NCBI GenBank assembly: GCA_027621915.1
Contig: JAQCAD010000010.1
Span: 1 to 64,000, forward strand
Origin: Pseudomonadota bacterium
GTDB lineage: Bacteria > Pseudomonadota > Gammaproteobacteria > Steroidobacterales > Woeseiaceae
Direction: 5' to 3'
Length of the DNA stretch: 64,000 nucleotides
The notes under the pieces were generated by a model. It had not been told where the DNA came from and searched no databases. It saw only the letters and a list, made by a program, of their open reading frames with translations. The position numbers were made by a program, and so were the translations under genes. Positions 1-64,000 of this stretch are shown one piece after another (the first letter of the stretch is position 1; each line of letters opens with the position of its first letter).

Positions 1-1248
<1,248 letters not shown>

Positions 1249-1316
1249 TCATGGATAGTCGTCTGGTTAAGCTGTCAATACGATCCTTATAAACCACAGC
1301 AACGGCCCGGATTAAT

Positions 1317-2858
1317 ATGGCCGCAAAAGCAAATAAAGTCGCCCTGGCGACCACATCGCAGCTCGCCGCTGATGCTGCAGCTGAAATCGCGGATCTCGGC
1401 GGCAATGCCGCTGATTGCGGCATTGCCGCGGCAATATCTTCGATCAACACACAACCAGGCGTCTGTGCGCTGGCAGGAAGTGCGTTTATCACGATCTGGG
1501 AAGCCGGGCGCAAGCCGATCACGATCGACGGCAATGTCGCAATCCCTGGAATCGGCCTGCCAGCAGACCATGATCCGGTCGCCGAGGTGGTTGAAATCGA
1601 GTATGGCGGTGGCATAAAAACACTTGTCGGAGCGTCTTCCGTTGCGGTGCCTGGCACGCTGGCGGCTCTGCATAAGGCGTCCGAACTATACGGAAAATTG
1701 CCCTGGCGTGATCTGCTTCAACCCACTATCCGCGCAGTGCGCAACGGCTTTCCATTCGCAAGGGCCTGTCACTATTACCTGGGCTATGCTGGCAAAGTTA
1801 TCTACGGTCGCAGCGACGATGGCTATCGCGCCTTGCACGACGAGAACGGTCGGCTACGCGATGTCGACAATACAATTTTGATTCCGCACCTTGCTGACAG
1901 CCTCACGGCGATTGCTGACGAAGGCGAACGAATTTTCTACGAAGGTGAAATTGGCCGGCGCATTGTCGCGCATGTGGCGGAGCGAGGCGGCACACTCACG
2001 ATCGACGACCTGAAGAACTACGTACCAGAGATTCGTGACTCGTTGGTTGTTACTGTCGGTAGTTGGCAAATCGCGACCAACCCACCACCGGCTATCGGCG
2101 GCGCGGGATTGGCCGCGATGCTACTTTCGTTCGGCACCGAACCGATGGAAGCCTGGGACCATGCATCAGTGCTTCGACTTATCAGGACGCAACAAGCGGT
2201 AATGTCGTACCGGCAAGAAAATATCTACACGGCCGATGACATTACCGCCCCAGTCGAGGAGATTCTTGAGCTGGCAAAGTCGCAGACCTTGTTGTCACGG
2301 TGGTCATCAGGATCGACTGTACATACGTCATCCGTTGACCGTAATGGGCTCGCCTTTTCCATCACTGCTTCGTCCGGCTATGGGTCCGGTGAAATGCCGG
2401 GCAACACCGGCATATGGCTTAACAACTGTCTGGGTGAAATCGAATTGAACCGAAGCGGCCTCCTTGCCGGCCCACCGGGCAAACGCCTGCCGTCCAACAT
2501 GGCCCCGAGTGCTCTACGCAGGGAAAATTGTGTGCTCGCAATTGGCTCTCCGGGTGCAGATCGAATAACGACTGCGCTGCATCAGTTCCTTGTCAACTTT
2601 GTACAACTTGATCTTGATCTAAATGACGCAGTAACACATTCTCGCATGCATCTTAAAATTGACGACGCATCGTCCAATCTTGCAGTTGAACCGGGTATTG
2701 ATTTGCCGGACATTGAGTTTCAAATCACTCGTTATCCGGAACCCAACATGTATTTCGGCGGCGTCGTTGCGGCGCTGGCCGACACCAGCGGAAAATTTCA
2801 GGCTGCCGCAGATCCTCGCCGGGAAGGCGGCACCTATATCGGACCGAACGGCCACTGA
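1317..2858 (+). CDS. Gamma-glutamyltransferase family protein (divergent)
   Basis: N-terminal nucleophile hydrolase family that cleaves gamma-glutamyl bonds such as that of glutathione after autocatalytic splitting. At 513 residues it is shorter than the roughly 580 of E. coli Ggt and shows no signal peptide, so it may act in the cytoplasm. The autoprocessing site is visible as STVHTSSVD, where the Thr before Val-His would be the nucleophile. The downstream GSPGADRITTALHQF segment and the NTGIWLNN segment match the family. The conserved DxREMAP-like segment, which carries the arginine that grips the substrate carboxylate, reads DGNVAIPG here, so specificity may differ. The gene lies 68 bases after frmA in the same direction. 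Confidence 0.85.
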   Translation: MAAKANKVALATTSQLAADAAAEIADLGGNAADCGIAAAISSINTQPGVCALAGSAFITIWEAGRKPITIDGNVAIPGIGLPADHDPVAEVVEIEYGGGIKTLVGASSVAVPGTLAALHKASELYGKLPWRDLLQPTIRAVRNGFPFARACHYYLGYAGKVIYGRSDDGYRALHDENGRLRDVDNTILIPHLADSLTAIADEGERIFYEGEIGRRIVAHVAERGGTLTIDDLKNYVPEIRDSLVVTVGSWQIATNPPPAIGGAGLAAMLLSFGTEPMEAWDHASVLRLIRTQQAVMSYRQENIYTADDITAPVEEILELAKSQTLLSRWSSGSTVHTSSVDRNGLAFSITASSGYGSGEMPGNTGIWLNNCLGEIELNRSGLLAGPPGKRLPSNMAPSALRRENCVLAIGSPGADRITTALHQFLVNFVQLDLDLNDAVTHSRMHLKIDDASSNLAVEPGIDLPDIEFQITRYPEPNMYFGGVVAALADTSGKFQAAADPRREGGTYIGPNGH

Positions 2859-2871
2859 CGCGGAGAAAGAA

Positions 2872-3570
2872 TTGACTGATAACTGGAAAAAGGCTGGACT
2901 GCCGACCGAATTGCCCGACGATCCGATGCACTGGGCCGACGCCTGGTTGACAGAGGCATTGGCCGGTAACGCCCAGCGCAATCCGAACGCAATGACAATT
3001 GCAACTGTCGATGCGGCCGGTCAGCCATCGGCCAGAGTTGTACTTTGCAAACAGTTCGTCCCGGATCCTGGTTACCTGGTCTTTTACACAAACTACCAAT
3101 CCCGAAAAGGCCGGGAACTCGGTGTGAATCCGAGGGCCGCCGGGTTGTTTCATTGGGACGCTGTCGGCCGGCAGATCCGAATCGAGGGCATCGTCGTTCG
3201 ATCGCCCGTTGACGAAAGCGACACGTATTTCGCAAGCCGTGACTGGGGCAGCCAGCTTGGTGCATGGGGAAGCGATCAAAGCGAGCCGGTTGAGTCGAAA
3301 GAAGCGCTTGTTTCCCAGATTCGGAAACGTGGATCAGAACTCGGGTTAATACTCAAACGCGGAACGCAGGATTTGTCCGCTGGCAGCATTTCACATGTCA
3401 ACAGGCCGCCACAGTGGGGTGGCTTTCGCCTGTGGGCCACTGACGTTGAGCTTTGGCTGGAAGGCGCAGATCGAGTGCACGACCGCGCCAAATGGACTCG
3501 CGAAATAAACCGGGTGTCGGAAGACAGGTTTTCGACCACCCGCTGGACCAGTACCCGGTTACAACCTTAG
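2872..3570 (+). CDS. pdxH: Pyridoxamine 5'-phosphate oxidase
   Basis: FMN enzyme that oxidises pyridoxine or pyridoxamine 5'-phosphate to pyridoxal 5'-phosphate. The protein is 232 residues, close to the 218 of E. coli PdxH. Family marks include PSARVVLCK, FYTNYQSRKGREL, FASRDWGSQLGAW and a C-terminal FSTTRWTSTRLQP that takes the place of the usual RLxP end. The open frame extends further upstream, inside the ggt-like gene, but the family starts near LTDNWKKAG. I therefore chose the TTG at 2872, which has GGAGA at 2862-2866 in front of it. Several PLP enzymes (yggS product, rocD, acdS) occur elsewhere in the window but are not linked to this gene. Confidence 0.93.
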   Translation: MTDNWKKAGLPTELPDDPMHWADAWLTEALAGNAQRNPNAMTIATVDAAGQPSARVVLCKQFVPDPGYLVFYTNYQSRKGRELGVNPRAAGLFHWDAVGRQIRIEGIVVRSPVDESDTYFASRDWGSQLGAWGSDQSEPVESKEALVSQIRKRGSELGLILKRGTQDLSAGSISHVNRPPQWGGFRLWATDVELWLEGADRVHDRAKWTREINRVSEDRFSTTRWTSTRLQP

Positions 3571-3576
3571 GCTCCT

Positions 3577-3768
3577 GTGGACTATCGTGTCAAAGAGAAA
3601 AATGTTCGCTGCCCATTCTGCGCAGAGTCGATTTCAGTTCTGCTCGATCTCTCGGTGACCAACCAGTCTTACATCGAAGATTGCCAGGTCTGTTGCCGGC
3701 CGATGCAGATTATTTATGAGAGTGAAAATGGTCAGTGCACCAGTCTGCAGGTGGAATGTGCGTCGTAG
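3577..3768 (+). CDS. CPXCG motif-containing cysteine-rich protein
   Basis: Small 63-residue protein with two cysteine pairs, CPFC near residue 12 and CQVC near residue 36, in the arrangement of the CPXCG cysteine-rich family (zinc-ribbon type, function unknown). The second pair reads CQVCCRP. It starts at GTG 3577, six bases after the pdxH stop, so it is probably cotranscribed with pdxH. The following beta-propeller gene begins inside its 3' end. The name is a family name only; no biochemical role is known to me. Confidence 0.8.
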   Translation: MDYRVKEKNVRCPFCAESISVLLDLSVTNQSYIEDCQVCCRPMQIIYESENGQCTSLQVECAS

Positions 3769-5740
3769 TACCTCGACACTTGCTGTCATTTTTTCTTTGA
3801 TCCTTGCGTGGGTGCCATTGCAGGCCGACGTGGCCCGTACCAAAGGCAATAGCTTCGGCGCCGATGTCTCACGCATTGATGGCGATATCGCGATCGACTT
3901 CGCAGGCAGCATCTGGGTGATGCCAGCGAACGGCGGACAGGCAAAACAGCTAACTGACGGCCTGATACCCGCCGCGGCTCCTCGCTGGTCGCCCGATGGC
4001 AAAAGCATTCTTTACCATGTTCGGACGGCTGGCGGCTCGGAGATCTGGCAGATGGACGTGGCTACGACTGATTCGCGCCGGATCAGCGAGCCGGGCTATC
4101 ACTATCAGGACGCATCCTGGTATCCGCTGGGTGAGCGAATTGTTTATGCCTCCGACCGCGGGGATACGGGACTGGATATTTGGGAATCCGACCTCCCAAC
4201 AGGGCTCTCCTGGCGAATAACCAGCCAAACTGGCGATGAAACAGAACCAGCCTGGTCGACCAATGGTCACCACCTCGCATACATTCGACAGTCGGGCGGT
4301 CGCCACGCGCTGATATTACGTAGGCGCGGCGAACCGGAACAGATACTGATCGAGTCGGATGCGCGATTGTCGTCCCCATCCTGGCGGCCCGACGGCAGCC
4401 TGCTGACTTTTCTGCTGCACGGCGAAGAAGGCCCGTCGTTGCAAATGGTCATTCTTTCCGACCCCCCGCTCATCCGAACCCTTGCCACCGGGGAAGATTT
4501 TTTTGCATCGCCGGTCAGTTGGCGCGATCGCATGCAAATGATTTATTCGGCGGACGGCGCGATCAAGATGCGCGACTTCGAAGATCGTATGGCGCGACGA
4601 TTGCCAATTGTAGCGATCGTTAGTAATGAAACGGCACCCGCCCCAAGGGTGGTCCTGAGACGCGAGCTTAAAGTCACCAATCCTCCGCAAGGCAGGCTCG
4701 TCATTCGTGGCGCACGATTATTCGATGGTATCTGGAATAGCTATCGGCAACAGATGGACGTGCTAATCGAGCGCGGCAGAATTGTCGCAGTAGAACGACG
4801 GCACGACTGGGACGATGCCACGGTTCTTGATCTTGGAAACGTAACAGTCATGCCCGGATTGATAGATTCCTGGTCGCGCTCCCCGGCCACTTTGGCTGAA
4901 GGGACTGCCTTGCTCACTTATGGGGTGACGACGATCGTCTCGGCGACCGCGAAGCCCGGTTTTGACCTGTCCGCCTGGGAAGACGAGTTCATGCCGGGCC
5001 CCAGAATTCTGCCTGCCGCGACGGCAGCCGTCCCCGCGACAGCATCTGACCAGCCCGCTTATTACCTGGTCAGAATTTCGCCAGCCGCCGCTGACGTGGC
5101 ATCAATCAGGAACTACGTTGCTGCCTGGCACGCTCGCGGCGTGCCGGTCGTCGCGGACAACCGGGCTGCGGCAATGCGAGTCGGCGCGGGTATCATTCTG
5201 GGCGCTGATCCTCTGCAGGCTGATGCGCGACAGGTCCAATTTTCGCAGACGGAACAAATTGAAAGCCAGTTACAACCAACACTAATCTCCGCACTTGCCG
5301 ATGCCGGCACGCCGGGCATTCTGACCCTTCTGAACTCCAGGCAAGCTACTCTGCTTGGACAAGTATCGCGTCCTGGCCGGCGGATTGCGGGCAACGTGCA
5401 ACTCGCCACCGCGTCTTCCCGGGTAGTCGCGGGAAGTGAGCCGAATGGTCTGGCGCCCGGACTCGCGCTTCATGCAGAACTTCGCGCAATTCAGGGTGCC
5501 GGGCTCACCGCAGAACAGACCGTTCATTCGGCTGGCAAAAACGCGGCGGCGATGCTTGGCCTCGACAATCAGATCGGGACAATTACGCCCGGTGCGATGG
5601 CAGATCTGATCCTGGTCGATGGCGATCCATTGGGCAACATCGACGACCTGATCAAAATCGTGGCAGTGGTCCGAAACGGACGCTTTTTCAGCCTCGTAAG
5701 CCTGCTTGAGCGGGCCAACGAGACAACGACTGTCGAATAA
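3728..5740 (+). CDS. Exported TolB-like propeller / amidohydrolase-fold fusion, metal ligands missing
   Basis: 670 residues. An N-terminal signal peptide (hydrophobic core LAVIFSLILAWVPL) is followed by PD40/TolB-type propeller blades (RWSPDGKSI, EPAWSTNGHH, SWRPDGSLL), then an amidohydrolase-like half. The amidohydrolase part has the beta-sandwich entry GRLVIRGARLFDGIW and the exit PGAMADLILVDGDPL. The first metal site, normally MPGLIDxHxH, reads MPGLIDSWSRSP, with Ser at about residues 381 and 383. The late GTD motif reads VVAGSEP. It may therefore be catalytically dead or use another chemistry (inference). ATG 3728 has GAGAGTG just upstream; ATG 3716 is an alternative. Either start overlaps the CPXCG gene by about 40-50 bases. 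Likely periplasmic. Confidence 0.82.
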   Translation: MVSAPVCRWNVRRSTSTLAVIFSLILAWVPLQADVARTKGNSFGADVSRIDGDIAIDFAGSIWVMPANGGQAKQLTDGLIPAAAPRWSPDGKSILYHVRTAGGSEIWQMDVATTDSRRISEPGYHYQDASWYPLGERIVYASDRGDTGLDIWESDLPTGLSWRITSQTGDETEPAWSTNGHHLAYIRQSGGRHALILRRRGEPEQILIESDARLSSPSWRPDGSLLTFLLHGEEGPSLQMVILSDPPLIRTLATGEDFFASPVSWRDRMQMIYSADGAIKMRDFEDRMARRLPIVAIVSNETAPAPRVVLRRELKVTNPPQGRLVIRGARLFDGIWNSYRQQMDVLIERGRIVAVERRHDWDDATVLDLGNVTVMPGLIDSWSRSPATLAEGTALLTYGVTTIVSATAKPGFDLSAWEDEFMPGPRILPAATAAVPATASDQPAYYLVRISPAAADVASIRNYVAAWHARGVPVVADNRAAAMRVGAGIILGADPLQADARQVQFSQTEQIESQLQPTLISALADAGTPGILTLLNSRQATLLGQVSRPGRRIAGNVQLATASSRVVAGSEPNGLAPGLALHAELRAIQGAGLTAEQTVHSAGKNAAAMLGLDNQIGTITPGAMADLILVDGDPLGNIDDLIKIVAVVRNGRFFSLVSLLERANETTTVE

Positions 5741-6023
5741 TTTGGCAAAATGCGCTTTGTCGACACTCGTATGTCGTCATTGTGCAGCGTCTAAAACCTC
5801 GTTTGGGAGTCTCAGACCGGACGACCGGCTCCAGTGATGACTCACAATAATCAAAGCTTTATTTTTCAGTGAGTTACTTCTTGTTGCTTTGAAGCAAATC
5901 ATGACCGGAATGGATATTTTGTCGATATTATTTACACAACAGGACTCGTTCTTAAACCGACCGCATCAAGAAACAGTTTAAGCGGTTGAAATCTCTTGCC
6001 TTGTAGCCTTATGGCATAGGACT

Positions 6024-6032
6024 TGCTATATA
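6024..6032 (+). promoter_or_regulatory. Candidate extended -10 promoter for an intergenic RNA
   Basis: TGCTATATA fits the extended -10 pattern TGnTATAAT. No good -35 box lies at the right spacing, which is tolerated by extended -10 promoters. Transcription would start near 6039 and run through the A-rich repeat to the terminator at 6210-6238. Confidence 0.35.
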
Positions 6033-6100
6033 TACTCGGCCCAAGCGAAGTGTAACTGAACTCGGCAACCGGTAATGATACAAACAGGATTTAGACGCCA

Positions 6101-6129
6101 GAAGAAAAATAACAATAATAACAACAACA
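6101..6129 (+). repeat. AAT/AAC triplet repeat (A-rich low-complexity stretch)
   Basis: The stretch from 6101 to 6129 is almost only A with regularly spaced T or C, ending in ACAACAACA. It is unlike the surrounding sequence. It could be a Hfq (ARN) or Crc-type site in the RNA, or merely slipped-strand expansion. Confidence 0.6.
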
Positions 6130-6209
6130 TCCAGATCCAATAACTATAATAAAGTCTGTATTTGGTTACCGAATAAACAGTTACCTCTTTAATAATAAAA
6201 AGAGTTATT

Positions 6210-6238
6210 AGCCCCGCCGTCAAACGTGGGGCTTTTTA
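6210..6238 (+). terminator. Intrinsic terminator
   Basis: Stem AGCCCC (6210-6215) pairs with GGGGCT (6228-6233) around a 12-base loop and is followed by TTTT, TATT. There is no plus-strand gene within 470 bases upstream, so it either ends a small RNA or acts as an attenuator about 60 bases before the methyltransferase ATG. Confidence 0.7.
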
Positions 6239-6299
6239 TTTGGGGCACTTCGCCGGTGCAAAGCGGTCTATAGCTCGCAACAAAACCACGGGGAACGTC

Positions 6300-7103
6300 A
6301 TGTCATACAAATTCGCCAGAATTTCCACTTCCTTGTCCATCGCATTGCTGGTCTCGTGCGTCGGTGAGGACATGCCAGCGGCCGAAACTGCAGCGCCAGC
6401 CAACGCTTCGCCGCAATCGGCGTATGTGGCCGCCGTACAGCACGCGCGTAGAACAGACGCCGATCGCGAAAAAGACGCTCGCCGCAAACCGGCGGCCGTT
6501 ATGGAATTTTTTGGAATCTCGCCCGGCATGGATGTTCTCGATATGTTTTCCGGTGGGGGTTATTACACCGAGTTGCTATCGCGAGTTGCAGGTCCAGAGG
6601 GTACGGTCGTCGCGCATTCAAATGAGGCTTATAGGCAATTTGTCGGTGAGGAAGCCACCAACCGCTATGCGGATGACAGGCTGCCCAACGTCGATATTCT
6701 GATGGCCGAAAACACGGCGTTACAGATGCCAGACCAGGCATTTGACGTTGTCATGATGGTTCTCGCCTATCACGACATCTACTTTGTCGACCCGGACAAT
6801 GGCTGGCCGCAAATCGATGGCCCTGCGTTCGTGGCAGAGCTTTTTGACGCGCTGAGGCCGGGTGGTGTCCTGGGGGTCGTCGATCATTACGCTGCCGCAG
6901 GTTCGCCGGCTGAAACGGGCGGCACCCAGCATCGCATCGATCCGGCAATTGTTGTCGCAGAACTTGAATCTGCCGGATTCGTTCTCGAGGCGCAGAGCGA
7001 CGTTCTGCGAAATATGGATGACGATCACAGCCTGCATATGGGTGATCCTGCCATTCGCGGCAAAACGGATCGATTCGTCATGAAATTCAGAAAGCCTGAA
7101 TAG
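6300..7103 (+). CDS. Predicted lipoprotein with a class I SAM methyltransferase fold
   Basis: 267 residues. It begins with a lipoprotein-type signal ending LLVSC (lipobox, Cys about residue 20). A class I methyltransferase domain follows: motif I VLDMFSGGGYYTELLSR, an acidic motif, DVVMMVLAYHDIYF, and the late LRPGGVLGVVDHYA. It resembles the family of predicted exported methyltransferases (COG4798-like). Lipidation would place it outside the cytoplasm, where S-adenosylmethionine is not expected, so the activity is unclear. The ATG at 6300 has GGGGAA just upstream; the frame is open further 5' but lacks a better start. It sits alone after an intrinsic terminator. Confidence 0.8.
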   Translation: MSYKFARISTSLSIALLVSCVGEDMPAAETAAPANASPQSAYVAAVQHARRTDADREKDARRKPAAVMEFFGISPGMDVLDMFSGGGYYTELLSRVAGPEGTVVAHSNEAYRQFVGEEATNRYADDRLPNVDILMAENTALQMPDQAFDVVMMVLAYHDIYFVDPDNGWPQIDGPAFVAELFDALRPGGVLGVVDHYAAAGSPAETGGTQHRIDPAIVVAELESAGFVLEAQSDVLRNMDDDHSLHMGDPAIRGKTDRFVMKFRKPE

Positions 7104-7242
7104 CCCGCGTTTATTCCGGTTATCACCGGGATAGCGACGAACTGAGACCGGTTTACTGTTTCGCGCTGCCCGAATCCGGCCTAATGGGTCGGATCCGGAC
7201 CGAATGGTCTTTTTCGTTCAAACAGAAACGTATCGGCGCATC

Positions 7243-8016
7243 ATGTTCAAAAAAATTCGCATTACTATTCTGTTGCTGATTCTCTTTTTCGTCGCTTTCG
7301 GTACGTGGTTGACTCAGGCACGAAGCACGGATTGGAATGACAGCCTCTGGGTCAAAATCTACCCGATCAATGCCGACGGTAGCGACGAGAGCCGCGATTA
7401 CATTCAGACCCTGGCCAAAGATGATTTCTCCGCCATTGAATCATTCGTCGCCCGGGAAATTCAAAAGTACGGACGAACCTTATCCCGACCTGTAAGGATG
7501 GAGCTGGGACGGGAAATCCGGGAACAGCCTCCGTTGATTGGCGAAGACCCCAGCACGCTCGACATCATGCTCTGGAGCCTGAAGATGCGCTGGTGGGCGG
7601 GGCGTACAGCCGGACCCCAGGACAGCCCGGATCCCGACGTCCGGATATTCGTGCGCTACCACGCACCGGATGGGCAGATCGTTCTCGAAAATTCGGTTGG
7701 CCTGCAAAAGGGCATGGTGGGTATCGTCAATGCCTACGCCGGTCGGCGCGAAGCAAGTGTCAATAACGTCATCATCGCCCACGAGTTTCTTCATACACTG
7801 GGTGCAACGGACAAATATGAGCCGGGAACCGGTCAGCCCGACTTTCCGCTTGGCTTTGCTGAACCAGAACGCAAACCGCTCTACCCGCAGAAAATTGCCG
7901 AAATCATGGGCGGTCGAATCGCCCTTTCCGAATTCGATGCGGTCGTACCCCAGAACCTGAATTTCGTGATCATTGGCGCAAAGACGGCGAGAGAGATACG
8001 ACTGACCAGTGACTGA
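7243..8016 (+). CDS. Membrane-anchored putative zinc metalloprotease, uncharacterised
   Basis: 257 residues starting at ATG 7243. Residues about 5-23 (ITILLLILFFVAFGTWL) form an N-terminal membrane anchor or signal peptide. In the second half lies HEFLHTLGATDKY, an HEXXHXXGXXD motif as in metzincin-type zinc proteases (two His and Glu, third ligand Asp here). The remainder (KMRWWAG, DVRIFVRYH) is not a family I can name. Most likely a periplasmic, inner-membrane-tethered hydrolase; the substrate is unknown. Note that TDKY follows the motif directly, as in some bacterial peptidase-like proteins of unknown role. Confidence 0.65.
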   Translation: MFKKIRITILLLILFFVAFGTWLTQARSTDWNDSLWVKIYPINADGSDESRDYIQTLAKDDFSAIESFVAREIQKYGRTLSRPVRMELGREIREQPPLIGEDPSTLDIMLWSLKMRWWAGRTAGPQDSPDPDVRIFVRYHAPDGQIVLENSVGLQKGMVGIVNAYAGRREASVNNVIIAHEFLHTLGATDKYEPGTGQPDFPLGFAEPERKPLYPQKIAEIMGGRIALSEFDAVVPQNLNFVIIGAKTAREIRLTSD

Positions 8017-8065
8017 GTGGCGTGAAGCATTCATTTTCGGTTCTGCTCTCTGTTAATCTGCCCCG

Positions 8066-8857
8066 ATGAATGACTTGGGGAAATCCCGGCTCTCCTGCGC
8101 TGCGCTGACTGTGTCTGTTCCGGGACGCACATTGATTGTCAATTTAGCGATCGACATAAAACCAGGCGAGTTCCTGGCTGTTCTCGGTCCGAACGGTGTC
8201 GGTAAATCTTTGACCTTACACACGCTTTCCGGTATTCGCGCGATTCAATCAGGTGAAGTGAAACTGGATGGCACTGACATCGCCAATGTTGAGCGACGCC
8301 GGATTGCGACAAGCCTGGCTCTCCTGCCGCAATACACAGAGGATATTTTTCCTGCGACAGTTTTTGATACGGTAATGATTGGTCGCCACCCGCACATCGG
8401 CCGGTTTCGTTGGGAAAGTGAAAAAGACCGCGAGATCGCTCTGGACGCATTACGACAAGTAGACCTTGGCACGCTAGCTGCTCGCGATGTGAATACCTTG
8501 TCAGGCGGAGAGCGGCGGCGCCTGGCAGTCGCCCAGGTGTTAACACAATCGCCGATGATCTACCTGCTCGATGAACCGACCAATCACCTCGACCCACAAC
8601 ATCAACTCGATGTTCTACAGATTTTTTCGGGCAAAGCACGTCAAGGAAGCGCAGTTGTCGCGAGCCTCCACGACGTCAATCTGGCGGCGCGATATGCCGA
8701 TCGTTGCCTGCTTCTGTATGGGGATGGTCGCTGGGAAATCGGTGCTACGTCTTCAGTCCTGACTGGCGACCGATTGACCGAACTCTACACAACAGAAATG
8801 GATACTGTTCCCTGGCGGGATACCAAACTGTTTGTTGCTGCGGGAAGGCCAGCCTAG
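8066..8857 (+). CDS. ABC transporter ATPase, cobalamin/iron-siderophore type (BtuD-like)
   Basis: 263 residues with Walker A GPNGVGKS, signature LSGGERRR, Walker B IYLLDEPTNHLD and switch ASLHDVNLAARYAD, as in FecE/BtuD ATPases that power vitamin B12 or siderophore import with a BtuC-type permease. The pduO adenosyltransferase and btuF genes nearby (10.6 and 11.6-12.5 kb) favour cobalamin as substrate. No permease gene is in the window, so it must be encoded elsewhere if the system is complete. The 3' end overlaps the convergent phzF-like gene by 4 bases. Substrate assignment rests on context. Confidence 0.8.
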   Translation: MNDLGKSRLSCAALTVSVPGRTLIVNLAIDIKPGEFLAVLGPNGVGKSLTLHTLSGIRAIQSGEVKLDGTDIANVERRRIATSLALLPQYTEDIFPATVFDTVMIGRHPHIGRFRWESEKDREIALDALRQVDLGTLAARDVNTLSGGERRRLAVAQVLTQSPMIYLLDEPTNHLDPQHQLDVLQIFSGKARQGSAVVASLHDVNLAARYADRCLLLYGDGRWEIGATSSVLTGDRLTELYTTEMDTVPWRDTKLFVAAGRPA

Positions 8858-9642
8858 AATGATATTTTTCCCGCAAGGAAGAACACCGCATTGCCCCTCA
8901 GCCTGACGCGATCACCGTGGTCCTCACACAACAACACGCCAACACGACTTGATACCTGGCGGGCCTCGAGCTTGTCTTTGTTAAGTCGCTTGGACCAGTA
9001 CGGTGTCAGCATACAGTGCGCCGCACCGGTAACCGGATCTTCGTCAATTCCGATCGCCGGGGCAAAGAACCTCGAAACGAAATCAACTCGATCACCTGGC
9101 GCGGTCACGATGAGTCCATGCGTCGTCACTTCTGCAAGCGCGCCAAAATCCGGTTGCAGACCCGATACCGACGCCTCGTCTGGCAGCACGACCATAAATA
9201 TGTCGTTACCAATGTACGACTCAACAACCCTTACCCCCAGTGCAGTTTCAATTCCATCCGGAAGGCCGACTGGCTGCGGATGATTTGTCGGAAGATCCAG
9301 CACGAAACCGTCCGCATCCGTATCGACCGTCAACGGACCGCTAGCGGACTGGAGCGTAACCGGCCAGTTTTCGTGCCCCATTATTGAGCGAATAACGGCT
9401 GCGCTGGCTAATGTGGCGTGACCGCAGAGCGGCACCTCAACTTTCGGAGTGAACCATCGTATGTGCCATTCATTCTGTCCCAGCGGTACGAAAAAAGCTG
9501 TTTCCGACAAATTGTTTTCTGCCGCTATTTTCTGCATGAGCGAATCACTCAACCAGTCTTCGAGAGGAATGACCGCCGCAGGATTTCCGCCAAAACTCTG
9601 ATTGGTAAATGCGGCAACCTGATAGATATTAAGATCAGTCAT
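8854..9642 (-). CDS. PhzF family isomerase-like protein
   Basis: 262 residues of the PhzF/YddE diaminopimelate-epimerase fold. Family marks are FGGNPAAVI near the N-terminus, NNLSETAFF with the catalytic Glu, RWFTPKVEVPLCGHATLASA and EDPVTGAAHC. PhzF itself isomerises an intermediate of phenazine synthesis, but most members are of unknown substrate, and no other phenazine gene is here. It is the second gene of a minus-strand pair: its ATG overlaps the stop of the histidinol-phosphatase-like gene by 4 bases. Confidence 0.88.
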   Translation of the reverse strand: MTDLNIYQVAAFTNQSFGGNPAAVIPLEDWLSDSLMQKIAAENNLSETAFFVPLGQNEWHIRWFTPKVEVPLCGHATLASAAVIRSIMGHENWPVTLQSASGPLTVDTDADGFVLDLPTNHPQPVGLPDGIETALGVRVVESYIGNDIFMVVLPDEASVSGLQPDFGALAEVTTHGLIVTAPGDRVDFVSRFFAPAIGIDEDPVTGAAHCMLTPYWSKRLNKDKLEARQVSSRVGVLLCEDHGDRVRLRGNAVFFLAGKISF

Positions 9643-10424
9643 CTAACAAAATCCCGAAGCTCACTTAGAAACCTGGCGTGCAATACCGGATTGGCAGCCA
9701 GAACAGAGCGAGTTTCAAGTGTCGGCTGAGCTCCGTTCAGATCGGTAAACCGCCCTCCCGCTTCAGTAACGATAACGGACAAGGCCGCGATGTCCAGAAT
9801 ATTCACGTCCGACTCGACGACAACATCGATTTTTCCGGACGCCAGCAGGTGGTAGTGATAGAAGTCTCCGTACCCGCGAATTCGGTCCGAAACCGCGATC
9901 AGATCGCCAAGTCGCGCCCATCCATCGCTCCTGGCCAGTGATTTCAGATTGCCGGTCGATACCGCAGCGTGTTGCAGGTCATCAATGTTGCCGATAAAGA
10001 TTCGTTTTCCATTCAGCCAAGCGCCGGAACCTCGTACTGCCCAGGCGAGCTCGTCGAGCATTGTGCCGCTGGATACGCCCAGGACGATTTCTCCCGCGTG
10101 CATCAAAGCTATCTGAGTTGAAAAGAACGGATACTGGCGTACGAACGCCTTGGTGCCGTCGATCGGATCGACGAGCCAGAGATTTTGTGCGTCTCCTTGC
10201 GTTTTGCCGGTCTCTTCACCAAAAAATCCATGGTCCGGAAATGCATCGAGAATGACCGCACGGATCGCCTGCTCGCACTCCACGTCAGCCTGCGTCACCG
10301 GGGTCATGTCGCCTTTCGTCGTAACGGTAAAATTGCCACGGTAATAATTGCGGCTGATTTTCGCTGCCGCCTCTGCCGCTTTAAGTGCGACTTTTAGCTC
10401 TGCTGAGTATTGGTCTTCTGGCAT
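9639..10424 (-). CDS. Inositol-monophosphatase family phosphatase, probably histidinol-phosphatase
   Basis: 261 residues. The metal-binding motifs of the family are present: EETG (about residue 69), WLVDPIDGTKAFVRQYP (two catalytic Asp) and the C-terminal DVNILDIAALSVIVTEAGG. The AFVRQYPFF continuation after DPIDGTK is typical of the HisN-type histidinol-phosphatases rather than of SuhB. The reaction would be L-histidinol phosphate to L-histidinol in histidine synthesis, with Mg2+. No other his genes are adjacent, so other phosphate esters remain possible. It is coupled with the downstream phzF-like gene. Confidence 0.85.
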   Translation of the reverse strand: MPEDQYSAELKVALKAAEAAAKISRNYYRGNFTVTTKGDMTPVTQADVECEQAIRAVILDAFPDHGFFGEETGKTQGDAQNLWLVDPIDGTKAFVRQYPFFSTQIALMHAGEIVLGVSSGTMLDELAWAVRGSGAWLNGKRIFIGNIDDLQHAAVSTGNLKSLARSDGWARLGDLIAVSDRIRGYGDFYHYHLLASGKIDVVVESDVNILDIAALSVIVTEAGGRFTDLNGAQPTLETRSVLAANPVLHARFLSELRDFVR

Positions 10425-10569
10425 TTTCGGTCTGGCTGCTTGTGACGAGACACAACTATGGCTTCAGACCAAATCATAAACAAGTCACCCGGACTCCGCC
10501 GGTAGCAGGGCTCGACTCAAGGCGGCGCATCTTGCATGCTGTCAGCCTGCTGGGAGTAATGGAATCAAC

Positions 10570-11133
10570 ATGGGCAATCGGCTGAGCAAGATCTATACAA
10601 AGACCGGAGATGACGGTACAACAGGCCTTGGTGATGGAAGCCGGGTATCAAAGGACTGCTTGCGCGTGGAAGCGTACGGCACTGTCGATGAAGCGAACAG
10701 CGCTATCGGCACGGTACTGGCGAACAAATCGGTTTCAAACGATATCCGGCGTTGCCTGACAGAAGTGCAACATGATCTGTTCGAGCTGGGCGGTGAACTT
10801 TGTATCCCCGGCCATCGGGCGATCGAGAACGAGTTTATCGACAGGCTGGAGCGAGAACTTGATCGGCTGAACTCGGACCTGCCGCCGCTAAAAGATTTCA
10901 TTCTGCCGGGCGGCGGGCAGGCGGCAGCGGCATGCCACCTGGCACGAACCGTCGTACGCCGTGCAGAACGGCGCGTCAGCACGTTGCGCGGACAGGAATC
11001 GGTGCGTGATGAAGTGCTGCGCTACCTGAACCGCCTTTCGGACCTGCTTTTCGTCGTTGCTCGTGTACTTGCCAGGGCAGAGTCAGGCCAGGAGGTCATC
11101 TGGGATCGAAGCCGCATTCACAAAAGCGATTGA
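10570..11133 (+). CDS. Cob(I)alamin adenosyltransferase, PduO type
   Basis: 187 residues. It transfers the adenosyl group of ATP to cob(I)alamin, giving adenosylcobalamin. PduO-type marks are the N-terminal KIYTKTGDDGTTGLGDGSR (ATP binding), VEAYGTVDEANSAIG, FILPGGGQAAAACHLARTVVRRAER and the C-terminal LNRLSDLLFVVAR. The length is usual. It starts at ATG 10570 and is divergent from the hisN-like gene. I looked for a cobalamin riboswitch in the 145 bases upstream and saw none. With btuF and the btuD-like gene nearby it makes a loose vitamin B12 group. Confidence 0.94.
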   Translation: MGNRLSKIYTKTGDDGTTGLGDGSRVSKDCLRVEAYGTVDEANSAIGTVLANKSVSNDIRRCLTEVQHDLFELGGELCIPGHRAIENEFIDRLERELDRLNSDLPPLKDFILPGGGQAAAACHLARTVVRRAERRVSTLRGQESVRDEVLRYLNRLSDLLFVVARVLARAESGQEVIWDRSRIHKSD

Positions 11134-11190
11134 GCCATCTTGTGGTTTCGTATTGCGGCGCGGCACAGCTCACCGAAACAAGATCTGAGG

Positions 11191-11643
11191 TCAAGTGATG
11201 TTCTTGTGCATGAGAAACGCACTTCCCGGGCACAGATCAGTAAATTCTTCAGATTGGGCAATGCTCGCAGGCACCAAATTCCGCGCGACGACCTCGAAGC
11301 CGTGACGTTCGAAAAACCTGTTGGCGTCGACGGTCAGGAGCCATAGCTCAGTGACGCCCGCAACATCGGCGGCGGACTCAAGCGCTCCGACGAGCTTTCC
11401 ACCCAGTCCCAGCCTGCGAGCTGCTTTTGTCACAACCAGTGAACGCAGCAGACCGACGGTGCCGTAGAGCTGCAGACCGATCAGGCCGACTACTTTGGAA
11501 TCGTCCTCGGCAATCAGGAATCCCTCGAGACTATCCGCATCCAGATCATCGACCGGCAGTCCCGACTCCAGCAGTAACGCCTCGATCACACGCCAGTCGG
11601 CACGGTCCGCCTGGCGCAAGGTGGGCATATGCAAATCAGTCAT
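11191..11643 (-). CDS. GNAT acetyltransferase, ArsN2-like
   Basis: 150 residues with one GNAT domain: LRSLVVTKAARRLGLGGKLV is the acetyl-CoA loop (R-x-x-G-x-G/A type) and FFERHGFEVV the last strand. The end FTDLCPGSAFLMHKNI fits the ArsN2 subgroup, often found in arsenic-resistance operons, but no ars gene is here, so the substrate is open. The ATG at 11643 follows AAAGGTA at good spacing. It overlaps the 3' end of btuF by 8 bases, which implies cotranscription with btuF. Confidence 0.8.
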   Translation of the reverse strand: MTDLHMPTLRQADRADWRVIEALLLESGLPVDDLDADSLEGFLIAEDDSKVVGLIGLQLYGTVGLLRSLVVTKAARRLGLGGKLVGALESAADVAGVTELWLLTVDANRFFERHGFEVVARNLVPASIAQSEEFTDLCPGSAFLMHKNIT

Positions 11644-12529
11644 TCAAATACCTTTTGCGATTCTCACGTCCTTTTTGAAGTGCGCCGCATACTGCCGTCG
11701 CACCGATAAGCAGCCGGGGCGTAGCTCTGCCAATTTCGTTTGCTGGCATCAGGAACTGGTTTGAATACCTGATCGCCGCCATGTCAGACCACCGCATCCA
11801 TTCGTCAAACGCCCCGGGTCCTGCGTCCGAGCTGGCGAGTATGAGTTCCGGCTCCCGCTCCAACACGGATTCGACGGAAACCAGTGGCGCGAGCCCATTG
11901 AGGTCGGCAAATATGTTGGTCCCGCCACAGAGCTCGATCACTTGGCTGAGGAAATGGTCGCCGTTGATCGTATACAGCGGATGCGCGTGAACCTGATAAA
12001 ACACGCGAATCGATTCCGCGTCCTTTGCGGCCTGCATCAGATCTTCCAGACCCTTCGTAAACTGATCTGCGATTGCGCTGGCTGTTCCTTCCCGACCGGT
12101 TAGTACGCCGATTCTTAAAAGTGCGTCTGGCAGATCTTCCAGTGACGTCGTGCTGATCACCTCAACCCGGTAGCCTCTCGACCTCAGCTCATCGACAACA
12201 TGCGCAGGCGTTCCGGAATCCCATGACAATAATAAATTCGGCGCCAATACCGCCAGTTGTTCCTGGTCGAGATTGAACGCATCGCCAACAACCGGAAGAT
12301 TCACGGCGTCATCCGGGTAGTCCGTGTAGGCGCTGACACCAATCAAAAGATCGCCGGCACCGACGGCGAAGACCAGCTCGGCCAGATGCGGAGACAATGT
12401 CACAATTTTCAAAGGATCAGAATTCTGATCCTCTGATTGACGCAACGTAGTATTTGTACCAGGTCGATGGCAATGGACCAGGGTCGTGCAGAGTAGAATC
12501 AGGACGAAAATCCGTCCCGACCGGTTCAT
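11636..12529 (-). CDS. btuF: Cobalamin-binding periplasmic protein
   Basis: 297 residues, class III solute-binding fold. The N-terminal segment IFVLILLCTTLVHC is a signal sequence; the Cys could be a lipobox, but the His before it is not canonical. Family marks are RIVTLSPHLAELVFAVGAG-like IVTLSPHLAEL, VGVSxYxDYP-like IGVSAYTDYPDD, LVLAWxxG-like LLLSWDSGTP and VFYQVHAHPLYTINGDHFL. It would deliver vitamin B12 to BtuCD at the inner membrane. Its ATG overlaps the ampE stop by 4 bases, so it lies in an ampD-ampE-btuF-arsN2-like operon. The btuD-like gene is 3 kb away on the other strand. Confidence 0.9.
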   Translation of the reverse strand: MNRSGRIFVLILLCTTLVHCHRPGTNTTLRQSEDQNSDPLKIVTLSPHLAELVFAVGAGDLLIGVSAYTDYPDDAVNLPVVGDAFNLDQEQLAVLAPNLLLSWDSGTPAHVVDELRSRGYRVEVISTTSLEDLPDALLRIGVLTGREGTASAIADQFTKGLEDLMQAAKDAESIRVFYQVHAHPLYTINGDHFLSQVIELCGGTNIFADLNGLAPLVSVESVLEREPELILASSDAGPGAFDEWMRWSDMAAIRYSNQFLMPANEIGRATPRLLIGATAVCGALQKGRENRKRYLND

Positions 12530-13473
12530 AAAGACAAGCCGTACAAAGTCATCAGGCTAATAACAGCGACCCAAATGAAGAATAAACGAATGACAATTCC
12601 GCTTGCTGCCCTTGCGCCACGTACGCCGCGCTCGGATATGCTCTCGCCTTCCACATCCCGCAGGGCCAGAGCACCCACGCCGACCCTCGCAAGTAACTGC
12701 TCGCTTTGCACGTGCATTGGCAGGCGCTCACCCTCGCCGACTTTCCGCCAGGCTGTCAGCGCACCATCAAAACTCCCCGACATCGCGTAACCAATCGATG
12801 TGAGTCGCGCGGGAATCCAGGCTAGCCAGCCATGGACCATTTCAGATGCCGCGAGTAAGGAATCTTCAGTAGTCTCGCCATTTCGCAGGCCATTGAAAAC
12901 GGCCCGACGGCGAACAAGATCAGTTACGCGATAGGTCCAGGCTCCGACAGGCCCGAGCAGGACGAACCAAAAGACCACGGCAAACAGACGATTGTTCGCC
13001 TGGATGCAAACTGATTCTTCGACCTTTTTAACCCGTCCTTCCGGCGTGTCCGGCACGTCACCCTCGATCAACGCTTTCGCCGCCATCCTGATGCGTTCTT
13101 CGTCGCCACCTTCAATCGCGTGACAGTAGTCGGCAACGTCCTCGGCGATATCCTTGGGTCCAAGCGAGAAGAACAGGACCACAATTGCCAACACCAGATA
13201 TGCGAAACCGAACCACAATTCTCCCAGGCCAAACCATGGATTCCCAAGGCCAAACCACAGGTCGCCAAGGCTGGCGCGTACAAGAATCACCGGTAATACG
13301 AGCATGAATGCCAGGATCGTAATCGGAACAAGGGCCGGCCAGCCGGCGAAGCGGTCGCCGAATCGAAAGCCCGAGTCAATGGCGCGATCGAGCCAGCGCA
13401 GCCGCCGCATATGAAATAGCTGTGTCGCAAGTCGTTCAACAATCAGCCCGATTAAAAGAGCGAGTAATTTCAT
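12526..13473 (-). CDS. ampE: AmpE-like inner-membrane protein
   Basis: 315 residues with four hydrophobic segments, including LVPITILAFMLVLPVIL (about 48-64), LVLAIVVLFFSLGP, VVFWFVLLGPVGAW and a C-terminal FFIWVAVISLMTLYG. The topology and the motif LGPVGAWTYRVTDL match AmpE, a CobD/CbiB-fold membrane protein tied to AmpD and beta-lactamase induction in enterobacteria. Its role is not settled. It follows ampD with a 4-base overlap, the standard ampDE order. A three-copy 21-base repeat in the gene gives three WFGLG/WFGF units in a row between two membrane segments. Confidence 0.88.
   Translation of the reverse strand: MKLLALLIGLIVERLATQLFHMRRLRWLDRAIDSGFRFGDRFAGWPALVPITILAFMLVLPVILVRASLGDLWFGLGNPWFGLGELWFGFAYLVLAIVVLFFSLGPKDIAEDVADYCHAIEGGDEERIRMAAKALIEGDVPDTPEGRVKKVEESVCIQANNRLFAVVFWFVLLGPVGAWTYRVTDLVRRRAVFNGLRNGETTEDSLLAASEMVHGWLAWIPARLTSIGYAMSGSFDGALTAWRKVGEGERLPMHVQSEQLLARVGVGALALRDVEGESISERGVRGARAASGIVIRLFFIWVAVISLMTLYGLSL
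13208..13270 (-). repeat. Three imperfect 21-base tandem repeats inside ampE
   Basis: Units at 13208-13228, 13229-13249 and 13250-13270 share a CCRAACCA...CCMAGG pattern on the plus strand. Since 21 is a multiple of three, the repeat keeps the frame and yields three similar heptads with WFGLG, WFGLG and WFGF cores. It lies in a region following a membrane segment. Confidence 0.85.
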
Positions 13474-14105
13474 AGGTTCCCGACTGTATCCATATCCGCG
13501 CGAAGCCCATCATACAATCGCAGCCAGTCGAAAGCAGGGCCGGGGTCCGATTTTCTACCCGGGGACACGTCGCAATGGCCTGCAATCTCGCGTGGCGAGA
13601 TCCTCGGGTACGCTCTCATGATCGCGCAGACAATGGCGGTCAAATGGTGATATTGCTCGTCGGTGTACGGAGTATCGTCGGTTCCCTCCAGCTCAATACC
13701 GATAGAAAAATCGTTACAACGCGACCGCCCCCTGAAACAGGAATCGCCGGCGTGCCACGCACGCTGTTTAAACGGTACAAACTGAATGACCTCGCCGCTG
13801 CGACGGATCAAAATGTGTGTCGAAACCGTCATTCCCTCGATTTCCCGAAAATACGGATGCGCACTCCAGTCCAGACAATTGGTGAACAGCGACTCGATAT
13901 ACGTGCCGCCGTATTCACCTGGCGGAAGGCTGATTCCGTGCACGACAATGAGCTCCGGCGATGCGCCAACCGGCCTGTTGTCCTGGTTCGGCGAAGGACA
14001 CTGAACCGCCGGACGTAGTAATCCGGCATCAGAACTTACGGCATAGTTAACTAACTCAGACTGTTTCAAGGCAGAACATTCCGGATTAAACGGGTGCTTT
14101 GACAT
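13470..14105 (-). CDS. ampD: 1,6-anhydro-N-acetylmuramyl-L-alanine amidase
   Basis: 211 residues. Cytoplasmic zinc amidase that cuts the L-alanine peptide from anhydro-muropeptides in peptidoglycan recycling. Seen motifs are VVHGISLPPGEYGG (first zinc His), GIELEGTDD (Glu) and GHCDVSPGRKSDPGP (second His and Asp ligands, and the late conserved Asp-Pro-Gly). Start at ATG 14105; a TTG two codons upstream is an alternative and neither has a strong ribosome binding site. The N-terminus is about 25 residues longer than E. coli AmpD. First gene of the ampD-ampE-btuF operon and divergent from rsmE. MltD encoded at 56-58 kb generates the kind of anhydro-muropeptide on which this enzyme acts. Confidence 0.94.
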   Translation of the reverse strand: MSKHPFNPECSALKQSELVNYAVSSDAGLLRPAVQCPSPNQDNRPVGASPELIVVHGISLPPGEYGGTYIESLFTNCLDWSAHPYFREIEGMTVSTHILIRRSGEVIQFVPFKQRAWHAGDSCFRGRSRCNDFSIGIELEGTDDTPYTDEQYHHLTAIVCAIMRAYPRISPREIAGHCDVSPGRKSDPGPAFDWLRLYDGLRADMDTVGNL

Positions 14106-14177
14106 GGTCAAACGTAACGGTGCTTAATGTCAACGATGGTCCTGCCATGACTTGACTGATTGACGAAAAGAGCGCTT

Positions 14178-14921
14178 ATGTCTCCCACTCGACTCTATAT
14201 AGAAAGTAACCTGTCCGAAAATTCGGAGTTCGAATTAACCGGTGACCGCGCCCGATATATAGGGCGTGTGCTTCGTCTGGCCCCGGATGACGAGGTGACG
14301 TTATTCGACGGGCGTGGCAGCGAATATCCAGCGACGATACTTTCAATCGGGAAAAATAGTGCCAGGCTACTCATTTCGAAATGCATATTACGCAATGTCG
14401 AGTCGAGCCTCGCCATTCACCTGTTGCAAGGCCTGTCACGTGGCGAACGCATGGACATTGTGATGCAGAAAGCAACTGAGCTAGGCGTCCGGCGAATTAC
14501 ACCGGTGATCACGGAATATTCTGTCGTCAAGCTGGAGCCGAAACGCGCGGAAAAACGGCTGCAGCACTGGCGGAGCATTGGTGCGAGCGCCTGTGAGCAA
14601 TCGGGCCGAAACATTCTCCCCCTGGTCGATGCTCCGCAAGCGCTGCGAAACTGGCTGGGAGAGAATTTCGAGGTGCCGGGCATGAGGTTGATATTGAAAC
14701 CAGGTGGTGAGAACTCGCTCCGGTCCGTCGATAAAGATGTGCAACAGGTGGTTCTGCTGATCGGGCCGGAAGGTGGCTTTAGTGACTCGGAGTACGAACT
14801 GGCAAAATCGACCGGGTTTTGCGCGATCGGCTTCGGCCCCAGGATACTTCGTACGGAAACTGCAGCAATGGCTGCCATAACCGCTCTGCAAACACTCTAT
14901 GGTGATCTTGCTCGCGACTAG
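14178..14921 (+). CDS. rsmE: 16S rRNA (uracil1498-N3)-methyltransferase
   Basis: 247 residues. SPOUT-class enzyme that methylates U1498 of 16S rRNA. N-terminal PUA-like part with HxxRVLR-like RYIGRVLRLAPDDEVTLFDG, then the knotted domain with QKATELGVRRITPV, SACEQSGR, LLIGPEGGFSDSE and the C-terminal LGPRILRTETA-like FGPRILRTETAAMAAI. ATG 14178 is preceded by AAGAG; a TTG at 14160 is less likely. Convergent with chpC, with only 4 bases between the stops. Confidence 0.95.
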   Translation: MSPTRLYIESNLSENSEFELTGDRARYIGRVLRLAPDDEVTLFDGRGSEYPATILSIGKNSARLLISKCILRNVESSLAIHLLQGLSRGERMDIVMQKATELGVRRITPVITEYSVVKLEPKRAEKRLQHWRSIGASACEQSGRNILPLVDAPQALRNWLGENFEVPGMRLILKPGGENSLRSVDKDVQQVVLLIGPEGGFSDSEYELAKSTGFCAIGFGPRILRTETAAMAAITALQTLYGDLARD

Positions 14922-14925
14922 CGGC

Positions 14926-15399
14926 TCACGCGCCTTTCAACAGCTCGGCCGCGATCAGGCTCTCCAGCACTTCCAGGTGTGGAATCAGTGGAAATTCGTT
15001 AATCATTTTGACTCGACACAGGACCGGGGCACCGTCCGGCCATCCCTTGGTCGAGTCGAGCTTCAGGACGTCCTCGTTGACCCTCACAAGTTGCGGGAAA
15101 CCCTGCGTCAGAACACCGAAGAATCCTGCCCGAATTCCACCAGTGGTCGAATAAAAAACGACTACCCTGGTCCGGCCGGTGGGCGCTGGCACATCCTTTC
15201 CGATAACGCCCTCGAACGCCACGACGGGCAGATCGCGCCCATTCCAGCCAATATTGCCCAGCATCCAGTTCCGGTTTCCTTCCTTGTGCACCGGCGCTGT
15301 ATAGCGAACTACTTCTGCTACACAGGCGCGCGGCACAATGAGGCGCTCATCCGCGAGCGGCACCAGCAGGCTGTACAGCTCTTCATCCGCGGCACTCAC
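14926..15399 (-). CDS. chpC: CheW-domain adaptor protein of the Chp system (ChpC-like)
   Basis: 157 residues forming one CheW domain: LIVPRACVAEVVRYTAP, WMLGNIGWNGRDLPVVAFE and VVFYSTTGG. It would couple a receptor to kinase ChpA. In P. aeruginosa chpC lies near the end of the pil-chp cluster, and here it directly follows chpA with a 4-base ATGA overlap, so the symbol rests on position plus domain. It is the last gene of the operon, since rsmE runs toward it. No chpB (methylesterase) gene separates it from chpA. Confidence 0.85.
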   Translation of the reverse strand: MSAADEELYSLLVPLADERLIVPRACVAEVVRYTAPVHKEGNRNWMLGNIGWNGRDLPVVAFEGVIGKDVPAPTGRTRVVVFYSTTGGIRAGFFGVLTQGFPQLVRVNEDVLKLDSTKGWPDGAPVLCRVKMINEFPLIPHLEVLESLIAAELLKGA

Positions 15400-18300
15400 T
15401 GAAGTGATATTCCCCGTTCATCGAGAAGCCGGCGGATCGCGTCAAGCAACTGCGAATCCTGATACGGTTTGCCAAGATAATCGTTTACGCCGATCTCGAT
15501 GGCCCGCGCACGATGCTTGTCGCCGACCCGCGACGTAATCATGATAATCGGAACGGTCGAGACACGGTCGTCGTTTCGCACGTGCGTGGCGAATGCGTAG
15601 CCATCCATGTTCGGCATTTCAATGTCGAGCAAAATGATATCCGGCCTCGCGTCCTGCAATACGCTGATCGCATCCAATCCATCCTTGGCCGTAATAACGC
15701 GAACGCCGTTGCGCTCAAGGAATCGTTCCATCACACGTCGAACTGTAATTGAGTCATCGACGACTAGTGCAAGGGGTCGAGTGTCTGACGGTGTTGGTGC
15801 CGCGGCCTTCAGTTCAACCACTGGCGCACCTGCACGAACCAGGGCGTTAATATCCAGAATGAGAACGATCGAGCCGTCACCAAGAATTGTCGCACCGGAT
15901 ATTCCTCTGATGCTGGACAATTGTGGGCCGATGGACTTCACAACAATTTCCTGGCTCGTAATCATCTCGTCCACGAGAAGCGCTGAAGAATGGTCCCCGG
16001 CGCGAACAAGAATTACTGGCACATGCGAGTCTTCTTCCGGAAGTTTCGCCGATTGTCCACCAAGGTACATGCCCAGATGACGGAACCGGTATGTTTGTTC
16101 GCCGTACTCGTAGCTCGGCTCACTCTGACTCAACCGCGTCTCCAGGTCGGACCGTGCAAGTCTCACCACGCCTTCAACAGTCGGCAGTGGCAACGCATAA
16201 ACCTCTTCGCCGGTTCTGACAATCAGGGCCTGCGTAATTGCCAACGTAAATGGCAACCGAATGGTGAAATTCGTACCGTGCCCGGTGACAGAAGAGATTT
16301 GCAACGATCCGCCCAGCTTCTTTATTTCGTTGGCCACGACATCCATGCCAACACCACGACCAGCACTCTGCGTAACTTTTTCTGCCGTGCTAAAGCCAGG
16401 CGTCAGAATCAGCTGCATGATTTCGTCGTCAGAAACCTTGCTGCCAGATTTCAGCAATCCCTTCTCAAGCGCATTACGTCGAATGCTTTCGACATTCAGA
16501 CCAGCACCGTCATCCGCCACGTCAATGATCATCTCGGCGCCTTCGCGATGAAGGCGAATGGTAATCCTGCCACTGGCAGGCTTACCCGCTGCCTGGCGTA
16601 TATCCGGACTTTCGATACCGTGCACAACTGCGTTGCGCATCATGTGTTCGAAAGGTGGCAACATCTTGTCCAGCACCTGTCGATCGAGCTCACCTGATGC
16701 GCCCTCAACAGAAAGCTCTGCCCGTTTGCCCGCTTCGGAGGACACTTGTCGAACCAGGCGCGTCAGACGTGGAACGTGCTGCTGGAATGGAACCATACGC
16801 GTACGCATCAACCCGTCCTGCAACTCGGCCGTCACGCGTGATTGTTGAACCAGCAGGGTGTCCGCCTCGGACGTCAGATTCTGCATGAGATCCTTGAGGC
16901 TACCCATATCGTTCGCGGACTCTGCGAGGGCGCGCGTCAATTGCTGAATATTGGAATAACGGTCGAGCTCAAGAGGATCGAAGTCCTGCGCGATGAGCGT
17001 ATCCTGATGCCCGTGCATGATCTGCGCTTCGGTTTCGATCTCCAGCTTCCTCAATTGTTCGCGAAGCCGGGTAACGGTCTGTTCCATTTCCTCTACATGA
17101 AATTCAATTGATTTGATTTGCTGACTGAGTCGCGAGTGGAAGATGCTGATTTCGCCTGCCGCGTTCAGAAGGTCTTCAAGCAGCTCCGCGTCGATTCGGG
17201 CAAATTCCTGTCGCGCATCGCCCGACCTCTGGGTTGACGGCGCACGCGCCCCACCAACTTTTTCGCGCATCGATCGCCCGGCGGATATCACATCTTCTTT
17301 CGCCGCCGGTGGCTCGACAACGGGCTCTTCGTCAACCTGTTGCTTGACGAGGGATTCCTCGATGGCCGGCTTTTCGATAAAAGGCTCTACAAGCGTCAAT
17401 TCTTCGACAGCAGGCAATTCGACGATCCGCTCCTCCGCGGGCGACGCCTCTGAAGGGTTTCGGATGTCCGCCAGCTCATCGTTTAGCGGTGTATCAACGA
17501 TGACCATGCTCATCGAGTCTTCGGGCTCGATGGTAAACCGAGCCGCCTCGGATTCCTCGACATCCGCCGGTGGCAGGTCGGGAACGACCGGCGCCAGAGG
17601 TGTCTCGCCCGCGTTGATAGAATGAATACGCCTCTCAAGATCGGCGGCCGCTGCCACTGTCTTGCCGGCGATTACCATATCTCGCATGCGGTGCAATTCG
17701 TCGATGCTTCGCTGCAACATGTCATCGATCTGGGGCCCTGCTGCAATCCGCCCGTCGTCTACATTAATCAACAGCGCTTCGATTTCGTGACTGAGGTCAC
17801 CCATGGCGGCGATCCCCGCCATGCGGGCGCCGCCCTTAAGCGTATGCAGGTTCCTCTTCAGCGCCTCAACGTGCCCCCGTGAAGCGCGATCGGCCTTCCA
17901 TGCGCCGAGCGCCTGATCCGCTTCTTCCAGCAGTTCTGCCGCCTCTTCGGAAAATATCGCCGCAATTTCGGCGTCGTAGGCAGGCTCTTCCTCGACTGGC
18001 TCGTGGAATACTGCCTTCTCGGGCAGCGCCTGCACGATCGCCGTATCCTCAGCCGGGATTTCGGGCTCGGCCTGGTCCGCCAGGTTATTCAGGTGCCCGA
18101 TTAGTACGCCAAAGTCCGAGCGGTTGCGTTCGGGCTGATTGATGTCAGCGACAATCGTCGTGAGTGCCTTGACCGCAGCCTTGAGTGCATCAATGCCGGA
18201 CTGCTGAAAGCCGATCTTGTAGTCGTAGACGCGGCGTACGAACCGATTCAGCGCGCCAGCTACTGCGACCCCCCGCTCGACGTTTGCCATGTTAGCGCTA

Positions 18301-20855
18301 CCGTGCAGCGTATGGCAGGCACGGTAAATCTTATCGGTGACATGGAACGGCGGACGGTGACCGACGCAGGCTTCGATGTAGTCCAGAATTACCCTCAGGT
18401 GACCAAGCGTCTCCTTGGAGAAAATATCGAGCAGTACCGGATCCATTTCCAGCGCGGCAACATTTTCGTCTTGCTGCAGAGCATCAGGCCTTGTGATGGT
18501 CAGATCAGCCGCGTTCGGATCTCCGTCCCCGAAGGCGTGGGCGCGCGCCATCAACAAACTGATATCGGTCTGTGGTTCCGTGCCAACCTCCAGCTGCTCA
18601 ACCAGTTCCGGCAACGCTTTGGATGTTGCCATAATAAATTTGATCATTGGCGGCGTACGGACCAGCGTTTTGTTGATGAGCCGGTTCAACAGGCTCTCGA
18701 CACTCCACGCATACTCGCCGATGCGCTCCGCGCCGACCATGCGCCCACTACCCTTCAGTGTGTGGAAAGAGCGCCGAACCGTAATCAACGTTTCCATGTC
18801 ATCCGGAGATTCTGCCCACTGCGGCAGATTGCGCGCGATGGTGCCGATCTCCTCTTTTGCTTCTTCGATAAACAATTCGAGAAGCTCCGGATCGAGATGT
18901 TCTGCCGTCTTTGAAATCACCGGTGCCGGCGGCATCACCATGGTGACTTGTGGACCCGCCGGTGGAACTGGCGGTTCTGCGGCAGCGATAGCATCGAAAT
19001 TCGGTCGCTCTAGGCGCATCGTTGAAGACACCGTTGCTGTGTCTCCAGGTTCGTATTCCACACGTTCGGCCAGATCGATATGTGTCGTCTGCTCTGACGA
19101 CAGGCGTAACTCCAGGTCGCGCAATACCGTGAGGCAGGCCTCAGCATTGTCCAGCATGTACCAGGGTTCGCTTCGTCCGGCCTTTACCGTCTCCATGTAA
19201 TACTCAATGCTGACAATTGCATCGGCAAGGCGGTCCATCTCTTTCTGCGTTAGCCTGCCCGGGCCCGAACCGGACAGAGCCATCATGAGGAGGCCACCTA
19301 CTCTTTCAACGACTTCCATCGCCCGGGTCTTGTTGAGCATAAGGAGGCCGGACTTGATTCCGCGAATCAGCGCCGGCACCGCGTCCAGTCCCTGAGAGCT
19401 TCCTTTCAATGCCAGACTCTGACTGAAGGTCTCTTTGATGCGTGCAAGATTGATAATGCTCTCTCGCATAACCGCCTCGGCGACTTTTTTATAGTCAGCG
19501 TTTTCTTCCGGCGGCAGCACCACCTCTGACTGGGCCGCGTTCGGTTCCGGCGGCACGATTAACCGCACCAGTTGCTGATCGAGCCGATCTTCTACCCGGA
19601 GCAGCGTCGATGCGATCTCGATAATCGTTTTTTCGTCGACGGGGCCGCCCTGCGCTACAACATTTTTTAGCCGGTCGATTTCGGAATCGATGTCACCCCT
19701 CAACTCACCCAGACCCAGCACGCCAAGCGTGTCACTGATTTTTTTTAGCAAATCAAGTTGCGGCACAAGTTCGGAAGCGTTGTTCATGCCGGTTCGAACG
19801 AAGATATCGAGTACGTCTTTAACCCTGCCCAGGTCTTCTCTGATTGCCGCCGCCACAGTCTTCATGAGCTTGACGCTTGGCGCGGACAGAGCCTCCCTGG
19901 CGTGTTCTACCTGCTCGTCACCGGGCAACAATTCGGAGAGGTTAAATGCCGCCCGTATTTCACTGATGCGCTCGCCGGCATGGCTGGATCGGGCAACGTA
20001 GTAGAGCAGATTGTTGAGGAGGTCTGTGACAGGATGGTTGTTGAACGCTTCAAGACCTTCGTCAATCATAAGCTTCATCTGACGATCGGTCTGGCCAAGT
20101 AGTCGCTTCACAGCAACCGAAGTCTCAAGCCCTCCGTTTTGCAGGGATTCCAGCACGCCACCTGCTACCCACCACAACTGGTGCATGTCATCGCGATTGG
20201 CGGCAACCTCCAACGCCCGAACTACGCTGGACAGCGTCTCAAGGTGTCTTGTCGTGTCGCCGCCCTGAATCCAGCCCAGGAGCGCGAGCTGAAACTTTGG
20301 CCGAAGTTTACGTGCCACGTAAACCGGATCTTCGCCACTCGCTACGCGACCGGCCTTGCCTATCGACTTGCTTTGCGGCGACAGGTTTAGCAGCAGCAGC
20401 GTGCCTTCGGATAGCAGAGGCTTTCCTCTGGCGGCGCGCAAATCATTCAGCATCGGCAGCAACACCAGGGCAATGTCACGTCCGCCGCCCAGCAATCGCT
20501 CGATGTAGACGGGGAGTTGCACCATTGCCCTGGTCAGGGCATCGAGCCCGTCCTCGCGACCCTTGCCCGCTCGAAGCGTCGCAAGGTAATCACACACTTC
20601 CTCCATTTCCTCGGCAAGCAATGCCGCGCCGTAGGTTTCAGTCAGCTTCAGCGCGCCACCGACCTGGTGTAACAACTGGCCAGAGCGGACCAGTGCCGGC
20701 GTACCGCCGCGACCATCAACACAGTCTTCGAGCGCCAGGTGAGCGTTTCGAATCGTCTCCATTAACTCATGGCTGACGACAACGAGTGCATTCGCTGCGG
20801 CTTCGACAGTACTGTCGAAATCCGGCTGTTCCTGAATGCCCGATTGGCTGGTCAT
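15396..20855 (-). CDS. chpA: Hybrid chemosensory histidine kinase/response regulator of type IV pilus control
   Basis: 1819 residues. It autophosphorylates and signals to PilG/PilH. Order seen: an N-terminal region of about 600 residues with helical, mostly degenerate HPt-like units; three clear HPt domains with phosphoacceptor His at about residues 698 (FHTLKGSGRM), 848 (HTLHGSANM) and 1004 (HTLKGGARM); a low-complexity acidic linker; dimerisation helices; the ATPase with N box HMMRNAVVHG (Asn about 1408), DVADDGAGL and GRGVGMDVV; a CheW-like domain; and a C-terminal receiver with Asp about 1744 (ILLDIEMPNMDG). P. aeruginosa ChpA is larger, with more intact phosphotransfer domains. It follows pilJ after 24 bases, with no pilK between. 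Confidence 0.96.
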   Translation of the reverse strand: MTSQSGIQEQPDFDSTVEAAANALVVVSHELMETIRNAHLALEDCVDGRGGTPALVRSGQLLHQVGGALKLTETYGAALLAEEMEEVCDYLATLRAGKGREDGLDALTRAMVQLPVYIERLLGGGRDIALVLLPMLNDLRAARGKPLLSEGTLLLLNLSPQSKSIGKAGRVASGEDPVYVARKLRPKFQLALLGWIQGGDTTRHLETLSSVVRALEVAANRDDMHQLWWVAGGVLESLQNGGLETSVAVKRLLGQTDRQMKLMIDEGLEAFNNHPVTDLLNNLLYYVARSSHAGERISEIRAAFNLSELLPGDEQVEHAREALSAPSVKLMKTVAAAIREDLGRVKDVLDIFVRTGMNNASELVPQLDLLKKISDTLGVLGLGELRGDIDSEIDRLKNVVAQGGPVDEKTIIEIASTLLRVEDRLDQQLVRLIVPPEPNAAQSEVVLPPEENADYKKVAEAVMRESIINLARIKETFSQSLALKGSSQGLDAVPALIRGIKSGLLMLNKTRAMEVVERVGGLLMMALSGSGPGRLTQKEMDRLADAIVSIEYYMETVKAGRSEPWYMLDNAEACLTVLRDLELRLSSEQTTHIDLAERVEYEPGDTATVSSTMRLERPNFDAIAAAEPPVPPAGPQVTMVMPPAPVISKTAEHLDPELLELFIEEAKEEIGTIARNLPQWAESPDDMETLITVRRSFHTLKGSGRMVGAERIGEYAWSVESLLNRLINKTLVRTPPMIKFIMATSKALPELVEQLEVGTEPQTDISLLMARAHAFGDGDPNAADLTITRPDALQQDENVAALEMDPVLLDIFSKETLGHLRVILDYIEACVGHRPPFHVTDKIYRACHTLHGSANMANVERGVAVAGALNRFVRRVYDYKIGFQQSGIDALKAAVKALTTIVADINQPERNRSDFGVLIGHLNNLADQAEPEIPAEDTAIVQALPEKAVFHEPVEEEPAYDAEIAAIFSEEAAELLEEADQALGAWKADRASRGHVEALKRNLHTLKGGARMAGIAAMGDLSHEIEALLINVDDGRIAAGPQIDDMLQRSIDELHRMRDMVIAGKTVAAAADLERRIHSINAGETPLAPVVPDLPPADVEESEAARFTIEPEDSMSMVIVDTPLNDELADIRNPSEASPAEERIVELPAVEELTLVEPFIEKPAIEESLVKQQVDEEPVVEPPAAKEDVISAGRSMREKVGGARAPSTQRSGDARQEFARIDAELLEDLLNAAGEISIFHSRLSQQIKSIEFHVEEMEQTVTRLREQLRKLEIETEAQIMHGHQDTLIAQDFDPLELDRYSNIQQLTRALAESANDMGSLKDLMQNLTSEADTLLVQQSRVTAELQDGLMRTRMVPFQQHVPRLTRLVRQVSSEAGKRAELSVEGASGELDRQVLDKMLPPFEHMMRNAVVHGIESPDIRQAAGKPASGRITIRLHREGAEMIIDVADDGAGLNVESIRRNALEKGLLKSGSKVSDDEIMQLILTPGFSTAEKVTQSAGRGVGMDVVANEIKKLGGSLQISSVTGHGTNFTIRLPFTLAITQALIVRTGEEVYALPLPTVEGVVRLARSDLETRLSQSEPSYEYGEQTYRFRHLGMYLGGQSAKLPEEDSHVPVILVRAGDHSSALLVDEMITSQEIVVKSIGPQLSSIRGISGATILGDGSIVLILDINALVRAGAPVVELKAAAPTPSDTRPLALVVDDSITVRRVMERFLERNGVRVITAKDGLDAISVLQDARPDIILLDIEMPNMDGYAFATHVRNDDRVSTVPIIMITSRVGDKHRARAIEIGVNDYLGKPYQDSQLLDAIRRLLDERGISLQ

Positions 20856-20879
20856 ATCAATCTGGTGCGACTGGCGGGG

Positions 20880-22901
20880 TTACCCCGCTGCTTTTTCCTT
20901 CGGCTTGAATGTCGCCGACGGTGAGTTGATCGATGCCTTCGCAAGGGGACTGCCCTGCAGTGCCGAAGTGGGCAAGGTGAAACCGGCGACGGTTTGACGC
21001 AATTGTGATGCCAGGGCGGACAACTTTGAGATTGATGCGGCGGTCGCTGTAGTCGCCCGGCCGGTCTGGTCACTGATTTCCTTCAGTTTGGTCGTCCTTC
21101 GGGTCACATCGGCGGCGGACCCGGCCTGTTGCCTGGCCGAGCCGGAAATATTCTGTACAAGATTCGCGATCTGATTCGAAACCTGCTCAATTTCGTCCAG
21201 CGCGGCACCTGCGTTTTCAGCAAGTAATGCGCCGCCCACTACGTCGGTCGTGCTGCGCTCCATCGAAATGACCGCCTCGTTGGTATCGGTCTGAATCGTA
21301 CGAACCAGCACTTCAATCTGCTTGGTTGCATTCGTAGATCGCTCCGCAAGCCGTTGCACTTCGTCGGCGACGACGGCGAATCCACGACCGGCTTCTCCGG
21401 CCATAGAGGCCTGGATCGATGCATTCAGCGCGAGGATGTTCGTCTGCTCGGCAATGTCGTTGATGAGCTCGATGATGTTGCCGATTTCTTGCGAACTTTC
21501 CCCAAGACGTTTGATGCGCTTGGATGTTTCCTGAATGGTCTCACGGATCGCATTCATGCCATCGATGGTTCTTCGTACCGCCTCTCCGCCTTTGTGGGCC
21601 ACTTCTACCGAATGGCGCGCAACGTCCGACGAGCGCTCAGCGTTACCTGACACTTCTTCAATGGAGCCAGCCATCGATACGATGGACTCCGTCGCCGCAG
21701 AAATTTCTTTTGTCTGCGTTTCTGCAGCACGTGCCATGTGCACTGCTGTGCTGGCAGTCGTTTTCGCTGCGGAATCGACCATGATCGCCGTTTCGTTAAT
21801 CGTCGCGACCAGTTCACGCAGTTTCTCGATCGCATAATTAATGGAATCTGCGATCGCGCCCGTGATGTCTTCGGTAACTGTAGCCTCGACGGTCAGATCG
21901 CCATCAGCGAGACTGCCAAGTTCATCGAGCAATCGAAGGATGGCCTGTTGATTGCGCTCGTTCTGATCGGTCTGCTCGCGTGATGTTCGCTCAAACACTG
22001 AGGCTTTCGAGTGCAATACAACCAGACCAGCCACAAGCAGAATCGAAATCGCCAAAAGTGCCAACGGCAAATAAGGGTTCGCGATCAGACCACCGCCTCC
22101 TGATCCCTTTGGCGAGAATGCACCACCAAGAAGAGTTGCTGCAACGCTATTGAGCTCGGCAACGCTGCCACCGAGATCGCCCAGGTTACCCGCCGCGACC
22201 AAAGCAGGGGTCAATTGTGACTCGATGTCCATCAATTCACTAATGACCGGCACCAGTGCAACCTCGCGGGTCGCGTCGTCCAGAGCCCTTACATCCAGAT
22301 TGGTGGTCTCACCGGACAGCGCCTCGGTCACCGTTCGAAGAAACGCCAGGTCGTCGGCTATCGCCTCAAGAGAGCCGGCACCGCCACCAGACGCGACTTC
22401 TGCCAGGAGTCCGGACAACGCAGTCTGAAGCGTTGCACCGCGTCGCTGGAATTCCTGAACGACAGCGGTTGCTCCGGATTGATCTAAAAGCGCATCGGAT
22501 GCCTGCAGCATCTCTGGCATCCGGTCTCTGACCAGCTCTGCGGCAGCGGTGATCGATTCGACCCCGTCTTGCCGCTCGAGGATGATCTTTGCGTGACGCT
22601 CCAGGTTATCCCAGGCAGCGGCACCACCGGGCATGCCCATCGACGATGTGCTCTGACGTAGCGTGGCGAGACGATCAACGTCAGCCTTCAGGTGTCTGAA
22701 GCCTTCCGTATCTCCCGCAAGCGCGACAGCCGTATGTAGTGGCATCGCCTGCGAAACCGCTGCAAGAGCCGCAGCATTTCCGCCAGAGTCTCCGCTACTC
22801 CCCGACTGTAAATAAAAGATTCCGCCAGCAGCAAAGAGTGACACCGCCAATGCCGACGCGAGAATGGTGAACGTAGATGATTTGTCAGTAACTTGAGCCA
22901 T
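20880..22901 (-). CDS. pilJ: Type IV pilus methyl-accepting chemotaxis receptor PilJ
   Basis: 673 residues. Inner-membrane receptor of the Chp system. Membrane segment at about residues 11-30, then a periplasmic part of about 230 residues rich in helices with two PilJ-type repeats, a second membrane segment near 270-295 (LPLALLAISILLVAGLVVL), a HAMP-like stretch and a cytoplasmic signalling domain. The receptor hairpin tip is clear: IIELINDIAEQTNILALNAS followed by GEAGRGFAVVADEVQRLAERS. Place in the operon between pilI and chpA is as in P. aeruginosa. Signal sensed in relatives: surface contact and pilin; not shown here. Confidence 0.95.
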   Translation of the reverse strand: MAQVTDKSSTFTILASALAVSLFAAGGIFYLQSGSSGDSGGNAAALAAVSQAMPLHTAVALAGDTEGFRHLKADVDRLATLRQSTSSMGMPGGAAAWDNLERHAKIILERQDGVESITAAAELVRDRMPEMLQASDALLDQSGATAVVQEFQRRGATLQTALSGLLAEVASGGGAGSLEAIADDLAFLRTVTEALSGETTNLDVRALDDATREVALVPVISELMDIESQLTPALVAAGNLGDLGGSVAELNSVAATLLGGAFSPKGSGGGGLIANPYLPLALLAISILLVAGLVVLHSKASVFERTSREQTDQNERNQQAILRLLDELGSLADGDLTVEATVTEDITGAIADSINYAIEKLRELVATINETAIMVDSAAKTTASTAVHMARAAETQTKEISAATESIVSMAGSIEEVSGNAERSSDVARHSVEVAHKGGEAVRRTIDGMNAIRETIQETSKRIKRLGESSQEIGNIIELINDIAEQTNILALNASIQASMAGEAGRGFAVVADEVQRLAERSTNATKQIEVLVRTIQTDTNEAVISMERSTTDVVGGALLAENAGAALDEIEQVSNQIANLVQNISGSARQQAGSAADVTRRTTKLKEISDQTGRATTATAASISKLSALASQLRQTVAGFTLPTSALQGSPLAKASINSPSATFKPKEKAAG

Positions 22902-22941
22902 GACTGTGCAACATATAGGTCAGATTTCCGGAAGTGCCACC

Positions 22942-23505
22942 TTACTCGGCAGCGGCCTGTAAAAAAGCATTGCTTTCAAGCAAATCGTAAAGATTAAATA
23001 TGGGCCAAATGTCCTGGCCACGCTCATATGCGCCTTCGATGTATCGATCACATCGCACCGCAGTCTGCGGCCATTTTTCGATGAATTCGTTGTCGGAAAA
23101 ACGGCGGAACCCCTGCACCTCGTCTACAACCAGCCCGGCCGGTACATCACGATGGTTGACCGAGATCACGCGTGTGACTCGCCGAAGTGACGTGCGCCCA
23201 CTGCCTAAGAACATTTTCAGATCAATCAGCGGCAACAAATGACCACGAAGATTCGCAATTCCGAGCATCCAGCGACTTGCACCCGGTACACGAGTCATAG
23301 AATCGGGCAGCATGAGCACTTCGCGTACCTGGTCCCGTTGAGCGACGAAGTTTTCCTGGCCGATCCGAAAACCGATGCCGACCCACTCGTCCTCGATTTC
23401 ACTGGTGCTCTTTCCCGCCACAGCTACACGACTGCGACGCTCGATCTCCCGAAGTAACTCGAACGGTCGCTCGACAAGGTCAATCAGATTAAGGGCGGCG
23501 CTCAT
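22942..23505 (-). CDS. pilI: CheW-like adaptor PilI
   Basis: 187 residues with a CheW domain from about residue 42: WVGIGFRIGQENFVAQRDQVREVL, RVPGASRWMLGIANLRGHLLPLIDL and GLVVDEVQGF. It would join receptor PilJ to kinase ChpA. The ATG directly abuts the pilH stop (no bases between), and pilJ follows after 40 bases, so translation is likely coupled within the pil-chp operon. Confidence 0.93.
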   Translation of the reverse strand: MSAALNLIDLVERPFELLREIERRSRVAVAGKSTSEIEDEWVGIGFRIGQENFVAQRDQVREVLMLPDSMTRVPGASRWMLGIANLRGHLLPLIDLKMFLGSGRTSLRRVTRVISVNHRDVPAGLVVDEVQGFRRFSDNEFIEKWPQTAVRCDRYIEGAYERGQDIWPIFNLYDLLESNAFLQAAAE

Positions 23506-23871
23506 TCAGTCAGCCATTACGGAATTGATCTTGGCGGCGAGATCCTTTTGCCCAACCGGTTTAACAATATAGTCAACTGCGCCTTGCCGCATTCCCCAGA
23601 TCTTGTCCGTCTCCTGATCTTTGGTGGTAACCATAATGACGGGAATGTCCGCTGTGCGCGGATCCTGGGTTAGTTTACGGGTTGCCTGAAAACCGTTCAT
23701 GCCGGGCATGACAACGTCCATCAAGATGCAGTCCGGCCGTGATGCAGCGGCTTGCCGAATGCCTTCCTCACCACTGTCAGCAACCAGTGTGTCGAATCCA
23801 CTTTTCTCGAGCATGCTTCGAAACAGGTGTAACTCTGTTGGCGAATCATCAACGATCAGGACTACTGCCAT
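23506..23871 (-). CDS. pilH: Response regulator PilH
   Basis: 121 residues, the usual length of PilH: a single receiver domain without output. The acid pocket and phosphoacceptor are in VLIVDDSPTE and CILMDVVMPGMNG, Thr/Ser in VIMVTTKDQ and the Lys in YIVKPVGQ. In Pseudomonas PilH dampens or balances signalling of the Chp system and acts on pilus retraction. I chose the ATG at 23871 because GAGGGA lies just before it and the family starts there; the frame is open 13 codons further. Its ATG follows the reconstructed pilG stop by 10 bases. Confidence 0.95.
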   Translation of the reverse strand: MAVVLIVDDSPTELHLFRSMLEKSGFDTLVADSGEEGIRQAAASRPDCILMDVVMPGMNGFQATRKLTQDPRTADIPVIMVTTKDQETDKIWGMRQGAVDYIVKPVGQKDLAAKINSVMAD

Positions 23872-23881
23872 GACCAATCCC

Positions 23882-24275
23882 TCATTTAATCTGGTTCGAT
23901 ATTGCGCCAAGCAGTTCGTCTTTCGTGAACGGCTTGGTCAGGTATTGCTCCGAGCCGACGATTCGGCCACGAGCACGATCAAACAGTCCGTCTTTACTGG
24001 ACAACATGATGACCGGAGTTTCTTTGAATACTTTAGTTGTGCTTGATCAGGGAACAGGTCTGATAACCGTCCAGCCTCGGCATCATGATATCGACAAATA
24101 TCAGGTCAGGCTGATGGTCCGCGATCTTCGACAAGGCGTCAAAGCCGTCGATCGCGGTAAATACCTGACAGCCTTCCTTCGAAAGCAGCGTCTCCGCCGT
24201 TCGGCGAATCGTCTTGCTATCGTCGATCACCAGAATTTTGAGACCACTGAGACCTCGGGGTGCTTTATTTGACAC
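23882..24275 (-). pseudogene. pilG: Response regulator PilG, interrupted by an apparent +1 frameshift
   Basis: The 5' part (GTG 24275 to a TAA at 24035-24033) encodes LKILVIDDSKTIRRTAETLL and FVDIMMPRLDGYQTCSLIKHN, that is, the receiver up to just after the phosphoacceptor Asp. The rest of the domain (KVFKETPVIMLSS, then GSEQYLTKPFTKDELLG) continues without gap in the next frame and ends with TGA at 23884-23882. Removing one base (A at 24035 on the plus strand) restores a full-length PilG of about 130 residues aligned end to end with P. aeruginosa PilG. GTG 24275 has GCGAGGA upstream. PilG drives pilus extension in relatives. As written, the lysine and Thr/Ser switch residues are lost. A sequencing error, a real mutation or recoding all remain possible. 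Confidence 0.85.
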
Positions 24276-24679
24276 TGGATATCCTCGCCTGGTCGCAAAC
24301 ACTGTTGTGCCCACTCCCCAAAAACCACTAGCGCCATGAACAAGAAGCGCAGAGCCCGGCAGGCCCAAATTGCGATTAAGTTTCCATAATCTCTGCCAAG
24401 CAAAAAGACTTGTACCATATTGACCAAAATGCCGCCACGACCGGCAGCGCAGCTCAGATTTATTGAGAGAATTTGCATTGTCGACAATTCAGAATCGGGA
24501 CCAGGAGACTTCATTGCAATTTCAAGAGCTGAACCTCAAATCCAGTTCCCACAAGGGGCTGCGACCCCCACTGCTTCAACAATGCAGTGCCTCGGCACCT
24601 GCAATTCGAGTGTTGGACAGCAATTTCGCGAGGTATAGTTAGCCGCCGTTCCAATTGGCCATTCGCAGGAAACAAAACT
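24276..24679. other. Intergenic region between divergent pilG and gshB
   Basis: 404 bases without a convincing gene. It should hold the promoters of the pil-chp operon (minus) and of gshB (plus). A candidate plus-strand promoter is listed separately. Short frames on both strands lack family features. No terminator or repeat stands out. Confidence 0.6.
24613..24639 (+). promoter_or_regulatory. Candidate sigma70 promoter of gshB
   Basis: TTGGAC (24613-24618) and TATAGT (24634-24639) with a 15-base spacer, shorter than the ideal 17. Transcription would start about 35 bases before the gshB ATG. The boxes are good but the spacing is not, so this is tentative. Confidence 0.3.
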
Positions 24680-25642
24680 ATGTCAGGAAGGAAACTTCTC
24701 GTTGGCGTCGTCATGGACCCAATTGATTCCATCAAATCCGTTAAGGACAGCTCGTTCGCGATGTTACTGGAAGCGCAACGCCGAGATGCTGAAATTCATT
24801 ACATGTTGCAGTCAGATCTCAAGCTGCTGGCGGGCGACGCGCTCGCTCACTCGAGGCTGATCGAAGTCCGCGATGAAAAAAGCAGCTGGTTCACGCTCGG
24901 CGAGCGTAATGCTATCCGACTCAGCGACCTGGATGTAATCCTGATGCGCAAAGATCCGCCGTTCGATATGGAATACATTTACACGAGCTACATTCTCGAA
25001 CGCGCGGAGCAAGCGGGTGCGCTGGTAGTCAATAAGCCGCAAAGTCTGCGCGACATGAACGAGAAGGCCTATACGGCGTGGTTTCCGCAATGTGCCCCAC
25101 TGACCCTGGTCACTCGCTCCATGCAGGAGATGAAGAATTTCCTGGCGGAGCATGAACGGATCGTCGTGAAACCATTGGATGGCATGGGTGGCAAGTCTAT
25201 TTTCGTTGTGGCGAAGGGCGACAACAATGCAAATGTCATTTTCGAAACATTGACGAGCAACGGCAGTCGCTTCGCGATGGCCCAGGTGTTTATTCCCGAG
25301 ATCAAAGACGGGGACAAGCGCATTCTGCTGGTTGACGGTGAACCCGTCCCGTACGCGTTGGCACGCATTCCTTCGGCTGATGACAATCGCGGCAACCTGG
25401 TGATGGGGGCCGTTGGAGAAGTGCGCAAGCTGACCGAAAGGGACCAGTGGATCTGCTCACAGGTCGGCCCGATCCTCAAAAAACACGGCATTGTCTTCGC
25501 CGGCATAGACGTTATTGGCGACTACCTTACCGAGATTAACGTCACCAGCCCTACAGGAATCCGGGAACTCGATTCGGCACGCAACCTGAACATCGCCGGC
25601 ATCCTGTTTGACGCTATAGACCGGAAACTGCGCCGTAGCTAG
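24680..25642 (+). CDS. gshB: Glutathione synthetase
   Basis: 320 residues, ATP-grasp enzyme joining gamma-glutamylcysteine and glycine to give glutathione in the cytoplasm. Marks: N-terminal VGVVMDPIDSIKSVKDSSFAML, NKPQSLRDMNEKAYT, the ATP-grasp loop VVKPLDGMGGKSIF, PEIKDGDKRILLVDGEP and the C-terminal LTEINVTSPTGIRELD. ATG 24680 is preceded by AGGA and gives the family length; the frame is open 31 codons upstream. Next to pilG as in P. aeruginosa. Its product is the cofactor of frmA at the left end of the window. Confidence 0.96.
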   Translation: MSGRKLLVGVVMDPIDSIKSVKDSSFAMLLEAQRRDAEIHYMLQSDLKLLAGDALAHSRLIEVRDEKSSWFTLGERNAIRLSDLDVILMRKDPPFDMEYIYTSYILERAEQAGALVVNKPQSLRDMNEKAYTAWFPQCAPLTLVTRSMQEMKNFLAEHERIVVKPLDGMGGKSIFVVAKGDNNANVIFETLTSNGSRFAMAQVFIPEIKDGDKRILLVDGEPVPYALARIPSADDNRGNLVMGAVGEVRKLTERDQWICSQVGPILKKHGIVFAGIDVIGDYLTEINVTSPTGIRELDSARNLNIAGILFDAIDRKLRRS

Positions 25643-25816
25643 GCGCGTCAGCCGGTTCGGGCGATTATTGGTCAATTGCCACCCTAATTGTTGTTTGGAT
25701 GGGGTGACTTAAGTCTCATTGCTGTTTGACCTTGAGAGGTAAACTGGACAAATTGTTGATTTCCTGTGAGAGAATGCGGAAATCAGGGGTTTTCTGGCGA
25801 GGCGCCTGCTTGGGTA

Positions 25817-26767
25817 ATGACTGATAACGTTAAACATACTGACGGTATCGAGGCCGGCGGATCAATCGATCAGGAATCGATTGATGCCATGGTGCTCGAA
25901 TCGCTGCCGGTCCCGGACCGGCTGCCCCCTATGCTGTTTCTCGCCGCATTAATCCACGGTATTCTGATCATTGGCGTGACCTTCAATGCGGTCCTTGGCG
26001 ATGAGTTCAAGGACGCAATTTCGCTTGAAGTCACGATCGTTGCCGATCCCGATCCCAACGCACTCGAACCTGATCGCGCCGAATATCTTGCCCAGGCCAG
26101 CCAGGAGGGCGCCGGAAATACGCAGGAACAGGTGCGCCCCAGCGCAAGGGCGGAAAGTGTCGTCCCGGTCGACAACGTCGGCACAGAATCCGGCGACAGC
26201 ATCGACGAAGCGTCGGAGGCCGTGATATTTGCTGACCAGGTTTTGACCGCGAGGGCAGACCAGGATTTCGAGGTCGCCGACAATCCACGCGAAGACCCGT
26301 CGCCGGAAGAATCGACAGCGGCCAACCTGGAAGCTGGTATTGAATTGACTTTGCCGTTGCCACAGGACGACCGGACCAATCCTTCAATTCGCGACGACAA
26401 TCCGCGCGAACTCGTCACCAGCGTGGATACGAAAGAGTCCAAGATTGCCGGATATCTGAGTACCTGGAAAACCAAGATCGAAACAGTCGGCATCCGATAT
26501 TTCCCCGACGAGGCGCTTGTCGATGGCATCACAGGAAGCCCTACGCTGGAAGTAACAATCAACTCATCCGGTCAATTACAGGAAGTACTTGTCAGGCAAT
26601 CATCCGGATCAAAGGCACTTGATCAGATTGCCTTGAGTATCCTGCGGCGCGCAGCCCCGTTCGATCCGTTTCCTGAAGCCATCCGTATGGATTACGACCA
26701 ATTGCGTTTCGCCTACAAGTGGCAGTTCAACCACCTTGATGTTCAGGCTGCGGCCCGAACAGAATAA
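25817..26767 (+). CDS. TonB-like energy transducer (TonB3 type)
   Basis: 316 residues. A single membrane segment (LPPMLFLAALIHGILIIGVTF, about residues 37-57) is followed by a long acidic, Pro/Ser/Asp-rich periplasmic stretch and a C-terminal TonB domain (PTLEVTINSSGQLQEVLVRQ, SILRRAAPFDPFPEAIR). The N-terminus carries about 35 cytoplasmic residues, unusual for TonB. P. aeruginosa tonB3 sits in the same place between gshB and yqgE and is needed for twitching motility, so a link to type IV pilus assembly is likely (inference). ATG 25817 chosen because the frame upstream lacks family features. Confidence 0.85.
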   Translation: MTDNVKHTDGIEAGGSIDQESIDAMVLESLPVPDRLPPMLFLAALIHGILIIGVTFNAVLGDEFKDAISLEVTIVADPDPNALEPDRAEYLAQASQEGAGNTQEQVRPSARAESVVPVDNVGTESGDSIDEASEAVIFADQVLTARADQDFEVADNPREDPSPEESTAANLEAGIELTLPLPQDDRTNPSIRDDNPRELVTSVDTKESKIAGYLSTWKTKIETVGIRYFPDEALVDGITGSPTLEVTINSSGQLQEVLVRQSSGSKALDQIALSILRRAAPFDPFPEAIRMDYDQLRFAYKWQFNHLDVQAAARTE

Positions 26768-26958
26768 GCCGGGCCATAACCGAAAAACCGGCGTAGAACG
26801 ACACATTTCGGTGCTCCAGTGGCTTGATTTCAAACGATAATCATTCCCGGCCCGACACGGGCGATCAGATTCTCGTGCCGGTACGAACTGCGGGTCAATG
26901 CCAGTTGCTTGACGTCGTATTTCTTCCGTTTACGCCGCCCGCAGCGGATACTTAGGCT

Positions 26959-27522
26959 ATGAAACTCGCTGATTCGCTTTCAAACCAACTGCTCATCGCT
27001 ATGCCGGGGATGGCCGACCCGAATTTCAGTACCACCGTGACGCTTGTTTGCGAGCATAACTCCGAGGGAGCGCTTGGTATCGTTATCAACCGACCACTGG
27101 ACATGAACCTGGGTCATCTATTTGGTCACCTCGATCTGACGCAATCGGAAAAAGCGATCGCCAGCCACCCGATCCTTAGCGGCGGTCCAGTGGCCCGTGA
27201 CAGAGGCTTCGTGCTACACAATCCAGGCATGACATTCGAAAGTACAGTCTCCGTATCGCCGGAAATCCAGCTGACACTCTCGCGAGATGTTCTGGATGCC
27301 ATGGCTACCGGGTCAGGACCCAGAAAGTCACTGGTTGCGCTCGGTTACGCAGGATGGGATGCCGGGCAGCTCGAAGAGGAAATACTGGGCAACGCCTGGT
27401 TGACCGTACCCGCCACACCGGAGGTGATCTTCGAGGTCCCGTTTGCTGATCGATGGAGCGTAGCGGCACGTAGCCTGGGGATTGATATCAGCAAGATGTC
27501 GGCGGATGCCGGGCACGCCTGA
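26959..27522 (+). CDS. YqgE/AlgH family protein
   Basis: 187 residues, the family length. Marks: LIAMPGMADPNFSTTVTLVCEH, GALGIVINRPL, ILSGGPVARDRGFVLH and ALGYAGWDAGQLEEEI. The protein is widespread in Proteobacteria; P. aeruginosa AlgH was implicated in alginate control, but a biochemical role is not settled. It precedes ruvX with a 17-base overlap, the conserved order. Confidence 0.93.
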   Translation: MKLADSLSNQLLIAMPGMADPNFSTTVTLVCEHNSEGALGIVINRPLDMNLGHLFGHLDLTQSEKAIASHPILSGGPVARDRGFVLHNPGMTFESTVSVSPEIQLTLSRDVLDAMATGSGPRKSLVALGYAGWDAGQLEEEILGNAWLTVPATPEVIFEVPFADRWSVAARSLGIDISKMSADAGHA

Positions 27523-27940
27523 AACGATCATCGCTTTTGACTTCGGCTTGCGACGGATCGGCGTTGCGGTCGGTCAACAGGTGACCTGTTCAGCCAGCCC
27601 GCTTCGCATCATCGGGAACGGCGAAAGTGGTCCTGACTGGAAGCGAATCGAATCGCTGGTGAAAGAATGGCAGCCAGACCGACTGATCGTCGGTTTGCCC
27701 AGCCACATAGACGGCTCGCCCGCCGAGATCAACGATGTGATCAACCGGTTCATGGCCGATCTCGGCCAGTTCAGCTTGCCGGTTGAACCCGTGGATGAGC
27801 GTTACACGTCGATCGAAGCCGGGGCAATGCTTAAATCGCAGAGAGCGGATGGACTGCGAAACAGGATCAACAAGGAAATGATCGATTCGGCCGCTGCAGT
27901 GTTAATCGCCGAACGCTGGCTGAAAAAAGAACATCAATAG
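27506..27940 (+). CDS. ruvX: Holliday junction resolvase-like / pre-16S rRNA nuclease YqgF
   Basis: 144 residues, RNase H fold. Marks: IIAFDFGLRRIGVAVG (catalytic Asp), LIVGLPSHIDGSP, and VDERYTSIEA. In E. coli YqgF is essential and helps mature the 16S rRNA 5' end; it was first predicted as a Holliday junction resolvase. Start at ATG 27506, inside the end of yqgE; the TTG at 27482 is less likely. Followed after 18 bases by pyrB. Confidence 0.94.
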   Translation: MPGTPETIIAFDFGLRRIGVAVGQQVTCSASPLRIIGNGESGPDWKRIESLVKEWQPDRLIVGLPSHIDGSPAEINDVINRFMADLGQFSLPVEPVDERYTSIEAGAMLKSQRADGLRNRINKEMIDSAAAVLIAERWLKKEHQ

Positions 27941-27958
27941 GGGTAGAATGCCGGCGCG

Positions 27959-28966
27959 ATGTCAGTAACAAAACTTCAGAGGTCCAACAACGCAGCGACT
28001 GAAGCCGAGCTGCAATTTACTGCGAATGGGCAGCTACGCCACTTGCTCACATTACGTGGTCTCGATCGCGATCAACTGAATGATCTACTTGATCAATCAC
28101 AGGAATTCGTCACCGTCCCCGGCCAATCGGTAGTCAGATCGAAAGCCTTGCTAGGCAAAACCGTAGCCAACCTTTTTTTCGAGCCGAGTACGCGGACTCG
28201 CGCGTCTTTCGATCTCGCCGCCCAGCGCCTCGGTGCCGACGTACTCAATCTTGACGTTAATACGTCATCCAGAAAGAAAGGCGAGAGCATTCTGGACATG
28301 ATTTACACGCTCGAAGCGATGCAGGTCGATGTATTCGTTGTGCGAGATGCCGAGGCAGGCGTGCCTGCATACATTGCCCGGCACGTGAATAAATACGTAA
28401 GCATCTTGAACGCCGGTGAATCCGATGTTTCGCATCCGACTCAGGGACTGCTGGACCTGTTGACAATTCGCCAGCATAAAGGCGAGTTTGAGAATTTGAT
28501 TGTTGCAATCGTCGGCGATATCGCCCATTCGCGAGTAGCCCGATCTGCAGCGGAAGGACTCACAACAATGGGGGTGTGCGAATTGCGACTCATATCGCCG
28601 CCCACTCTCGCTCCGGCGCCTGGCACGTTTCCGGAAAAAGCGAAAATCCTGCACGATCTCGACGAGGGCCTGCGCGGTGCCGACGTTGTCATGGCGCTAC
28701 GAATCCAGCGCGAACGTATCGTTAATCTCGACGGAATTCCGGGAATCGACGAATATTTTGCAAGATACGGCGTTAGCCATGAGCGGATGAAGCTGGCGGC
28801 TCCTGGAGCCATCGTCATGCATCCCGGGCCGATGAATCGTGGTATCGAAATCGAATCCAGCCTCGCCGACAGCCCTCGTTCCGTCATCACGCAGCAGGTA
28901 AGGAATGGGATAGCCGTGCGGATGGCGGTGCTGTCCACGGTGATACAGTCGCTGGCTAGTCAATGA
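27959..28966 (+). CDS. pyrB: Aspartate carbamoyltransferase catalytic chain
   Basis: 335 residues. Condenses carbamoyl phosphate and aspartate in pyrimidine synthesis. Carbamoyl-phosphate motif FFEPSTRTRASFDLAAQRLG, then HPTQGLLDLLTI, and HPGPMNRGIEI near the end. The length and N-terminal extension fit the Pseudomonas-type (class A) enzyme, which needs an inactive dihydroorotase, PyrC', as partner. In Pseudomonas pyrC' directly follows pyrB; here pyrK follows instead with a 4-base ATGA overlap, and pyrR is absent upstream. No attenuator-type structure was seen before the gene. Confidence 0.96.
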   Translation: MSVTKLQRSNNAATEAELQFTANGQLRHLLTLRGLDRDQLNDLLDQSQEFVTVPGQSVVRSKALLGKTVANLFFEPSTRTRASFDLAAQRLGADVLNLDVNTSSRKKGESILDMIYTLEAMQVDVFVVRDAEAGVPAYIARHVNKYVSILNAGESDVSHPTQGLLDLLTIRQHKGEFENLIVAIVGDIAHSRVARSAAEGLTTMGVCELRLISPPTLAPAPGTFPEKAKILHDLDEGLRGADVVMALRIQRERIVNLDGIPGIDEYFARYGVSHERMKLAAPGAIVMHPGPMNRGIEIESSLADSPRSVITQQVRNGIAVRMAVLSTVIQSLASQ

Positions 28967-29856
28967 ACGTGACAAATGCCGCGCAACGAAATCGTGGCAC
29001 GATTTTCGTCGAGGACGCGTCTGTCATCGACGTGCAGAGTTTTCCAGGCAAGCAGTTCGTCATCCGTTTGCACGCGGCAAAGTGCGCCGCCCGAGCCACG
29101 GCCGGCAGCTTTATTCATATTCAGTGCGACGAAACGATTCCGATGCGCCGGCCATTGTCAATTATGCGAGTCGACGTGACCGAAGGCTGGATCGAAGTTT
29201 TGTTCAAAACCGTAGGCGAAGGGCTACGCGCACTTGGCAATAAGAAGATCGGCGACGCAGTTAGTGTTATCGGGCCTATCGGTCACGGATTTGTCCCATC
29301 ATCCGAGCGGCCCAGAACACTCCTGATTGGTGGCGGCGTCGGAATTCCACCGATGGTGTTTTTGGCGGAGACACTTCACGAGGACAATTTCGACTGGCAT
29401 CCGCTCGTTATCATGGGATCGGAGATTCCGTTTCCGTTCGACATGACGACATCAGCGATTCCAACCCCCTGGCTTGCGGACGAGATCAGCGGTTCGATGC
29501 CTCTTCTCGAAAGCTGGGGGATTCCATCGCGGTTGGCCAGTTTGCAGGGATATGACGGCTGTTTCAGGGGCTACGTCACCGACCTCGCCAGAAAATGGCT
29601 TATGTCGCTTTCCAAAAGCGAGCTTGCGGAAGTTGAATTATTCTCTTGCGGGCCAACACCGATGTTGAAAGCCGTCGCATCTTTGGCGCGGGAATTTGAC
29701 CTGGCTTGCCAGGTATCGCTTGAAGAATTCATGGCCTGTGCGGTCGGCGGCTGTGCCGGCTGTGCCGTACGAGTGACTAGCAGCGACGGCGTTGCAATGA
29801 AAAGAGTCTGTGTCGATGGACCCGTTTTCGACGCAGCTACGGTTTTCGCGGAGTAA
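28963..29856 (+). CDS. Dihydroorotate dehydrogenase electron transfer subunit-like (PyrK)
   Basis: 297 residues. Ferredoxin-reductase fold with an FAD part (MRRPLSIMRVD, GEGLRALG, VIGPIGHGF), an NAD part (TLLIGGGVGIPPMVFLAE, LFSCGPTPMLKAV) and a C-terminal 2Fe-2S site in CAVGGCAGC with a further Cys in KRVCVDGPVF. PyrK passes electrons from PyrD type 1B to NAD+. No pyrD is adjacent. Coupled to pyrB by a 4-base overlap, which supports a pyrimidine role. A related flavin reductase function is possible. Class 1B systems are best known in Gram-positives, so the find is of some interest. Confidence 0.87.
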   Translation: MNVTNAAQRNRGTIFVEDASVIDVQSFPGKQFVIRLHAAKCAARATAGSFIHIQCDETIPMRRPLSIMRVDVTEGWIEVLFKTVGEGLRALGNKKIGDAVSVIGPIGHGFVPSSERPRTLLIGGGVGIPPMVFLAETLHEDNFDWHPLVIMGSEIPFPFDMTTSAIPTPWLADEISGSMPLLESWGIPSRLASLQGYDGCFRGYVTDLARKWLMSLSKSELAEVELFSCGPTPMLKAVASLAREFDLACQVSLEEFMACAVGGCAGCAVRVTSSDGVAMKRVCVDGPVFDAATVFAE

Positions 29857-29862
29857 CAGCAG

Positions 29863-30876
29863 ATGCTCGAAGAGTTCGAACGCTATCCGCTGACATTCGG
29901 CCCGACACCCATCGAATATTTGCCGCGCCTTTCCGAATATCTTGGCGGCGACATCGAACTTTACGCGAAACGTGAAGACTGCAATTCGGGTCTTGCGTTT
30001 GGCGGGAACAAGATCCGCAAACTCGAATATATAGTGCCGGACGCAATTGCGGCTGGCGCGGACACGCTGGTAACCATCGGTGGCGTACAGTCTAATCACA
30101 CACGGCAGGTCGCCGCCGTTGCTGCAAAAATTGGTATGAAATGTCGACTGGTCCAGGAGAGCTGGGTTCCGTTTCAGGATGCTGTCTACGACCGCGTGGG
30201 CAACATTCTCATGTCCCGCGTTTTGGGGGCAGAAATCGAACTCGTCGACGAAGGCTTCGATATCGGAATTCGAGAAAGCTGGGAGCGGGCGCTCGAAGAT
30301 GTAAAAGACAAAGGCGGCAAGCCATATCCCATCCCGGCAGGTGCATCCGTCCACAAGTTCGGCGGCCTTGGCTTCGTCGGGTTTGCGGAGGAAGTTCGTA
30401 CACAGGAGGAAGAACTGGGCTTCAAATTCGATTTCATCGTCGTTTGCACGGTAACCGGTTCGACACACGCCGGCATGGTGGTTGGATTTGCGAAGGACGG
30501 TCGCGCTCGAAACGTTATCGGTATCGATGCCTCTTGCACGCCTCAACAGACACACAAACAAGTTCTTGATATTGCACGAAAAACAGCAGTCTTGGTCAAG
30601 CTCGGTCAGGACATCACGGCGGACGATGTCGTGCTTAAAACCGAATACGCTTATCCGGTCTACGGCGTGCCTTCGGACGAAACGAATGATGCCATCCGTC
30701 TTTGCGCGCGCATGGAAGGCATGATGACTGACCCGGTCTACGAAGGGAAGTCAATGCAGGGGATGATCGATCTTGTCAGGAACGGCTTCTTTCCGTCAGG
30801 CGCCAAAGTACTTTACGCGCACCTTGGCGGCGTTCCGGCAATAAACGGCTATAGCTACATGTACAGAAACGGTTGA
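29863..30876 (+). CDS. acdS: 1-aminocyclopropane-1-carboxylate deaminase
   Basis: 337 residues, PLP enzyme that opens ACC, the precursor of the plant hormone ethylene, to 2-oxobutyrate and ammonia. Marks: [40 protein letters not shown] (PLP Lys), [16 protein letters not shown] and TGSTHAGM. Two positions that separate true ACC deaminases from D-cysteine desulfhydrases favour ACC: Glu in DPVYEGKSM and Leu in [13 protein letters not shown]. It lies six bases after pyrK, in the same direction. Often acquired by transfer in plant- or alga-associated bacteria. Substrate choice should hold but is still by sequence only. Confidence 0.93.
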
Positions 30877-31093
30877 ATCGTAGCGTCGCGAACGGCATAC
30901 GATATGCGCTGAGCGCGCAGGTATTCCAGTGTCTCAATGCCACGGAGTTTAAGACAGGAAATCCTTCGCGTGTTGGTCATACAGCACGTTGATCCCGTAA
31001 CTCGGCACCACGTCGAAACTTTTCAGCAGCAAAATGAGTCCGATTCTATTTCTGATTCTTGTCGGCTGGAGTCTTGCATTGGCTGTCAAGCCG

Positions 31094-31933
31094 TCAATCT
31101 AAACGCCGTAGTGGCACAGTGGCGAACCCTTCCAGCGCCTTGATCCATTCTCGTGTCAAAACTTCGAGAGCTTTCTGGCCTTTTTCCGGCGTGGCAAGTG
31201 TCGCGTCTCCGAAGATACCGGAGGCGGAGTACGCGGGGTCAGTTTCATCCCTTGTCAGTCTTCCCGGCAGGTAACCTCCATAGTCCTTCACTGTTCGATC
31301 GCCGTAGTCCTGAACCGCAAGGCCCATATTGACGAGTTCGGGCTGCAAATAAAGATTGATAGACGTTTCAATTTCGTCGCCATGCCCGCCAACATCCTGT
31401 TCCTGTAGCGCGCTGATTTCTTCGGTTTCGAGGTCGTCCCAGGAAATAACCAGCGTTGGCACACCCGTTTGTACGCGGATTTCCCGCGCGGCAATCGAGA
31501 TTGGCAGGCCGGTCGCCTTCGAAATCCCTGTATTGAGAAAGACGATTCGCTGCGCACCCTGATTCGCAAGTGACATGCCAACCAGCTGAACGTAATCCTG
31601 AAACACCGTGGGATCAGAAATTTCCGTTCCCGGAAAATCCCGAAATGCCGGAAACCAGCCGTGCAGTATCGGCGGCGTGATAATTACGTCGCTTGACTCG
31701 ATCGCCGCCTGCAACAGGTAGTCCATCACCACTCGATCGGCATTCATCGGCAAATGCGGTCCATGCTCCTTCGCGCCAGCGCCAAAAGGAACGATAACGA
31801 TTGGGGAAACTGCAAACCGTTTCTCTGCTTCGGGCCAGCTGAGATCACCAAGATACGCTCCGGGCGTATCTGCATTGGCAGCCAGCGATACGCAGAGCGC
31901 GGAAAACTTTACGATAAACCTGCTGATACGCAC
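31094..31933 (-). CDS. Exported creatininase-family amidohydrolase
   Basis: 279 residues. A signal peptide (VKFSALCVSLAANADT) is followed by a creatininase fold: IVIVPFGAGAKEHGPHLPMNAD carries the Glu/His/Asp metal ligands, and GGHGDEIETSINL matches the GHAGxxETS motif. Family members cleave creatinine or related cyclic amides; one branch acts in cofactor synthesis. A signal peptide is unusual for the family. The GTG start at 31933 has GGAG upstream. The substrate cannot be told. Stands alone between acdS (convergent) and the YdeI-like gene. Confidence 0.84.
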   Translation of the reverse strand: MRISRFIVKFSALCVSLAANADTPGAYLGDLSWPEAEKRFAVSPIVIVPFGAGAKEHGPHLPMNADRVVMDYLLQAAIESSDVIITPPILHGWFPAFRDFPGTEISDPTVFQDYVQLVGMSLANQGAQRIVFLNTGISKATGLPISIAAREIRVQTGVPTLVISWDDLETEEISALQEQDVGGHGDEIETSINLYLQPELVNMGLAVQDYGDRTVKDYGGYLPGRLTRDETDPAYSASGIFGDATLATPEKGQKALEVLTREWIKALEGFATVPLRRLD

Positions 31934-31945
31934 TGAATTTCTCCG

Positions 31946-31994
31946 AAAAGGGAGTCAGATCCAATTGTTGAAATATTGGATCCGACCCCTTTTT
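31946..31994. repeat. 20-base inverted repeat, REP-like or bidirectional terminator
   Basis: Arms 31946-31965 and 31975-31994 pair at 17 of 20 positions around a 9-base loop, with an A run at one end and T run at the other, so it could end transcription in both directions. It lies two bases after the stop of the YdeI-like gene (minus) and 13 bases before the creatininase GTG. The GGGGTC...GATCCAAT core resembles repeated intergenic palindromes of Gammaproteobacteria, some of them tied to REP-associated tyrosine transposases (from memory, unverified). Confidence 0.65.
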
Positions 31995-31995
31995 G

Positions 31996-32586
31996 TTAAC
32001 GGTATTTGTCGTTCAGGCCGATTCCGGCTTTGATCAACGGCAGTATTTTTGCGATACGGCTTTGTTTGATTTCTTCCCTTTTTGCTTCGGAAATGTATTC
32101 AGCGTACTCGCGCTGGCGACCGGGCGTTAGGCTATTGAATATTTTTTCTGTCGATTTGTCTTTTTGCAGTGCCTTTTTCAATTCTGCCGGAACCAATACA
32201 GGCTTTTTCTTTACGGGACCGATGCTCTTGCCATCTTTGACAAGTTTTGTCGCTTCTTTCACATAGCGCTTGATGGTCGCCGGCTTGATCTCTTTCGCCG
32301 ACTGCATGCGCCACTGCCTTAGCGCTTTGGTCTTACCCTCTTGCGCATTCACCAAGACCTTTTGGTCATCCCGGAGAAGCGCGCCCTGGAAAAACCACAG
32401 GCCGAAGTAAGACTTGAATGCGCCGATTCCAACAACGTTCTCGCCATTACTGGTGTAACAGGGGGCACCCCATTTGACTTCCTCAACAAGCCCCGTTGCG
32501 GCGAGAATTCCTCGGAGCTGCACAAGCTCATCCTGCCAGTTATCCGACGTTTTAATGTAGTCGTCGACCGAATTCGCGCGTTTCAT
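31996..32586 (-). CDS. DUF1801 / YdeI family protein
   Basis: 196 residues. The N-terminal half matches the DUF1801 (YdhG/CyaY-like fold) domain: VDDYIKTSDNWQDELVQLR, VKWGAPCYT, IGAFKSYFGLWFFQGALL. The C-terminal half is the Lys-rich, YdeI/OmpD-associated type: LKKALQKDK, FNSLTPGRQREYAEYI, KREEIKQSRIAKILPLI. Function unknown; some relatives bind charged polymers or nucleic acid. ATG 32586 fits the family start; the upstream 35 codons are not conserved in character. Divergent from the VPS10-like gene. Confidence 0.85.
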   Translation of the reverse strand: MKRANSVDDYIKTSDNWQDELVQLRGILAATGLVEEVKWGAPCYTSNGENVVGIGAFKSYFGLWFFQGALLRDDQKVLVNAQEGKTKALRQWRMQSAKEIKPATIKRYVKEATKLVKDGKSIGPVKKKPVLVPAELKKALQKDKSTEKIFNSLTPGRQREYAEYISEAKREEIKQSRIAKILPLIKAGIGLNDKYR

Positions 32587-32640
32587 GCCGATTACATTAG
32601 ACGGATGATTTGTTACGGTCAATGCGGTGCCGGATTGTTT

Positions 32641-32649
32641 TGCTATAGT
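32641..32649 (+). promoter_or_regulatory. Candidate extended -10 promoter of the VPS10-like gene
   Basis: TGCTATAGT matches TGnTATAAT closely. No -35 box at proper spacing was found. Transcription would start near 32656, about 34 bases before the ATG at 32690. Confidence 0.4.
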
Positions 32650-32689
32650 TTTGACAACGACAAGAAAACCAGACACACCGGGGGGCGCC

Positions 32690-35600
32690 ATGCATCGTTT
32701 TTTTCAATTGAGTTTCATCGTCTTTTTCATGCCTTTTTTCGCATACAGTGCCGATGAAGAGGCTCCGCCCGGATTCAATGAGTCCACTTTCTCCGGTCTG
32801 GAGATGCGCAGCATCGGGCCCGCAATGATGTCAGGCCGGATTGCCGACATTGCGATTAATCCAGACGATCCCAGCAACTGGTATGTCGGCGTTGCCAGCG
32901 GCGGCATTTTCAAGACTAACAATGGCGGCACAACATGGAAAACGATTTTTGACGATCAGGATTCCTATTCGATCGGCTGCATCACACTCGACCCGAACAA
33001 CCCGGAAATCATCTGGGTGGGTACGGGTGAAAATGATGCCGGACGGCACATCGCCTATGGGTCCGGCGTGTTTCGCAGTCGGGATGGCGGTACGACCTGG
33101 GAAAACATGGGCCTGAAGGCGTCCGAGCACATTGGCATGATTCGCGTCGATCCGCGCGACTCGAATGTCGTCTATGTCGCCGCGCAAGGGCCATTGTGGT
33201 CCGGTGGGGGCGATCGTGGGCTTTTTAAGTCCACGGACGGCGGACTTACCTGGGGCAAGCTTCTGGGCGACGGACTGAGCAACGCGGCCATTGACGATCA
33301 GTACACCGGCGTATCGGAAGTGCATCTGGATCCACGCAATCCTGACGTCGTTTACGCTGTCTCGTGGCAACGCTTAAGAAATGTTGCGGTGTTGATGGAC
33401 GGTGGTCCGGGATCCGGCATTCATAAATCAACTGATGGCGGCAAAAACTGGCGCGAACTCACCGAGGGCTTGCCGAAGGAGGATATGGGTCATGTCGGCT
33501 TCGCTATTTCTCCCCAGAATCCGGATGTTGTCTACGCGACAATCGAACTCGCACACAGAACGGGTGGTTTCTATCGCTCAGAAAATGGTGGCGAGTCATG
33601 GGAAAAACAAAACGATTACCTCTCGGGTGGTACCGGTCCGCACTATTACCAGGAGATCTTTGCTGACCCGCATCACTTTGATCGCGTCTATCAGATGGAT
33701 GTACGACTTCACGTCACACATAACGGCGGCAAGGACTTCCAGGCGATGCAGTCGGAAACAAAACACGTTGACCATCACGCGATGGCATTTCACCCGCACG
33801 ACAAGGACTATCTACTTGTTGGTAATGATGGCGGCGTGTACGAAAGCCTCGATACCGGCAAGACCTGGCGATACATGGCCAACATGCCCATATCGCAATT
33901 CTACAAAGTAGCCGTCGACTATGATGAACCCTTCTACAACGTCTACGGGGGCACTCAGGACAATTCGAGCCTTGGAGGACCACACCGAACAGACAACAAT
34001 GTCGGTATCAGGAATTCGGACTGGTACCTGACACTCGGCGCCGACGGACATCAGTCGGCCGCAGACCCCACCAATCCGAACATTATTTATGCCAACTGGC
34101 AGCAGGGAAATTTGACTCGCTACGACAGGGCAACTGGCGAAAGCGTGCACATCCAGCCACAGCCCGCGGCAGGCGAGCCCGAGGAACGATTCAACTGGGA
34201 CGCGCCGATACTGATCAGCCCGCACAATCCCGAAACACTTTATTTCGCAAGCTATCGTGTGTGGCAGAGCAATGATCGCGGTGATTCGTGGCGTGCGATC
34301 TCGGGTGACCTCACACGCGATCAGATTCGCCTGCAACAACCCCTGATGGGCCGACGCTGGAGTGCCGATTCCAACTGGGATTTAGGCGCCATGTCACAGT
34401 ACAACACCATCACGTCTCTCTCCGAATCTCCGCTCGTTGCCGGCCTGATTTATGCGGGCACGGACGATGGCCTGATTCAGATCAGCGAAGATGGTGGCGC
34501 CAGCTGGCGACGCATCGACTCGCTACCGGGTGTGCCCGACAATTTTTTCGTCAACGACATCAAGGCCGACCTTCACGACGCGAATACTGTCTATGTTGTC
34601 GTCGATGATCACAAGTCCGGCGACTTTTCGCCCTACCTTTTGAAAAGTGAAAATCGGGGCCGCAGCTGGCGCAGCATTTCGTCGAATTTGCCTGAACGGC
34701 ACATCTTGTGGCGACTGGTGCAGGACCACGTCAACCCGGATCTTCTTTTCACGGCAACCGAGTACGGTGTGTTCTTCTCGGTCAACAGCGGCGCCGCGTG
34801 GACGAAACTTTCGGGCGGGGTACCCAACATTTCTTTTCGCGATCTCGCGATTCAAACACGCGAGAACGATCTCGTGGGTGCGACATTTGGGCGCAGTTTT
34901 TATGTGCTCGACGATTACTCACCATTGCGGACCGTATCAGCAGACCTCCTGACCACAGGCTCGGTGCTCTTTCCGGTTCGACGCGCACACTGGTACATCC
35001 CGAAACGGCCGCATTCCTGCGAGACCGCAGGTTGCGTTGACAGCCAGGGCGATGCCTATTTCGTGTCACCGAACCCGCCGTTTGGCGCTGTCTTCACCTA
35101 TTACCTTGCAGAAGAACGAAGGAGCCTGAAGGACCAGCGCAAGGAAGCCGAGAAGGCCCGGGTCGGCAGCAGTCAGGATGTCGAATTTGCGAGCCTCCGC
35201 CGACTGGATGAGGAGGTACTTGAAGACGAACCGGCTATCGTTTTCACGGTGACCGACTCGACTGGCAACGTGATCCGGCATATAGAGGCCCCAGCCAAAG
35301 CGGGCTTTCAGCGGGTGGCCTGGGATCTCCGCTACCCGGTCGTTCATCCATGGCAGCCCGAATCCGAACGCAATGAGAACAGTAGTGCTGCAGGGGTGCT
35401 GGTTGCGCCAGGCAGTTATCGGGTATCAATGCAGCAGCGAGTTGACGGGGAATTGACCGACCTCGGCCAGAACGAGACGTTTGAGGTTGTCTCCATTCGA
35501 AAGCCGACTCTGCCTGGTTCCACGCAACAACAACGCGTCGCATTTCAGCGCCAGGTTGACGAGATGAACCGGGCTGTCGACGGTACATTAAGCTCTATTG

Positions 35601-35992
35601 ATGAAGTGCTGTCGCAGCTCGGTGCGATTGAAGAGATGCTGCAAAACTCGACCGCCGAATTGGCGCTTTATACACAAGCCAATTCCATCGAGAAGAGGCT
35701 TATCGGGCAACGGGACCGGTTGTCGGGAAACAGCACGAGCCGCGAGTATGCAGTGAACGGGCCGATGCCGGTTACCAGTCGTCTCAGTCATGCCGCTTAT
35801 GACCCGAATACCAATGCTTACGGACCTACCAGCACGCAAGGCCAGTCACTGTCGATCGCGCAGGGTGAATTCAACGATATCAGCAATCAGCTGACGCTGT
35901 TGATCAACAGCGAATACCGATCCTTGTTAAACGCGCTTGACGCGGCAGGTGTTCCATGGACACCGGGACGTGGCGTTTTGACGCCAAATTAG
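32690..35992 (+). CDS. Large exported VPS10/BNR-repeat beta-propeller protein
   Basis: 1100 residues. Signal peptide (FFQLSFIVFFMPFFAYSA) followed by about 700 residues of Asp-box (BNR) propeller repeats, such as TNNGGTTWKTI, SRDGGTTWENM, STDGGLTWGKL, SENGGESWEKQ, SEDGGASWRRI and SENRGRSWRSI. The arrangement, including FRDLAIQTRENDLVGATFGRSFYVLDD, is that of bacterial sortilin/VPS10-like proteins, often named glycosyl hydrolase although activity is not shown. The last 250 residues are a beta domain and a helical coiled-coil tail. Probably periplasmic or outer-membrane-associated. ATG 32690 gives the signal peptide. Common in marine heterotrophs; role in polymer or peptide use is inference. 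Confidence 0.85.
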   Translation: MHRFFQLSFIVFFMPFFAYSADEEAPPGFNESTFSGLEMRSIGPAMMSGRIADIAINPDDPSNWYVGVASGGIFKTNNGGTTWKTIFDDQDSYSIGCITLDPNNPEIIWVGTGENDAGRHIAYGSGVFRSRDGGTTWENMGLKASEHIGMIRVDPRDSNVVYVAAQGPLWSGGGDRGLFKSTDGGLTWGKLLGDGLSNAAIDDQYTGVSEVHLDPRNPDVVYAVSWQRLRNVAVLMDGGPGSGIHKSTDGGKNWRELTEGLPKEDMGHVGFAISPQNPDVVYATIELAHRTGGFYRSENGGESWEKQNDYLSGGTGPHYYQEIFADPHHFDRVYQMDVRLHVTHNGGKDFQAMQSETKHVDHHAMAFHPHDKDYLLVGNDGGVYESLDTGKTWRYMANMPISQFYKVAVDYDEPFYNVYGGTQDNSSLGGPHRTDNNVGIRNSDWYLTLGADGHQSAADPTNPNIIYANWQQGNLTRYDRATGESVHIQPQPAAGEPEERFNWDAPILISPHNPETLYFASYRVWQSNDRGDSWRAISGDLTRDQIRLQQPLMGRRWSADSNWDLGAMSQYNTITSLSESPLVAGLIYAGTDDGLIQISEDGGASWRRIDSLPGVPDNFFVNDIKADLHDANTVYVVVDDHKSGDFSPYLLKSENRGRSWRSISSNLPERHILWRLVQDHVNPDLLFTATEYGVFFSVNSGAAWTKLSGGVPNISFRDLAIQTRENDLVGATFGRSFYVLDDYSPLRTVSADLLTTGSVLFPVRRAHWYIPKRPHSCETAGCVDSQGDAYFVSPNPPFGAVFTYYLAEERRSLKDQRKEAEKARVGSSQDVEFASLRRLDEEVLEDEPAIVFTVTDSTGNVIRHIEAPAKAGFQRVAWDLRYPVVHPWQPESERNENSSAAGVLVAPGSYRVSMQQRVDGELTDLGQNETFEVVSIRKPTLPGSTQQQRVAFQRQVDEMNRAVDGTLSSIDEVLSQLGAIEEMLQNSTAELALYTQANSIEKRLIGQRDRLSGNSTSREYAVNGPMPVTSRLSHAAYDPNTNAYGPTSTQGQSLSIAQGEFNDISNQLTLLINSEYRSLLNALDAAGVPWTPGRGVLTPN

Positions 35993-35995
35993 ACT

Positions 35996-36196
35996 TTGCA
36001 AAAGACCATAATCGCCATCGGCCTGCTGGTCCTGCTCCTCGGGATCGGCTGGCCGTGGCTCGGCAAGCTACCCTTTTGGCGATTGCCCGGTGATATTGTC
36101 ATCCATCGTGAAAATTTTCGCTTTTATTTTCCGCTGATGACGATGATTTTTCTCAGCATTTTTCTGTCGTTGATTTTTTGGTTGCTGAAGAAATAG
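35996..36196 (+). CDS. DUF2905 small membrane protein
   Basis: 66 residues with two membrane segments (IIAIGLLVLLLGIGWPWL and FPLMTMIFLSIFLSLIFWLL) flanking the conserved LGKLPFWRLPGDIVIHRENFRFYFP loop of DUF2905. Function unknown. TTG start at 35996, three bases after the stop of the VPS10-like gene, so translational coupling is likely. Confidence 0.87.
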   Translation: MQKTIIAIGLLVLLLGIGWPWLGKLPFWRLPGDIVIHRENFRFYFPLMTMIFLSIFLSLIFWLLKK

Positions 36197-36261
36197 TCCG
36201 CCATTGCGGACGTGGCCAAACGCCGGAAAATGAGCTCGTGCGGACTTACGCCATTTGCCGG

Positions 36262-37320
36262 TTAGCCGCCGAAATTTACCTTTGCTTCGAGGTTGGATCG
36301 TGAATCAGCGTGTGACATCGCTTCTTCAAGCGTAATGGTTCCGACCTTGTACAGGTCAAGCAACGCTTCGTCAAAGTTTTGCATGCCTTTTTCACCGGAC
36401 TCCCTCAGTGCATCTTTAACTTCTGAAATGTCACCCTTAAGGATCAGGTCCTTGATGTGCGGTGTGTTGATCATCAGCTCGACAGCGGCAACCCGTTTGC
36501 CGGTGCGCGCCCGAACGAGACGTTGCGAGAGAATCGCTCGCAAGTAATGACCGAGATCCATGAACACCTGCTTGTGTTGTTCCTGCGGAAACATGTTGAT
36601 GATTCGATCAAGCGTTTCCGGCGCATTGTTGGCATGTAACGTAGCGAGAACAAGGTGCCCGGTACCCGCCATGTCGATAGCGGATTGCATAGATTCGCGA
36701 TCACGAATCTCGCCTATTTGCAGCACGTCGGGAGCGCCACGCATTGCGCTCCTCAGAGCGCGAGCGTAGGACTTTGTATCTAATCCGACTTCGCGTTGGT
36801 TAACTATTGATTGCTTGTTTGGATGCAGGAATTCGATCGGGTCTTCAACTGTAATAATATGCGAAGAGGTCTTCTCATTACGATGATTGATCATCGCCGC
36901 CAGAGTTGTTGACTTGCCACTGCCGGTAGCCCCAACCATCAAAATCAGCCCGCGCCGGAGCATCACCAGCTCTTTCATTTGTTCGGGCATGCCAAGTTCG
37001 TCAAGAGTTGGCAATTCGGCGGTTATGTAGCGAAGCACCATTGATACATTGCCGCGCTGATGGAATACGTTGACACGAAAACGCCCGAGGCCTGGCTCCG
37101 AGATCGCGAAATCGATGTCGAGTTCACGCGTGAATGTGTCCAGCTGCTCTTCACTCATCAACTCAATAGCGGCCTGTTTCACCATTTTCGGCGTCATTTC
37201 AAGTTTGTTGACAGGCATTATCTTGCCGTCAATCTTTATCTTGGCAGGTGAAAACGGAGCGAAGAAAAGGTCAGATGCCTTTTTCTCGACCATGAGCTTA
37301 AAAAGTGGTTTTACGTTCAT
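36262..37320 (-). CDS. Third PilT/PilU-family ATPase (extra retraction ATPase paralogue)
   Basis: 352 residues. Walker A VGATGSGKS, Asp box ITVEDPIEFLH, Walker B-region DVLQIGEIRDRESM and His box GHLVLATLHANN of the PilT/GspE superfamily. It starts MNVKPLFKLMVEKKASDLFF, a PilU-like N-terminus, but is shorter and less like P. aeruginosa PilU than its neighbour. Last of three minus-strand genes pilT-pilU-this. Such paralogues usually modulate pilus retraction together with PilT; a separate substrate pilus is possible. Proposed name PilU2, informal. Confidence 0.88.
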   Translation of the reverse strand: MNVKPLFKLMVEKKASDLFFAPFSPAKIKIDGKIMPVNKLEMTPKMVKQAAIELMSEEQLDTFTRELDIDFAISEPGLGRFRVNVFHQRGNVSMVLRYITAELPTLDELGMPEQMKELVMLRRGLILMVGATGSGKSTTLAAMINHRNEKTSSHIITVEDPIEFLHPNKQSIVNQREVGLDTKSYARALRSAMRGAPDVLQIGEIRDRESMQSAIDMAGTGHLVLATLHANNAPETLDRIINMFPQEQHKQVFMDLGHYLRAILSQRLVRARTGKRVAAVELMINTPHIKDLILKGDISEVKDALRESGEKGMQNFDEALLDLYKVGTITLEEAMSHADSRSNLEAKVNFGG

Positions 37321-37345
37321 TAATCAATTGAATCCATGTGACGGG

Positions 37346-38503
37346 CTAGTACACTTTAGCCGTATCTTCTTCCATGATGCGCAGGCTTTCAGATTGCCTG
37401 TCTGCAATCGATGAGTCGCGCTTGCTTTCGAGTTTGACCCGCAACCTTAGTTCGTTCTTCGAATCGGAATTTCGCATGGCTTCTTCGTAGGAGATAGCAC
37501 CACTCTCGTACAAGTCGAATAGTGACTGGTCGAACGTCTGCATGCCAAGGCGAGTTGATTTGGCCATGATTTCTTTTATCTGCCCAACCTCACCCTTGAA
37601 TATCAAATCTGCGATGAGCGGAGAATTCAACATGATTTCCATGCTTGCGATTCGACCAACACCGGTCTCCCGCGGAATCAGGCGTTGTGCAACAAACGCT
37701 TTTGTGTTGAGTGACAAATCCATCAGCAATTGCTGACGACGATCCTCCGGGAAAAAGTTGATGATTCGATCGAGCGCCTGGTTCGCGCTGTTCGCGTGAA
37801 GTGTTGCGAGACAAAGGTGGCCGGTTTCAGAAAACTGAATTCCATATTCCATTGTTTCGCGATCGCGAATCTCACCGATTATGATGACGTCAGGTGCCTG
37901 ACGTAACGTATTCTTCAGCGCCGCGTGCCAGGATTCGGTATCCACACCGACTTCTCGCTGCGTTATAACGCATCCATTATGCGGATGAACATATTCGACG
38001 GGATCTTCAATTGAAACGATATGCCCACGTGAGTTTTCGTTTCGATGACCAATCATTGCCGCGAGCGTGGTCGATTTACCGGAGCCGGTGCCTCCGACGA
38101 CGATGACCAGTCCACGCTTGTTCATCACAACGTCTTTCAGGATAGGTGGGAGATCCAGCCCTTCGAGGGTCGGAATTTCTGTGGTAATTGTTCGAAGAAC
38201 GGCACCGACCAGCCCCTGCTGAATGAACGCGCTGACGCGAAACCGGCCAATGCCTTGCGGGGCGATTGCGAAGTTGCATTCTTTCGTGGCATCGAATTCT
38301 TTTATCTGCTTGTCGTTCATGATCGAACGCACCATCATGGCGGACTGATCCGGCGTTAGCGGAGCGTCAGTCGCTTTGTGAACCGTCCCATCAACTTTGA
38401 TCGCGGGTGGAAAACCCGAGGTCAGGAAAAGGTCTGAACCTTCCTTTTCGACCATTTTTTTAAGCAGGTTTTGCGTCAATCGCACTGCTTGTTCGCGTTC
38501 CAT
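37346..38503 (-). CDS. pilU: Type IV pilus retraction ATPase PilU
   Basis: 385 residues, close to the 382 of P. aeruginosa PilU, with which it shares ECNFAIAPQGIGRFRVSAF, GGTGSGKSTTLAAMIGHRNE (Walker A), HIVSIEDPVEYVH, GCVITQREVGVDTESW, DVIIIGEIRDRETM and GHLCLATLHANSANQALDRII. It is a hexameric motor acting with PilT on pilus retraction at the inner membrane. The ATG has AGGAG upstream. 41 bases separate it from the pilT stop; the genes form one operon with a third paralogue. Confidence 0.94.
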   Translation of the reverse strand: MEREQAVRLTQNLLKKMVEKEGSDLFLTSGFPPAIKVDGTVHKATDAPLTPDQSAMMVRSIMNDKQIKEFDATKECNFAIAPQGIGRFRVSAFIQQGLVGAVLRTITTEIPTLEGLDLPPILKDVVMNKRGLVIVVGGTGSGKSTTLAAMIGHRNENSRGHIVSIEDPVEYVHPHNGCVITQREVGVDTESWHAALKNTLRQAPDVIIIGEIRDRETMEYGIQFSETGHLCLATLHANSANQALDRIINFFPEDRRQQLLMDLSLNTKAFVAQRLIPRETGVGRIASMEIMLNSPLIADLIFKGEVGQIKEIMAKSTRLGMQTFDQSLFDLYESGAISYEEAMRNSDSKNELRLRVKLESKRDSSIADRQSESLRIMEEDTAKVY

Positions 38504-38544
38504 TTAACTTATCTCCTCTCAGGCGCCCGACCTCGCCGGGTGCC

Positions 38545-39585
38545 TTAGAAATTTTCTTTGTTGACTGCCCGGAATCGGGCTTCTTCCTTGTTGATAAGCC
38601 CTTTGGACATGAGCTCGGCCAGATTTTGATCCAGCGTCTGCATGCCCACATTTTGCCCGGTCTGGATTGCGGAATACATTTGTGCAATCTTGCCTTCCCG
38701 AATCAGGTTTCTGATCGCCGGCGTGCCCATCATGATTTCGTGCGCAGCGATTCGTCCGCCGCCAATCTTCTTCAACAACGTTTGTGAAATAACAGCTCGC
38801 AGTGACTCGGATAACATCGCTCGAACCATTTCTTTTTCTGCAGCAGGGAATACATCCACGATACGGTCGATGGTCTTTGCGGCGGAGCTCGTATGCAGCG
38901 TTCCGAACACAAGGTGTCCCGTTTCGGCACCAGTCAAGGCGAGACGAATGGTCTCCAGATCCCTGAGCTCACCGACCAGGATAACGTCAGGATCCTCGCG
39001 AAGTGCCGAGCGCAATGCTTCGTTGAAGCCGAGAGTGTCACGATGTACTTCACGTTGATTGATTAGAGATTTCTTGCTTTCGTGCACGAACTCGATCGGA
39101 TCCTCGATCGTCAGGATGTGATCTGGTTTGTTTTCGTTGATGTAGTCAACCATCGCCGCAAGCGTCGTTGATTTGCCGCTGCCTGTCGGGCCGGTAACAA
39201 GCACGATGCCTCTTGGGTGCATCGAGATATCCTTGAAAATCGCTGGTGCACCCAAATCGTCGAGTGACAGAATTTCTGAGGGAATCGTTCTGAATACTGC
39301 GGCAGAGCCACGATTCTGATTGAAAGCATTCACACGGAAGCGCGCCAGTTTTGGGATTTCAAAGGAGAAGTCGGTTTCCAGAAACTCTTCGTAATCCTTG
39401 CGCTGCTTGTCATTCATGATGTCGTACACCATGCTATTGACATCTTTGTGGGTCAGTGCCGGCATATTGATGCGCTTGATGTCGCCGTCGACGCGAATCA
39501 TCGGTGGGACCCCACCGGAAAGGTGAAGATCTGATGCGTTGTTCTTTACCGTGAACGACAATAACTGGGCGACATCGACAGCCAT
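38545..39585 (-). CDS. pilT: Type IV pilus retraction ATPase PilT
   Basis: 346 residues as expected. N-terminal MAVDVAQLLSFTVKNNASDL, then DHLxxGxPP-like DLHLSGGVPPMIRVDGDI, Walker A TGPTGSGKS, ILTIEDPIEFVH, VHRDTLGFNEALRSALREDPD, VILVGELRDLETIRLALTGAE (Walker B) and GHLVFGTLHTSSAAKTIDRI. The C-terminal AIRNLIREGK motif needed for retraction in PilT is present. ATG 39585 is preceded by GAGGG; the open frame upstream runs antisense to yggS and was not used. Divergent from yggS as in Pseudomonas. Confidence 0.97.
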   Translation of the reverse strand: MAVDVAQLLSFTVKNNASDLHLSGGVPPMIRVDGDIKRINMPALTHKDVNSMVYDIMNDKQRKDYEEFLETDFSFEIPKLARFRVNAFNQNRGSAAVFRTIPSEILSLDDLGAPAIFKDISMHPRGIVLVTGPTGSGKSTTLAAMVDYINENKPDHILTIEDPIEFVHESKKSLINQREVHRDTLGFNEALRSALREDPDVILVGELRDLETIRLALTGAETGHLVFGTLHTSSAAKTIDRIVDVFPAAEKEMVRAMLSESLRAVISQTLLKKIGGGRIAAHEIMMGTPAIRNLIREGKIAQMYSAIQTGQNVGMQTLDQNLAELMSKGLINKEEARFRAVNKENF

Positions 39586-39669
39586 ATATACCCTCGGTAG
39601 TGGCTGGTCCGACTTACCATAACCCGGACCTGTTGGCTGCCTAGTATATCGAAGCACTCGGAGCAAAAC

Positions 39670-40353
39670 GTGATTAGAGTCACGGAAAACTTTCGTAAAA
39701 TCCAAGATTTGCTGGCGAAAGCTGCAGCAGATGCCGGGAGGGCAGCAGACGATATTCGGCTTGTTGCTGTCAGCAAGAAGAAGCCCCTGGAGGCCATTCT
39801 CGAGGTAGCTTCGGCCGGGCAGCGGGACTTCGGCGAGAATTTCGTTCAGGAGGGGCTGGAAAAGATACGAAGTGCCGCCAGGAATGACCTCCGGTGGCAT
39901 TTTATCGGACACCTGCAATCCAACAAGACAAAGGCTGTAGCCGAGCATTTTCAATGGGTTCACACGATCGACCGTCTCAAGATCGCGCAACGCCTCTCTG
40001 AATACAGGCCCAGCGACGCCGAAGACCTGAACATTTGTATCGAGGTCAATATCGACGGCGAGACTCAGAAATCCGGGGTCAGCGTAGCGCAGACCCGCGA
40101 CCTCGCCGCCGCCATTGCAGAGCTGCCGCGACTGAAACTGCGTGGGCTGATGTGTTTGCCGGCAATTCGCCACGGATTCGACGAGCAAAGAAAGCCGTTT
40201 GCGGCACTCAGGGTCCTGCATGAGTCGCTGCAGGCACAGGGCCACGAGCTGGACACCCTTTCAATGGGCATGTCTGCGGACTATGCTGCCGCCATTCACG
40301 AGGGTGCGACCATCATTCGTATCGGGACCGGGATATTTGGAACGAGATCGTGA
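39670..40353 (+). CDS. yggS: Pyridoxal phosphate homeostasis protein (YggS/PLPBP)
   Basis: 227 residues, TIM-barrel PLP carrier. Marks: RLVAVSKKKPLEAILE (PLP Lys), DFGENFVQEG, WHFIGHLQSNKTK, INIDGExxKxG-like VNIDGETQKSGV, GLMCLPAIR, SMGMSADYAAAI and GATIIRIGTGIFG. No catalytic activity is known; it keeps free PLP in balance. GTG start. Divergent from pilT and followed by proC. Confidence 0.96.
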   Translation: MIRVTENFRKIQDLLAKAAADAGRAADDIRLVAVSKKKPLEAILEVASAGQRDFGENFVQEGLEKIRSAARNDLRWHFIGHLQSNKTKAVAEHFQWVHTIDRLKIAQRLSEYRPSDAEDLNICIEVNIDGETQKSGVSVAQTRDLAAAIAELPRLKLRGLMCLPAIRHGFDEQRKPFAALRVLHESLQAQGHELDTLSMGMSADYAAAIHEGATIIRIGTGIFGTRS

Positions 40354-40397
40354 TATTTCGGGCCGGATTCAGGGGATGACAATCAGGATGGGCAACA

Positions 40398-41234
40398 TTG
40401 ATAATTAATAAAGTTGGGCTTATAGGCGGCGGTAACATGGCACGCGCGATCGGCGGCGGGTTGCTTAGAGGTGGCATGCATGCGACGGATCTGATGATTG
40501 CCGAGCCGCTGCGCGAGCAATGCGAGCGCCTTCGAAAAGAGCTCTGCGGATGCCTGGTGACTGATGACAACAAACGCGTTGCCCGGTCCGTTGAAATCCT
40601 TTTGTTCGCGGTCAAACCTCAAATACTCAGGCCTGTTTGTGAAAATGTCGCCGCAGAAGTGCAGGAAAAACGACCACTGATCATGTCAATCGCTGCAGGG
40701 CCAAAAATTGCGGATATCGATGAGTGGCTTGGCGGAGGCCTCTCGGTCGTTCGCGTGATGCCCAACCAGCCGGCATTGATCGATCAGGGCATCTCCGCAT
40801 TATTCGCCAATGAACGCACCGACGACCGTCGCAAGACTCAGGCCGAAAAGATAATGTCTGCCGTCGGGCACGTCGTCTGGCTGGATTCCGAGTCGAAAAT
40901 GGATGCAGTCACCGCTGTTTCTGGAACAGGCCCGTCATATTTCTATCTTCTTATCGATATTATGATCGAATCAGCGAAAAAGTTTGGCATCGATGCTGAA
41001 ACCGCAAGGACGTTGGCGGTTGAAACTGCGCGCGGCGCAACCGCTCTCGCCGCCGCCGAAACAGAATCTATGTCGACTCTGATTGACCGAGTGCGTTCCC
41101 CGGGTGGAACGACAACAGCAGCTTTTGAGTATCTTGATGAGAAGGATGCTCGTGGCATCTTCGCTGCCGCGATCGACGCTGCGGAAAAGCGCGCGGCAGA
41201 ACTGGCGATAGAAGCCAGCAATGCAACCCGGTAA
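40398..41234 (+). CDS. proC: Pyrroline-5-carboxylate reductase
   Basis: 278 residues. Reduces pyrroline-5-carboxylate to proline with NAD(P)H. N-terminal Rossmann motif VGLIGGGNMARAIGGGLL, VKPQILRPVCENV, VRVMPNQPALI, and the C-terminal AVTAVSGTGPSYFYLLIDIM and LRxxVTSPGGTT-like RVRSPGGTTTAAF. TTG start at 40398 with AGGATGGG upstream. Standard yggS-proC-yggT order. The ornithine aminotransferase gene at 44 kb makes its substrate. Confidence 0.96.
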   Translation: MIINKVGLIGGGNMARAIGGGLLRGGMHATDLMIAEPLREQCERLRKELCGCLVTDDNKRVARSVEILLFAVKPQILRPVCENVAAEVQEKRPLIMSIAAGPKIADIDEWLGGGLSVVRVMPNQPALIDQGISALFANERTDDRRKTQAEKIMSAVGHVVWLDSESKMDAVTAVSGTGPSYFYLLIDIMIESAKKFGIDAETARTLAVETARGATALAAAETESMSTLIDRVRSPGGTTTAAFEYLDEKDARGIFAAAIDAAEKRAAELAIEASNATR

Positions 41235-41244
41235 TTAGAGAACC

Positions 41245-41808
41245 ATGAAAGACGCTCTGATATTTCTGATCGACACGTTTACGCGGTTGTATCTCTTGAT
41301 ATTGCTATTAAGATTCTGGCTGCCGCTCGTGCGGGCCAACTTTCGCAATCCCGTCGCGCAAGGCGTGCTTCGGTACACGTCTCCCGCTGTTGTGCCGCTG
41401 CGGCGTTTTATACCAGCAATCGGCAAACTCGATACAGCCACGGTGATCGTCGCATTGCTGATTCAGCTGCTGGCCACACTAACGATTATGCTGATCATCG
41501 ATGGCCTGGAAGTCCTGGCCACGTTAGCATCGTCAATTTCGTCAGTGATCATTGCCGCACTTCTAGAACTTGCTAGCCTGAGCGTCGTCATGTTCATCGT
41601 CGCGATTGCGCTTCGCGTAATATTCGGATTTTTTGGCCGATATATGGGCCCTTTATCGGATCTTCTGAACGACCTGACCAACCCTTTGCTTCGGCCAATT
41701 CAGCGGATTATCCCACCGCTTGGCGTAATTGACCTGTCAACCTACATCGTTTTCATTCTGTTGATCGCGCTGAACATGGTACTTGCTGATCTGAAGCCCG
41801 TATTCTGA
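41245..41808 (+). CDS. yggT: YggT family membrane protein
   Basis: 187 residues made of two similar halves. Each has a hydrophobic segment and the YggT signature: FWLPLVRANFRNPVAQGVLRYTSP and LLNDLTNPLLRPIQRIIPPLGVIDLS. The long hydrophobic middle and ends predict four to five membrane helices. Function uncertain; relatives influence osmotic stress and shape. It follows proC after 10 bases, so one operon. Confidence 0.93.
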   Translation: MKDALIFLIDTFTRLYLLILLLRFWLPLVRANFRNPVAQGVLRYTSPAVVPLRRFIPAIGKLDTATVIVALLIQLLATLTIMLIIDGLEVLATLASSISSVIIAALLELASLSVVMFIVAIALRVIFGFFGRYMGPLSDLLNDLTNPLLRPIQRIIPPLGVIDLSTYIVFILLIALNMVLADLKPVF

Positions 41809-42013
41809 AGCGGCCGGTCAAAGGCGTCGACGTTTCGATGTCGCGATGTACGCGGAGGACACTCAAGAATGGCGCCGCGAGCCGGGATAGGACTTTCATC
41901 ATCAGGCGACCTGTAACTTTTCCTGCCTGCTTAAAGACATTATCTTCTGGTAGCGCGACCAATCGGCTATAGTCCGGAGGTGTATCGTTTGGCCTGACAG
42001 GGGAATCAAAACA

Positions 42014-42487
42014 ATGAAAGCCTGCAAAACCGTTGTCGCGCTGTTATCTCTGGCTATGCTGGGTGGCTGTGGTGGCCCGGCAGAGGAGGCGATTGCGCCT
42101 GAAGCCCAGCCGGCGGAAGCATCGTTTTCCGACATTGGTGATCACATCGTTCACTTCAGCGCCCAGTCCACCGACCAGTTGCCACCGGAGGTAGCACGAG
42201 AATACAACATTGTCCGGAGCCCGAATCGCGCCATGTTGAATGTCTCTGTACTGGACAAAAGCACCAACAAAGCAGTCACCGCAAACGTCACCGTGAAAAC
42301 TGTCAATCTTACGGGGCAGCTGAAAAACGTAACGATGCGAAAAATCGAAGAGCAGGATGCGATTTACTACATCGGCGAGACACCCGTCGCCAACCAGGAA
42401 GTGCTGATTTTTGACATCACTATCAAACCAGATGGTGTCGACGTATCTGCAGATGTTCGATTTAAGCGGCAGTTTTACACTAACTAG
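42014..42487 (+). CDS. DUF4426 lipoprotein
   Basis: 157 residues. The signal peptide ends LAMLGGC, a clear lipobox, so the mature protein should be membrane-anchored in the periplasm. The rest fits DUF4426: DIGDHIVHFSAQSTDQLPPEV, ARxYxIxRS-like AREYNIVRSPNRAMLNVSV and the C-terminal DVRFKRQFYTN. In Pseudomonas a DUF4426 gene lies between yggT and metX; here metXW are absent. Function unknown. Confidence 0.88.
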   Translation: MKACKTVVALLSLAMLGGCGGPAEEAIAPEAQPAEASFSDIGDHIVHFSAQSTDQLPPEVAREYNIVRSPNRAMLNVSVLDKSTNKAVTANVTVKTVNLTGQLKNVTMRKIEEQDAIYYIGETPVANQEVLIFDITIKPDGVDVSADVRFKRQFYTN

Positions 42488-42865
42488 AACATTTGGCTTT
42501 GCTTGAGTGTTCGAGGGTCTGCGCTGGCGTAATCCTGCGACTTGTTCGAAATAAAACCCGGTCCCACTGCATAGTTCAGGAAGCCCCCGATAGCCTGATG
42601 AGGATTTAACCCGCGACCATTCTGGTCCAAGCTTGCTATGCGGCGGGGTCCCGCGAGCTCCCCGATTCGCTCCCGACGAGTTTTTAATCTCTGCGTGGCA
42701 CACCGATAAATCGATATTTGACGCCAAAAAGCACGGATTTCATCAATTTCCGGTTAACCCTCCCGCGATCTTGTGATATCGTCGCGCCGCTTCGTTCGGG
42801 CAGAAGCGCTTTCCACGGCGCATTTTCCCTGCTCGTTTTCGTTTTCTAACAGGAGTTACTTTTTC
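42488..42865. other. Gene-free 378-base region upstream of the HU-like gene
   Basis: No plus-strand gene is supported. The left 220 bases are GC-rich and full of short hairpins (for example GACCATTCTGGTC near 42621 and TCAGG...CCTGA near 42567), which could mean a structured RNA or a long leader. A 227-codon minus frame overlaps it but runs antisense to DUF4426 and lacks family features. The right part must hold the HU-like promoter and the AGGAG ribosome binding site at 42851-42855. Confidence 0.4.
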
Positions 42866-43204
42866 ATGGCAGTAAATAAGAACGCAGGCGCTACAGCTAA
42901 CAAGCCGCCGAGCAAATCCGAGATTTTTGCGCAAATCGCTGACGACACCGGCCTGACCAAGAAAGACGCGGTGGCAGTCTACGAATCCTTGTGTGGGCAG
43001 ATTAAGAAGAACCTGGGTGGCCGCAACGCGCCTGGAATGTTTACGCTTCCGGGCCTTCTGAAGATGCGCGTCGTGAAAAAACCGGCGACCAAAGCCAGAA
43101 AGGGTGTTAATCCTTTCACCGGTGAAGAAATGATGTTTAAAGCCAAGCCTGCTTCCAAAACCGTCAAGGTTGCGGCGCTTAAGGGCCTGAAAGATATGGC
43201 GTGA
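42866..43204 (+). CDS. HU-family DNA-binding protein
   Basis: 112 residues. Nucleoid protein fold: KSEIFAQIADDTGLTKKDAVAVYESLC (N-terminal helices) and FTLPGLLKMRVVKKPATKARKGVNPFTGEE, ending in repeated Lys-Ala residues. The N-terminus has about 15 extra residues, and the RNPxT arm tip reads KGVNPFTGE. The protein is more basic than usual HU at its C-terminus. ATG 42866 is preceded by AGGAG. A strong terminator follows, so it is transcribed alone. Confidence 0.88.
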   Translation: MAVNKNAGATANKPPSKSEIFAQIADDTGLTKKDAVAVYESLCGQIKKNLGGRNAPGMFTLPGLLKMRVVKKPATKARKGVNPFTGEEMMFKAKPASKTVKVAALKGLKDMA

Positions 43205-43230
43205 TCTCTTGCGAGACACCTGTAAGGAAA

Positions 43231-43257
43231 AGCCGGGGACGTCCCCGGCTTTTTTTT
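43231..43257 (+). terminator. Strong intrinsic terminator after the HU-like gene
   Basis: A perfect palindrome, AGCCGGGGAC at 43231-43240 and GTCCCCGGCT at 43241-43250 (stem of at least 8 GC-rich pairs, loop ACGT), followed by a run of T to 43257. It lies 26 bases after the stop and may also serve the convergent hydrolase gene. Confidence 0.93.
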
Positions 43258-43324
43258 GTTCGTAAATAGAGATCAATTTTCATACGGGTCGTGCGGTTAT
43301 TCGACAACGGGAGCGCCGAACTAC

Positions 43325-43966
43325 CTATTTTGAATTTCTTTCCACAAACTCCTCGACCGCACTGCGCAGCAATACCAACTTGCCGTGGAAGAAGTGCTCG
43401 GCATCCGCAAGTATTTCGAGTTCGGGCCCCGGGTCGAGTTCGTTAATCCAGGCAATGGTTTCCTCGACGTCGACCAGTTCGTCCTTGTCACCCTGGATAA
43501 TCAGCCAGGGGCAATCGGGTTGCCTATCGAGATGGCCCGCGAATCGTGAGGCGGCCGGTGCGACACTGATGAGCCCGACCGGACGGCACAGGGCCGCGGC
43601 TCTCACTGCCATGGCGGCGCCAAACGAAAACCCGGCGAGCCACAATGGCAGGTCAGGCTTTTCCCGGCGCGTCCATTCGACGGCGGCGAGTACGTCATCG
43701 ACCTCCCCGTCGCCATTGTCAAAACTGCCTTCGCTTTTTTCCACACCACGAAAATTGAAGCGCAGTGCTGATATTCCAGCGTTCGTGAAACTCCGTGCAA
43801 GCGTATGCACCACCTTGTTCTGCATCGTCCCGCCGTGCATCGGATGCGGATGACATACCACGGCAAGCGCGACTGATTCGACATCCTGGGGCGATTCTAA
43901 CAACGCTTCCAGCTCACCGGCCGGACCACTAATGGCGACTTGCTGTTGTTTGGGGTGTTTTCGCAT
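43325..43966 (-). CDS. Alpha/beta hydrolase (COG2945-like)
   Basis: 213 residues. Catalytic elbow GFSFGAAMA (Ser nucleophile), acid in IQGDKDELV and His in ILADAEHFFHG. The N-terminal CHPHPMHGGTMQNKVVHTLA is typical of this small family of dienelactone-hydrolase-like proteins found in many Proteobacteria. No known substrate. Stands alone, divergent from rocD. Confidence 0.88.
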   Translation of the reverse strand: MRKHPKQQQVAISGPAGELEALLESPQDVESVALAVVCHPHPMHGGTMQNKVVHTLARSFTNAGISALRFNFRGVEKSEGSFDNGDGEVDDVLAAVEWTRREKPDLPLWLAGFSFGAAMAVRAAALCRPVGLISVAPAASRFAGHLDRQPDCPWLIIQGDKDELVDVEETIAWINELDPGPELEILADAEHFFHGKLVLLRSAVEEFVERNSK

Positions 43967-44069
43967 GGGAAGTATCTGGCCTGTATGCCCGTTATTGCTG
44001 TAAAATTATGACCTTATGCAGCCAGCGTCAGGCGGGCATGTTACCCACTGTAATTGAGAAATGAATTAA

Positions 44070-45287
44070 ATGTCATCCAGCTTCGAACTCGAAAACCAAT
44101 ATTGCGCACGTAACTACCATCCATTGCCGGTCGTATTGTCACGTGGCGAAGGCGCCTATGTCTGGGACGAGAATGGTAAGAAGTACCTGGACATGATGAG
44201 CGCGTATTCGGCTGTCAGTCATGGCCATGCCAACCCACGCCTCGTCAAAGCGCTCACAAAACAGGCAGAGACGCTTTCTATCGTTTCGCGGGCATTTTAT
44301 ACGGACAAGCTGGGACCATTCCTGAAGCTTGCTTGTGACATTACCGGTCAGGATGTGGCGTTGCCGATGAACACTGGTGCCGAAGCCGTTGAAACCGCGA
44401 TAAAAGCGGCGCGTCGATGGGGGTACGAATCCAAAGGTATCCAGAAGAACAAGGCAGAGATCATTACCTGTACAGGCAACTTCCATGGTCGAACACTGAC
44501 CATAATCTCGTTTTCCGACGAGCCGAAGTACCAGAAGAATTTCGGCCCGCTGACGCCAGGGTTCAAGGTCGTTGAATACGGCGATGCTGACGCGCTCGAA
44601 AAAATGATTACGCCAAATACGGCTGCTTTCCTGGTAGAGCCTATTCAAGGTGAGGGAGGTATCGTAATTCCCCCGAAAGGCTACCTGAAGAAATGCCAGG
44701 AGATTTGCAAGAAGCACAACGTCCTGCTTATCGCTGACGAGATTCAAACTGGACTTGGCCGAACAGGAAAAATGCTCGCGTGTGACCACGAGGGTGTCGT
44801 CCCGGATGGCTTGATTCTCGGCAAGGCCCTCGGGGGCGGAATCCTGCCGGTTTCAATGTTTCTTGCCAGAAAAGACGTCATGGACATTTTTGTGCCGGGA
44901 ACGCATGGCAGCACTTTTGGCGGTAACCCGCTGGCGGCAGCCGTGGGTACCGAGGCGTTGAAAATACTCGTCGACGAAAAATTGCCCGAGCGAAGCATGG
45001 AAATGGGCAACTACCTGATCGACGAACTTCGCAAACTGAAAAGCTCGCTGATCGCTGACATTCGTGGCCGAGGACTTTTCATCGGAATCGAAATTGATCC
45101 GAAAACCGGCAGTGCTCGCGAAGTCTGTGAGCGACTGCTGGACAGGGGACTATTGAGTAAGGAAACACACGAGACCGTCGTTCGTCTTGCTCCGCCGCTG
45201 ATAATTACTCGCGAGCAGATCAGCTGGGCTGTCGTGCAAATTAAAGAAGTACTTCAGGAGCTGGGCGAGGTTCGTTTGGCTTCGTAA
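44070..45287 (+). CDS. rocD: Ornithine--oxo-acid transaminase
   Basis: 405 residues, class III aminotransferase. Converts ornithine and 2-oxoglutarate to glutamate semialdehyde (closing to pyrroline-5-carboxylate) and glutamate. Marks: YLDMMSAYSAVSHGHANPRL, PMNTGAEAVETAIKAARRWGY, GNFHGRTLTIISFS, FLVEPIQGEGGIV, ADEIQTGLGRTGK, LGKALGGGILPVS (PLP Lys) and GSTFGGNPLAAAV. The N-terminal YCARNYHPLPVV is the ornithine aminotransferase signature. The proC gene 3 kb upstream would use its product. Arginine or ornithine breakdown is the likely role. Confidence 0.95.
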   Translation: MSSSFELENQYCARNYHPLPVVLSRGEGAYVWDENGKKYLDMMSAYSAVSHGHANPRLVKALTKQAETLSIVSRAFYTDKLGPFLKLACDITGQDVALPMNTGAEAVETAIKAARRWGYESKGIQKNKAEIITCTGNFHGRTLTIISFSDEPKYQKNFGPLTPGFKVVEYGDADALEKMITPNTAAFLVEPIQGEGGIVIPPKGYLKKCQEICKKHNVLLIADEIQTGLGRTGKMLACDHEGVVPDGLILGKALGGGILPVSMFLARKDVMDIFVPGTHGSTFGGNPLAAAVGTEALKILVDEKLPERSMEMGNYLIDELRKLKSSLIADIRGRGLFIGIEIDPKTGSAREVCERLLDRGLLSKETHETVVRLAPPLIITREQISWAVVQIKEVLQELGEVRLAS

Positions 45288-45340
45288 ATGAATTAGCAAT
45301 TCACCGCTACAATTGGTTTTTCAGGTCCAGGGAATGAGCG

Positions 45341-46447
45341 ATGCCTGAGTTAACTGTTACACATTTTGCGTTATTTGCATTGATGCTGGTTGTGGGCGTC
45401 ATTGGCGGGTGGACTATGCGAGCCAGTCGCTGCGTCAGAGAAAAAATTGCGGTGAGTTCGAGCTGGCAGGACCAACTCGAATCTCAGCAGTCTGAGCACG
45501 CTCGCCTCGCCGAACAGAACAAGAGCCTGATGGAACAGATAAGTCAGTACCAGGCCTCACAAAAAGACTACAGCAACCGGGCGAAAGAACTTTCCGATTC
45601 TCTTAAAGAGGCGTTCGGGCGGCGCGATGAATTACAACGACAGATAAAGGATATTCGCGGCAACCTCGAGGTTGCCGTAGCCCAGCGTGATCGACTGAAA
45701 GGAAATTTACAAAGCCAGAGCGCTCAGAATCACTCATCAGTTCTGAAAGATAAAGATGACAAGATATTTCGCCTGAGCCGTGAGCTGACAAGCTGGCAAA
45801 GCCGCGTGCCACCGTTGGTTGAAAGATTTCAGGAGCGGGATAAACAGGCGCGCGCACTCGAAAATGAATTGGAAGCGACGAAATCCCGATTGCAGGAACT
45901 CGAGGAACTGGTCCGGTCCGATCACACCCGAATCGAACCGGTCGACGCAGGATCACTTCCCGACGGTGGCGATGCATCCAACGAGCCCAATGCTATTACG
46001 TCGGCGCACGATACGTCAGAAGTACTGCATCAGATCGACAGCGATTTCGATGATGAGTACGCCTCAGAGGTTGAATCTGCTAACGATGCCGATAATGACG
46101 GCACGATCGAGGAGACTTCGTTCGCGGCAGTATTCTCGGAGACCGTTGGCTCTGACGAAAGTGATGATGAGAAAATACAGGAAGACGGTTCTGCGAATAA
46201 TAGCGGCGTTTTAAACCCAATTGATGACGTTGATGATCTGAAATCGATCAAGGGTATTGGGCCGTCCATAGAAAAAACGCTTATCGGGCTCGGAATTACC
46301 CGGTTTCACCAGATTGCTGAAATGAGTGAGTTCGATATTGACCGGGTTGCGCAGCAATTGAAGGGATTCCGGAGCCGCATTTACCGAGAGGACTGGATTG
46401 GTCAGGCGCGCGACCTTCACAACCGAAAGACCGGCGATTCATTCTGA
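45341..46447 (+). CDS. Membrane-anchored coiled-coil protein with C-terminal helix-hairpin-helix domain
   Basis: 368 residues. Membrane segment about 8-27 (HFALFALMLVVGVIGGWTM), long Gln/Arg/Glu-rich coiled coil about 38-190, a very acidic linker (Asp/Glu/Ser rich) about 193-295, and a C-terminal HhH domain (LKSIKGIGPSIEKTLIGLGI, then HQIAEMSEFDIDRV) of the COG3743 type seen fused to many proteins. The HhH is cytoplasmic if the N-terminal helix is a simple anchor with N-out topology. Unknown role: perhaps a link between membrane and nucleic acid or a protein partner. The ATG has AGGG upstream. Its stop overlaps the likely start of the next gene. Confidence 0.75.
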   Translation: MPELTVTHFALFALMLVVGVIGGWTMRASRCVREKIAVSSSWQDQLESQQSEHARLAEQNKSLMEQISQYQASQKDYSNRAKELSDSLKEAFGRRDELQRQIKDIRGNLEVAVAQRDRLKGNLQSQSAQNHSSVLKDKDDKIFRLSRELTSWQSRVPPLVERFQERDKQARALENELEATKSRLQELEELVRSDHTRIEPVDAGSLPDGGDASNEPNAITSAHDTSEVLHQIDSDFDDEYASEVESANDADNDGTIEETSFAAVFSETVGSDESDDEKIQEDGSANNSGVLNPIDDVDDLKSIKGIGPSIEKTLIGLGITRFHQIAEMSEFDIDRVAQQLKGFRSRIYREDWIGQARDLHNRKTGDSF

Positions 46448-47295
46448 CGGCGTCAGTTGCCAGGCATTCAATTGTCGGCGCATTTATTGTACTAATCTGG
46501 TTCGGCGCGGCCCAAACCCAGGAACCGGTAAAGCCAGCGGACCGCAGGATACAAGCCAGACTGATTTTTGATGTCAGTAAATCGCAGGTATCTCTCAGCG
46601 GTGACATCAGTTCGGTCGCGCATGAATCAATCTTGCGCCAGCACGCACATTTACTTTTTCCGCAACAGATGAAGTCATTCGAGTTACATGAACAACCCGG
46701 GCTACCCCCAGGCTGGGCGTTGATTTCCGAATTGACACTTCACGCGGCCGCTTACACCTATTCATCGACCACCGAAATCACGCCTTCGAAGATAATTATT
46801 CGCGGCGTTACGACCAGCGCCGAAGAATTGGAACGGACTTTGTCGCAATTGGAAAAGACGCTTCTGCCCGGCATGGAACTTGAACGTAAGATTGAGGAAA
46901 TCAGATTACCGGGCTCATTCTACCGTCAATGCGTCTCGGTCTTTCGTACGGCATCGCGCGGGCGAAAAATCGAGTTTCCTCGTGCCAGCGCTGCACTGGG
47001 TACCAGCGCATCGCCATATCTGGATGAATTAATTCAAATTGCAGTCGACTGTCCCAAATCGATAATCAGGATTACCGGCCACACAGACAATACGGGTGAG
47101 GAATCAAACAATGTTGCTTTGAGCCAGGCACGCGCCGATGAAGTTGCCGCCTACCTGATTTCCGGAGGACTTGCTGCGACTAGACTCGTTACCAAGGGCG
47201 CGGGCTCGTCCCGGCCGCTGGTTGACGGGGGCACACCGCAAGCTCACCAGCTGAACAGGCGAATCGATATCCAAATGATCCTCCCGGACAACTAG
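46444..47295 (+). CDS. OmpA-family protein with N-terminal BON-like domains, probable CTG start
   Basis: 283 residues if started at CTG 46444. The frame is open from 46339 but has no ATG, GTG or TTG before an internal TTG at 46633, which would lose the signal peptide (SIVGAFIVLIWFGAAQ) and half a domain. A CTG at 46444 overlaps the upstream TGA (CTGA), so coupled non-standard initiation is likely; ATT at 46441 is the other option. Two BON-like units (IFDVSKSQVSLSGDI; TPSKIIIRGVTTSAEELERTL) precede the OmpA domain (IRITGHTDNTGEESNNVALSQ, VTKGAGSSRPL, LNRRIDI) that binds peptidoglycan. The protein should be in the periplasm or outer membrane. Confidence 0.78.
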   Translation: MTASVARHSIVGAFIVLIWFGAAQTQEPVKPADRRIQARLIFDVSKSQVSLSGDISSVAHESILRQHAHLLFPQQMKSFELHEQPGLPPGWALISELTLHAAAYTYSSTTEITPSKIIIRGVTTSAEELERTLSQLEKTLLPGMELERKIEEIRLPGSFYRQCVSVFRTASRGRKIEFPRASAALGTSASPYLDELIQIAVDCPKSIIRITGHTDNTGEESNNVALSQARADEVAAYLISGGLAATRLVTKGAGSSRPLVDGGTPQAHQLNRRIDIQMILPDN

Positions 47296-47804
47296 TTCTC
47301 TTCTTCCAGCCCGCTCAAGTCAGCGAGTTCGACAACGAAAACCAACGTAGCGCCGGGCGGAATAGCCCCACCCGCGCCGCGCTCGCCGTAACCCATTTCA
47401 GGCGCTATCGTCAGTTCGCGAACTTCACCAATTCGCATGCCAACTACGCCCTCGTCCCAGCCCTTGATGACTTCCCCTCTTCCGAGATTAAAACGGAAAT
47501 GCGCACCGCGATCGACCGAACTGTCGAACTTCTGTCCCCGAAATTTTTCGCCTTCCGGGTCATAGAGCCAGCCCGTGTAATGTACGGTGACGAAATGTCC
47601 GGCCTCGGCAACCGCGCCATCGCCTTGCAACAGGGTACGTCGTGACAACCCCGGAACGATTTGGACGGATTCTAAACGCGAGATATCGATATCCGCAGGG
47701 TTCTCCGGAATTGACTGAACCTGCGGTGGTTCCTCAACCGGATCACTACATGCCGACATCAGGATCATGATAGCCAGATAAACTATCGAAGTGCGGTTTT
47801 TCAT
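47292..47804 (-). CDS. FKBP-type peptidyl-prolyl isomerase lipoprotein
   Basis: 170 residues. Signal with lipobox-like ILMSAC, a short spacer, and a single FKBP domain: FVTVHYTGWLYDPEGEKF, FDSSVDRGAHFRFNLGRGEVIKGWDEGV, RELTIAPEMGYGERG and IPPGATLVFVVEL. Folding helper for exported proteins. Convergent with the OmpA-like gene by a 4-base overlap; msrB lies 44 bases upstream in the same direction. Confidence 0.91.
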   Translation of the reverse strand: MKNRTSIVYLAIMILMSACSDPVEEPPQVQSIPENPADIDISRLESVQIVPGLSRRTLLQGDGAVAEAGHFVTVHYTGWLYDPEGEKFRGQKFDSSVDRGAHFRFNLGRGEVIKGWDEGVVGMRIGEVRELTIAPEMGYGERGAGGAIPPGATLVFVVELADLSGLEEEN

Positions 47805-47848
47805 TTTGTTGCTGCCTTTAGGTTAATAAGTCGTCTGCTCGAAAGCCT

Positions 47849-48241
47849 TCACGATTTTTCGAAATCGAGTGAGGCAGAATTAATACAGTAACGAAGCCCG
47901 GTTGGCGCGGGGCCGTCTTCAAAAACATGCCCCAAATGTGCACTGCAATGACTACAAACAACCTCTGTCCGAATCATACCGTGACTGGCATCTCTGACGG
48001 TGCGCACATTCTCCCCTGCCAGCGGCAACCAGAAACTCGGCCAGCCCGAGCCCGAGTCGAATTTGTGCTCCGAACTGAACAATTCGTGTCCGCAGCAAAC
48101 GCATCGATAGGTACCGCCATCCTTGGAATCGACGTACTTGCCGGTGAATGGTCGCTCCGTTGCCTTTAACTGGGTGACATTGTACTGCTCATCAGTCAAC
48201 CGCGATTTAAGAATGCTGGTTTTTTCGTCTTTGCCGTCCAT
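47849..48241 (-). CDS. msrB: Peptide-methionine (R)-S-oxide reductase
   Basis: 130 residues. Repairs methionine R-sulfoxide. Zinc site from RCVCCG and [10 protein letters not shown], substrate loop SGSGWPSFW, active Cys in [14 protein letters not shown] 48241 is preceded by AAGGG and fits the family; the frame runs 13 codons further upstream. Cytoplasmic, since no signal peptide. Confidence 0.95.
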
Positions 48242-48374
48242 ACTTACCCTTGTAAATGCTGCGATGAATTCTAGCAGCAAGTCGGGAAAGTCTCATGCGC
48301 CAAATCGAATTTACTAATTTACATCGGCATCGTATGGTGCCTGTTTGCGGTTCAGCACGAATACAGGAAGCCAG

Positions 48375-49118
48375 ATGACGGAACACGCGGCGAAACTGAC
48401 CAATGTTAGCCTGCAACGAGGCAACGTTACAGCGCTCGATGATGTATCACTCGCTATCCCCGCCGGGAAAACGACCGCCGTGCTTGGTGCCAGCGGCAGC
48501 GGCAAATCAACTTTGATTCAAATAATCATTGGCCTGCACACGCCTGACAGCGGAACGGTCACGACCCTCGGTCAGACACTGTTGCCCCGGAACCTGCGCG
48601 CATTGCGCAAGCGAATCGGATACGCGATACAGGAGGTTGCTCTGCTTCCTCACATGAAAATTCGGGAAAACATCTTGCTTCCGGCGGTTTTGAGCGCCTG
48701 GAGTCGGGCTGAGCAAGCGCTGCGACTCAGAGAATTGCTGGACCTGATGAGCCTTCCTGATTCAGTCCTGGACCGTTTTCCGCATGAGTTGTCAGGTGGC
48801 CAACAACAGCGTGCAGGGCTGTGTCGGGCATTGTCACTGAAGCCCGATCTGTTACTTCTGGACGAGCCATTTTCCGGGCTCGACACCAGGACTCGCAGAA
48901 GCATTCATGCGCAATTTCTGGCTATGCGACAACAGATGTCGATTTCCACGGTCCTGGTGACTCACGATCCGGAGGAAGCGATCCGACTCGCAGAATTTAT
49001 AGTCATCATGCGCACCGGAAAAATTCAGCAGTTCGGTTCAGTTCACTCTGTTCTCGAGCAGCCCGCGAGCGACTACGTTCGCGAGCTTCTGACCGGCCTT
49101 GCCAGGGGCACAGTGTGA
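48375..49118 (+). CDS. Osmoprotectant/quaternary-amine ABC transporter ATPase
   Basis: 247 residues. Walker A GASGSGKS, Q-loop IGYAIQEVALLPHMKI, signature LSGGQQQRAGL, Walker B LLLDEPFSGLD and switch VLVTHDPEEAIRLA. Closest in style to OpuCA/ProV-type ATPases of glycine betaine uptake, but without the C-terminal CBS domains those proteins often carry. The stop overlaps the start of the fused permease by 4 bases (GTGTGA). The ATG at 48375 follows AGGAAG. Confidence 0.88.
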   Translation: MTEHAAKLTNVSLQRGNVTALDDVSLAIPAGKTTAVLGASGSGKSTLIQIIIGLHTPDSGTVTTLGQTLLPRNLRALRKRIGYAIQEVALLPHMKIRENILLPAVLSAWSRAEQALRLRELLDLMSLPDSVLDRFPHELSGGQQQRAGLCRALSLKPDLLLLDEPFSGLDTRTRRSIHAQFLAMRQQMSISTVLVTHDPEEAIRLAEFIVIMRTGKIQQFGSVHSVLEQPASDYVRELLTGLARGTV

Positions 49119-50590
49119 GCGCGCGCTGCCTTCTTTTGATGCTGCTTGCTGCCAGTGCATTCGGAGCGGACCCAATTGTCATTGGCAGCAAGACCTTCGC
49201 AGAAAACTACATCCTCGCCGAGGCTGGCGCCCAGTTATTGGAAAGCAAGGGGTATGACGTTGACAGAAGGTTCGGATTAAATGGCACAACAATTGCGTTC
49301 GAAGCGCTGAAAAACGAGGCGATCGACCTTTATCCGGAATACACAGGCACAATCACTGAAGTGATTTTGGTGCGGCCCGAACTGGCGTCGCTCAGCGAGA
49401 TCAGAGATGCGCTTGACGAGCAAGGACTCCAGCTATTGAATCCGCTCGGGTTCAACAATGCGTATGCAATTGCGACATCGGCTGCATCTGCAAAACGGTT
49501 CTCATTACGACGGATATCGGACCTGAGGAACGCACCGCCGTTACGCATCGCACTGCCGCACGAGTTCATGAGCCGCCAGGACGGCTGGCCCGGCCTTCAG
49601 GCGCACTATCAATTCGAACGTGCCGCCAACGGCATCGAGCATGGTCTCGCCTACGAAGCGATCAGGGCGGATCAAGTCGACGTGATAGCCGTCTACACAT
49701 CAGACGGACAAATCGTGCAGTCTGATCTCGTCATTCTTGATGATGATCTTGGCTATTTCCCACAGTATCTCGCTGCATTCCTCACTCGGAAAAACGTCGA
49801 TGGCGACGTTCTCGATGTCCTCGAATTGCTGGGTGGGAGGCTCGACGACAGAAAGATGCGTGAGCTCAACCTTGCTGTCCTTGATCCCAACGCTAGCTAC
49901 GCCGATATCGCTTACCAATTCCTTCGAGATGAAGGCCTCATTTCCGCAAGCAACCAACGTCTGAATTTTTACGATGACCTGGTCAAGAACACTCGTCGGC
50001 ATTTGAAACTTACTACGATCGCCCTGGCCTTCGCAATTGTCACTGGCGTCGGCATAGCGTCAGTAGTGTATCGTCGCAAACGACTAGCGGACGCTTTTCT
50101 TTACTTTACAGGGTTGCTTCAGACTGTACCGTCGATCGCTTTGCTGGCCCTGCTTATTCCGGTATTCGGCGTGGGACAAACGCCGGCAATCATTGCGCTG
50201 TTTCTCTATTCATTGTTGCCGATCGCCAGGAGCACAATTACGGCCATGCTTGCTATTCCTGCGAGTTATCGACAGGTTGCGGCCGCAATGGCGATGACTC
50301 CTGGTCAGGAAATGAAATTCGTACTTATGCCGCTTGCAATGCCACACGTAATTGCCGGAATACGCACAGCGGCTGTGATCAGCATTGGCACTGCCACGCT
50401 GGCCGCTTTTATTGGCGCTGGCGGACTCGGGGACCCGATTGTCACTGGTCTGGCGCTGAACGATACCGGGCTGATATTGCAGGGTGCCGTACCCGCAGCC
50501 GGTCTTGCCATTCTTACCGAAATCCTGTTTGGGTTTATCGAACGCAGCCTCGTTGTCCCGCATATGCGCAGCAGCGCACGACCGACTTGA
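49115..50590 (+). CDS. Fused substrate-binding protein and permease of an osmoprotectant ABC transporter
   Basis: 491 residues. The GTG at 49115 overlaps the ATPase stop and leads into a signal peptide (CLLLMLLAASAFGA). Residues about 20-280 are an OpuAC/OsmF-type binding domain (IVIGSKTFAENYILAEAGAQLL, DLYPEYTGT). Then follow a membrane permease domain with about five helices and the EAA-like loop (SYRQVAAAMAMTPGQEMKFVLMPLAMPHV), SIGTATLAAFIGAGGLGDPI. Fusion of binding protein and permease occurs in OpuA/OpuC-like transporters; here the order is binding protein first. Substrate probably glycine betaine, choline or carnitine (inference). The longer frame upstream is inside the ATPase gene and is not used. 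Confidence 0.88.
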   Translation: MSARCLLLMLLAASAFGADPIVIGSKTFAENYILAEAGAQLLESKGYDVDRRFGLNGTTIAFEALKNEAIDLYPEYTGTITEVILVRPELASLSEIRDALDEQGLQLLNPLGFNNAYAIATSAASAKRFSLRRISDLRNAPPLRIALPHEFMSRQDGWPGLQAHYQFERAANGIEHGLAYEAIRADQVDVIAVYTSDGQIVQSDLVILDDDLGYFPQYLAAFLTRKNVDGDVLDVLELLGGRLDDRKMRELNLAVLDPNASYADIAYQFLRDEGLISASNQRLNFYDDLVKNTRRHLKLTTIALAFAIVTGVGIASVVYRRKRLADAFLYFTGLLQTVPSIALLALLIPVFGVGQTPAIIALFLYSLLPIARSTITAMLAIPASYRQVAAAMAMTPGQEMKFVLMPLAMPHVIAGIRTAAVISIGTATLAAFIGAGGLGDPIVTGLALNDTGLILQGAVPAAGLAILTEILFGFIERSLVVPHMRSSARPT

Positions 50591-50674
50591 ATTGGATTCG
50601 TCGGCACTTTCCACGAATTTGTCGACTCTGAAGAGTTCAAGTTTGACTTCCGAACCGCTGGCATAAACGGGGCT

Positions 50675-50749
50675 CAGAGAGACTGAGTTGGTTGTCGAAA
50701 TGGCTCGCGTCGCTGCGCTTTATTTCCGATAACCAACTCAGTCTCTCTG
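50675..50749. repeat. 23-base inverted repeat between convergent genes
   Basis: Arms 50675-50697 and 50727-50749 are complementary over all 23 positions except one, which is a G-U pair when read on the plus-strand RNA. The 29-base loop is GC-rich. No T run follows, so a classical terminator is unlikely. It may be a REP-type palindrome or a Rho-independent stop lacking its tail. It lies between the ABC permease gene and htpG, which converge. Confidence 0.75.
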
Positions 50750-50768
50750 CGACATATTCACACGTGTC

Positions 50769-52652
50769 TTAATGGTTTCCGTTTTCAGTGTCGAGCAAAT
50801 ACCGATTCATGCGCCGCACGTAGTCGGCCGGATTGTCGAGCTGCGCGCCTTCGGCCAGTAAAGCATGATCGAGAACGATTCTTGACAGTTCGCCAAAGCG
50901 ATCGTCATCTGATTCTACTGACAATCGCGCAACCAGCGGATGATCAATATTGATCTCAAGGATGGGTTTCGTTGCCGGGAGCGCTTGACCGGAGGCCTCG
51001 AGCATGCGCCGAAGTTGTGGCGAGAGGTCCTGGTCGGATGTCACGACACACGCCGGAGAGTCTACGAGTCGCTGGCTGACGTTGACCGTCTCTACGCGAT
51101 CCTTCAGCGCCTTGCGAATTTTCTTCAGGAGCGGCTTGTTTGCATCGTTGAAAGCGTCCTGCGTGATGTCGCCTTCGCTGTCAGGCAGAACCAGCTTGCC
51201 GCGTCCAACATCCTGAAATGCCTTCCCATCGTAATCGGTCAGGTGATCCACCATCCACGGATCAATACGATCGTGGAGTAACAGTACCTCAATCCCCTTC
51301 GCTCGAAGCTGCTCGAGATGTGGACTCGATTTCGCAGTTTCGTACGTTTCTCCGACAATGTAGTAGATCTTGTCCTGCCCTTCGGCCATTCTCGAAATGT
51401 AGTCATTCAGTGTCTGTGTCTGCGACGCGGAATCTGAATTCGTCGTCGCGAATCGCAGGAGCTTCATTAGCTTCGCCGAGTTTTGCTTGTCCTCGACAAC
51501 GCCTTCTTTGATAGTCTGCCCGAATTCCTGCCAAAATTTAGTGTAACTATCGCTCTCTTCGGCAGACAGTTTGGTCAACATGTCGATAACCCGGCGAGTC
51601 AACGCACCGCGCATGGCATCCAGATCGGGATTCTGCTGCAGCAGTTCTCGAGATACGTTCAACGGAAAGTCGGATGAGTCAATTACGCCCTTGACGAAAC
51701 GAAGGTAAAGCGGCAGGAATTGCTCAGCATCATCCATGATGAAGACTCGCTGCACATAGAGCTTCAATCCCTTCGGGGCGTCACGATTCCACAAATCGTA
51801 AGGCGCAGTTCCCGGAATAAACAACAGGCTGGCGTACTCACGTTTCCCTTCAACTTTATTATGGCTCCAGGTGAGCGGGTCGGCGAAATCGTGCGAAAGA
51901 TGCTTGTAAAACTCCTTGTACTCGTCATCACTGACGTCGCTACGTGGCCGTGTCCACAATGCCGTTGCGGAGTTAACCGTATTCTCTGTAACACCATCTG
52001 CAGACGGCACCGTCAGCAAAACTGGAAACGCGATATGGTCTGAGTATTTTCGAATCAGCGCTTCAAGGCGAAAAGATTCTTGAAAGTCTCTTTCCGTATC
52101 CTTGAGATACAATATGACAGTCGTCCCACGATCCGCCAAAACAGCGCTTTCAATCGTAAATTCGCCCTGCCCGTCGGATTCCCAACGTACCGCGTCATCA
52201 GGGTTCAAGCCGGCCTTTCGGGACAGTACCTCAACGCGATCAGCGACAATAAAAGCAGAATAGAAACCTACACCAAATTGGCCAATTAATTTTGCATCTT
52301 TCTGTTCGTCACCGGTCATTCTCTGCAAGAATTCGGCGGTGCCCGAACGTGCAATCGTGCCAAGATTTTCGATCAATTCCTGACGGGACATACCAATACC
52401 ATTGTCTGATACCGATAAAGTACCGGCGACCTTGTCAAAACTGATTTTGACCTTGAGATCCGGGTCGTCCCTGATCAGGTCGGGCGATGCCAGGGCCTCG
52501 AATCGCAATTTGTCCGCGGCGTCCGAGGCGTTGGAAATCAGCTCACGAAGAAAAATTTCCTTGTTGCTATACAGCGAATGAATCATCAACTGCAGCAACT
52601 GCCGAACCTCTGTCTGGAATCCCATTGTTTCCCGACCGGCTGTTTCACCCAC
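50769..52652 (-). CDS. htpG: Chaperone HtpG (Hsp90)
   Basis: 627 residues, close to E. coli HtpG (624). ATP-binding N-terminal domain: GFQTEVRQLLQLMIHSLYSN, KEIFLRELISNASDA, SVSDNGIGMSRQEL, IGQFGVGFYSAF. Middle domain with SSDFPLNVSRELLQQ. GTG 52652 is preceded by GGGAG and gives the usual short N-terminus before ETMGFQTEV; ATG 52619 or an upstream start are less likely. Monocistronic. Folds clients in the cytoplasm. Confidence 0.95.
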   Translation of the reverse strand: MGETAGRETMGFQTEVRQLLQLMIHSLYSNKEIFLRELISNASDAADKLRFEALASPDLIRDDPDLKVKISFDKVAGTLSVSDNGIGMSRQELIENLGTIARSGTAEFLQRMTGDEQKDAKLIGQFGVGFYSAFIVADRVEVLSRKAGLNPDDAVRWESDGQGEFTIESAVLADRGTTVILYLKDTERDFQESFRLEALIRKYSDHIAFPVLLTVPSADGVTENTVNSATALWTRPRSDVSDDEYKEFYKHLSHDFADPLTWSHNKVEGKREYASLLFIPGTAPYDLWNRDAPKGLKLYVQRVFIMDDAEQFLPLYLRFVKGVIDSSDFPLNVSRELLQQNPDLDAMRGALTRRVIDMLTKLSAEESDSYTKFWQEFGQTIKEGVVEDKQNSAKLMKLLRFATTNSDSASQTQTLNDYISRMAEGQDKIYYIVGETYETAKSSPHLEQLRAKGIEVLLLHDRIDPWMVDHLTDYDGKAFQDVGRGKLVLPDSEGDITQDAFNDANKPLLKKIRKALKDRVETVNVSQRLVDSPACVVTSDQDLSPQLRRMLEASGQALPATKPILEINIDHPLVARLSVESDDDRFGELSRIVLDHALLAEGAQLDNPADYVRRMNRYLLDTENGNH

Positions 52653-52750
52653 GATTTTTCTCCCCATACCTAAATGTGCCCGACGCAGCGATTGTGTGCA
52701 CTGCGGACTCACACGATAGGGATTAAAGCGAAATTTTCAAGCCTTTCTTG

Positions 52751-53002
52751 TCAGGCAGGCAGATTGGATCCAGGGCCGTAATAGACAGCCCCGCGGTAGA
52801 GAATTCCGACCGACAGCAAAGCGGCGACGGCAACGGCGATTGGAGGGTAGGACAGGGCCAGAAGCACGCCAAGTATCTGGATTGACAGGGACGCACTAAC
52901 GAAGAACGCGAAACGTATGGCTTTTCGAATTCGCTCCCATTTCAGCGCGAAGGCATAAACGAGATCTTCCAGATCATCCAGATATTGAGCGATAAGTTCC
53001 AT
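52751..53002 (-). CDS. Small two-helix membrane protein, uncharacterised
   Basis: 83 residues from ATG 53002. An acidic amphipathic start (ELIAQYLDDLEDLVYAFALKW) precedes two hydrophobic segments, FAFFVSASLSIQILGVLLAL and IAVAVAALLSVGILYRGAVY. The frame is open for 42 codons more, but that part (Arg/Ser rich) is not protein-like. No family recognised. Ribosome binding site weak. Confidence 0.55.
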   Translation of the reverse strand: MELIAQYLDDLEDLVYAFALKWERIRKAIRFAFFVSASLSIQILGVLLALSYPPIAVAVAALLSVGILYRGAVYYGPGSNLPA

Positions 53003-53328
53003 TTCAGGCGGTTTTTTTCCCGTCACTTCAGCGTGCGATCGACAATAGTGGACCGCTGGACTTCTGTTTGCTCGCCGGGATTTCGGCGTCCAGAAGTGCG
53101 TCATTATTTGACTGCTTGGCATGCGCAATCGCCCTGTGGAATAGTTCCCAGCGCTGGCGTGCCGATTCGTTCTTCAATGCCGACAGTTGAGAGTCATTTT
53201 CTGAACAGTTGTTTGACATACATCCGTGTCGTGTTCGTTGTCCTTGATGCTGACTATAATCAGGTCGATTTGCGAGCACCGTGAAACAGATCACAGCTTG
53301 ATTCAGAAGCTGTTTTGAACTGACGTCA

Positions 53329-53508
53329 ATGTGCAAAACAGAGAACCCGTTCGAAGTTTTTTCCGGACGTACTTCGCTTTATTTTGCGCTGATTGAACTT
53401 TGGACGCAGGCGCGTATCGACGGGCGCAGAAAAATTGTCGCGCGACTCTTGTCACCCGATCGGGTAGCGGAGCTTCAGGGAATTCTCAACCGGACGTGGT
53501 TGGACTAA
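53329..53508 (+). CDS. Possible small protein of 59 residues
   Basis: ATG 53329 to TAA 53508, too short for many gene finders. The sequence starts MCKTENPFEVFSGRTSLYFA and has balanced protein-like composition with an amphipathic, Arg-rich middle (RRKIVARLLSPDRVAELQ). No family recognised and no clear ribosome binding site. Its end overlaps the convergent small gene by 4 bases. Real gene moderately likely. Confidence 0.45.
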   Translation: MCKTENPFEVFSGRTSLYFALIELWTQARIDGRRKIVARLLSPDRVAELQGILNRTWLD

Positions 53509-53756
53509 CTATCTTGCCAGTTGCGCTTGATTTGCTCGGACCAACTGCGATAACCCTTCCAGGTATACAGCGACGGATCGACACCGGCGCGACGACTGCG
53601 GGGAGCCGGCGCTTTTGAAATCCACCTGCGGTATTGCTGCCATCCGTCCGGATCTGATTTTTTCCCGGCGGGTGTACCAACGCGATCAGTCTTCGAATTA
53701 CTTTCGGCCGACTCATCGGAATCGGGGGCCCAGGCGTTGTCGTTGCTATCCTGCAT
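53505..53756 (-). CDS. Small conserved-looking protein, uncharacterised
   Basis: 83 residues. The second half (QQYRRWISKAPAPRSRR, then AGVDPSLYTWKGYRSWSEQI) is rich in Trp, Tyr and Arg and reads like a short conserved domain seen in other Gammaproteobacteria (from memory, not verified). The first half is acidic and Ser/Asp-rich, probably disordered. No signal peptide or membrane segment. Function unknown. Confidence 0.6.
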   Translation of the reverse strand: MQDSNDNAWAPDSDESAESNSKTDRVGTPAGKKSDPDGWQQYRRWISKAPAPRSRRAGVDPSLYTWKGYRSWSEQIKRNWQDS

Positions 53757-53946
53757 GTGACGTACTCGTGCAATCCTTTGAGGAAAGGTAACTGCAACGA
53801 CTGTTAAATCACAGGAACTACATCACAGAGACGTCTGTGACTATTTACATAAATATCAATATATTACGACGTCTTTTACTTAATAACGGCGCCACGGACG
53901 GCACCAGCAAAGGTGGTTTAACAGAATGCAGAAAGATCCCCTGTCG

Positions 53947-55356
53947 TTATTTAATGACCCGATAACAGGGCGTATACGAGTCTCGCGCCAGTTTCATTCG
54001 CCCCTGGTCAACAAACGCAGATAACAGGTCGTCAAGAAGTTTCATGAGTCGGCCCGAGCCGCGAATCTCGAACGGCCCGTTTCTTTCGATTTCAGCGATC
54101 GTGTCCTCTCGCACATTTCCCGAGACTATTCCCGAAAAAGCGCGGCGCAGGTTCGCTGCGAGAACGTGCGATGGCAACTGATCATTAATATCCAGATCAC
54201 GCATGGTTTCGTGCGTCGCAGTGAAAGGCACCTGGAAACTATGATCAATCGTAAGACGCCAGTTGAAGAAATAAGCGTCTCCGTGGGTGTGGCGGAACTC
54301 TCTTACCGTATCCATCCCGCTGCGTATTTCCGAACCAACCCTTTCCGGATCATCGGTCACGATTTTGTAGCGCCGTTGCGCGTCTTCGCCCAGCGTCGCT
54401 CCGACGAAGGCATCGATCTGCGAGAAATAGTCTTTGCTTTCCACCGGGCCGGTCATAATTAACGGCAACGGCAATTCGCTGTTTTTCGGATGCAGAAGAA
54501 TTCCGAGTACGTACAGAATTTCTTCGACCGTACCCACGCCACCCGGAAAAATGACAATGCCATGCCCCATCCTTACGAACGCCTCAAGGCGCTTTTCCAT
54601 ATCTGGCATGATGATTAGCGAATTGACAATCGGGTTGGGAGACTCTGCCGCGATAATTCCAGGTTCGGTGATACCAATGTATCGACCATCCCTGATTCTT
54701 TGTTTTGCGTGACCGATGGTCGCCCCTTTCATCGGACCTTTCATCGCTCCCGGGCCACAACCTGTGCAAACATTGAGTCCGCGCAGTCCAATCTCGTAAC
54801 CCACTTTCTTGGAGTAATCATATTCGGCCCGGCTGATAGCGTGGCCGCCCCAACAAACGACGACCTGTGGCCTCTGTGAAGGCTGCAGGATCTGGGCATT
54901 ACGCAGAATGTGAAAAACTGCGTTGGTAATGCTTTCCGACGACGACAGATCGAATCGGTTGCTTTCGCGAATCTCGTAATTGGTAAAAACGATATCGCGC
55001 AGTACAGCGAAAATCAGCTCCCTGATGCCTCGAATCATAATTCCGTCGACAAATGCAACGGCAGGTGCAGATTTGAGGGTCAGCTTGAGCCCCCTGTCCT
55101 GCTGTATGAAACCGATTTCGAAATCCCTGAACTTCTCCTGGACCGCTCGGGCGTCGTCTGTTTCCGCACCTGAATTGAGCACTGCCAGAATGCATCGCCT
55201 TAGCAGAAGATAAAGGCCGCCCTCGCCCTCCGATCGCAGTTGCTCGGCCTCGACCTGCGAAAGAACCTCAAGGCTGCCTTCCGGCCAGACTTCGGCGTCA
55301 ACAGTCTCACCATTGCTCAGGCGAAGCTGGGTACCGATCGCTTTTTCTTTCTTCAA
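53947..55356 (-). CDS. ppnN: Pyrimidine/purine nucleotide 5'-monophosphate nucleosidase (LOG family)
   Basis: 469 residues, slightly longer than E. coli PpnN/YgdH (454). Cleaves nucleoside monophosphates to base and ribose 5-phosphate. LOG-fold marks: VVCWGGHAIS, GLNVCTGCGPGAMKGPMKGA, NPIVNSLIIMPDMEKRLEAF and the PGGxGTxxE motif IVIFPGGVGTVEEIL. N- and C-terminal flanks match the long PpnN subfamily. In E. coli it is activated by ppGpp. TTG start at 55356 with GGAAAG upstream. Confidence 0.94.
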   Translation of the reverse strand: MKKEKAIGTQLRLSNGETVDAEVWPEGSLEVLSQVEAEQLRSEGEGGLYLLLRRCILAVLNSGAETDDARAVQEKFRDFEIGFIQQDRGLKLTLKSAPAVAFVDGIMIRGIRELIFAVLRDIVFTNYEIRESNRFDLSSSESITNAVFHILRNAQILQPSQRPQVVVCWGGHAISRAEYDYSKKVGYEIGLRGLNVCTGCGPGAMKGPMKGATIGHAKQRIRDGRYIGITEPGIIAAESPNPIVNSLIIMPDMEKRLEAFVRMGHGIVIFPGGVGTVEEILYVLGILLHPKNSELPLPLIMTGPVESKDYFSQIDAFVGATLGEDAQRRYKIVTDDPERVGSEIRSGMDTVREFRHTHGDAYFFNWRLTIDHSFQVPFTATHETMRDLDINDQLPSHVLAANLRRAFSGIVSGNVREDTIAEIERNGPFEIRGSGRLMKLLDDLLSAFVDQGRMKLARDSYTPCYRVIK

Positions 55357-55388
55357 TTGATTCTTTCCAGCGATTTTCAGGCCGCGTT

Positions 55389-55916
55389 TCAGGGCCGAAT
55401 TTCTATCGGTACACTATTGGGCGTCATCAGCCAGATATCGATCATGTCGGAATTGGACACCGCGATACATCCGTTGGTCCAGTCTTCCCGCGCGTAATAG
55501 CCTGCCGAAAAGGTAGGGTTATTTGGCTGGCCATGAATCATGATCTGTCCGCCCGGCGAGACCCCTTTCCTGGCCGCGGCCATACGATCAGCGGTATTGG
55601 GATATGAAATATGTATTGAAAGAAAGTACTCGCTGTCAGGGTTTCGCCCGTCCAGCAGGTAATAGCCTTCGGGCGTCTTCTGATCGCCTTCCTCAACCTT
55701 GGTCCCGTCCGGCGCAAAGCCAAGCGCGATTTTGAACGTTCGAAACGCGATGCCATTACTCAGGAGATGAAGTTTTCGGCTCGCCTTCTCGACCAGAATT
55801 TTGTCTGCTACGGGAAAATCGCTGGCCGTTGCGGGCAGCATAACCCCCGGAATCAGGATGAGCGTCGCCATCAGGCAACTAACCAGGCCGGTGCGCTTGT
55901 TATCTGCTTGCCCCAC
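55389..55916 (-). CDS. Exported L,D-transpeptidase (YkuD domain)
   Basis: 175 residues. GTG 55916 lies seven bases after a strong AGGAGGT and starts a signal peptide (LMATLILIPGVMLPATA). YkuD domain: DKILVEKASRKLHLL, PEGYYLLDGRNP, IMIHGQPNN and the catalytic Cys in DWTNGCIAVSN. Could cross-link peptidoglycan or attach proteins to it. The shorter L,D-transpeptidase type like YafK is a fair match. It follows ppnN upstream in the same strand and precedes a small membrane protein. Confidence 0.88.
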   Translation of the reverse strand: MGQADNKRTGLVSCLMATLILIPGVMLPATASDFPVADKILVEKASRKLHLLSNGIAFRTFKIALGFAPDGTKVEEGDQKTPEGYYLLDGRNPDSEYFLSIHISYPNTADRMAAARKGVSPGGQIMIHGQPNNPTFSAGYYAREDWTNGCIAVSNSDMIDIWLMTPNSVPIEIRP

Positions 55917-56009
55917 TTTACCTCCTGATATTTTTGGATTACAGGCCGAGACTATCAAAACCCGGGCGGTTCTGAAAACGACGCGGCGCACGGTGCTGGC
56001 ATTTTGACT

Positions 56010-56411
56010 TCAGGCATTTCGTCCGGCGATCCAGCCGATCAGGAACCCGATCACGCCAGCGATCGATGTATAAATCGGCAGGTAGCGGAATACCTCCCGG
56101 GGATACACCGATTCGCTGTACATGCCGTTGAGGTCGACCGCGTATCCGTAATGTAAATACAGGGACAGGCCGAGCGCAGGAATGGCGAATCCCAGCGTAC
56201 CCAATGGCCAGCACCAGCCGGACCCCGTCCAGCGCCCCCTGCCTATCCGCAGAGACAGTACCGCCAGTCCAAGTACGGCGAGCAAAGGGAAAGTATTCCT
56301 GATCGCGTATGCATCGTCGCCTTCAACAGTCAGGACATAGGCAACCGCGGCCGCAATAGCAAGGGCGACCGGCAGCAACCGCACGACAATCGGACCTGCC
56401 AGTGATTTCAT
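56010..56411 (-). CDS. Small multi-helix membrane protein, uncharacterised
   Basis: 133 residues with four hydrophobic stretches (VVRLLPVALAIAAAVAYVL, TFPLLAVLGLAVLSL, PLGTLGFAIPALGLSLYL, YTSIAGVIGFLIGWIAG). No family recognised. Its ATG overlaps the stop of the lytic transglycosylase gene by one base (TGATG), so translational coupling is likely and a cell-wall role is conceivable. Confidence 0.65.
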   Translation of the reverse strand: MKSLAGPIVVRLLPVALAIAAAVAYVLTVEGDDAYAIRNTFPLLAVLGLAVLSLRIGRGRWTGSGWCWPLGTLGFAIPALGLSLYLHYGYAVDLNGMYSESVYPREVFRYLPIYTSIAGVIGFLIGWIAGRNA

Positions 56412-58372
56412 CAGCCTGGTTCGCGGCGCACGAGAACCGGAAAATTCAGGAGCGTGCCGCGGCGAACGTTCTGCAGGTCAAGTTCCGGGTTGTACTGGCG
56501 AAACAACCACACCGGCACGTCGTACTGTCGCAGCGCCAGAATCCAGACGGACTCGCCGGTCCTGACTTCATGTTGTGTCACGCCGGTGATCGTAATGTTG
56601 CGGAAAAAATCATCCTGTTGCTGACGATGATACCGGGTGCGAAGCGCCTCAAACCCTTGTGCGTCGACAGTGCTCAAATCCAGCTTGATCCGTCGCCCTA
56701 CCTCTACCGGTGTATTGAACGCCAGACCGTTAACATCGCGCAGGCGTTGAGTCTTGATACCCAGCCAGTCAGCGTAATGCCCAAGCGTCTCCAGAGGTTG
56801 CACTTCAATAGACTGATCTTCGGCGACGGTGTAATCGCTTGGGTCGGATAACAAAGATGCCTGGAGACTCCCCATGATTTCGCTGAGTTGATCGGTTAGT
56901 GCTCCGGGCGACTCATCTTCTGCCACCGGGCGATCGTCGATCGCCGGCATACTGGCTATCGCCTCTTCCGATGGTTGCGGCGAACCTGTTGTGACCGCAA
57001 CAACTGGCGATTCTGCGGCAACGATCACGTCCGGTGCCGGGCCTGCAGCAGGTAACCTGATTTTCTGTCCGGCTCGAATTCGGTTGCCGCTCGACAGGCT
57101 GTTCAATGCAACGAGTGTCGATACTCTTGTGTCATATGCATCCGCAATCTCCGATAATGTGTCGCCCCGGGCGACCGTGTGAAACAGGTCGGGCAACTGC
57201 TTGTCAAACCTGGAGTCACTGGAAAGATTCGCAACGAGATCCTGCAGGCGCCCATCAAGCATGCTTTCTGGCATCCTGATCTCAAAGTTCTTTGGCAGGT
57301 ATTTACTTCCTTGCCAAATCGTTGCCTGCAATGCCGGGTTATGGCGCTCCAGGTCTTTTTCGCTGACTTTGAGTACTGACGCCAGCCTGTCTGCAGGAAC
57401 ATAAGCATCCAGTTGATACGTCGCGTAATCGACCGGATTGTCCGGCACCACCCCGGGGAAATATTTTTCCGGGTTCTGATCGACTTCTTTCGCGGCAAGG
57501 AACGCCACGTAAAAATTTCGAGACGCGAAACCGAATGTCCGGCCATCGTATTTGCGGAGAATATCAGCATAGGCATCGTCACCAAATCGCTGCATCGCGC
57601 GTCGTGCCCCGGAAAGTCCGGAGTTGTATGCAGTAATTGCCATCGGCCAATTACCGGTAATTGAGTAATTGTATGCGAGCAATTTCGCCGCCGCCGTTGT
57701 CGCCAGATACGGATCGTTTCGCTCGTCGAGAACATGGTCGATTTGTAAAAACCGGCGGCCGGTACCTTGAGTGAACTGCCATATCCCTGACGCTCCGACA
57801 TGCGATCGCGCGTCCGGATTGTAGGATGACTCGACGTGCGGCAACGCGCCGAGTTCGATCGGCACGCCGAGCCGAGCAAATTCCGTATTGACGTGTTGTC
57901 TCCATCGACCCGCTCGCCGAAGCCCTTCCTGGAACCGATCAGACAATCCCAACTGCAAACGAATGCGACCCGATGCGGCACTTAACTCCTTGTCGGTGAC
58001 ATCGTCAGGCCACAATTTAAGGACGCGAGCCTCGTCAGTACTCAGACTGTCCCGCTTTCCGCTCGCAAGAGATTGCAGAATCGATTTGAAATAGTCACGA
58101 CGCTGATCTGAAATACGTTGACGCTGGCGTCGACTCACGTTTTCCGGAAGCGCAACTGTTTCGTAGACGACCCCAAGGTAGCGGTTGTCATGCAGCACAC
58201 CTTCTCGCGTATTGTATTGGGTGAAAATCGACAACCAGAACTTTACGTCCGATTCGAGTTCCGCAGGCATGGGAAATAACTCTTCACCGGAACTTTGTGC
58301 GACTGCCGGCGTAATCGACAGCACAATCAGCGCCAGTGCAACCAGGGCGATCTTGTTCAGTGTGCCTGTCAT
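56411..58372 (-). CDS. mltD: Membrane-bound lytic murein transglycosylase with LysM repeats (MltD-like)
   Basis: 653 residues, longer than E. coli MltD (452). Signal peptide, a helical region to about residue 170, then the SLT domain: GALPHVESSYNPDARSHVGA (catalytic Glu in VESSYNP) and SGIWQFTQGTGR, then PYLATTAAAKLLAYNY and ITAYNSG. Three LysM-type peptidoglycan-binding units follow: FHTVARGDTLSEIADAYDTR, a degenerate middle one (VQPLETLGHYADWLGIKTQ) and HEVRTGESVWILALRQYDVP. No lipobox, so it may be soluble periplasmic. Makes the anhydro-muropeptides that AmpD recycles. Confidence 0.92.
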   Translation of the reverse strand: MTGTLNKIALVALALIVLSITPAVAQSSGEELFPMPAELESDVKFWLSIFTQYNTREGVLHDNRYLGVVYETVALPENVSRRQRQRISDQRRDYFKSILQSLASGKRDSLSTDEARVLKLWPDDVTDKELSAASGRIRLQLGLSDRFQEGLRRAGRWRQHVNTEFARLGVPIELGALPHVESSYNPDARSHVGASGIWQFTQGTGRRFLQIDHVLDERNDPYLATTAAAKLLAYNYSITGNWPMAITAYNSGLSGARRAMQRFGDDAYADILRKYDGRTFGFASRNFYVAFLAAKEVDQNPEKYFPGVVPDNPVDYATYQLDAYVPADRLASVLKVSEKDLERHNPALQATIWQGSKYLPKNFEIRMPESMLDGRLQDLVANLSSDSRFDKQLPDLFHTVARGDTLSEIADAYDTRVSTLVALNSLSSGNRIRAGQKIRLPAAGPAPDVIVAAESPVVAVTTGSPQPSEEAIASMPAIDDRPVAEDESPGALTDQLSEIMGSLQASLLSDPSDYTVAEDQSIEVQPLETLGHYADWLGIKTQRLRDVNGLAFNTPVEVGRRIKLDLSTVDAQGFEALRTRYHRQQQDDFFRNITITGVTQHEVRTGESVWILALRQYDVPVWLFRQYNPELDLQNVRRGTLLNFPVLVRREPG

Positions 58373-58607
58373 AGAGCCTCATGTTTATTATCGAGATACG
58401 GCCGCTAAATATTTGAATAGTTCAATAAAACCCGGCACGCAGGCTATTCTGAACAAGCGCGGCGTATCGTTCAACTTTGTTGGATCGGGCTGATCGAACT
58501 CACAGGGACGGGGTTGGGCGGTGGCCAGTGACCGCGTACGGGTTCCGTTGCCGATCGCATGCCGATACACTCGCGGCGCGCGGAAGAATCAGGATGTAAG
58601 TGCAACC

Positions 58608-59549
58608 ATGAAAAAAATTGCCCGACGACCTCTCTATCATTACTGGACGCCGAATTACTGGCTGGTCTGGATTGGTCTCGCATTTCTGCGCGTAACCTGC
58701 CTTTTACCGTACCGATGGCAAATGCGAATCGGGTCGGCAATCGGGCGACTTGCCCACTGGATCGGTGCCGATCGTCGCGCGGTGGCACGCCGTAATATTG
58801 AACTCTGTTTTCCCGAACTCTCTGTCGAGGAGAGAAATCAGCTTGCGCGACGACACTTTGAGTCGCTGGGCATGTCGCTGATGGAAATGGGCCTTGGACG
58901 CTGGGCCTCCGACGAGAAGTTATGTGGGATGACGTCCATCACCGGGGCGCAATACATACAGCAAACAATCGACAGCGGCTACGGCGTGATTCTCCTGAGC
59001 GCCCACTTTACAACGCTGGAAATCAGTGGCCGCGTCCTCAAATTGCACTGTCCGCCGTTCGACGCTGTTTTTCGCCGCTTCCGTAGCGACTTCACGACGG
59101 AGATCATGGCCAGCGGTCGCGAGGTGTCTGCGCGACGTGTCATCGAAAAAAATGACATCAAGACCATGGTCCGTAGCCTTCGCGAGGGAACACCGGTCTG
59201 GTATGCGCCGGATCAGAGTTACGGCCTCAAGCAATCCGCGTTACTGCCGTTTTTCGGGGTCCCCACAATGACAAACACGGCTACCGGCCCGCTCGCGAAA
59301 CTCGGTAAGGCCAAAGCGCTGCCGTTCTTTCCCCGAAGAATGCCTGGCGGAGGCTACGAACTAACGGTGCTGCCACCACTGGAGAACGTGCCAAGCGGGG
59401 ACGCTGACGCAGACACGCTCAAATACGTGGCTGTACTGGAAGATCACGTTCGCCGCTGTCCGGAGCAATATTTCTGGGTTCATCGAAAGTTCAAGAACCG
59501 ACCCGACGAATTGCCTGACGCTTATGAAGATCTCGATTCGCTGAAGTAA
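58608..59549 (+). CDS. lpxL: Lipid A biosynthesis acyltransferase (LpxL/HtrB type)
   Basis: 313 residues. Adds a secondary acyl chain to Kdo2-lipid IV-A at the inner membrane. One N-terminal membrane segment, then LLSAHFTTLEISGR with the HX4E catalytic motif, MVRSLREGTPVWYAPDQSYG, and ATGPLAKLGKAKALPFFPRR. ATG 58608 with AGGATG upstream fits the family; the frame is open 29 codons earlier. Convergent with kdkA by a 28-base overlap. LpxM rather than LpxL cannot be excluded. Confidence 0.9.
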   Translation: MKKIARRPLYHYWTPNYWLVWIGLAFLRVTCLLPYRWQMRIGSAIGRLAHWIGADRRAVARRNIELCFPELSVEERNQLARRHFESLGMSLMEMGLGRWASDEKLCGMTSITGAQYIQQTIDSGYGVILLSAHFTTLEISGRVLKLHCPPFDAVFRRFRSDFTTEIMASGREVSARRVIEKNDIKTMVRSLREGTPVWYAPDQSYGLKQSALLPFFGVPTMTNTATGPLAKLGKAKALPFFPRRMPGGGYELTVLPPLENVPSGDADADTLKYVAVLEDHVRRCPEQYFWVHRKFKNRPDELPDAYEDLDSLK

Positions 59550-60253
59550 CCCTCAAGCAGTTCATTCCAGTTCGCCGGTCTGAAGTGCAGTCGCTTATCC
59601 AGGCCTTTTATCTTTTTCAACGAGCGATGGAGTCGTGCGAGCGTTTTCTGCCGCCAGACGCCAGGCTGCAAGAATTTGCCCCGATCGAAGTCCAGGAGAA
59701 GCATCTGGTCGGATTGATCAATCTGTACGTTATAGGCATTCATATCTGCGTGATATACACCGGCATCGTGAAATTGCCTGACTGCCCGACCAAGGCCTGC
59801 CCAAAAAACCGGATCGCCGGGCGCTTCGAGAATTCGATCGGCGAGAGACCGAATTCCCGGCAGTCGAACGGTCAGAAGATCGGCCTGGTATGTCAGTCCC
59901 GAGCGCAAATAACGCGCCGCGGCAGGACGAGGCACCGGCAGCCCCAGTTTGACAAGTTTGGCCAGGAGATACCATTCAGCGAACGAGCGGGTCTGACGCT
60001 CGCCTAGCCAGAGATACGAGTCGCGCACGATACGTCCTGCCAATCCGCCGCGCACATAGTGACGCAACACGAATTCCCGTTCGCCCTGACTGACAAATAG
60101 CGTGTTGCCCCGGCCGGCCGAACGCAGGACACCCTGAACCGGTGCCACCTGAGACCAGGACGACGCCAGGAAGGCAGCATCCGAAATCTGGTTGATGATG
60201 TCGGGATCGTATACGATGGCGCCGTTTCTGGTGTTCTTGACCGTATCGCTCAA
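59522..60253 (-). CDS. kdkA: 3-deoxy-D-manno-octulosonic acid kinase
   Basis: 243 residues, protein-kinase-like fold that phosphorylates Kdo of the lipopolysaccharide core. Marks: EFVLRHYVRGGLAGR, LGLPVPRPAAARY, GVYHADMNAYNVQID (catalytic Asp) and LLLDFDRGKF. TTG start with AAGGA upstream. It overlaps the lpxL end by 28 bases on the opposite strand and is divergent from the GT9 gene, consistent with a lipopolysaccharide locus. Confidence 0.91.
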   Translation of the reverse strand: MSDTVKNTRNGAIVYDPDIINQISDAAFLASSWSQVAPVQGVLRSAGRGNTLFVSQGEREFVLRHYVRGGLAGRIVRDSYLWLGERQTRSFAEWYLLAKLVKLGLPVPRPAAARYLRSGLTYQADLLTVRLPGIRSLADRILEAPGDPVFWAGLGRAVRQFHDAGVYHADMNAYNVQIDQSDQMLLLDFDRGKFLQPGVWRQKTLARLHRSLKKIKGLDKRLHFRPANWNELLEGYFSESRSS

Positions 60254-60274
60254 GGTAGTGTCCTTCCCCTATAT

Positions 60275-61327
60275 ATGTTCAAGCAATCGCCACCGGAAAA
60301 TATTTGTGTTGTTCGCCTCTCAGCGATTGGCGATACCTGCCACGCGCTTGCCGTTATCCGGGCCATTCAGGATGCCTGGCCCGAAACGCGCATCACCTGG
60401 ATCATCGGAAAAACCGAGGCCGGACTGATGGCGGATATTCCGGGCATCGAGTTTATCATTTTCGATAAGGCCAGAGGCCGCAGCGCGATTGCGGATGTCA
60501 GGACGGCGCTCAAAACTCGCAAGTTCGATGTGGCACTTTGCATGCATGCGTCGATGCGCGTTAACCCGATCTATCGGCATATCGACGCCCCCGTTCGCCT
60601 CGGATTTGATTTCAAAAGAGCTCGTGATTTTCAATGGTTGTTCACAAACAAGCGCATTGGGGCCGAGGCCAGCCAGCATGTCCTCGACGGAATGATGAGC
60701 TTTGCACGCCGTATCGGCGCGCCCCCAAGAGACCTTCGCTGGGACATTCCCTTGTCAACCCAGCACCTTGATTTTGCGGCAGAGCATACATCCGGCAATC
60801 AACCGGTATTGCTGATCAGTCCATGCAGTAGCGAGCGAGCCGGAAATTTTCGCAACTGGCGCGCAGAAAACTACGCAGCGGCCGCGAATCATGCCCTCCG
60901 GAAATTTGACTGCAAGGTAATTTTGACCGGCGGCGGGTCCGATACGGAGGCGAGCTATGGCAAGGACATCTGCCGATTGGCAGAACCCGGCATCAGAAAC
61001 CTGATCGGCAAAACGAATCTCAAGCAATTGCTTGCATTGATTTCAAAGAGCGATGTGCTGATTTGTCCTGATTCCGGACCTGCGCACATGGCCACGACTG
61101 TCGGCACACCAGTAATAGGGCTTTATGCGACTTCAAATCCCGATCGTAGCGGGCCTTACTTAAGCCGGAACCTGACAGTGAATGCCTATGCAAAGGCATT
61201 GGGACACTATCTCGGCAAATCGGTAGGCCAGGTTCGCTGGGGCCAGCGAGTCAGGGATCCAGGTGCCATGGACCTGATTCGGGTCGAGGATGTTAACGAC
61301 AAAATCGATCTTTTTTTCGGAAGATAA
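60275..61327 (+). CDS. Glycosyltransferase family 9 (heptosyltransferase-like)
   Basis: 350 residues. GT9 marks: N-terminal CVVRLSAIGDTCHALAVIRA, MHASMRVNPIYRHI, LISPCSSERAGNFRNW, VILTGGGSDTEASYG, LIGKTNLKQLLALI, PDSGPAHMATTVGTPVIGLY. It would add heptose (or a related sugar) to the lipopolysaccharide core. Family alone does not tell WaaC from WaaF. Near glnE, as waaF is in Pseudomonas. A weak terminator follows. Confidence 0.9.
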   Translation: MFKQSPPENICVVRLSAIGDTCHALAVIRAIQDAWPETRITWIIGKTEAGLMADIPGIEFIIFDKARGRSAIADVRTALKTRKFDVALCMHASMRVNPIYRHIDAPVRLGFDFKRARDFQWLFTNKRIGAEASQHVLDGMMSFARRIGAPPRDLRWDIPLSTQHLDFAAEHTSGNQPVLLISPCSSERAGNFRNWRAENYAAAANHALRKFDCKVILTGGGSDTEASYGKDICRLAEPGIRNLIGKTNLKQLLALISKSDVLICPDSGPAHMATTVGTPVIGLYATSNPDRSGPYLSRNLTVNAYAKALGHYLGKSVGQVRWGQRVRDPGAMDLIRVEDVNDKIDLFFGR

Positions 61328-61337
61328 CGTCATTTAT

Positions 61338-61356
61338 CCCGCCGTACGGGTTTTTT
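61338..61356 (+). terminator. Weak intrinsic terminator after the GT9 gene
   Basis: CCCG (61338-61341) pairs with CGGG (61347-61350) around CCGTA and is followed by TTTTTT. Four base pairs is short, but the position 11 bases after the stop and the T run support it. Confidence 0.45.
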
Positions 61357-61468
61357 GACGGTTCCTGACAGCGACGGCGCGGACCGGCCCGGCTTCAAGG
61401 GGATTAAGGATTTCGCTGAATTCTTGCATTTTTCGACCAGAAAGATCGAAGTACCGAACTTTAGTTGA

Positions 61469-61634
61469 TTTTAGCGCTTTTTAACGACTTTTAGCGACAT
61501 TATTAAGTACGACAATTTCCTAATTTTTTTCGAATTTTTCTTTGCCGCTGTTTACGAACGTAACGAAGTTTTCCATTTTTTAAAGACAATCAACGAAAAT
61601 ACACGCGACTTCCTCATTTTTAGTGACATTTTAA
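61469..61634 (+). repeat. Three imperfect direct repeats, TTTTAGYG...TTAA
   Basis: Copies at 61469-61484, 61489-61506 and 61618-61634. The last two agree at 16 of 17-18 positions (TTTTAGCGACATTATTAA against TTTTAGTGACATT-TTAA). They lie in the AT-rich convergent intergenic region and could be binding sites or remnants of a duplicated element. Confidence 0.55.
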
Positions 61635-61672
61635 AGATTTTATGTTGCTACCGAATCCCGTCATCGCCATCG

Positions 61673-61891
61673 TCAATCTCCAAGGAAATAATCTGCCCCG
61701 CAATAGGGGCATTTCGCCTCCCCGGCCTCCGCGAGCGGCAAATAGACCTTCGGGTGTGAATTCCACAGGTACATACCCGGCATAGGACAAGACAGCGGCA
61801 GGTCCCGCCGGCGCACTTCATAGCGATGCTGGGCGTTTGCCGGAATCAGATCCTGATCAATGCCACCTGCTTTTTGTTTCAATGCAATCAC
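61673..61891 (-). CDS. Zinc-finger CHCC-type protein
   Basis: 72 residues. Zinc ligands Cys, His, Cys, Cys in LSCPMPGMYLWNSHPKVYLP and KCPYCGADYFLGD, the pattern of the small zf-CHCC family related to mitochondrial NDUFS6. GTG start at 61891; a TTG at 61883 is preceded by AAGGTG and would give a slightly shorter protein. Found near glnE and waa genes in other Gammaproteobacteria. Biochemical role unknown to me. Confidence 0.84.
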   Translation of the reverse strand: MIALKQKAGGIDQDLIPANAQHRYEVRRRDLPLSCPMPGMYLWNSHPKVYLPLAEAGEAKCPYCGADYFLGD

Positions 61892-61993
61892 CTTTTTGGT
61901 ATGGCCACCTTACCGTGGCAGCCCGTTGAATCGACTTCAGCCAACCGTCGTGCGGGCCCAAATTATAGCAACCGGGATGAAGGTACACGCAAC

Positions 61994-64000
61994 TTAAGCG
62001 CCCTGGTCCGCACGCATTTCACGTTGCCATACTGAAATGACGTATTTTCGCTCTGCCGCGAAATCAACATCGGCTACCAGCGGTGGCTTCCCGTCCAGAG
62101 CCAACCGATGTGTCGTCAATCGAAAGACTTTATAGGCATCCTGGAGTTGGGCGACGTCGGTCGCACTCAGGCAGCCAACCGCTTCCAGCGTACCTAATTG
62201 ACGAATATTGTCTGAGTAATGAATCACTGCCGGCTCGTTTCCGGCGTTCTTCAATACGAGATACTGGACGAGAAATTCGATATCGCCAATACCGCCTTCG
62301 CCTTGCTTGAGGTCGAACTGCGAGGCATTACTTTTATCCAACTGCTTGCGCATTTTTGCCCGCATTGCCAAGACATCGTCAAGCAACTGCTCGCGGCGAA
62401 CTCTGTTGCGAAGGGTATCGGCACGAATCCGCTCGAATTCCCGCGCAATGACGGCGCTACCGGCGACAGGCCTGCTACGAAGCAGCGCCTGATGCTCCCA
62501 GGTCCAGGCATTGTCCTCCTGGTACTTTTCGAAACCGTCGACGCTCACGACCAGGAGGCCCGAACGGCCACTCGGCCGCAGCCGGGTGTCGACTTCGTAA
62601 AGTGCGCCTGAGGGAGTTTGCGCCGTCAGGAAATTTACCAGGCGTCGAACCAATCGTCCGAAAAACAGAGCGTTGTCGAGTGGTTTCTCTCCGCCGGTTT
62701 CTTGCCGTAGCCCATGTGAGTCGTGCAGAAATACGAGGTCGAGATCGGAACGATACGACAATTCCATGCCGCCTAACTTGCCATAGGCTATGACACCGAA
62801 GCCGGCGTCGCGGATGCCCTCATCTGTTTCGTACGCCGGCGTGCCATGTCGCAGTACGAGATCACGCCAGGCGATCTCGAGTGCGCGCGCAAGTACGATT
62901 TCTGCCAGATCAGTCAGTCGATCGCTGACCTTCATGATCGGCAGATTACCGCTGACATCCGCCACGGCGATCCGAAATAATGTTGCGCGCTGAAACTGCG
63001 CGAGCACGTCGATGCATCTTTCGCTATCGTCTGAATCCGGCAGCATCTGGCGTTCGTCCAGTTCGGCGCGCATGCTGTCGGCGGAAATGGACGCTGAATA
63101 AAGACGCGGATCCAGCAGTTCATCCAGCAGCAGCGGGAATCTGGCAATTTCATCCGCCAGGTATTTGCTTTGGCTACAGAGCCCCACCAGGCGCTCCAAA
63201 ACTGCCGGATTTTCATTCAACAGTGCGACGTAAGCACTTCGCCTGACGATTTGCGAAATGATGGCCAGAACGCGAACGCAGACTGGGCCTGGATCTCGCC
63301 TGTCCTTTAGCAACAACAGAAAAGCGCACATGAAACGGGCGAGCCTTTTGCCCGCTGTTACATCGATCTGCCTCAATAATGAATTGCCGGCGAAACTCAC
63401 AATCGCCTCGGACAAGGCTGCGGCATCGTGGTATCCGTTAACGAGAAACAATTGCTCCCAGTCTTCGATAGAAGATTGCGCGTTCCAGTGCACGACCAGG
63501 GTGTCGGCCAGTCCGGGCTTCTCGGGCGCGCTATCGCCACGAAAAACGACCTCAGCGAACTGATCACTGACCGCCTGCCGATGCACGTTGAGGTCGTCGG
63601 TCAGTTCATTCCATGACGAATAACCCATCACAATTAGCAAACGTGCTCTGTCTTCTACCAAAACAGGCAGTTCGTGCGACTGCTGGTCGCGGATAGCCTG
63701 TATACCGTTCTCAAGTTTTCTCAGGAAATAATAGGCATCAAGGAGCGTCATGACAGCGGCTCTTCCCAAGCCCCTGACATGTGCCAAGTGTGCCAAAGCA
63801 CTGTGCAAATCACGACAACGGAGTTTGCGATCGGCGCCTCCGCGAACGAGCTGCAGCGACTGCGCGATGAATTCAATCTCGCGAATACCGCCCGGGCCCA
63901 ACTTGATGTTGTCCTGTAATTCCCGCCTGCTCACTTCCCGGGCAATCAGAGTTTTCATCTCACGCAATGATTCGAAAACGCCATAATCCAGGTAGCGCCT
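61994..64000 (-). CDS. glnE: Bifunctional glutamine synthetase adenylyltransferase/removase, 3' part
   Basis: At least 668 residues of about 950; the 5' end lies beyond the right edge. Attaches AMP to, and removes it from, glutamine synthetase under control of PII. The first visible residues YLDYGVFESLREMKTLIAREV and NIKLGPGGIREIEFI belong to the end of the removase domain. The adenylylase domain is shown by YGKLGGMELSYRSDLDLVFLHD (two metal Asp), DTRLRPSGRSGLL and ERxKxKIGEGGIGDIEFL-like KQGEGGIGDIEFLVQYL. The reading frame is open to position 64000 without a stop, so the truncation is due to the window. Confidence 0.96.
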   Translation of the reverse strand, partial: RRYLDYGVFESLREMKTLIAREVSRRELQDNIKLGPGGIREIEFIAQSLQLVRGGADRKLRCRDLHSALAHLAHVRGLGRAAVMTLLDAYYFLRKLENGIQAIRDQQSHELPVLVEDRARLLIVMGYSSWNELTDDLNVHRQAVSDQFAEVVFRGDSAPEKPGLADTLVVHWNAQSSIEDWEQLFLVNGYHDAAALSEAIVSFAGNSLLRQIDVTAGKRLARFMCAFLLLLKDRRDPGPVCVRVLAIISQIVRRSAYVALLNENPAVLERLVGLCSQSKYLADEIARFPLLLDELLDPRLYSASISADSMRAELDERQMLPDSDDSERCIDVLAQFQRATLFRIAVADVSGNLPIMKVSDRLTDLAEIVLARALEIAWRDLVLRHGTPAYETDEGIRDAGFGVIAYGKLGGMELSYRSDLDLVFLHDSHGLRQETGGEKPLDNALFFGRLVRRLVNFLTAQTPSGALYEVDTRLRPSGRSGLLVVSVDGFEKYQEDNAWTWEHQALLRSRPVAGSAVIAREFERIRADTLRNRVRREQLLDDVLAMRAKMRKQLDKSNASQFDLKQGEGGIGDIEFLVQYLVLKNAGNEPAVIHYSDNIRQLGTLEAVGCLSATDVAQLQDAYKVFRLTTHRLALDGKPPLVADVDFAAERKYVISVWQREMRADQGA

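Follow-up and report, generated by a model that had tools for sequence, protein, structure and literature searches.

The window, the whole 64,000-nucleotide stretch of DNA analysed here, from a marine-sediment bacterium of the Woeseiaceae, carries a gene that raises a question: what is a protein with the fold of a metal-dependent hydrolase kept for when its metal site is gone? The gene is an intact open reading frame on the forward strand (3728-5740) that encodes 670 aa, or 674 aa if translation starts at an upstream ATG at 3716. A sequence-only reading had taken the product for an exported fusion of a propeller and an amidohydrolase that has lost its metal site, perhaps a binding or scaffold protein.

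A propeller fused to a metal-less amidohydrolase

Pfam domains and structural matches agree that the protein is a propeller-amidohydrolase fusion. The N-terminal half matches the PD40 beta-propeller family (66.2 bits, cut-off 20.9), and in the C-terminal part residues 581-652 match PF01979 (Amidohydro_1; 36.0 bits, cut-off 25). An AlphaFold2 model based on a 24-sequence alignment has a mean pLDDT of 84.0 and a pTM of 0.82, with one poor stretch at residues 495-514 (pLDDT under 50). The amidohydrolase half of the model aligns with the carboxypeptidase 3mtw over 300 residues (Z 28.7, rmsd 3.0) and the propeller half with TolB 1c5k over 243 residues (Z 27.5, rmsd 2.7). With PF01979 above its cut-off and the match to 3mtw, the protein belongs to the amidohydrolase superfamily by fold and descent. 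It falls outside the TolB family, which calls for an equivalog score above the curated cut-off and a TolB N-terminal domain: with the NCBIfam TolB model it reaches 88.8 bits where 343.15 are needed, and only profile positions 260-417 are matched; the propeller fold is like that of TolB in the Tol-Pal system, but here it is fused to an amidohydrolase domain.

Along the forward strand, the gene starts with a probable N-terminal export signal, read by eye (residues 1-34, 3728-3829; helix at residues 13-26 in the model). Hydrophobic N-termini are also seen in sampled relatives, and the protein is probably exported, judged by this apparent signal sequence. The TolB-like propeller (residues 36-300, 3833-4627) is followed by the N-terminal half of the amidohydrolase beta-sandwich (residues 321-376, 4688-4855), delimited from the model, the structural match and conservation. 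Then come PGLIDSWSR in place of PGLIDxHxH (residues 376-384, 4853-4879), a reduced TIM-barrel segment of 182 residues (residues 385-566, 4880-5425), GSE in place of GTD (residues 569-571, 5432-5440) and the strongly conserved C-terminal half of the beta-sandwich, which is supported by PF01979 and conservation (residues 611-656, 5558-5695). The same composite of beta-sandwich and TIM barrel is found in the Xaa-Pro dipeptidase/Xaa-Arg carboxypeptidase group (3mtw, 2qs8, 3be7, 3feq), of which 3mtw is the best structural match of the C-terminal half. Unlike that group, the window protein has all six aligned metal-site positions replaced.

Alignment with intact relatives places the six positions H, H, K, H, H and D at W382, R384, R449, D477, G492 and E571; from knowledge of the superfamily, we take the aligned HxH, Lys, His, His and Asp columns to be the metal ligands. 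The window protein thus lacks what marks an active metal-dependent amidohydrolase: the HxH, the bridging Lys, the two later His and the final Asp. The sequence-only reading had seen S-W-S at residues 381-383 in place of HxH; these residues are present, but the register was off by one, and the aligned His positions are W382 and R384. It was right that the late GTD reads GSE, with E571 at the ligand Asp, and three further losses (K to R449, H to D477 and H to G492) are added here. It had also asked whether relatives share the loss, which turns out to be family-wide: 76 of 84 aligned family proteins keep none of the six positions, eight keep one, and HxH is absent from all 84 (the fragments G031 and G093, the split frame G032 and G088 were left out of this alignment). 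As a yardstick, 30 of 33 intact two-propeller relatives have all six positions and the remaining three have four; these 33 rows (30 loci) were preselected by tree position and motif and are no independent sample.

The case against a lost site would be other His or Asp residues that rebuild it. Only four His (359, 468, 582 and 600) lie in the amidohydrolase part of the window protein, which has no Cys from residue 21 onward. Among these His only H582 is conserved (29/33 long-barrel members); it does not fall on a ligand position and also occurs in 32/33 intact relatives. A rebuilt metal site is therefore unlikely and, at the level of sequence, we reject it, given that the family alignment contains no candidate residues. 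We likewise give very little credence to the protein still being a hydrolase, with a different metal site or metal-free: the fold is largely kept in long-barrel members, but there is no conserved cluster of His, Asp or Glu outside the old scaffold positions in the family alignment, and the barrel is cut down to 66 residues in relatives.

Distribution, selection and descent

At E 1e-40 the gene is found in 88 of 107 Woeseiaceae genomes, the window's own counted, and it is present in 40/45 good-quality family genomes and in 11/12 genera. None of the nine g10 genomes (a genus with 1.1-2.0 Mb) has it, and it is hence dispensable there. In a class-wide sample, two of 321 genomes matched at E 1e-80, both of them Woeseiaceae and one the window's own; order-wide, 79 of 246 genomes matched at 1e-60, and the matches outside the family are full-length or partly eroded forms. 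In the contig scan for relatives the alignment query was productive, while a single-protein query gave no matches.

Given that 88 of 107 genomes carry a metal-less gene, the loss does not belong to the decay of one gene. Whole-gene dN/dS is 0.105-0.276 in 20/20 pairs (Nei-Gojobori), where single values are rough because dS exceeds 1 in several pairs and is under 0.1 in the two closest. When the window gene is paired with L021, the barrel has a dN/dS of 0.35 and the remaining parts have 0.10-0.14, but the barrel excess is not universal across pairs, with 0.129 in the barrel and 0.112 in the propeller for L034 and L035. Gene order is also conserved: among 78 other loci, adhC is found in 67, a metzincin-like gene in 63, cysQ in 60, an ABC ATPase in 52 and a methyltransferase-like gene in 39, and a gamma-glutamyltransferase lies near the gene in 67, of which 36 have it at the expected side and strand. 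These counts are lowered by contig ends, and adhC and cysQ were named by eye. The conserved order reflects vertical descent and has little bearing on function.

That the gene is decaying or an assembly artefact is consequently most improbable. The barrel is indeed less conserved than its flanks, but purifying selection, deletions common to many independent assemblies and vertical synteny stand against both, and we reject decay and sequencing error on the 88/107 distribution, the dN/dS range and the conserved gene order. What remains is a gene kept by selection after its catalytic residues were lost, which is what defines a pseudoenzyme; the six missing ligands, a loss common to the family and its sister group, and purifying selection support the sequence-only reading on this point.

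Selection has acted unevenly along the protein. In the 33 long-barrel rows, positions conserved at 85% or more make up 27% of the propeller, 41-43% of the C-terminal part and 14% of the barrel, as against 19%, 23-33% and 18% in intact relatives, and the comparison bears out the good preservation of the beta-sandwich parts on either side of the barrel. Residues that are conserved across the family, though not among intact relatives, are found chiefly in the propeller (including D46, R86, E153, W162, R163, R198, R220, R250, D267 and R268) and in the C-terminal sandwich (including R649, R652, F653 and R662), a count that is biased toward the propeller because barrel columns deleted in many members cannot qualify. 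The window protein itself deviates at two family-typical residues, Y132 (H in the others) and H193 (W in the others).

Order of losses and contraction of the barrel

On the tree, two-propeller amidohydrolases of about 1,000 aa (for example L131-L165; L257) are the ancestral type. They have the same order of propeller A followed by amidohydrolase but differ from the window protein in their second propeller, in retaining HxH and in most cases GTD, and in a barrel segment of 208-244 residues (L257 outside this count) compared with 182. In a tree of 134 proteins (L161, L171, L149, L155, L157, L158, L163 and L228 left out), the Woeseiaceae proteins group with those of f15, a family of the same order (joint branch 0.98). 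The f15 proteins are full-length and mostly two-propeller, and seven of ten keep none of the six metal-site positions while three keep one. L139 and L229, which adjoin the pair of Woeseiaceae and f15, keep zero and one. Since the sister group shares the loss, the simplest order is that the metal site went first and the second propeller afterwards.

Partly or wholly lost sites occur elsewhere in the order. L139, L228 and L229 are two-propeller proteins that read PGLIDLDAR or PGLIDLHAR, with the site lost or half lost. In f6, the one-propeller lineage of genus g48 (L217, L218, L219 and L221) has HxH in 4/4 proteins and has lost the Lys in 4/4; its members keep four, three, three and two of the six positions, and the later His and Asp are mostly lost. 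By its motifs, this is a second, partial erosion in a separate lineage of the same order.

We measured the barrel segment as the stretch that aligns with window residues 385 to 566. Its median is 239 residues in the 33 intact rows, about 57 above the window protein, and 219 in ten f15 rows. Within Woeseiaceae the rows fall into classes with medians of 182 (33 rows, including the window), 137 (12), 102 (22) and 66 (17). The propeller segment is near-constant at 275-282 residues and the N-terminal sandwich segment measures 65-69 residues, each in 84/84 rows. A tree of 67 rows, 60 of them from the family, was made with the barrel columns excluded (24/84 family rows, including L107, the most divergent, and 3/10 f15 rows were left out). 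It needs six changes between long and short barrels, and the well supported branches alone force at least four. We read these changes as contractions, given that long barrels are found in f15, in the intact relatives and in the family's earliest branches. On this tree the barrel has thus contracted separately at least four times, most simply six. The 66-residue class is a single clade within the 102 class, and one contraction lies within the window's own genus (L047, L048 and L052).

Near-identical blocks were removed in different lineages. In window numbering, the missing residues are 427-473 in L055, 428-474 in L089, 436-482 in L098, 433-514 in L048 and 436-516 in L052; two blocks are missing in L070 (433-478 and 480-515) and in L066 (437-486 and 494-520), and three in L081 (433-478, 480-515 and 522-555). 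The predicted structure of a 540-aa short form has a mean pLDDT of 85.6 and a pTM of 0.52, which suggests folded parts whose arrangement relative to one another is uncertain. The remnant of this form still aligns with 3mtw over 220 residues (Z 21.1). The in-frame loss of core elements relative to complete relatives, with a predicted structure for the remnant, fits domain atrophy.

The TIM barrel is commonly viewed as an all-or-nothing fold. In this family, living lineages with conserved synteny carry orthologues that range in stages from a dead enzyme of full length down to a remnant of 66 residues. One can therefore test which barrel elements are expendable, the order in which they are lost, and whether catalysis has to be lost before them. 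We give even chances to the idea that loss of the metal site freed the barrel, and that separate lineages removed nearly the same blocks to arrive at stable partial barrels that now act as the platform of a propeller receptor. If so, the family would be a natural, stepwise taking apart of a TIM barrel within one orthologous family.

Likely role and wider setting

We think it probable, with real room for doubt, that the gene encodes an exported, metal-free pseudo-amidohydrolase that is vertically inherited, whose propeller and beta-sandwich are under selection and which works by binding. The ancestor would have been a large enzyme with two propellers and a metal-dependent TIM-barrel hydrolase. 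The loss shared with the full-length f15 proteins shows that it gave up all six metal-site positions. The Woeseiaceae form has no second propeller and a shorter barrel, and several branches later excised further barrel segments. Selection, seen as conservation, keeps the first propeller together with the beta-sandwich framing the old active site. The propeller face may hold a ligand or bind another protein, either in the periplasm or extracellularly, with the sandwich as a base for the propeller and the barrel as dispensable filler. A binding or scaffold role of the propeller on its sandwich base is what we infer from this pattern.

The main rival, which we consider unlikely, is a pseudo-subunit that regulates or stabilises an active amidohydrolase paralogue through mixed oligomers. 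Candidate partners are at hand, as the window genome has 50 PF01979 matches, including a 1109-aa two-propeller protein with PGFIDTHAH. That two-propeller paralogue (L257) occurs in 27/107 family genomes, though, as against 88/107 for the pseudoenzyme, and we therefore reject it as an obligate active partner. The locus of L257 (893-4222, reverse strand) keeps PGFIDTHAH and, by eye, has GAH in place of GTD. For a genome of 3.56 Mb (G000), the 50 matches amount to a large amidohydrolase set, and many of them are frames of 550-630 aa that cover only the later part of the model.

Pseudoenzymes and domain atrophy, to which a binding protein of this kind would belong, are already known. The CRMP/DPYSL pseudo-dihydropyrimidinases are also amidohydrolase-fold pseudoenzymes with non-catalytic roles but, unlike the Woeseiaceae protein, these animal neuronal proteins have full barrels and no propeller. 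The partial TIM barrel of LuxF/NFP is a case of domain atrophy, listed in a survey of 75 cases whose abstract states that most losses spare the functional site (PMC4432964); that survey and a TIM-barrel review call atrophy rare (PMC4432964, PMC8250049). As in LuxF/NFP, core barrel elements were lost in frame from a protein that stays functional (PMC4432964); in contrast, the loss in Woeseiaceae is graded, parallel within one family and follows the loss of the active site. In the open-access literature we found no graded, parallel series of barrel loss in one orthologous family of dead enzymes, no paper that joins Woeseiaceae with amidohydrolase, none on a fusion of amidohydrolase and TolB beta-propeller, and none on CRMP pseudoenzymes; a single review came up that links pseudoenzymes to the amidohydrolase superfamily. 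The searched main text of two Woeseiaceae/Woeseiales genome papers (PMC12175321, PMC7082342) does not contain the terms amidohydrolase, TolB, propeller or M38. For annotation, the family is a warning that some proteins labelled 'amidohydrolase' in abundant sediment bacteria lack catalytic residues.

Several other features of the window can be described. A conserved neighbour (7243-8013, forward strand), found in 63/78 other loci with side and strand alike, contains HEFLHTLGATDKYE (metallopeptidase-like) but has no Pfam match; its N-terminus is probably a membrane or export segment. The gene at 6294-7100 (forward strand) is methyltransferase-like, with PCMT and Methyltransf_11 above cut-off, and has an apparent lipoprotein signal at its start; an exported SAM-type fold would be odd. 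Farther along, the reverse strand carries an open frame of 1819 aa (15396-20855).
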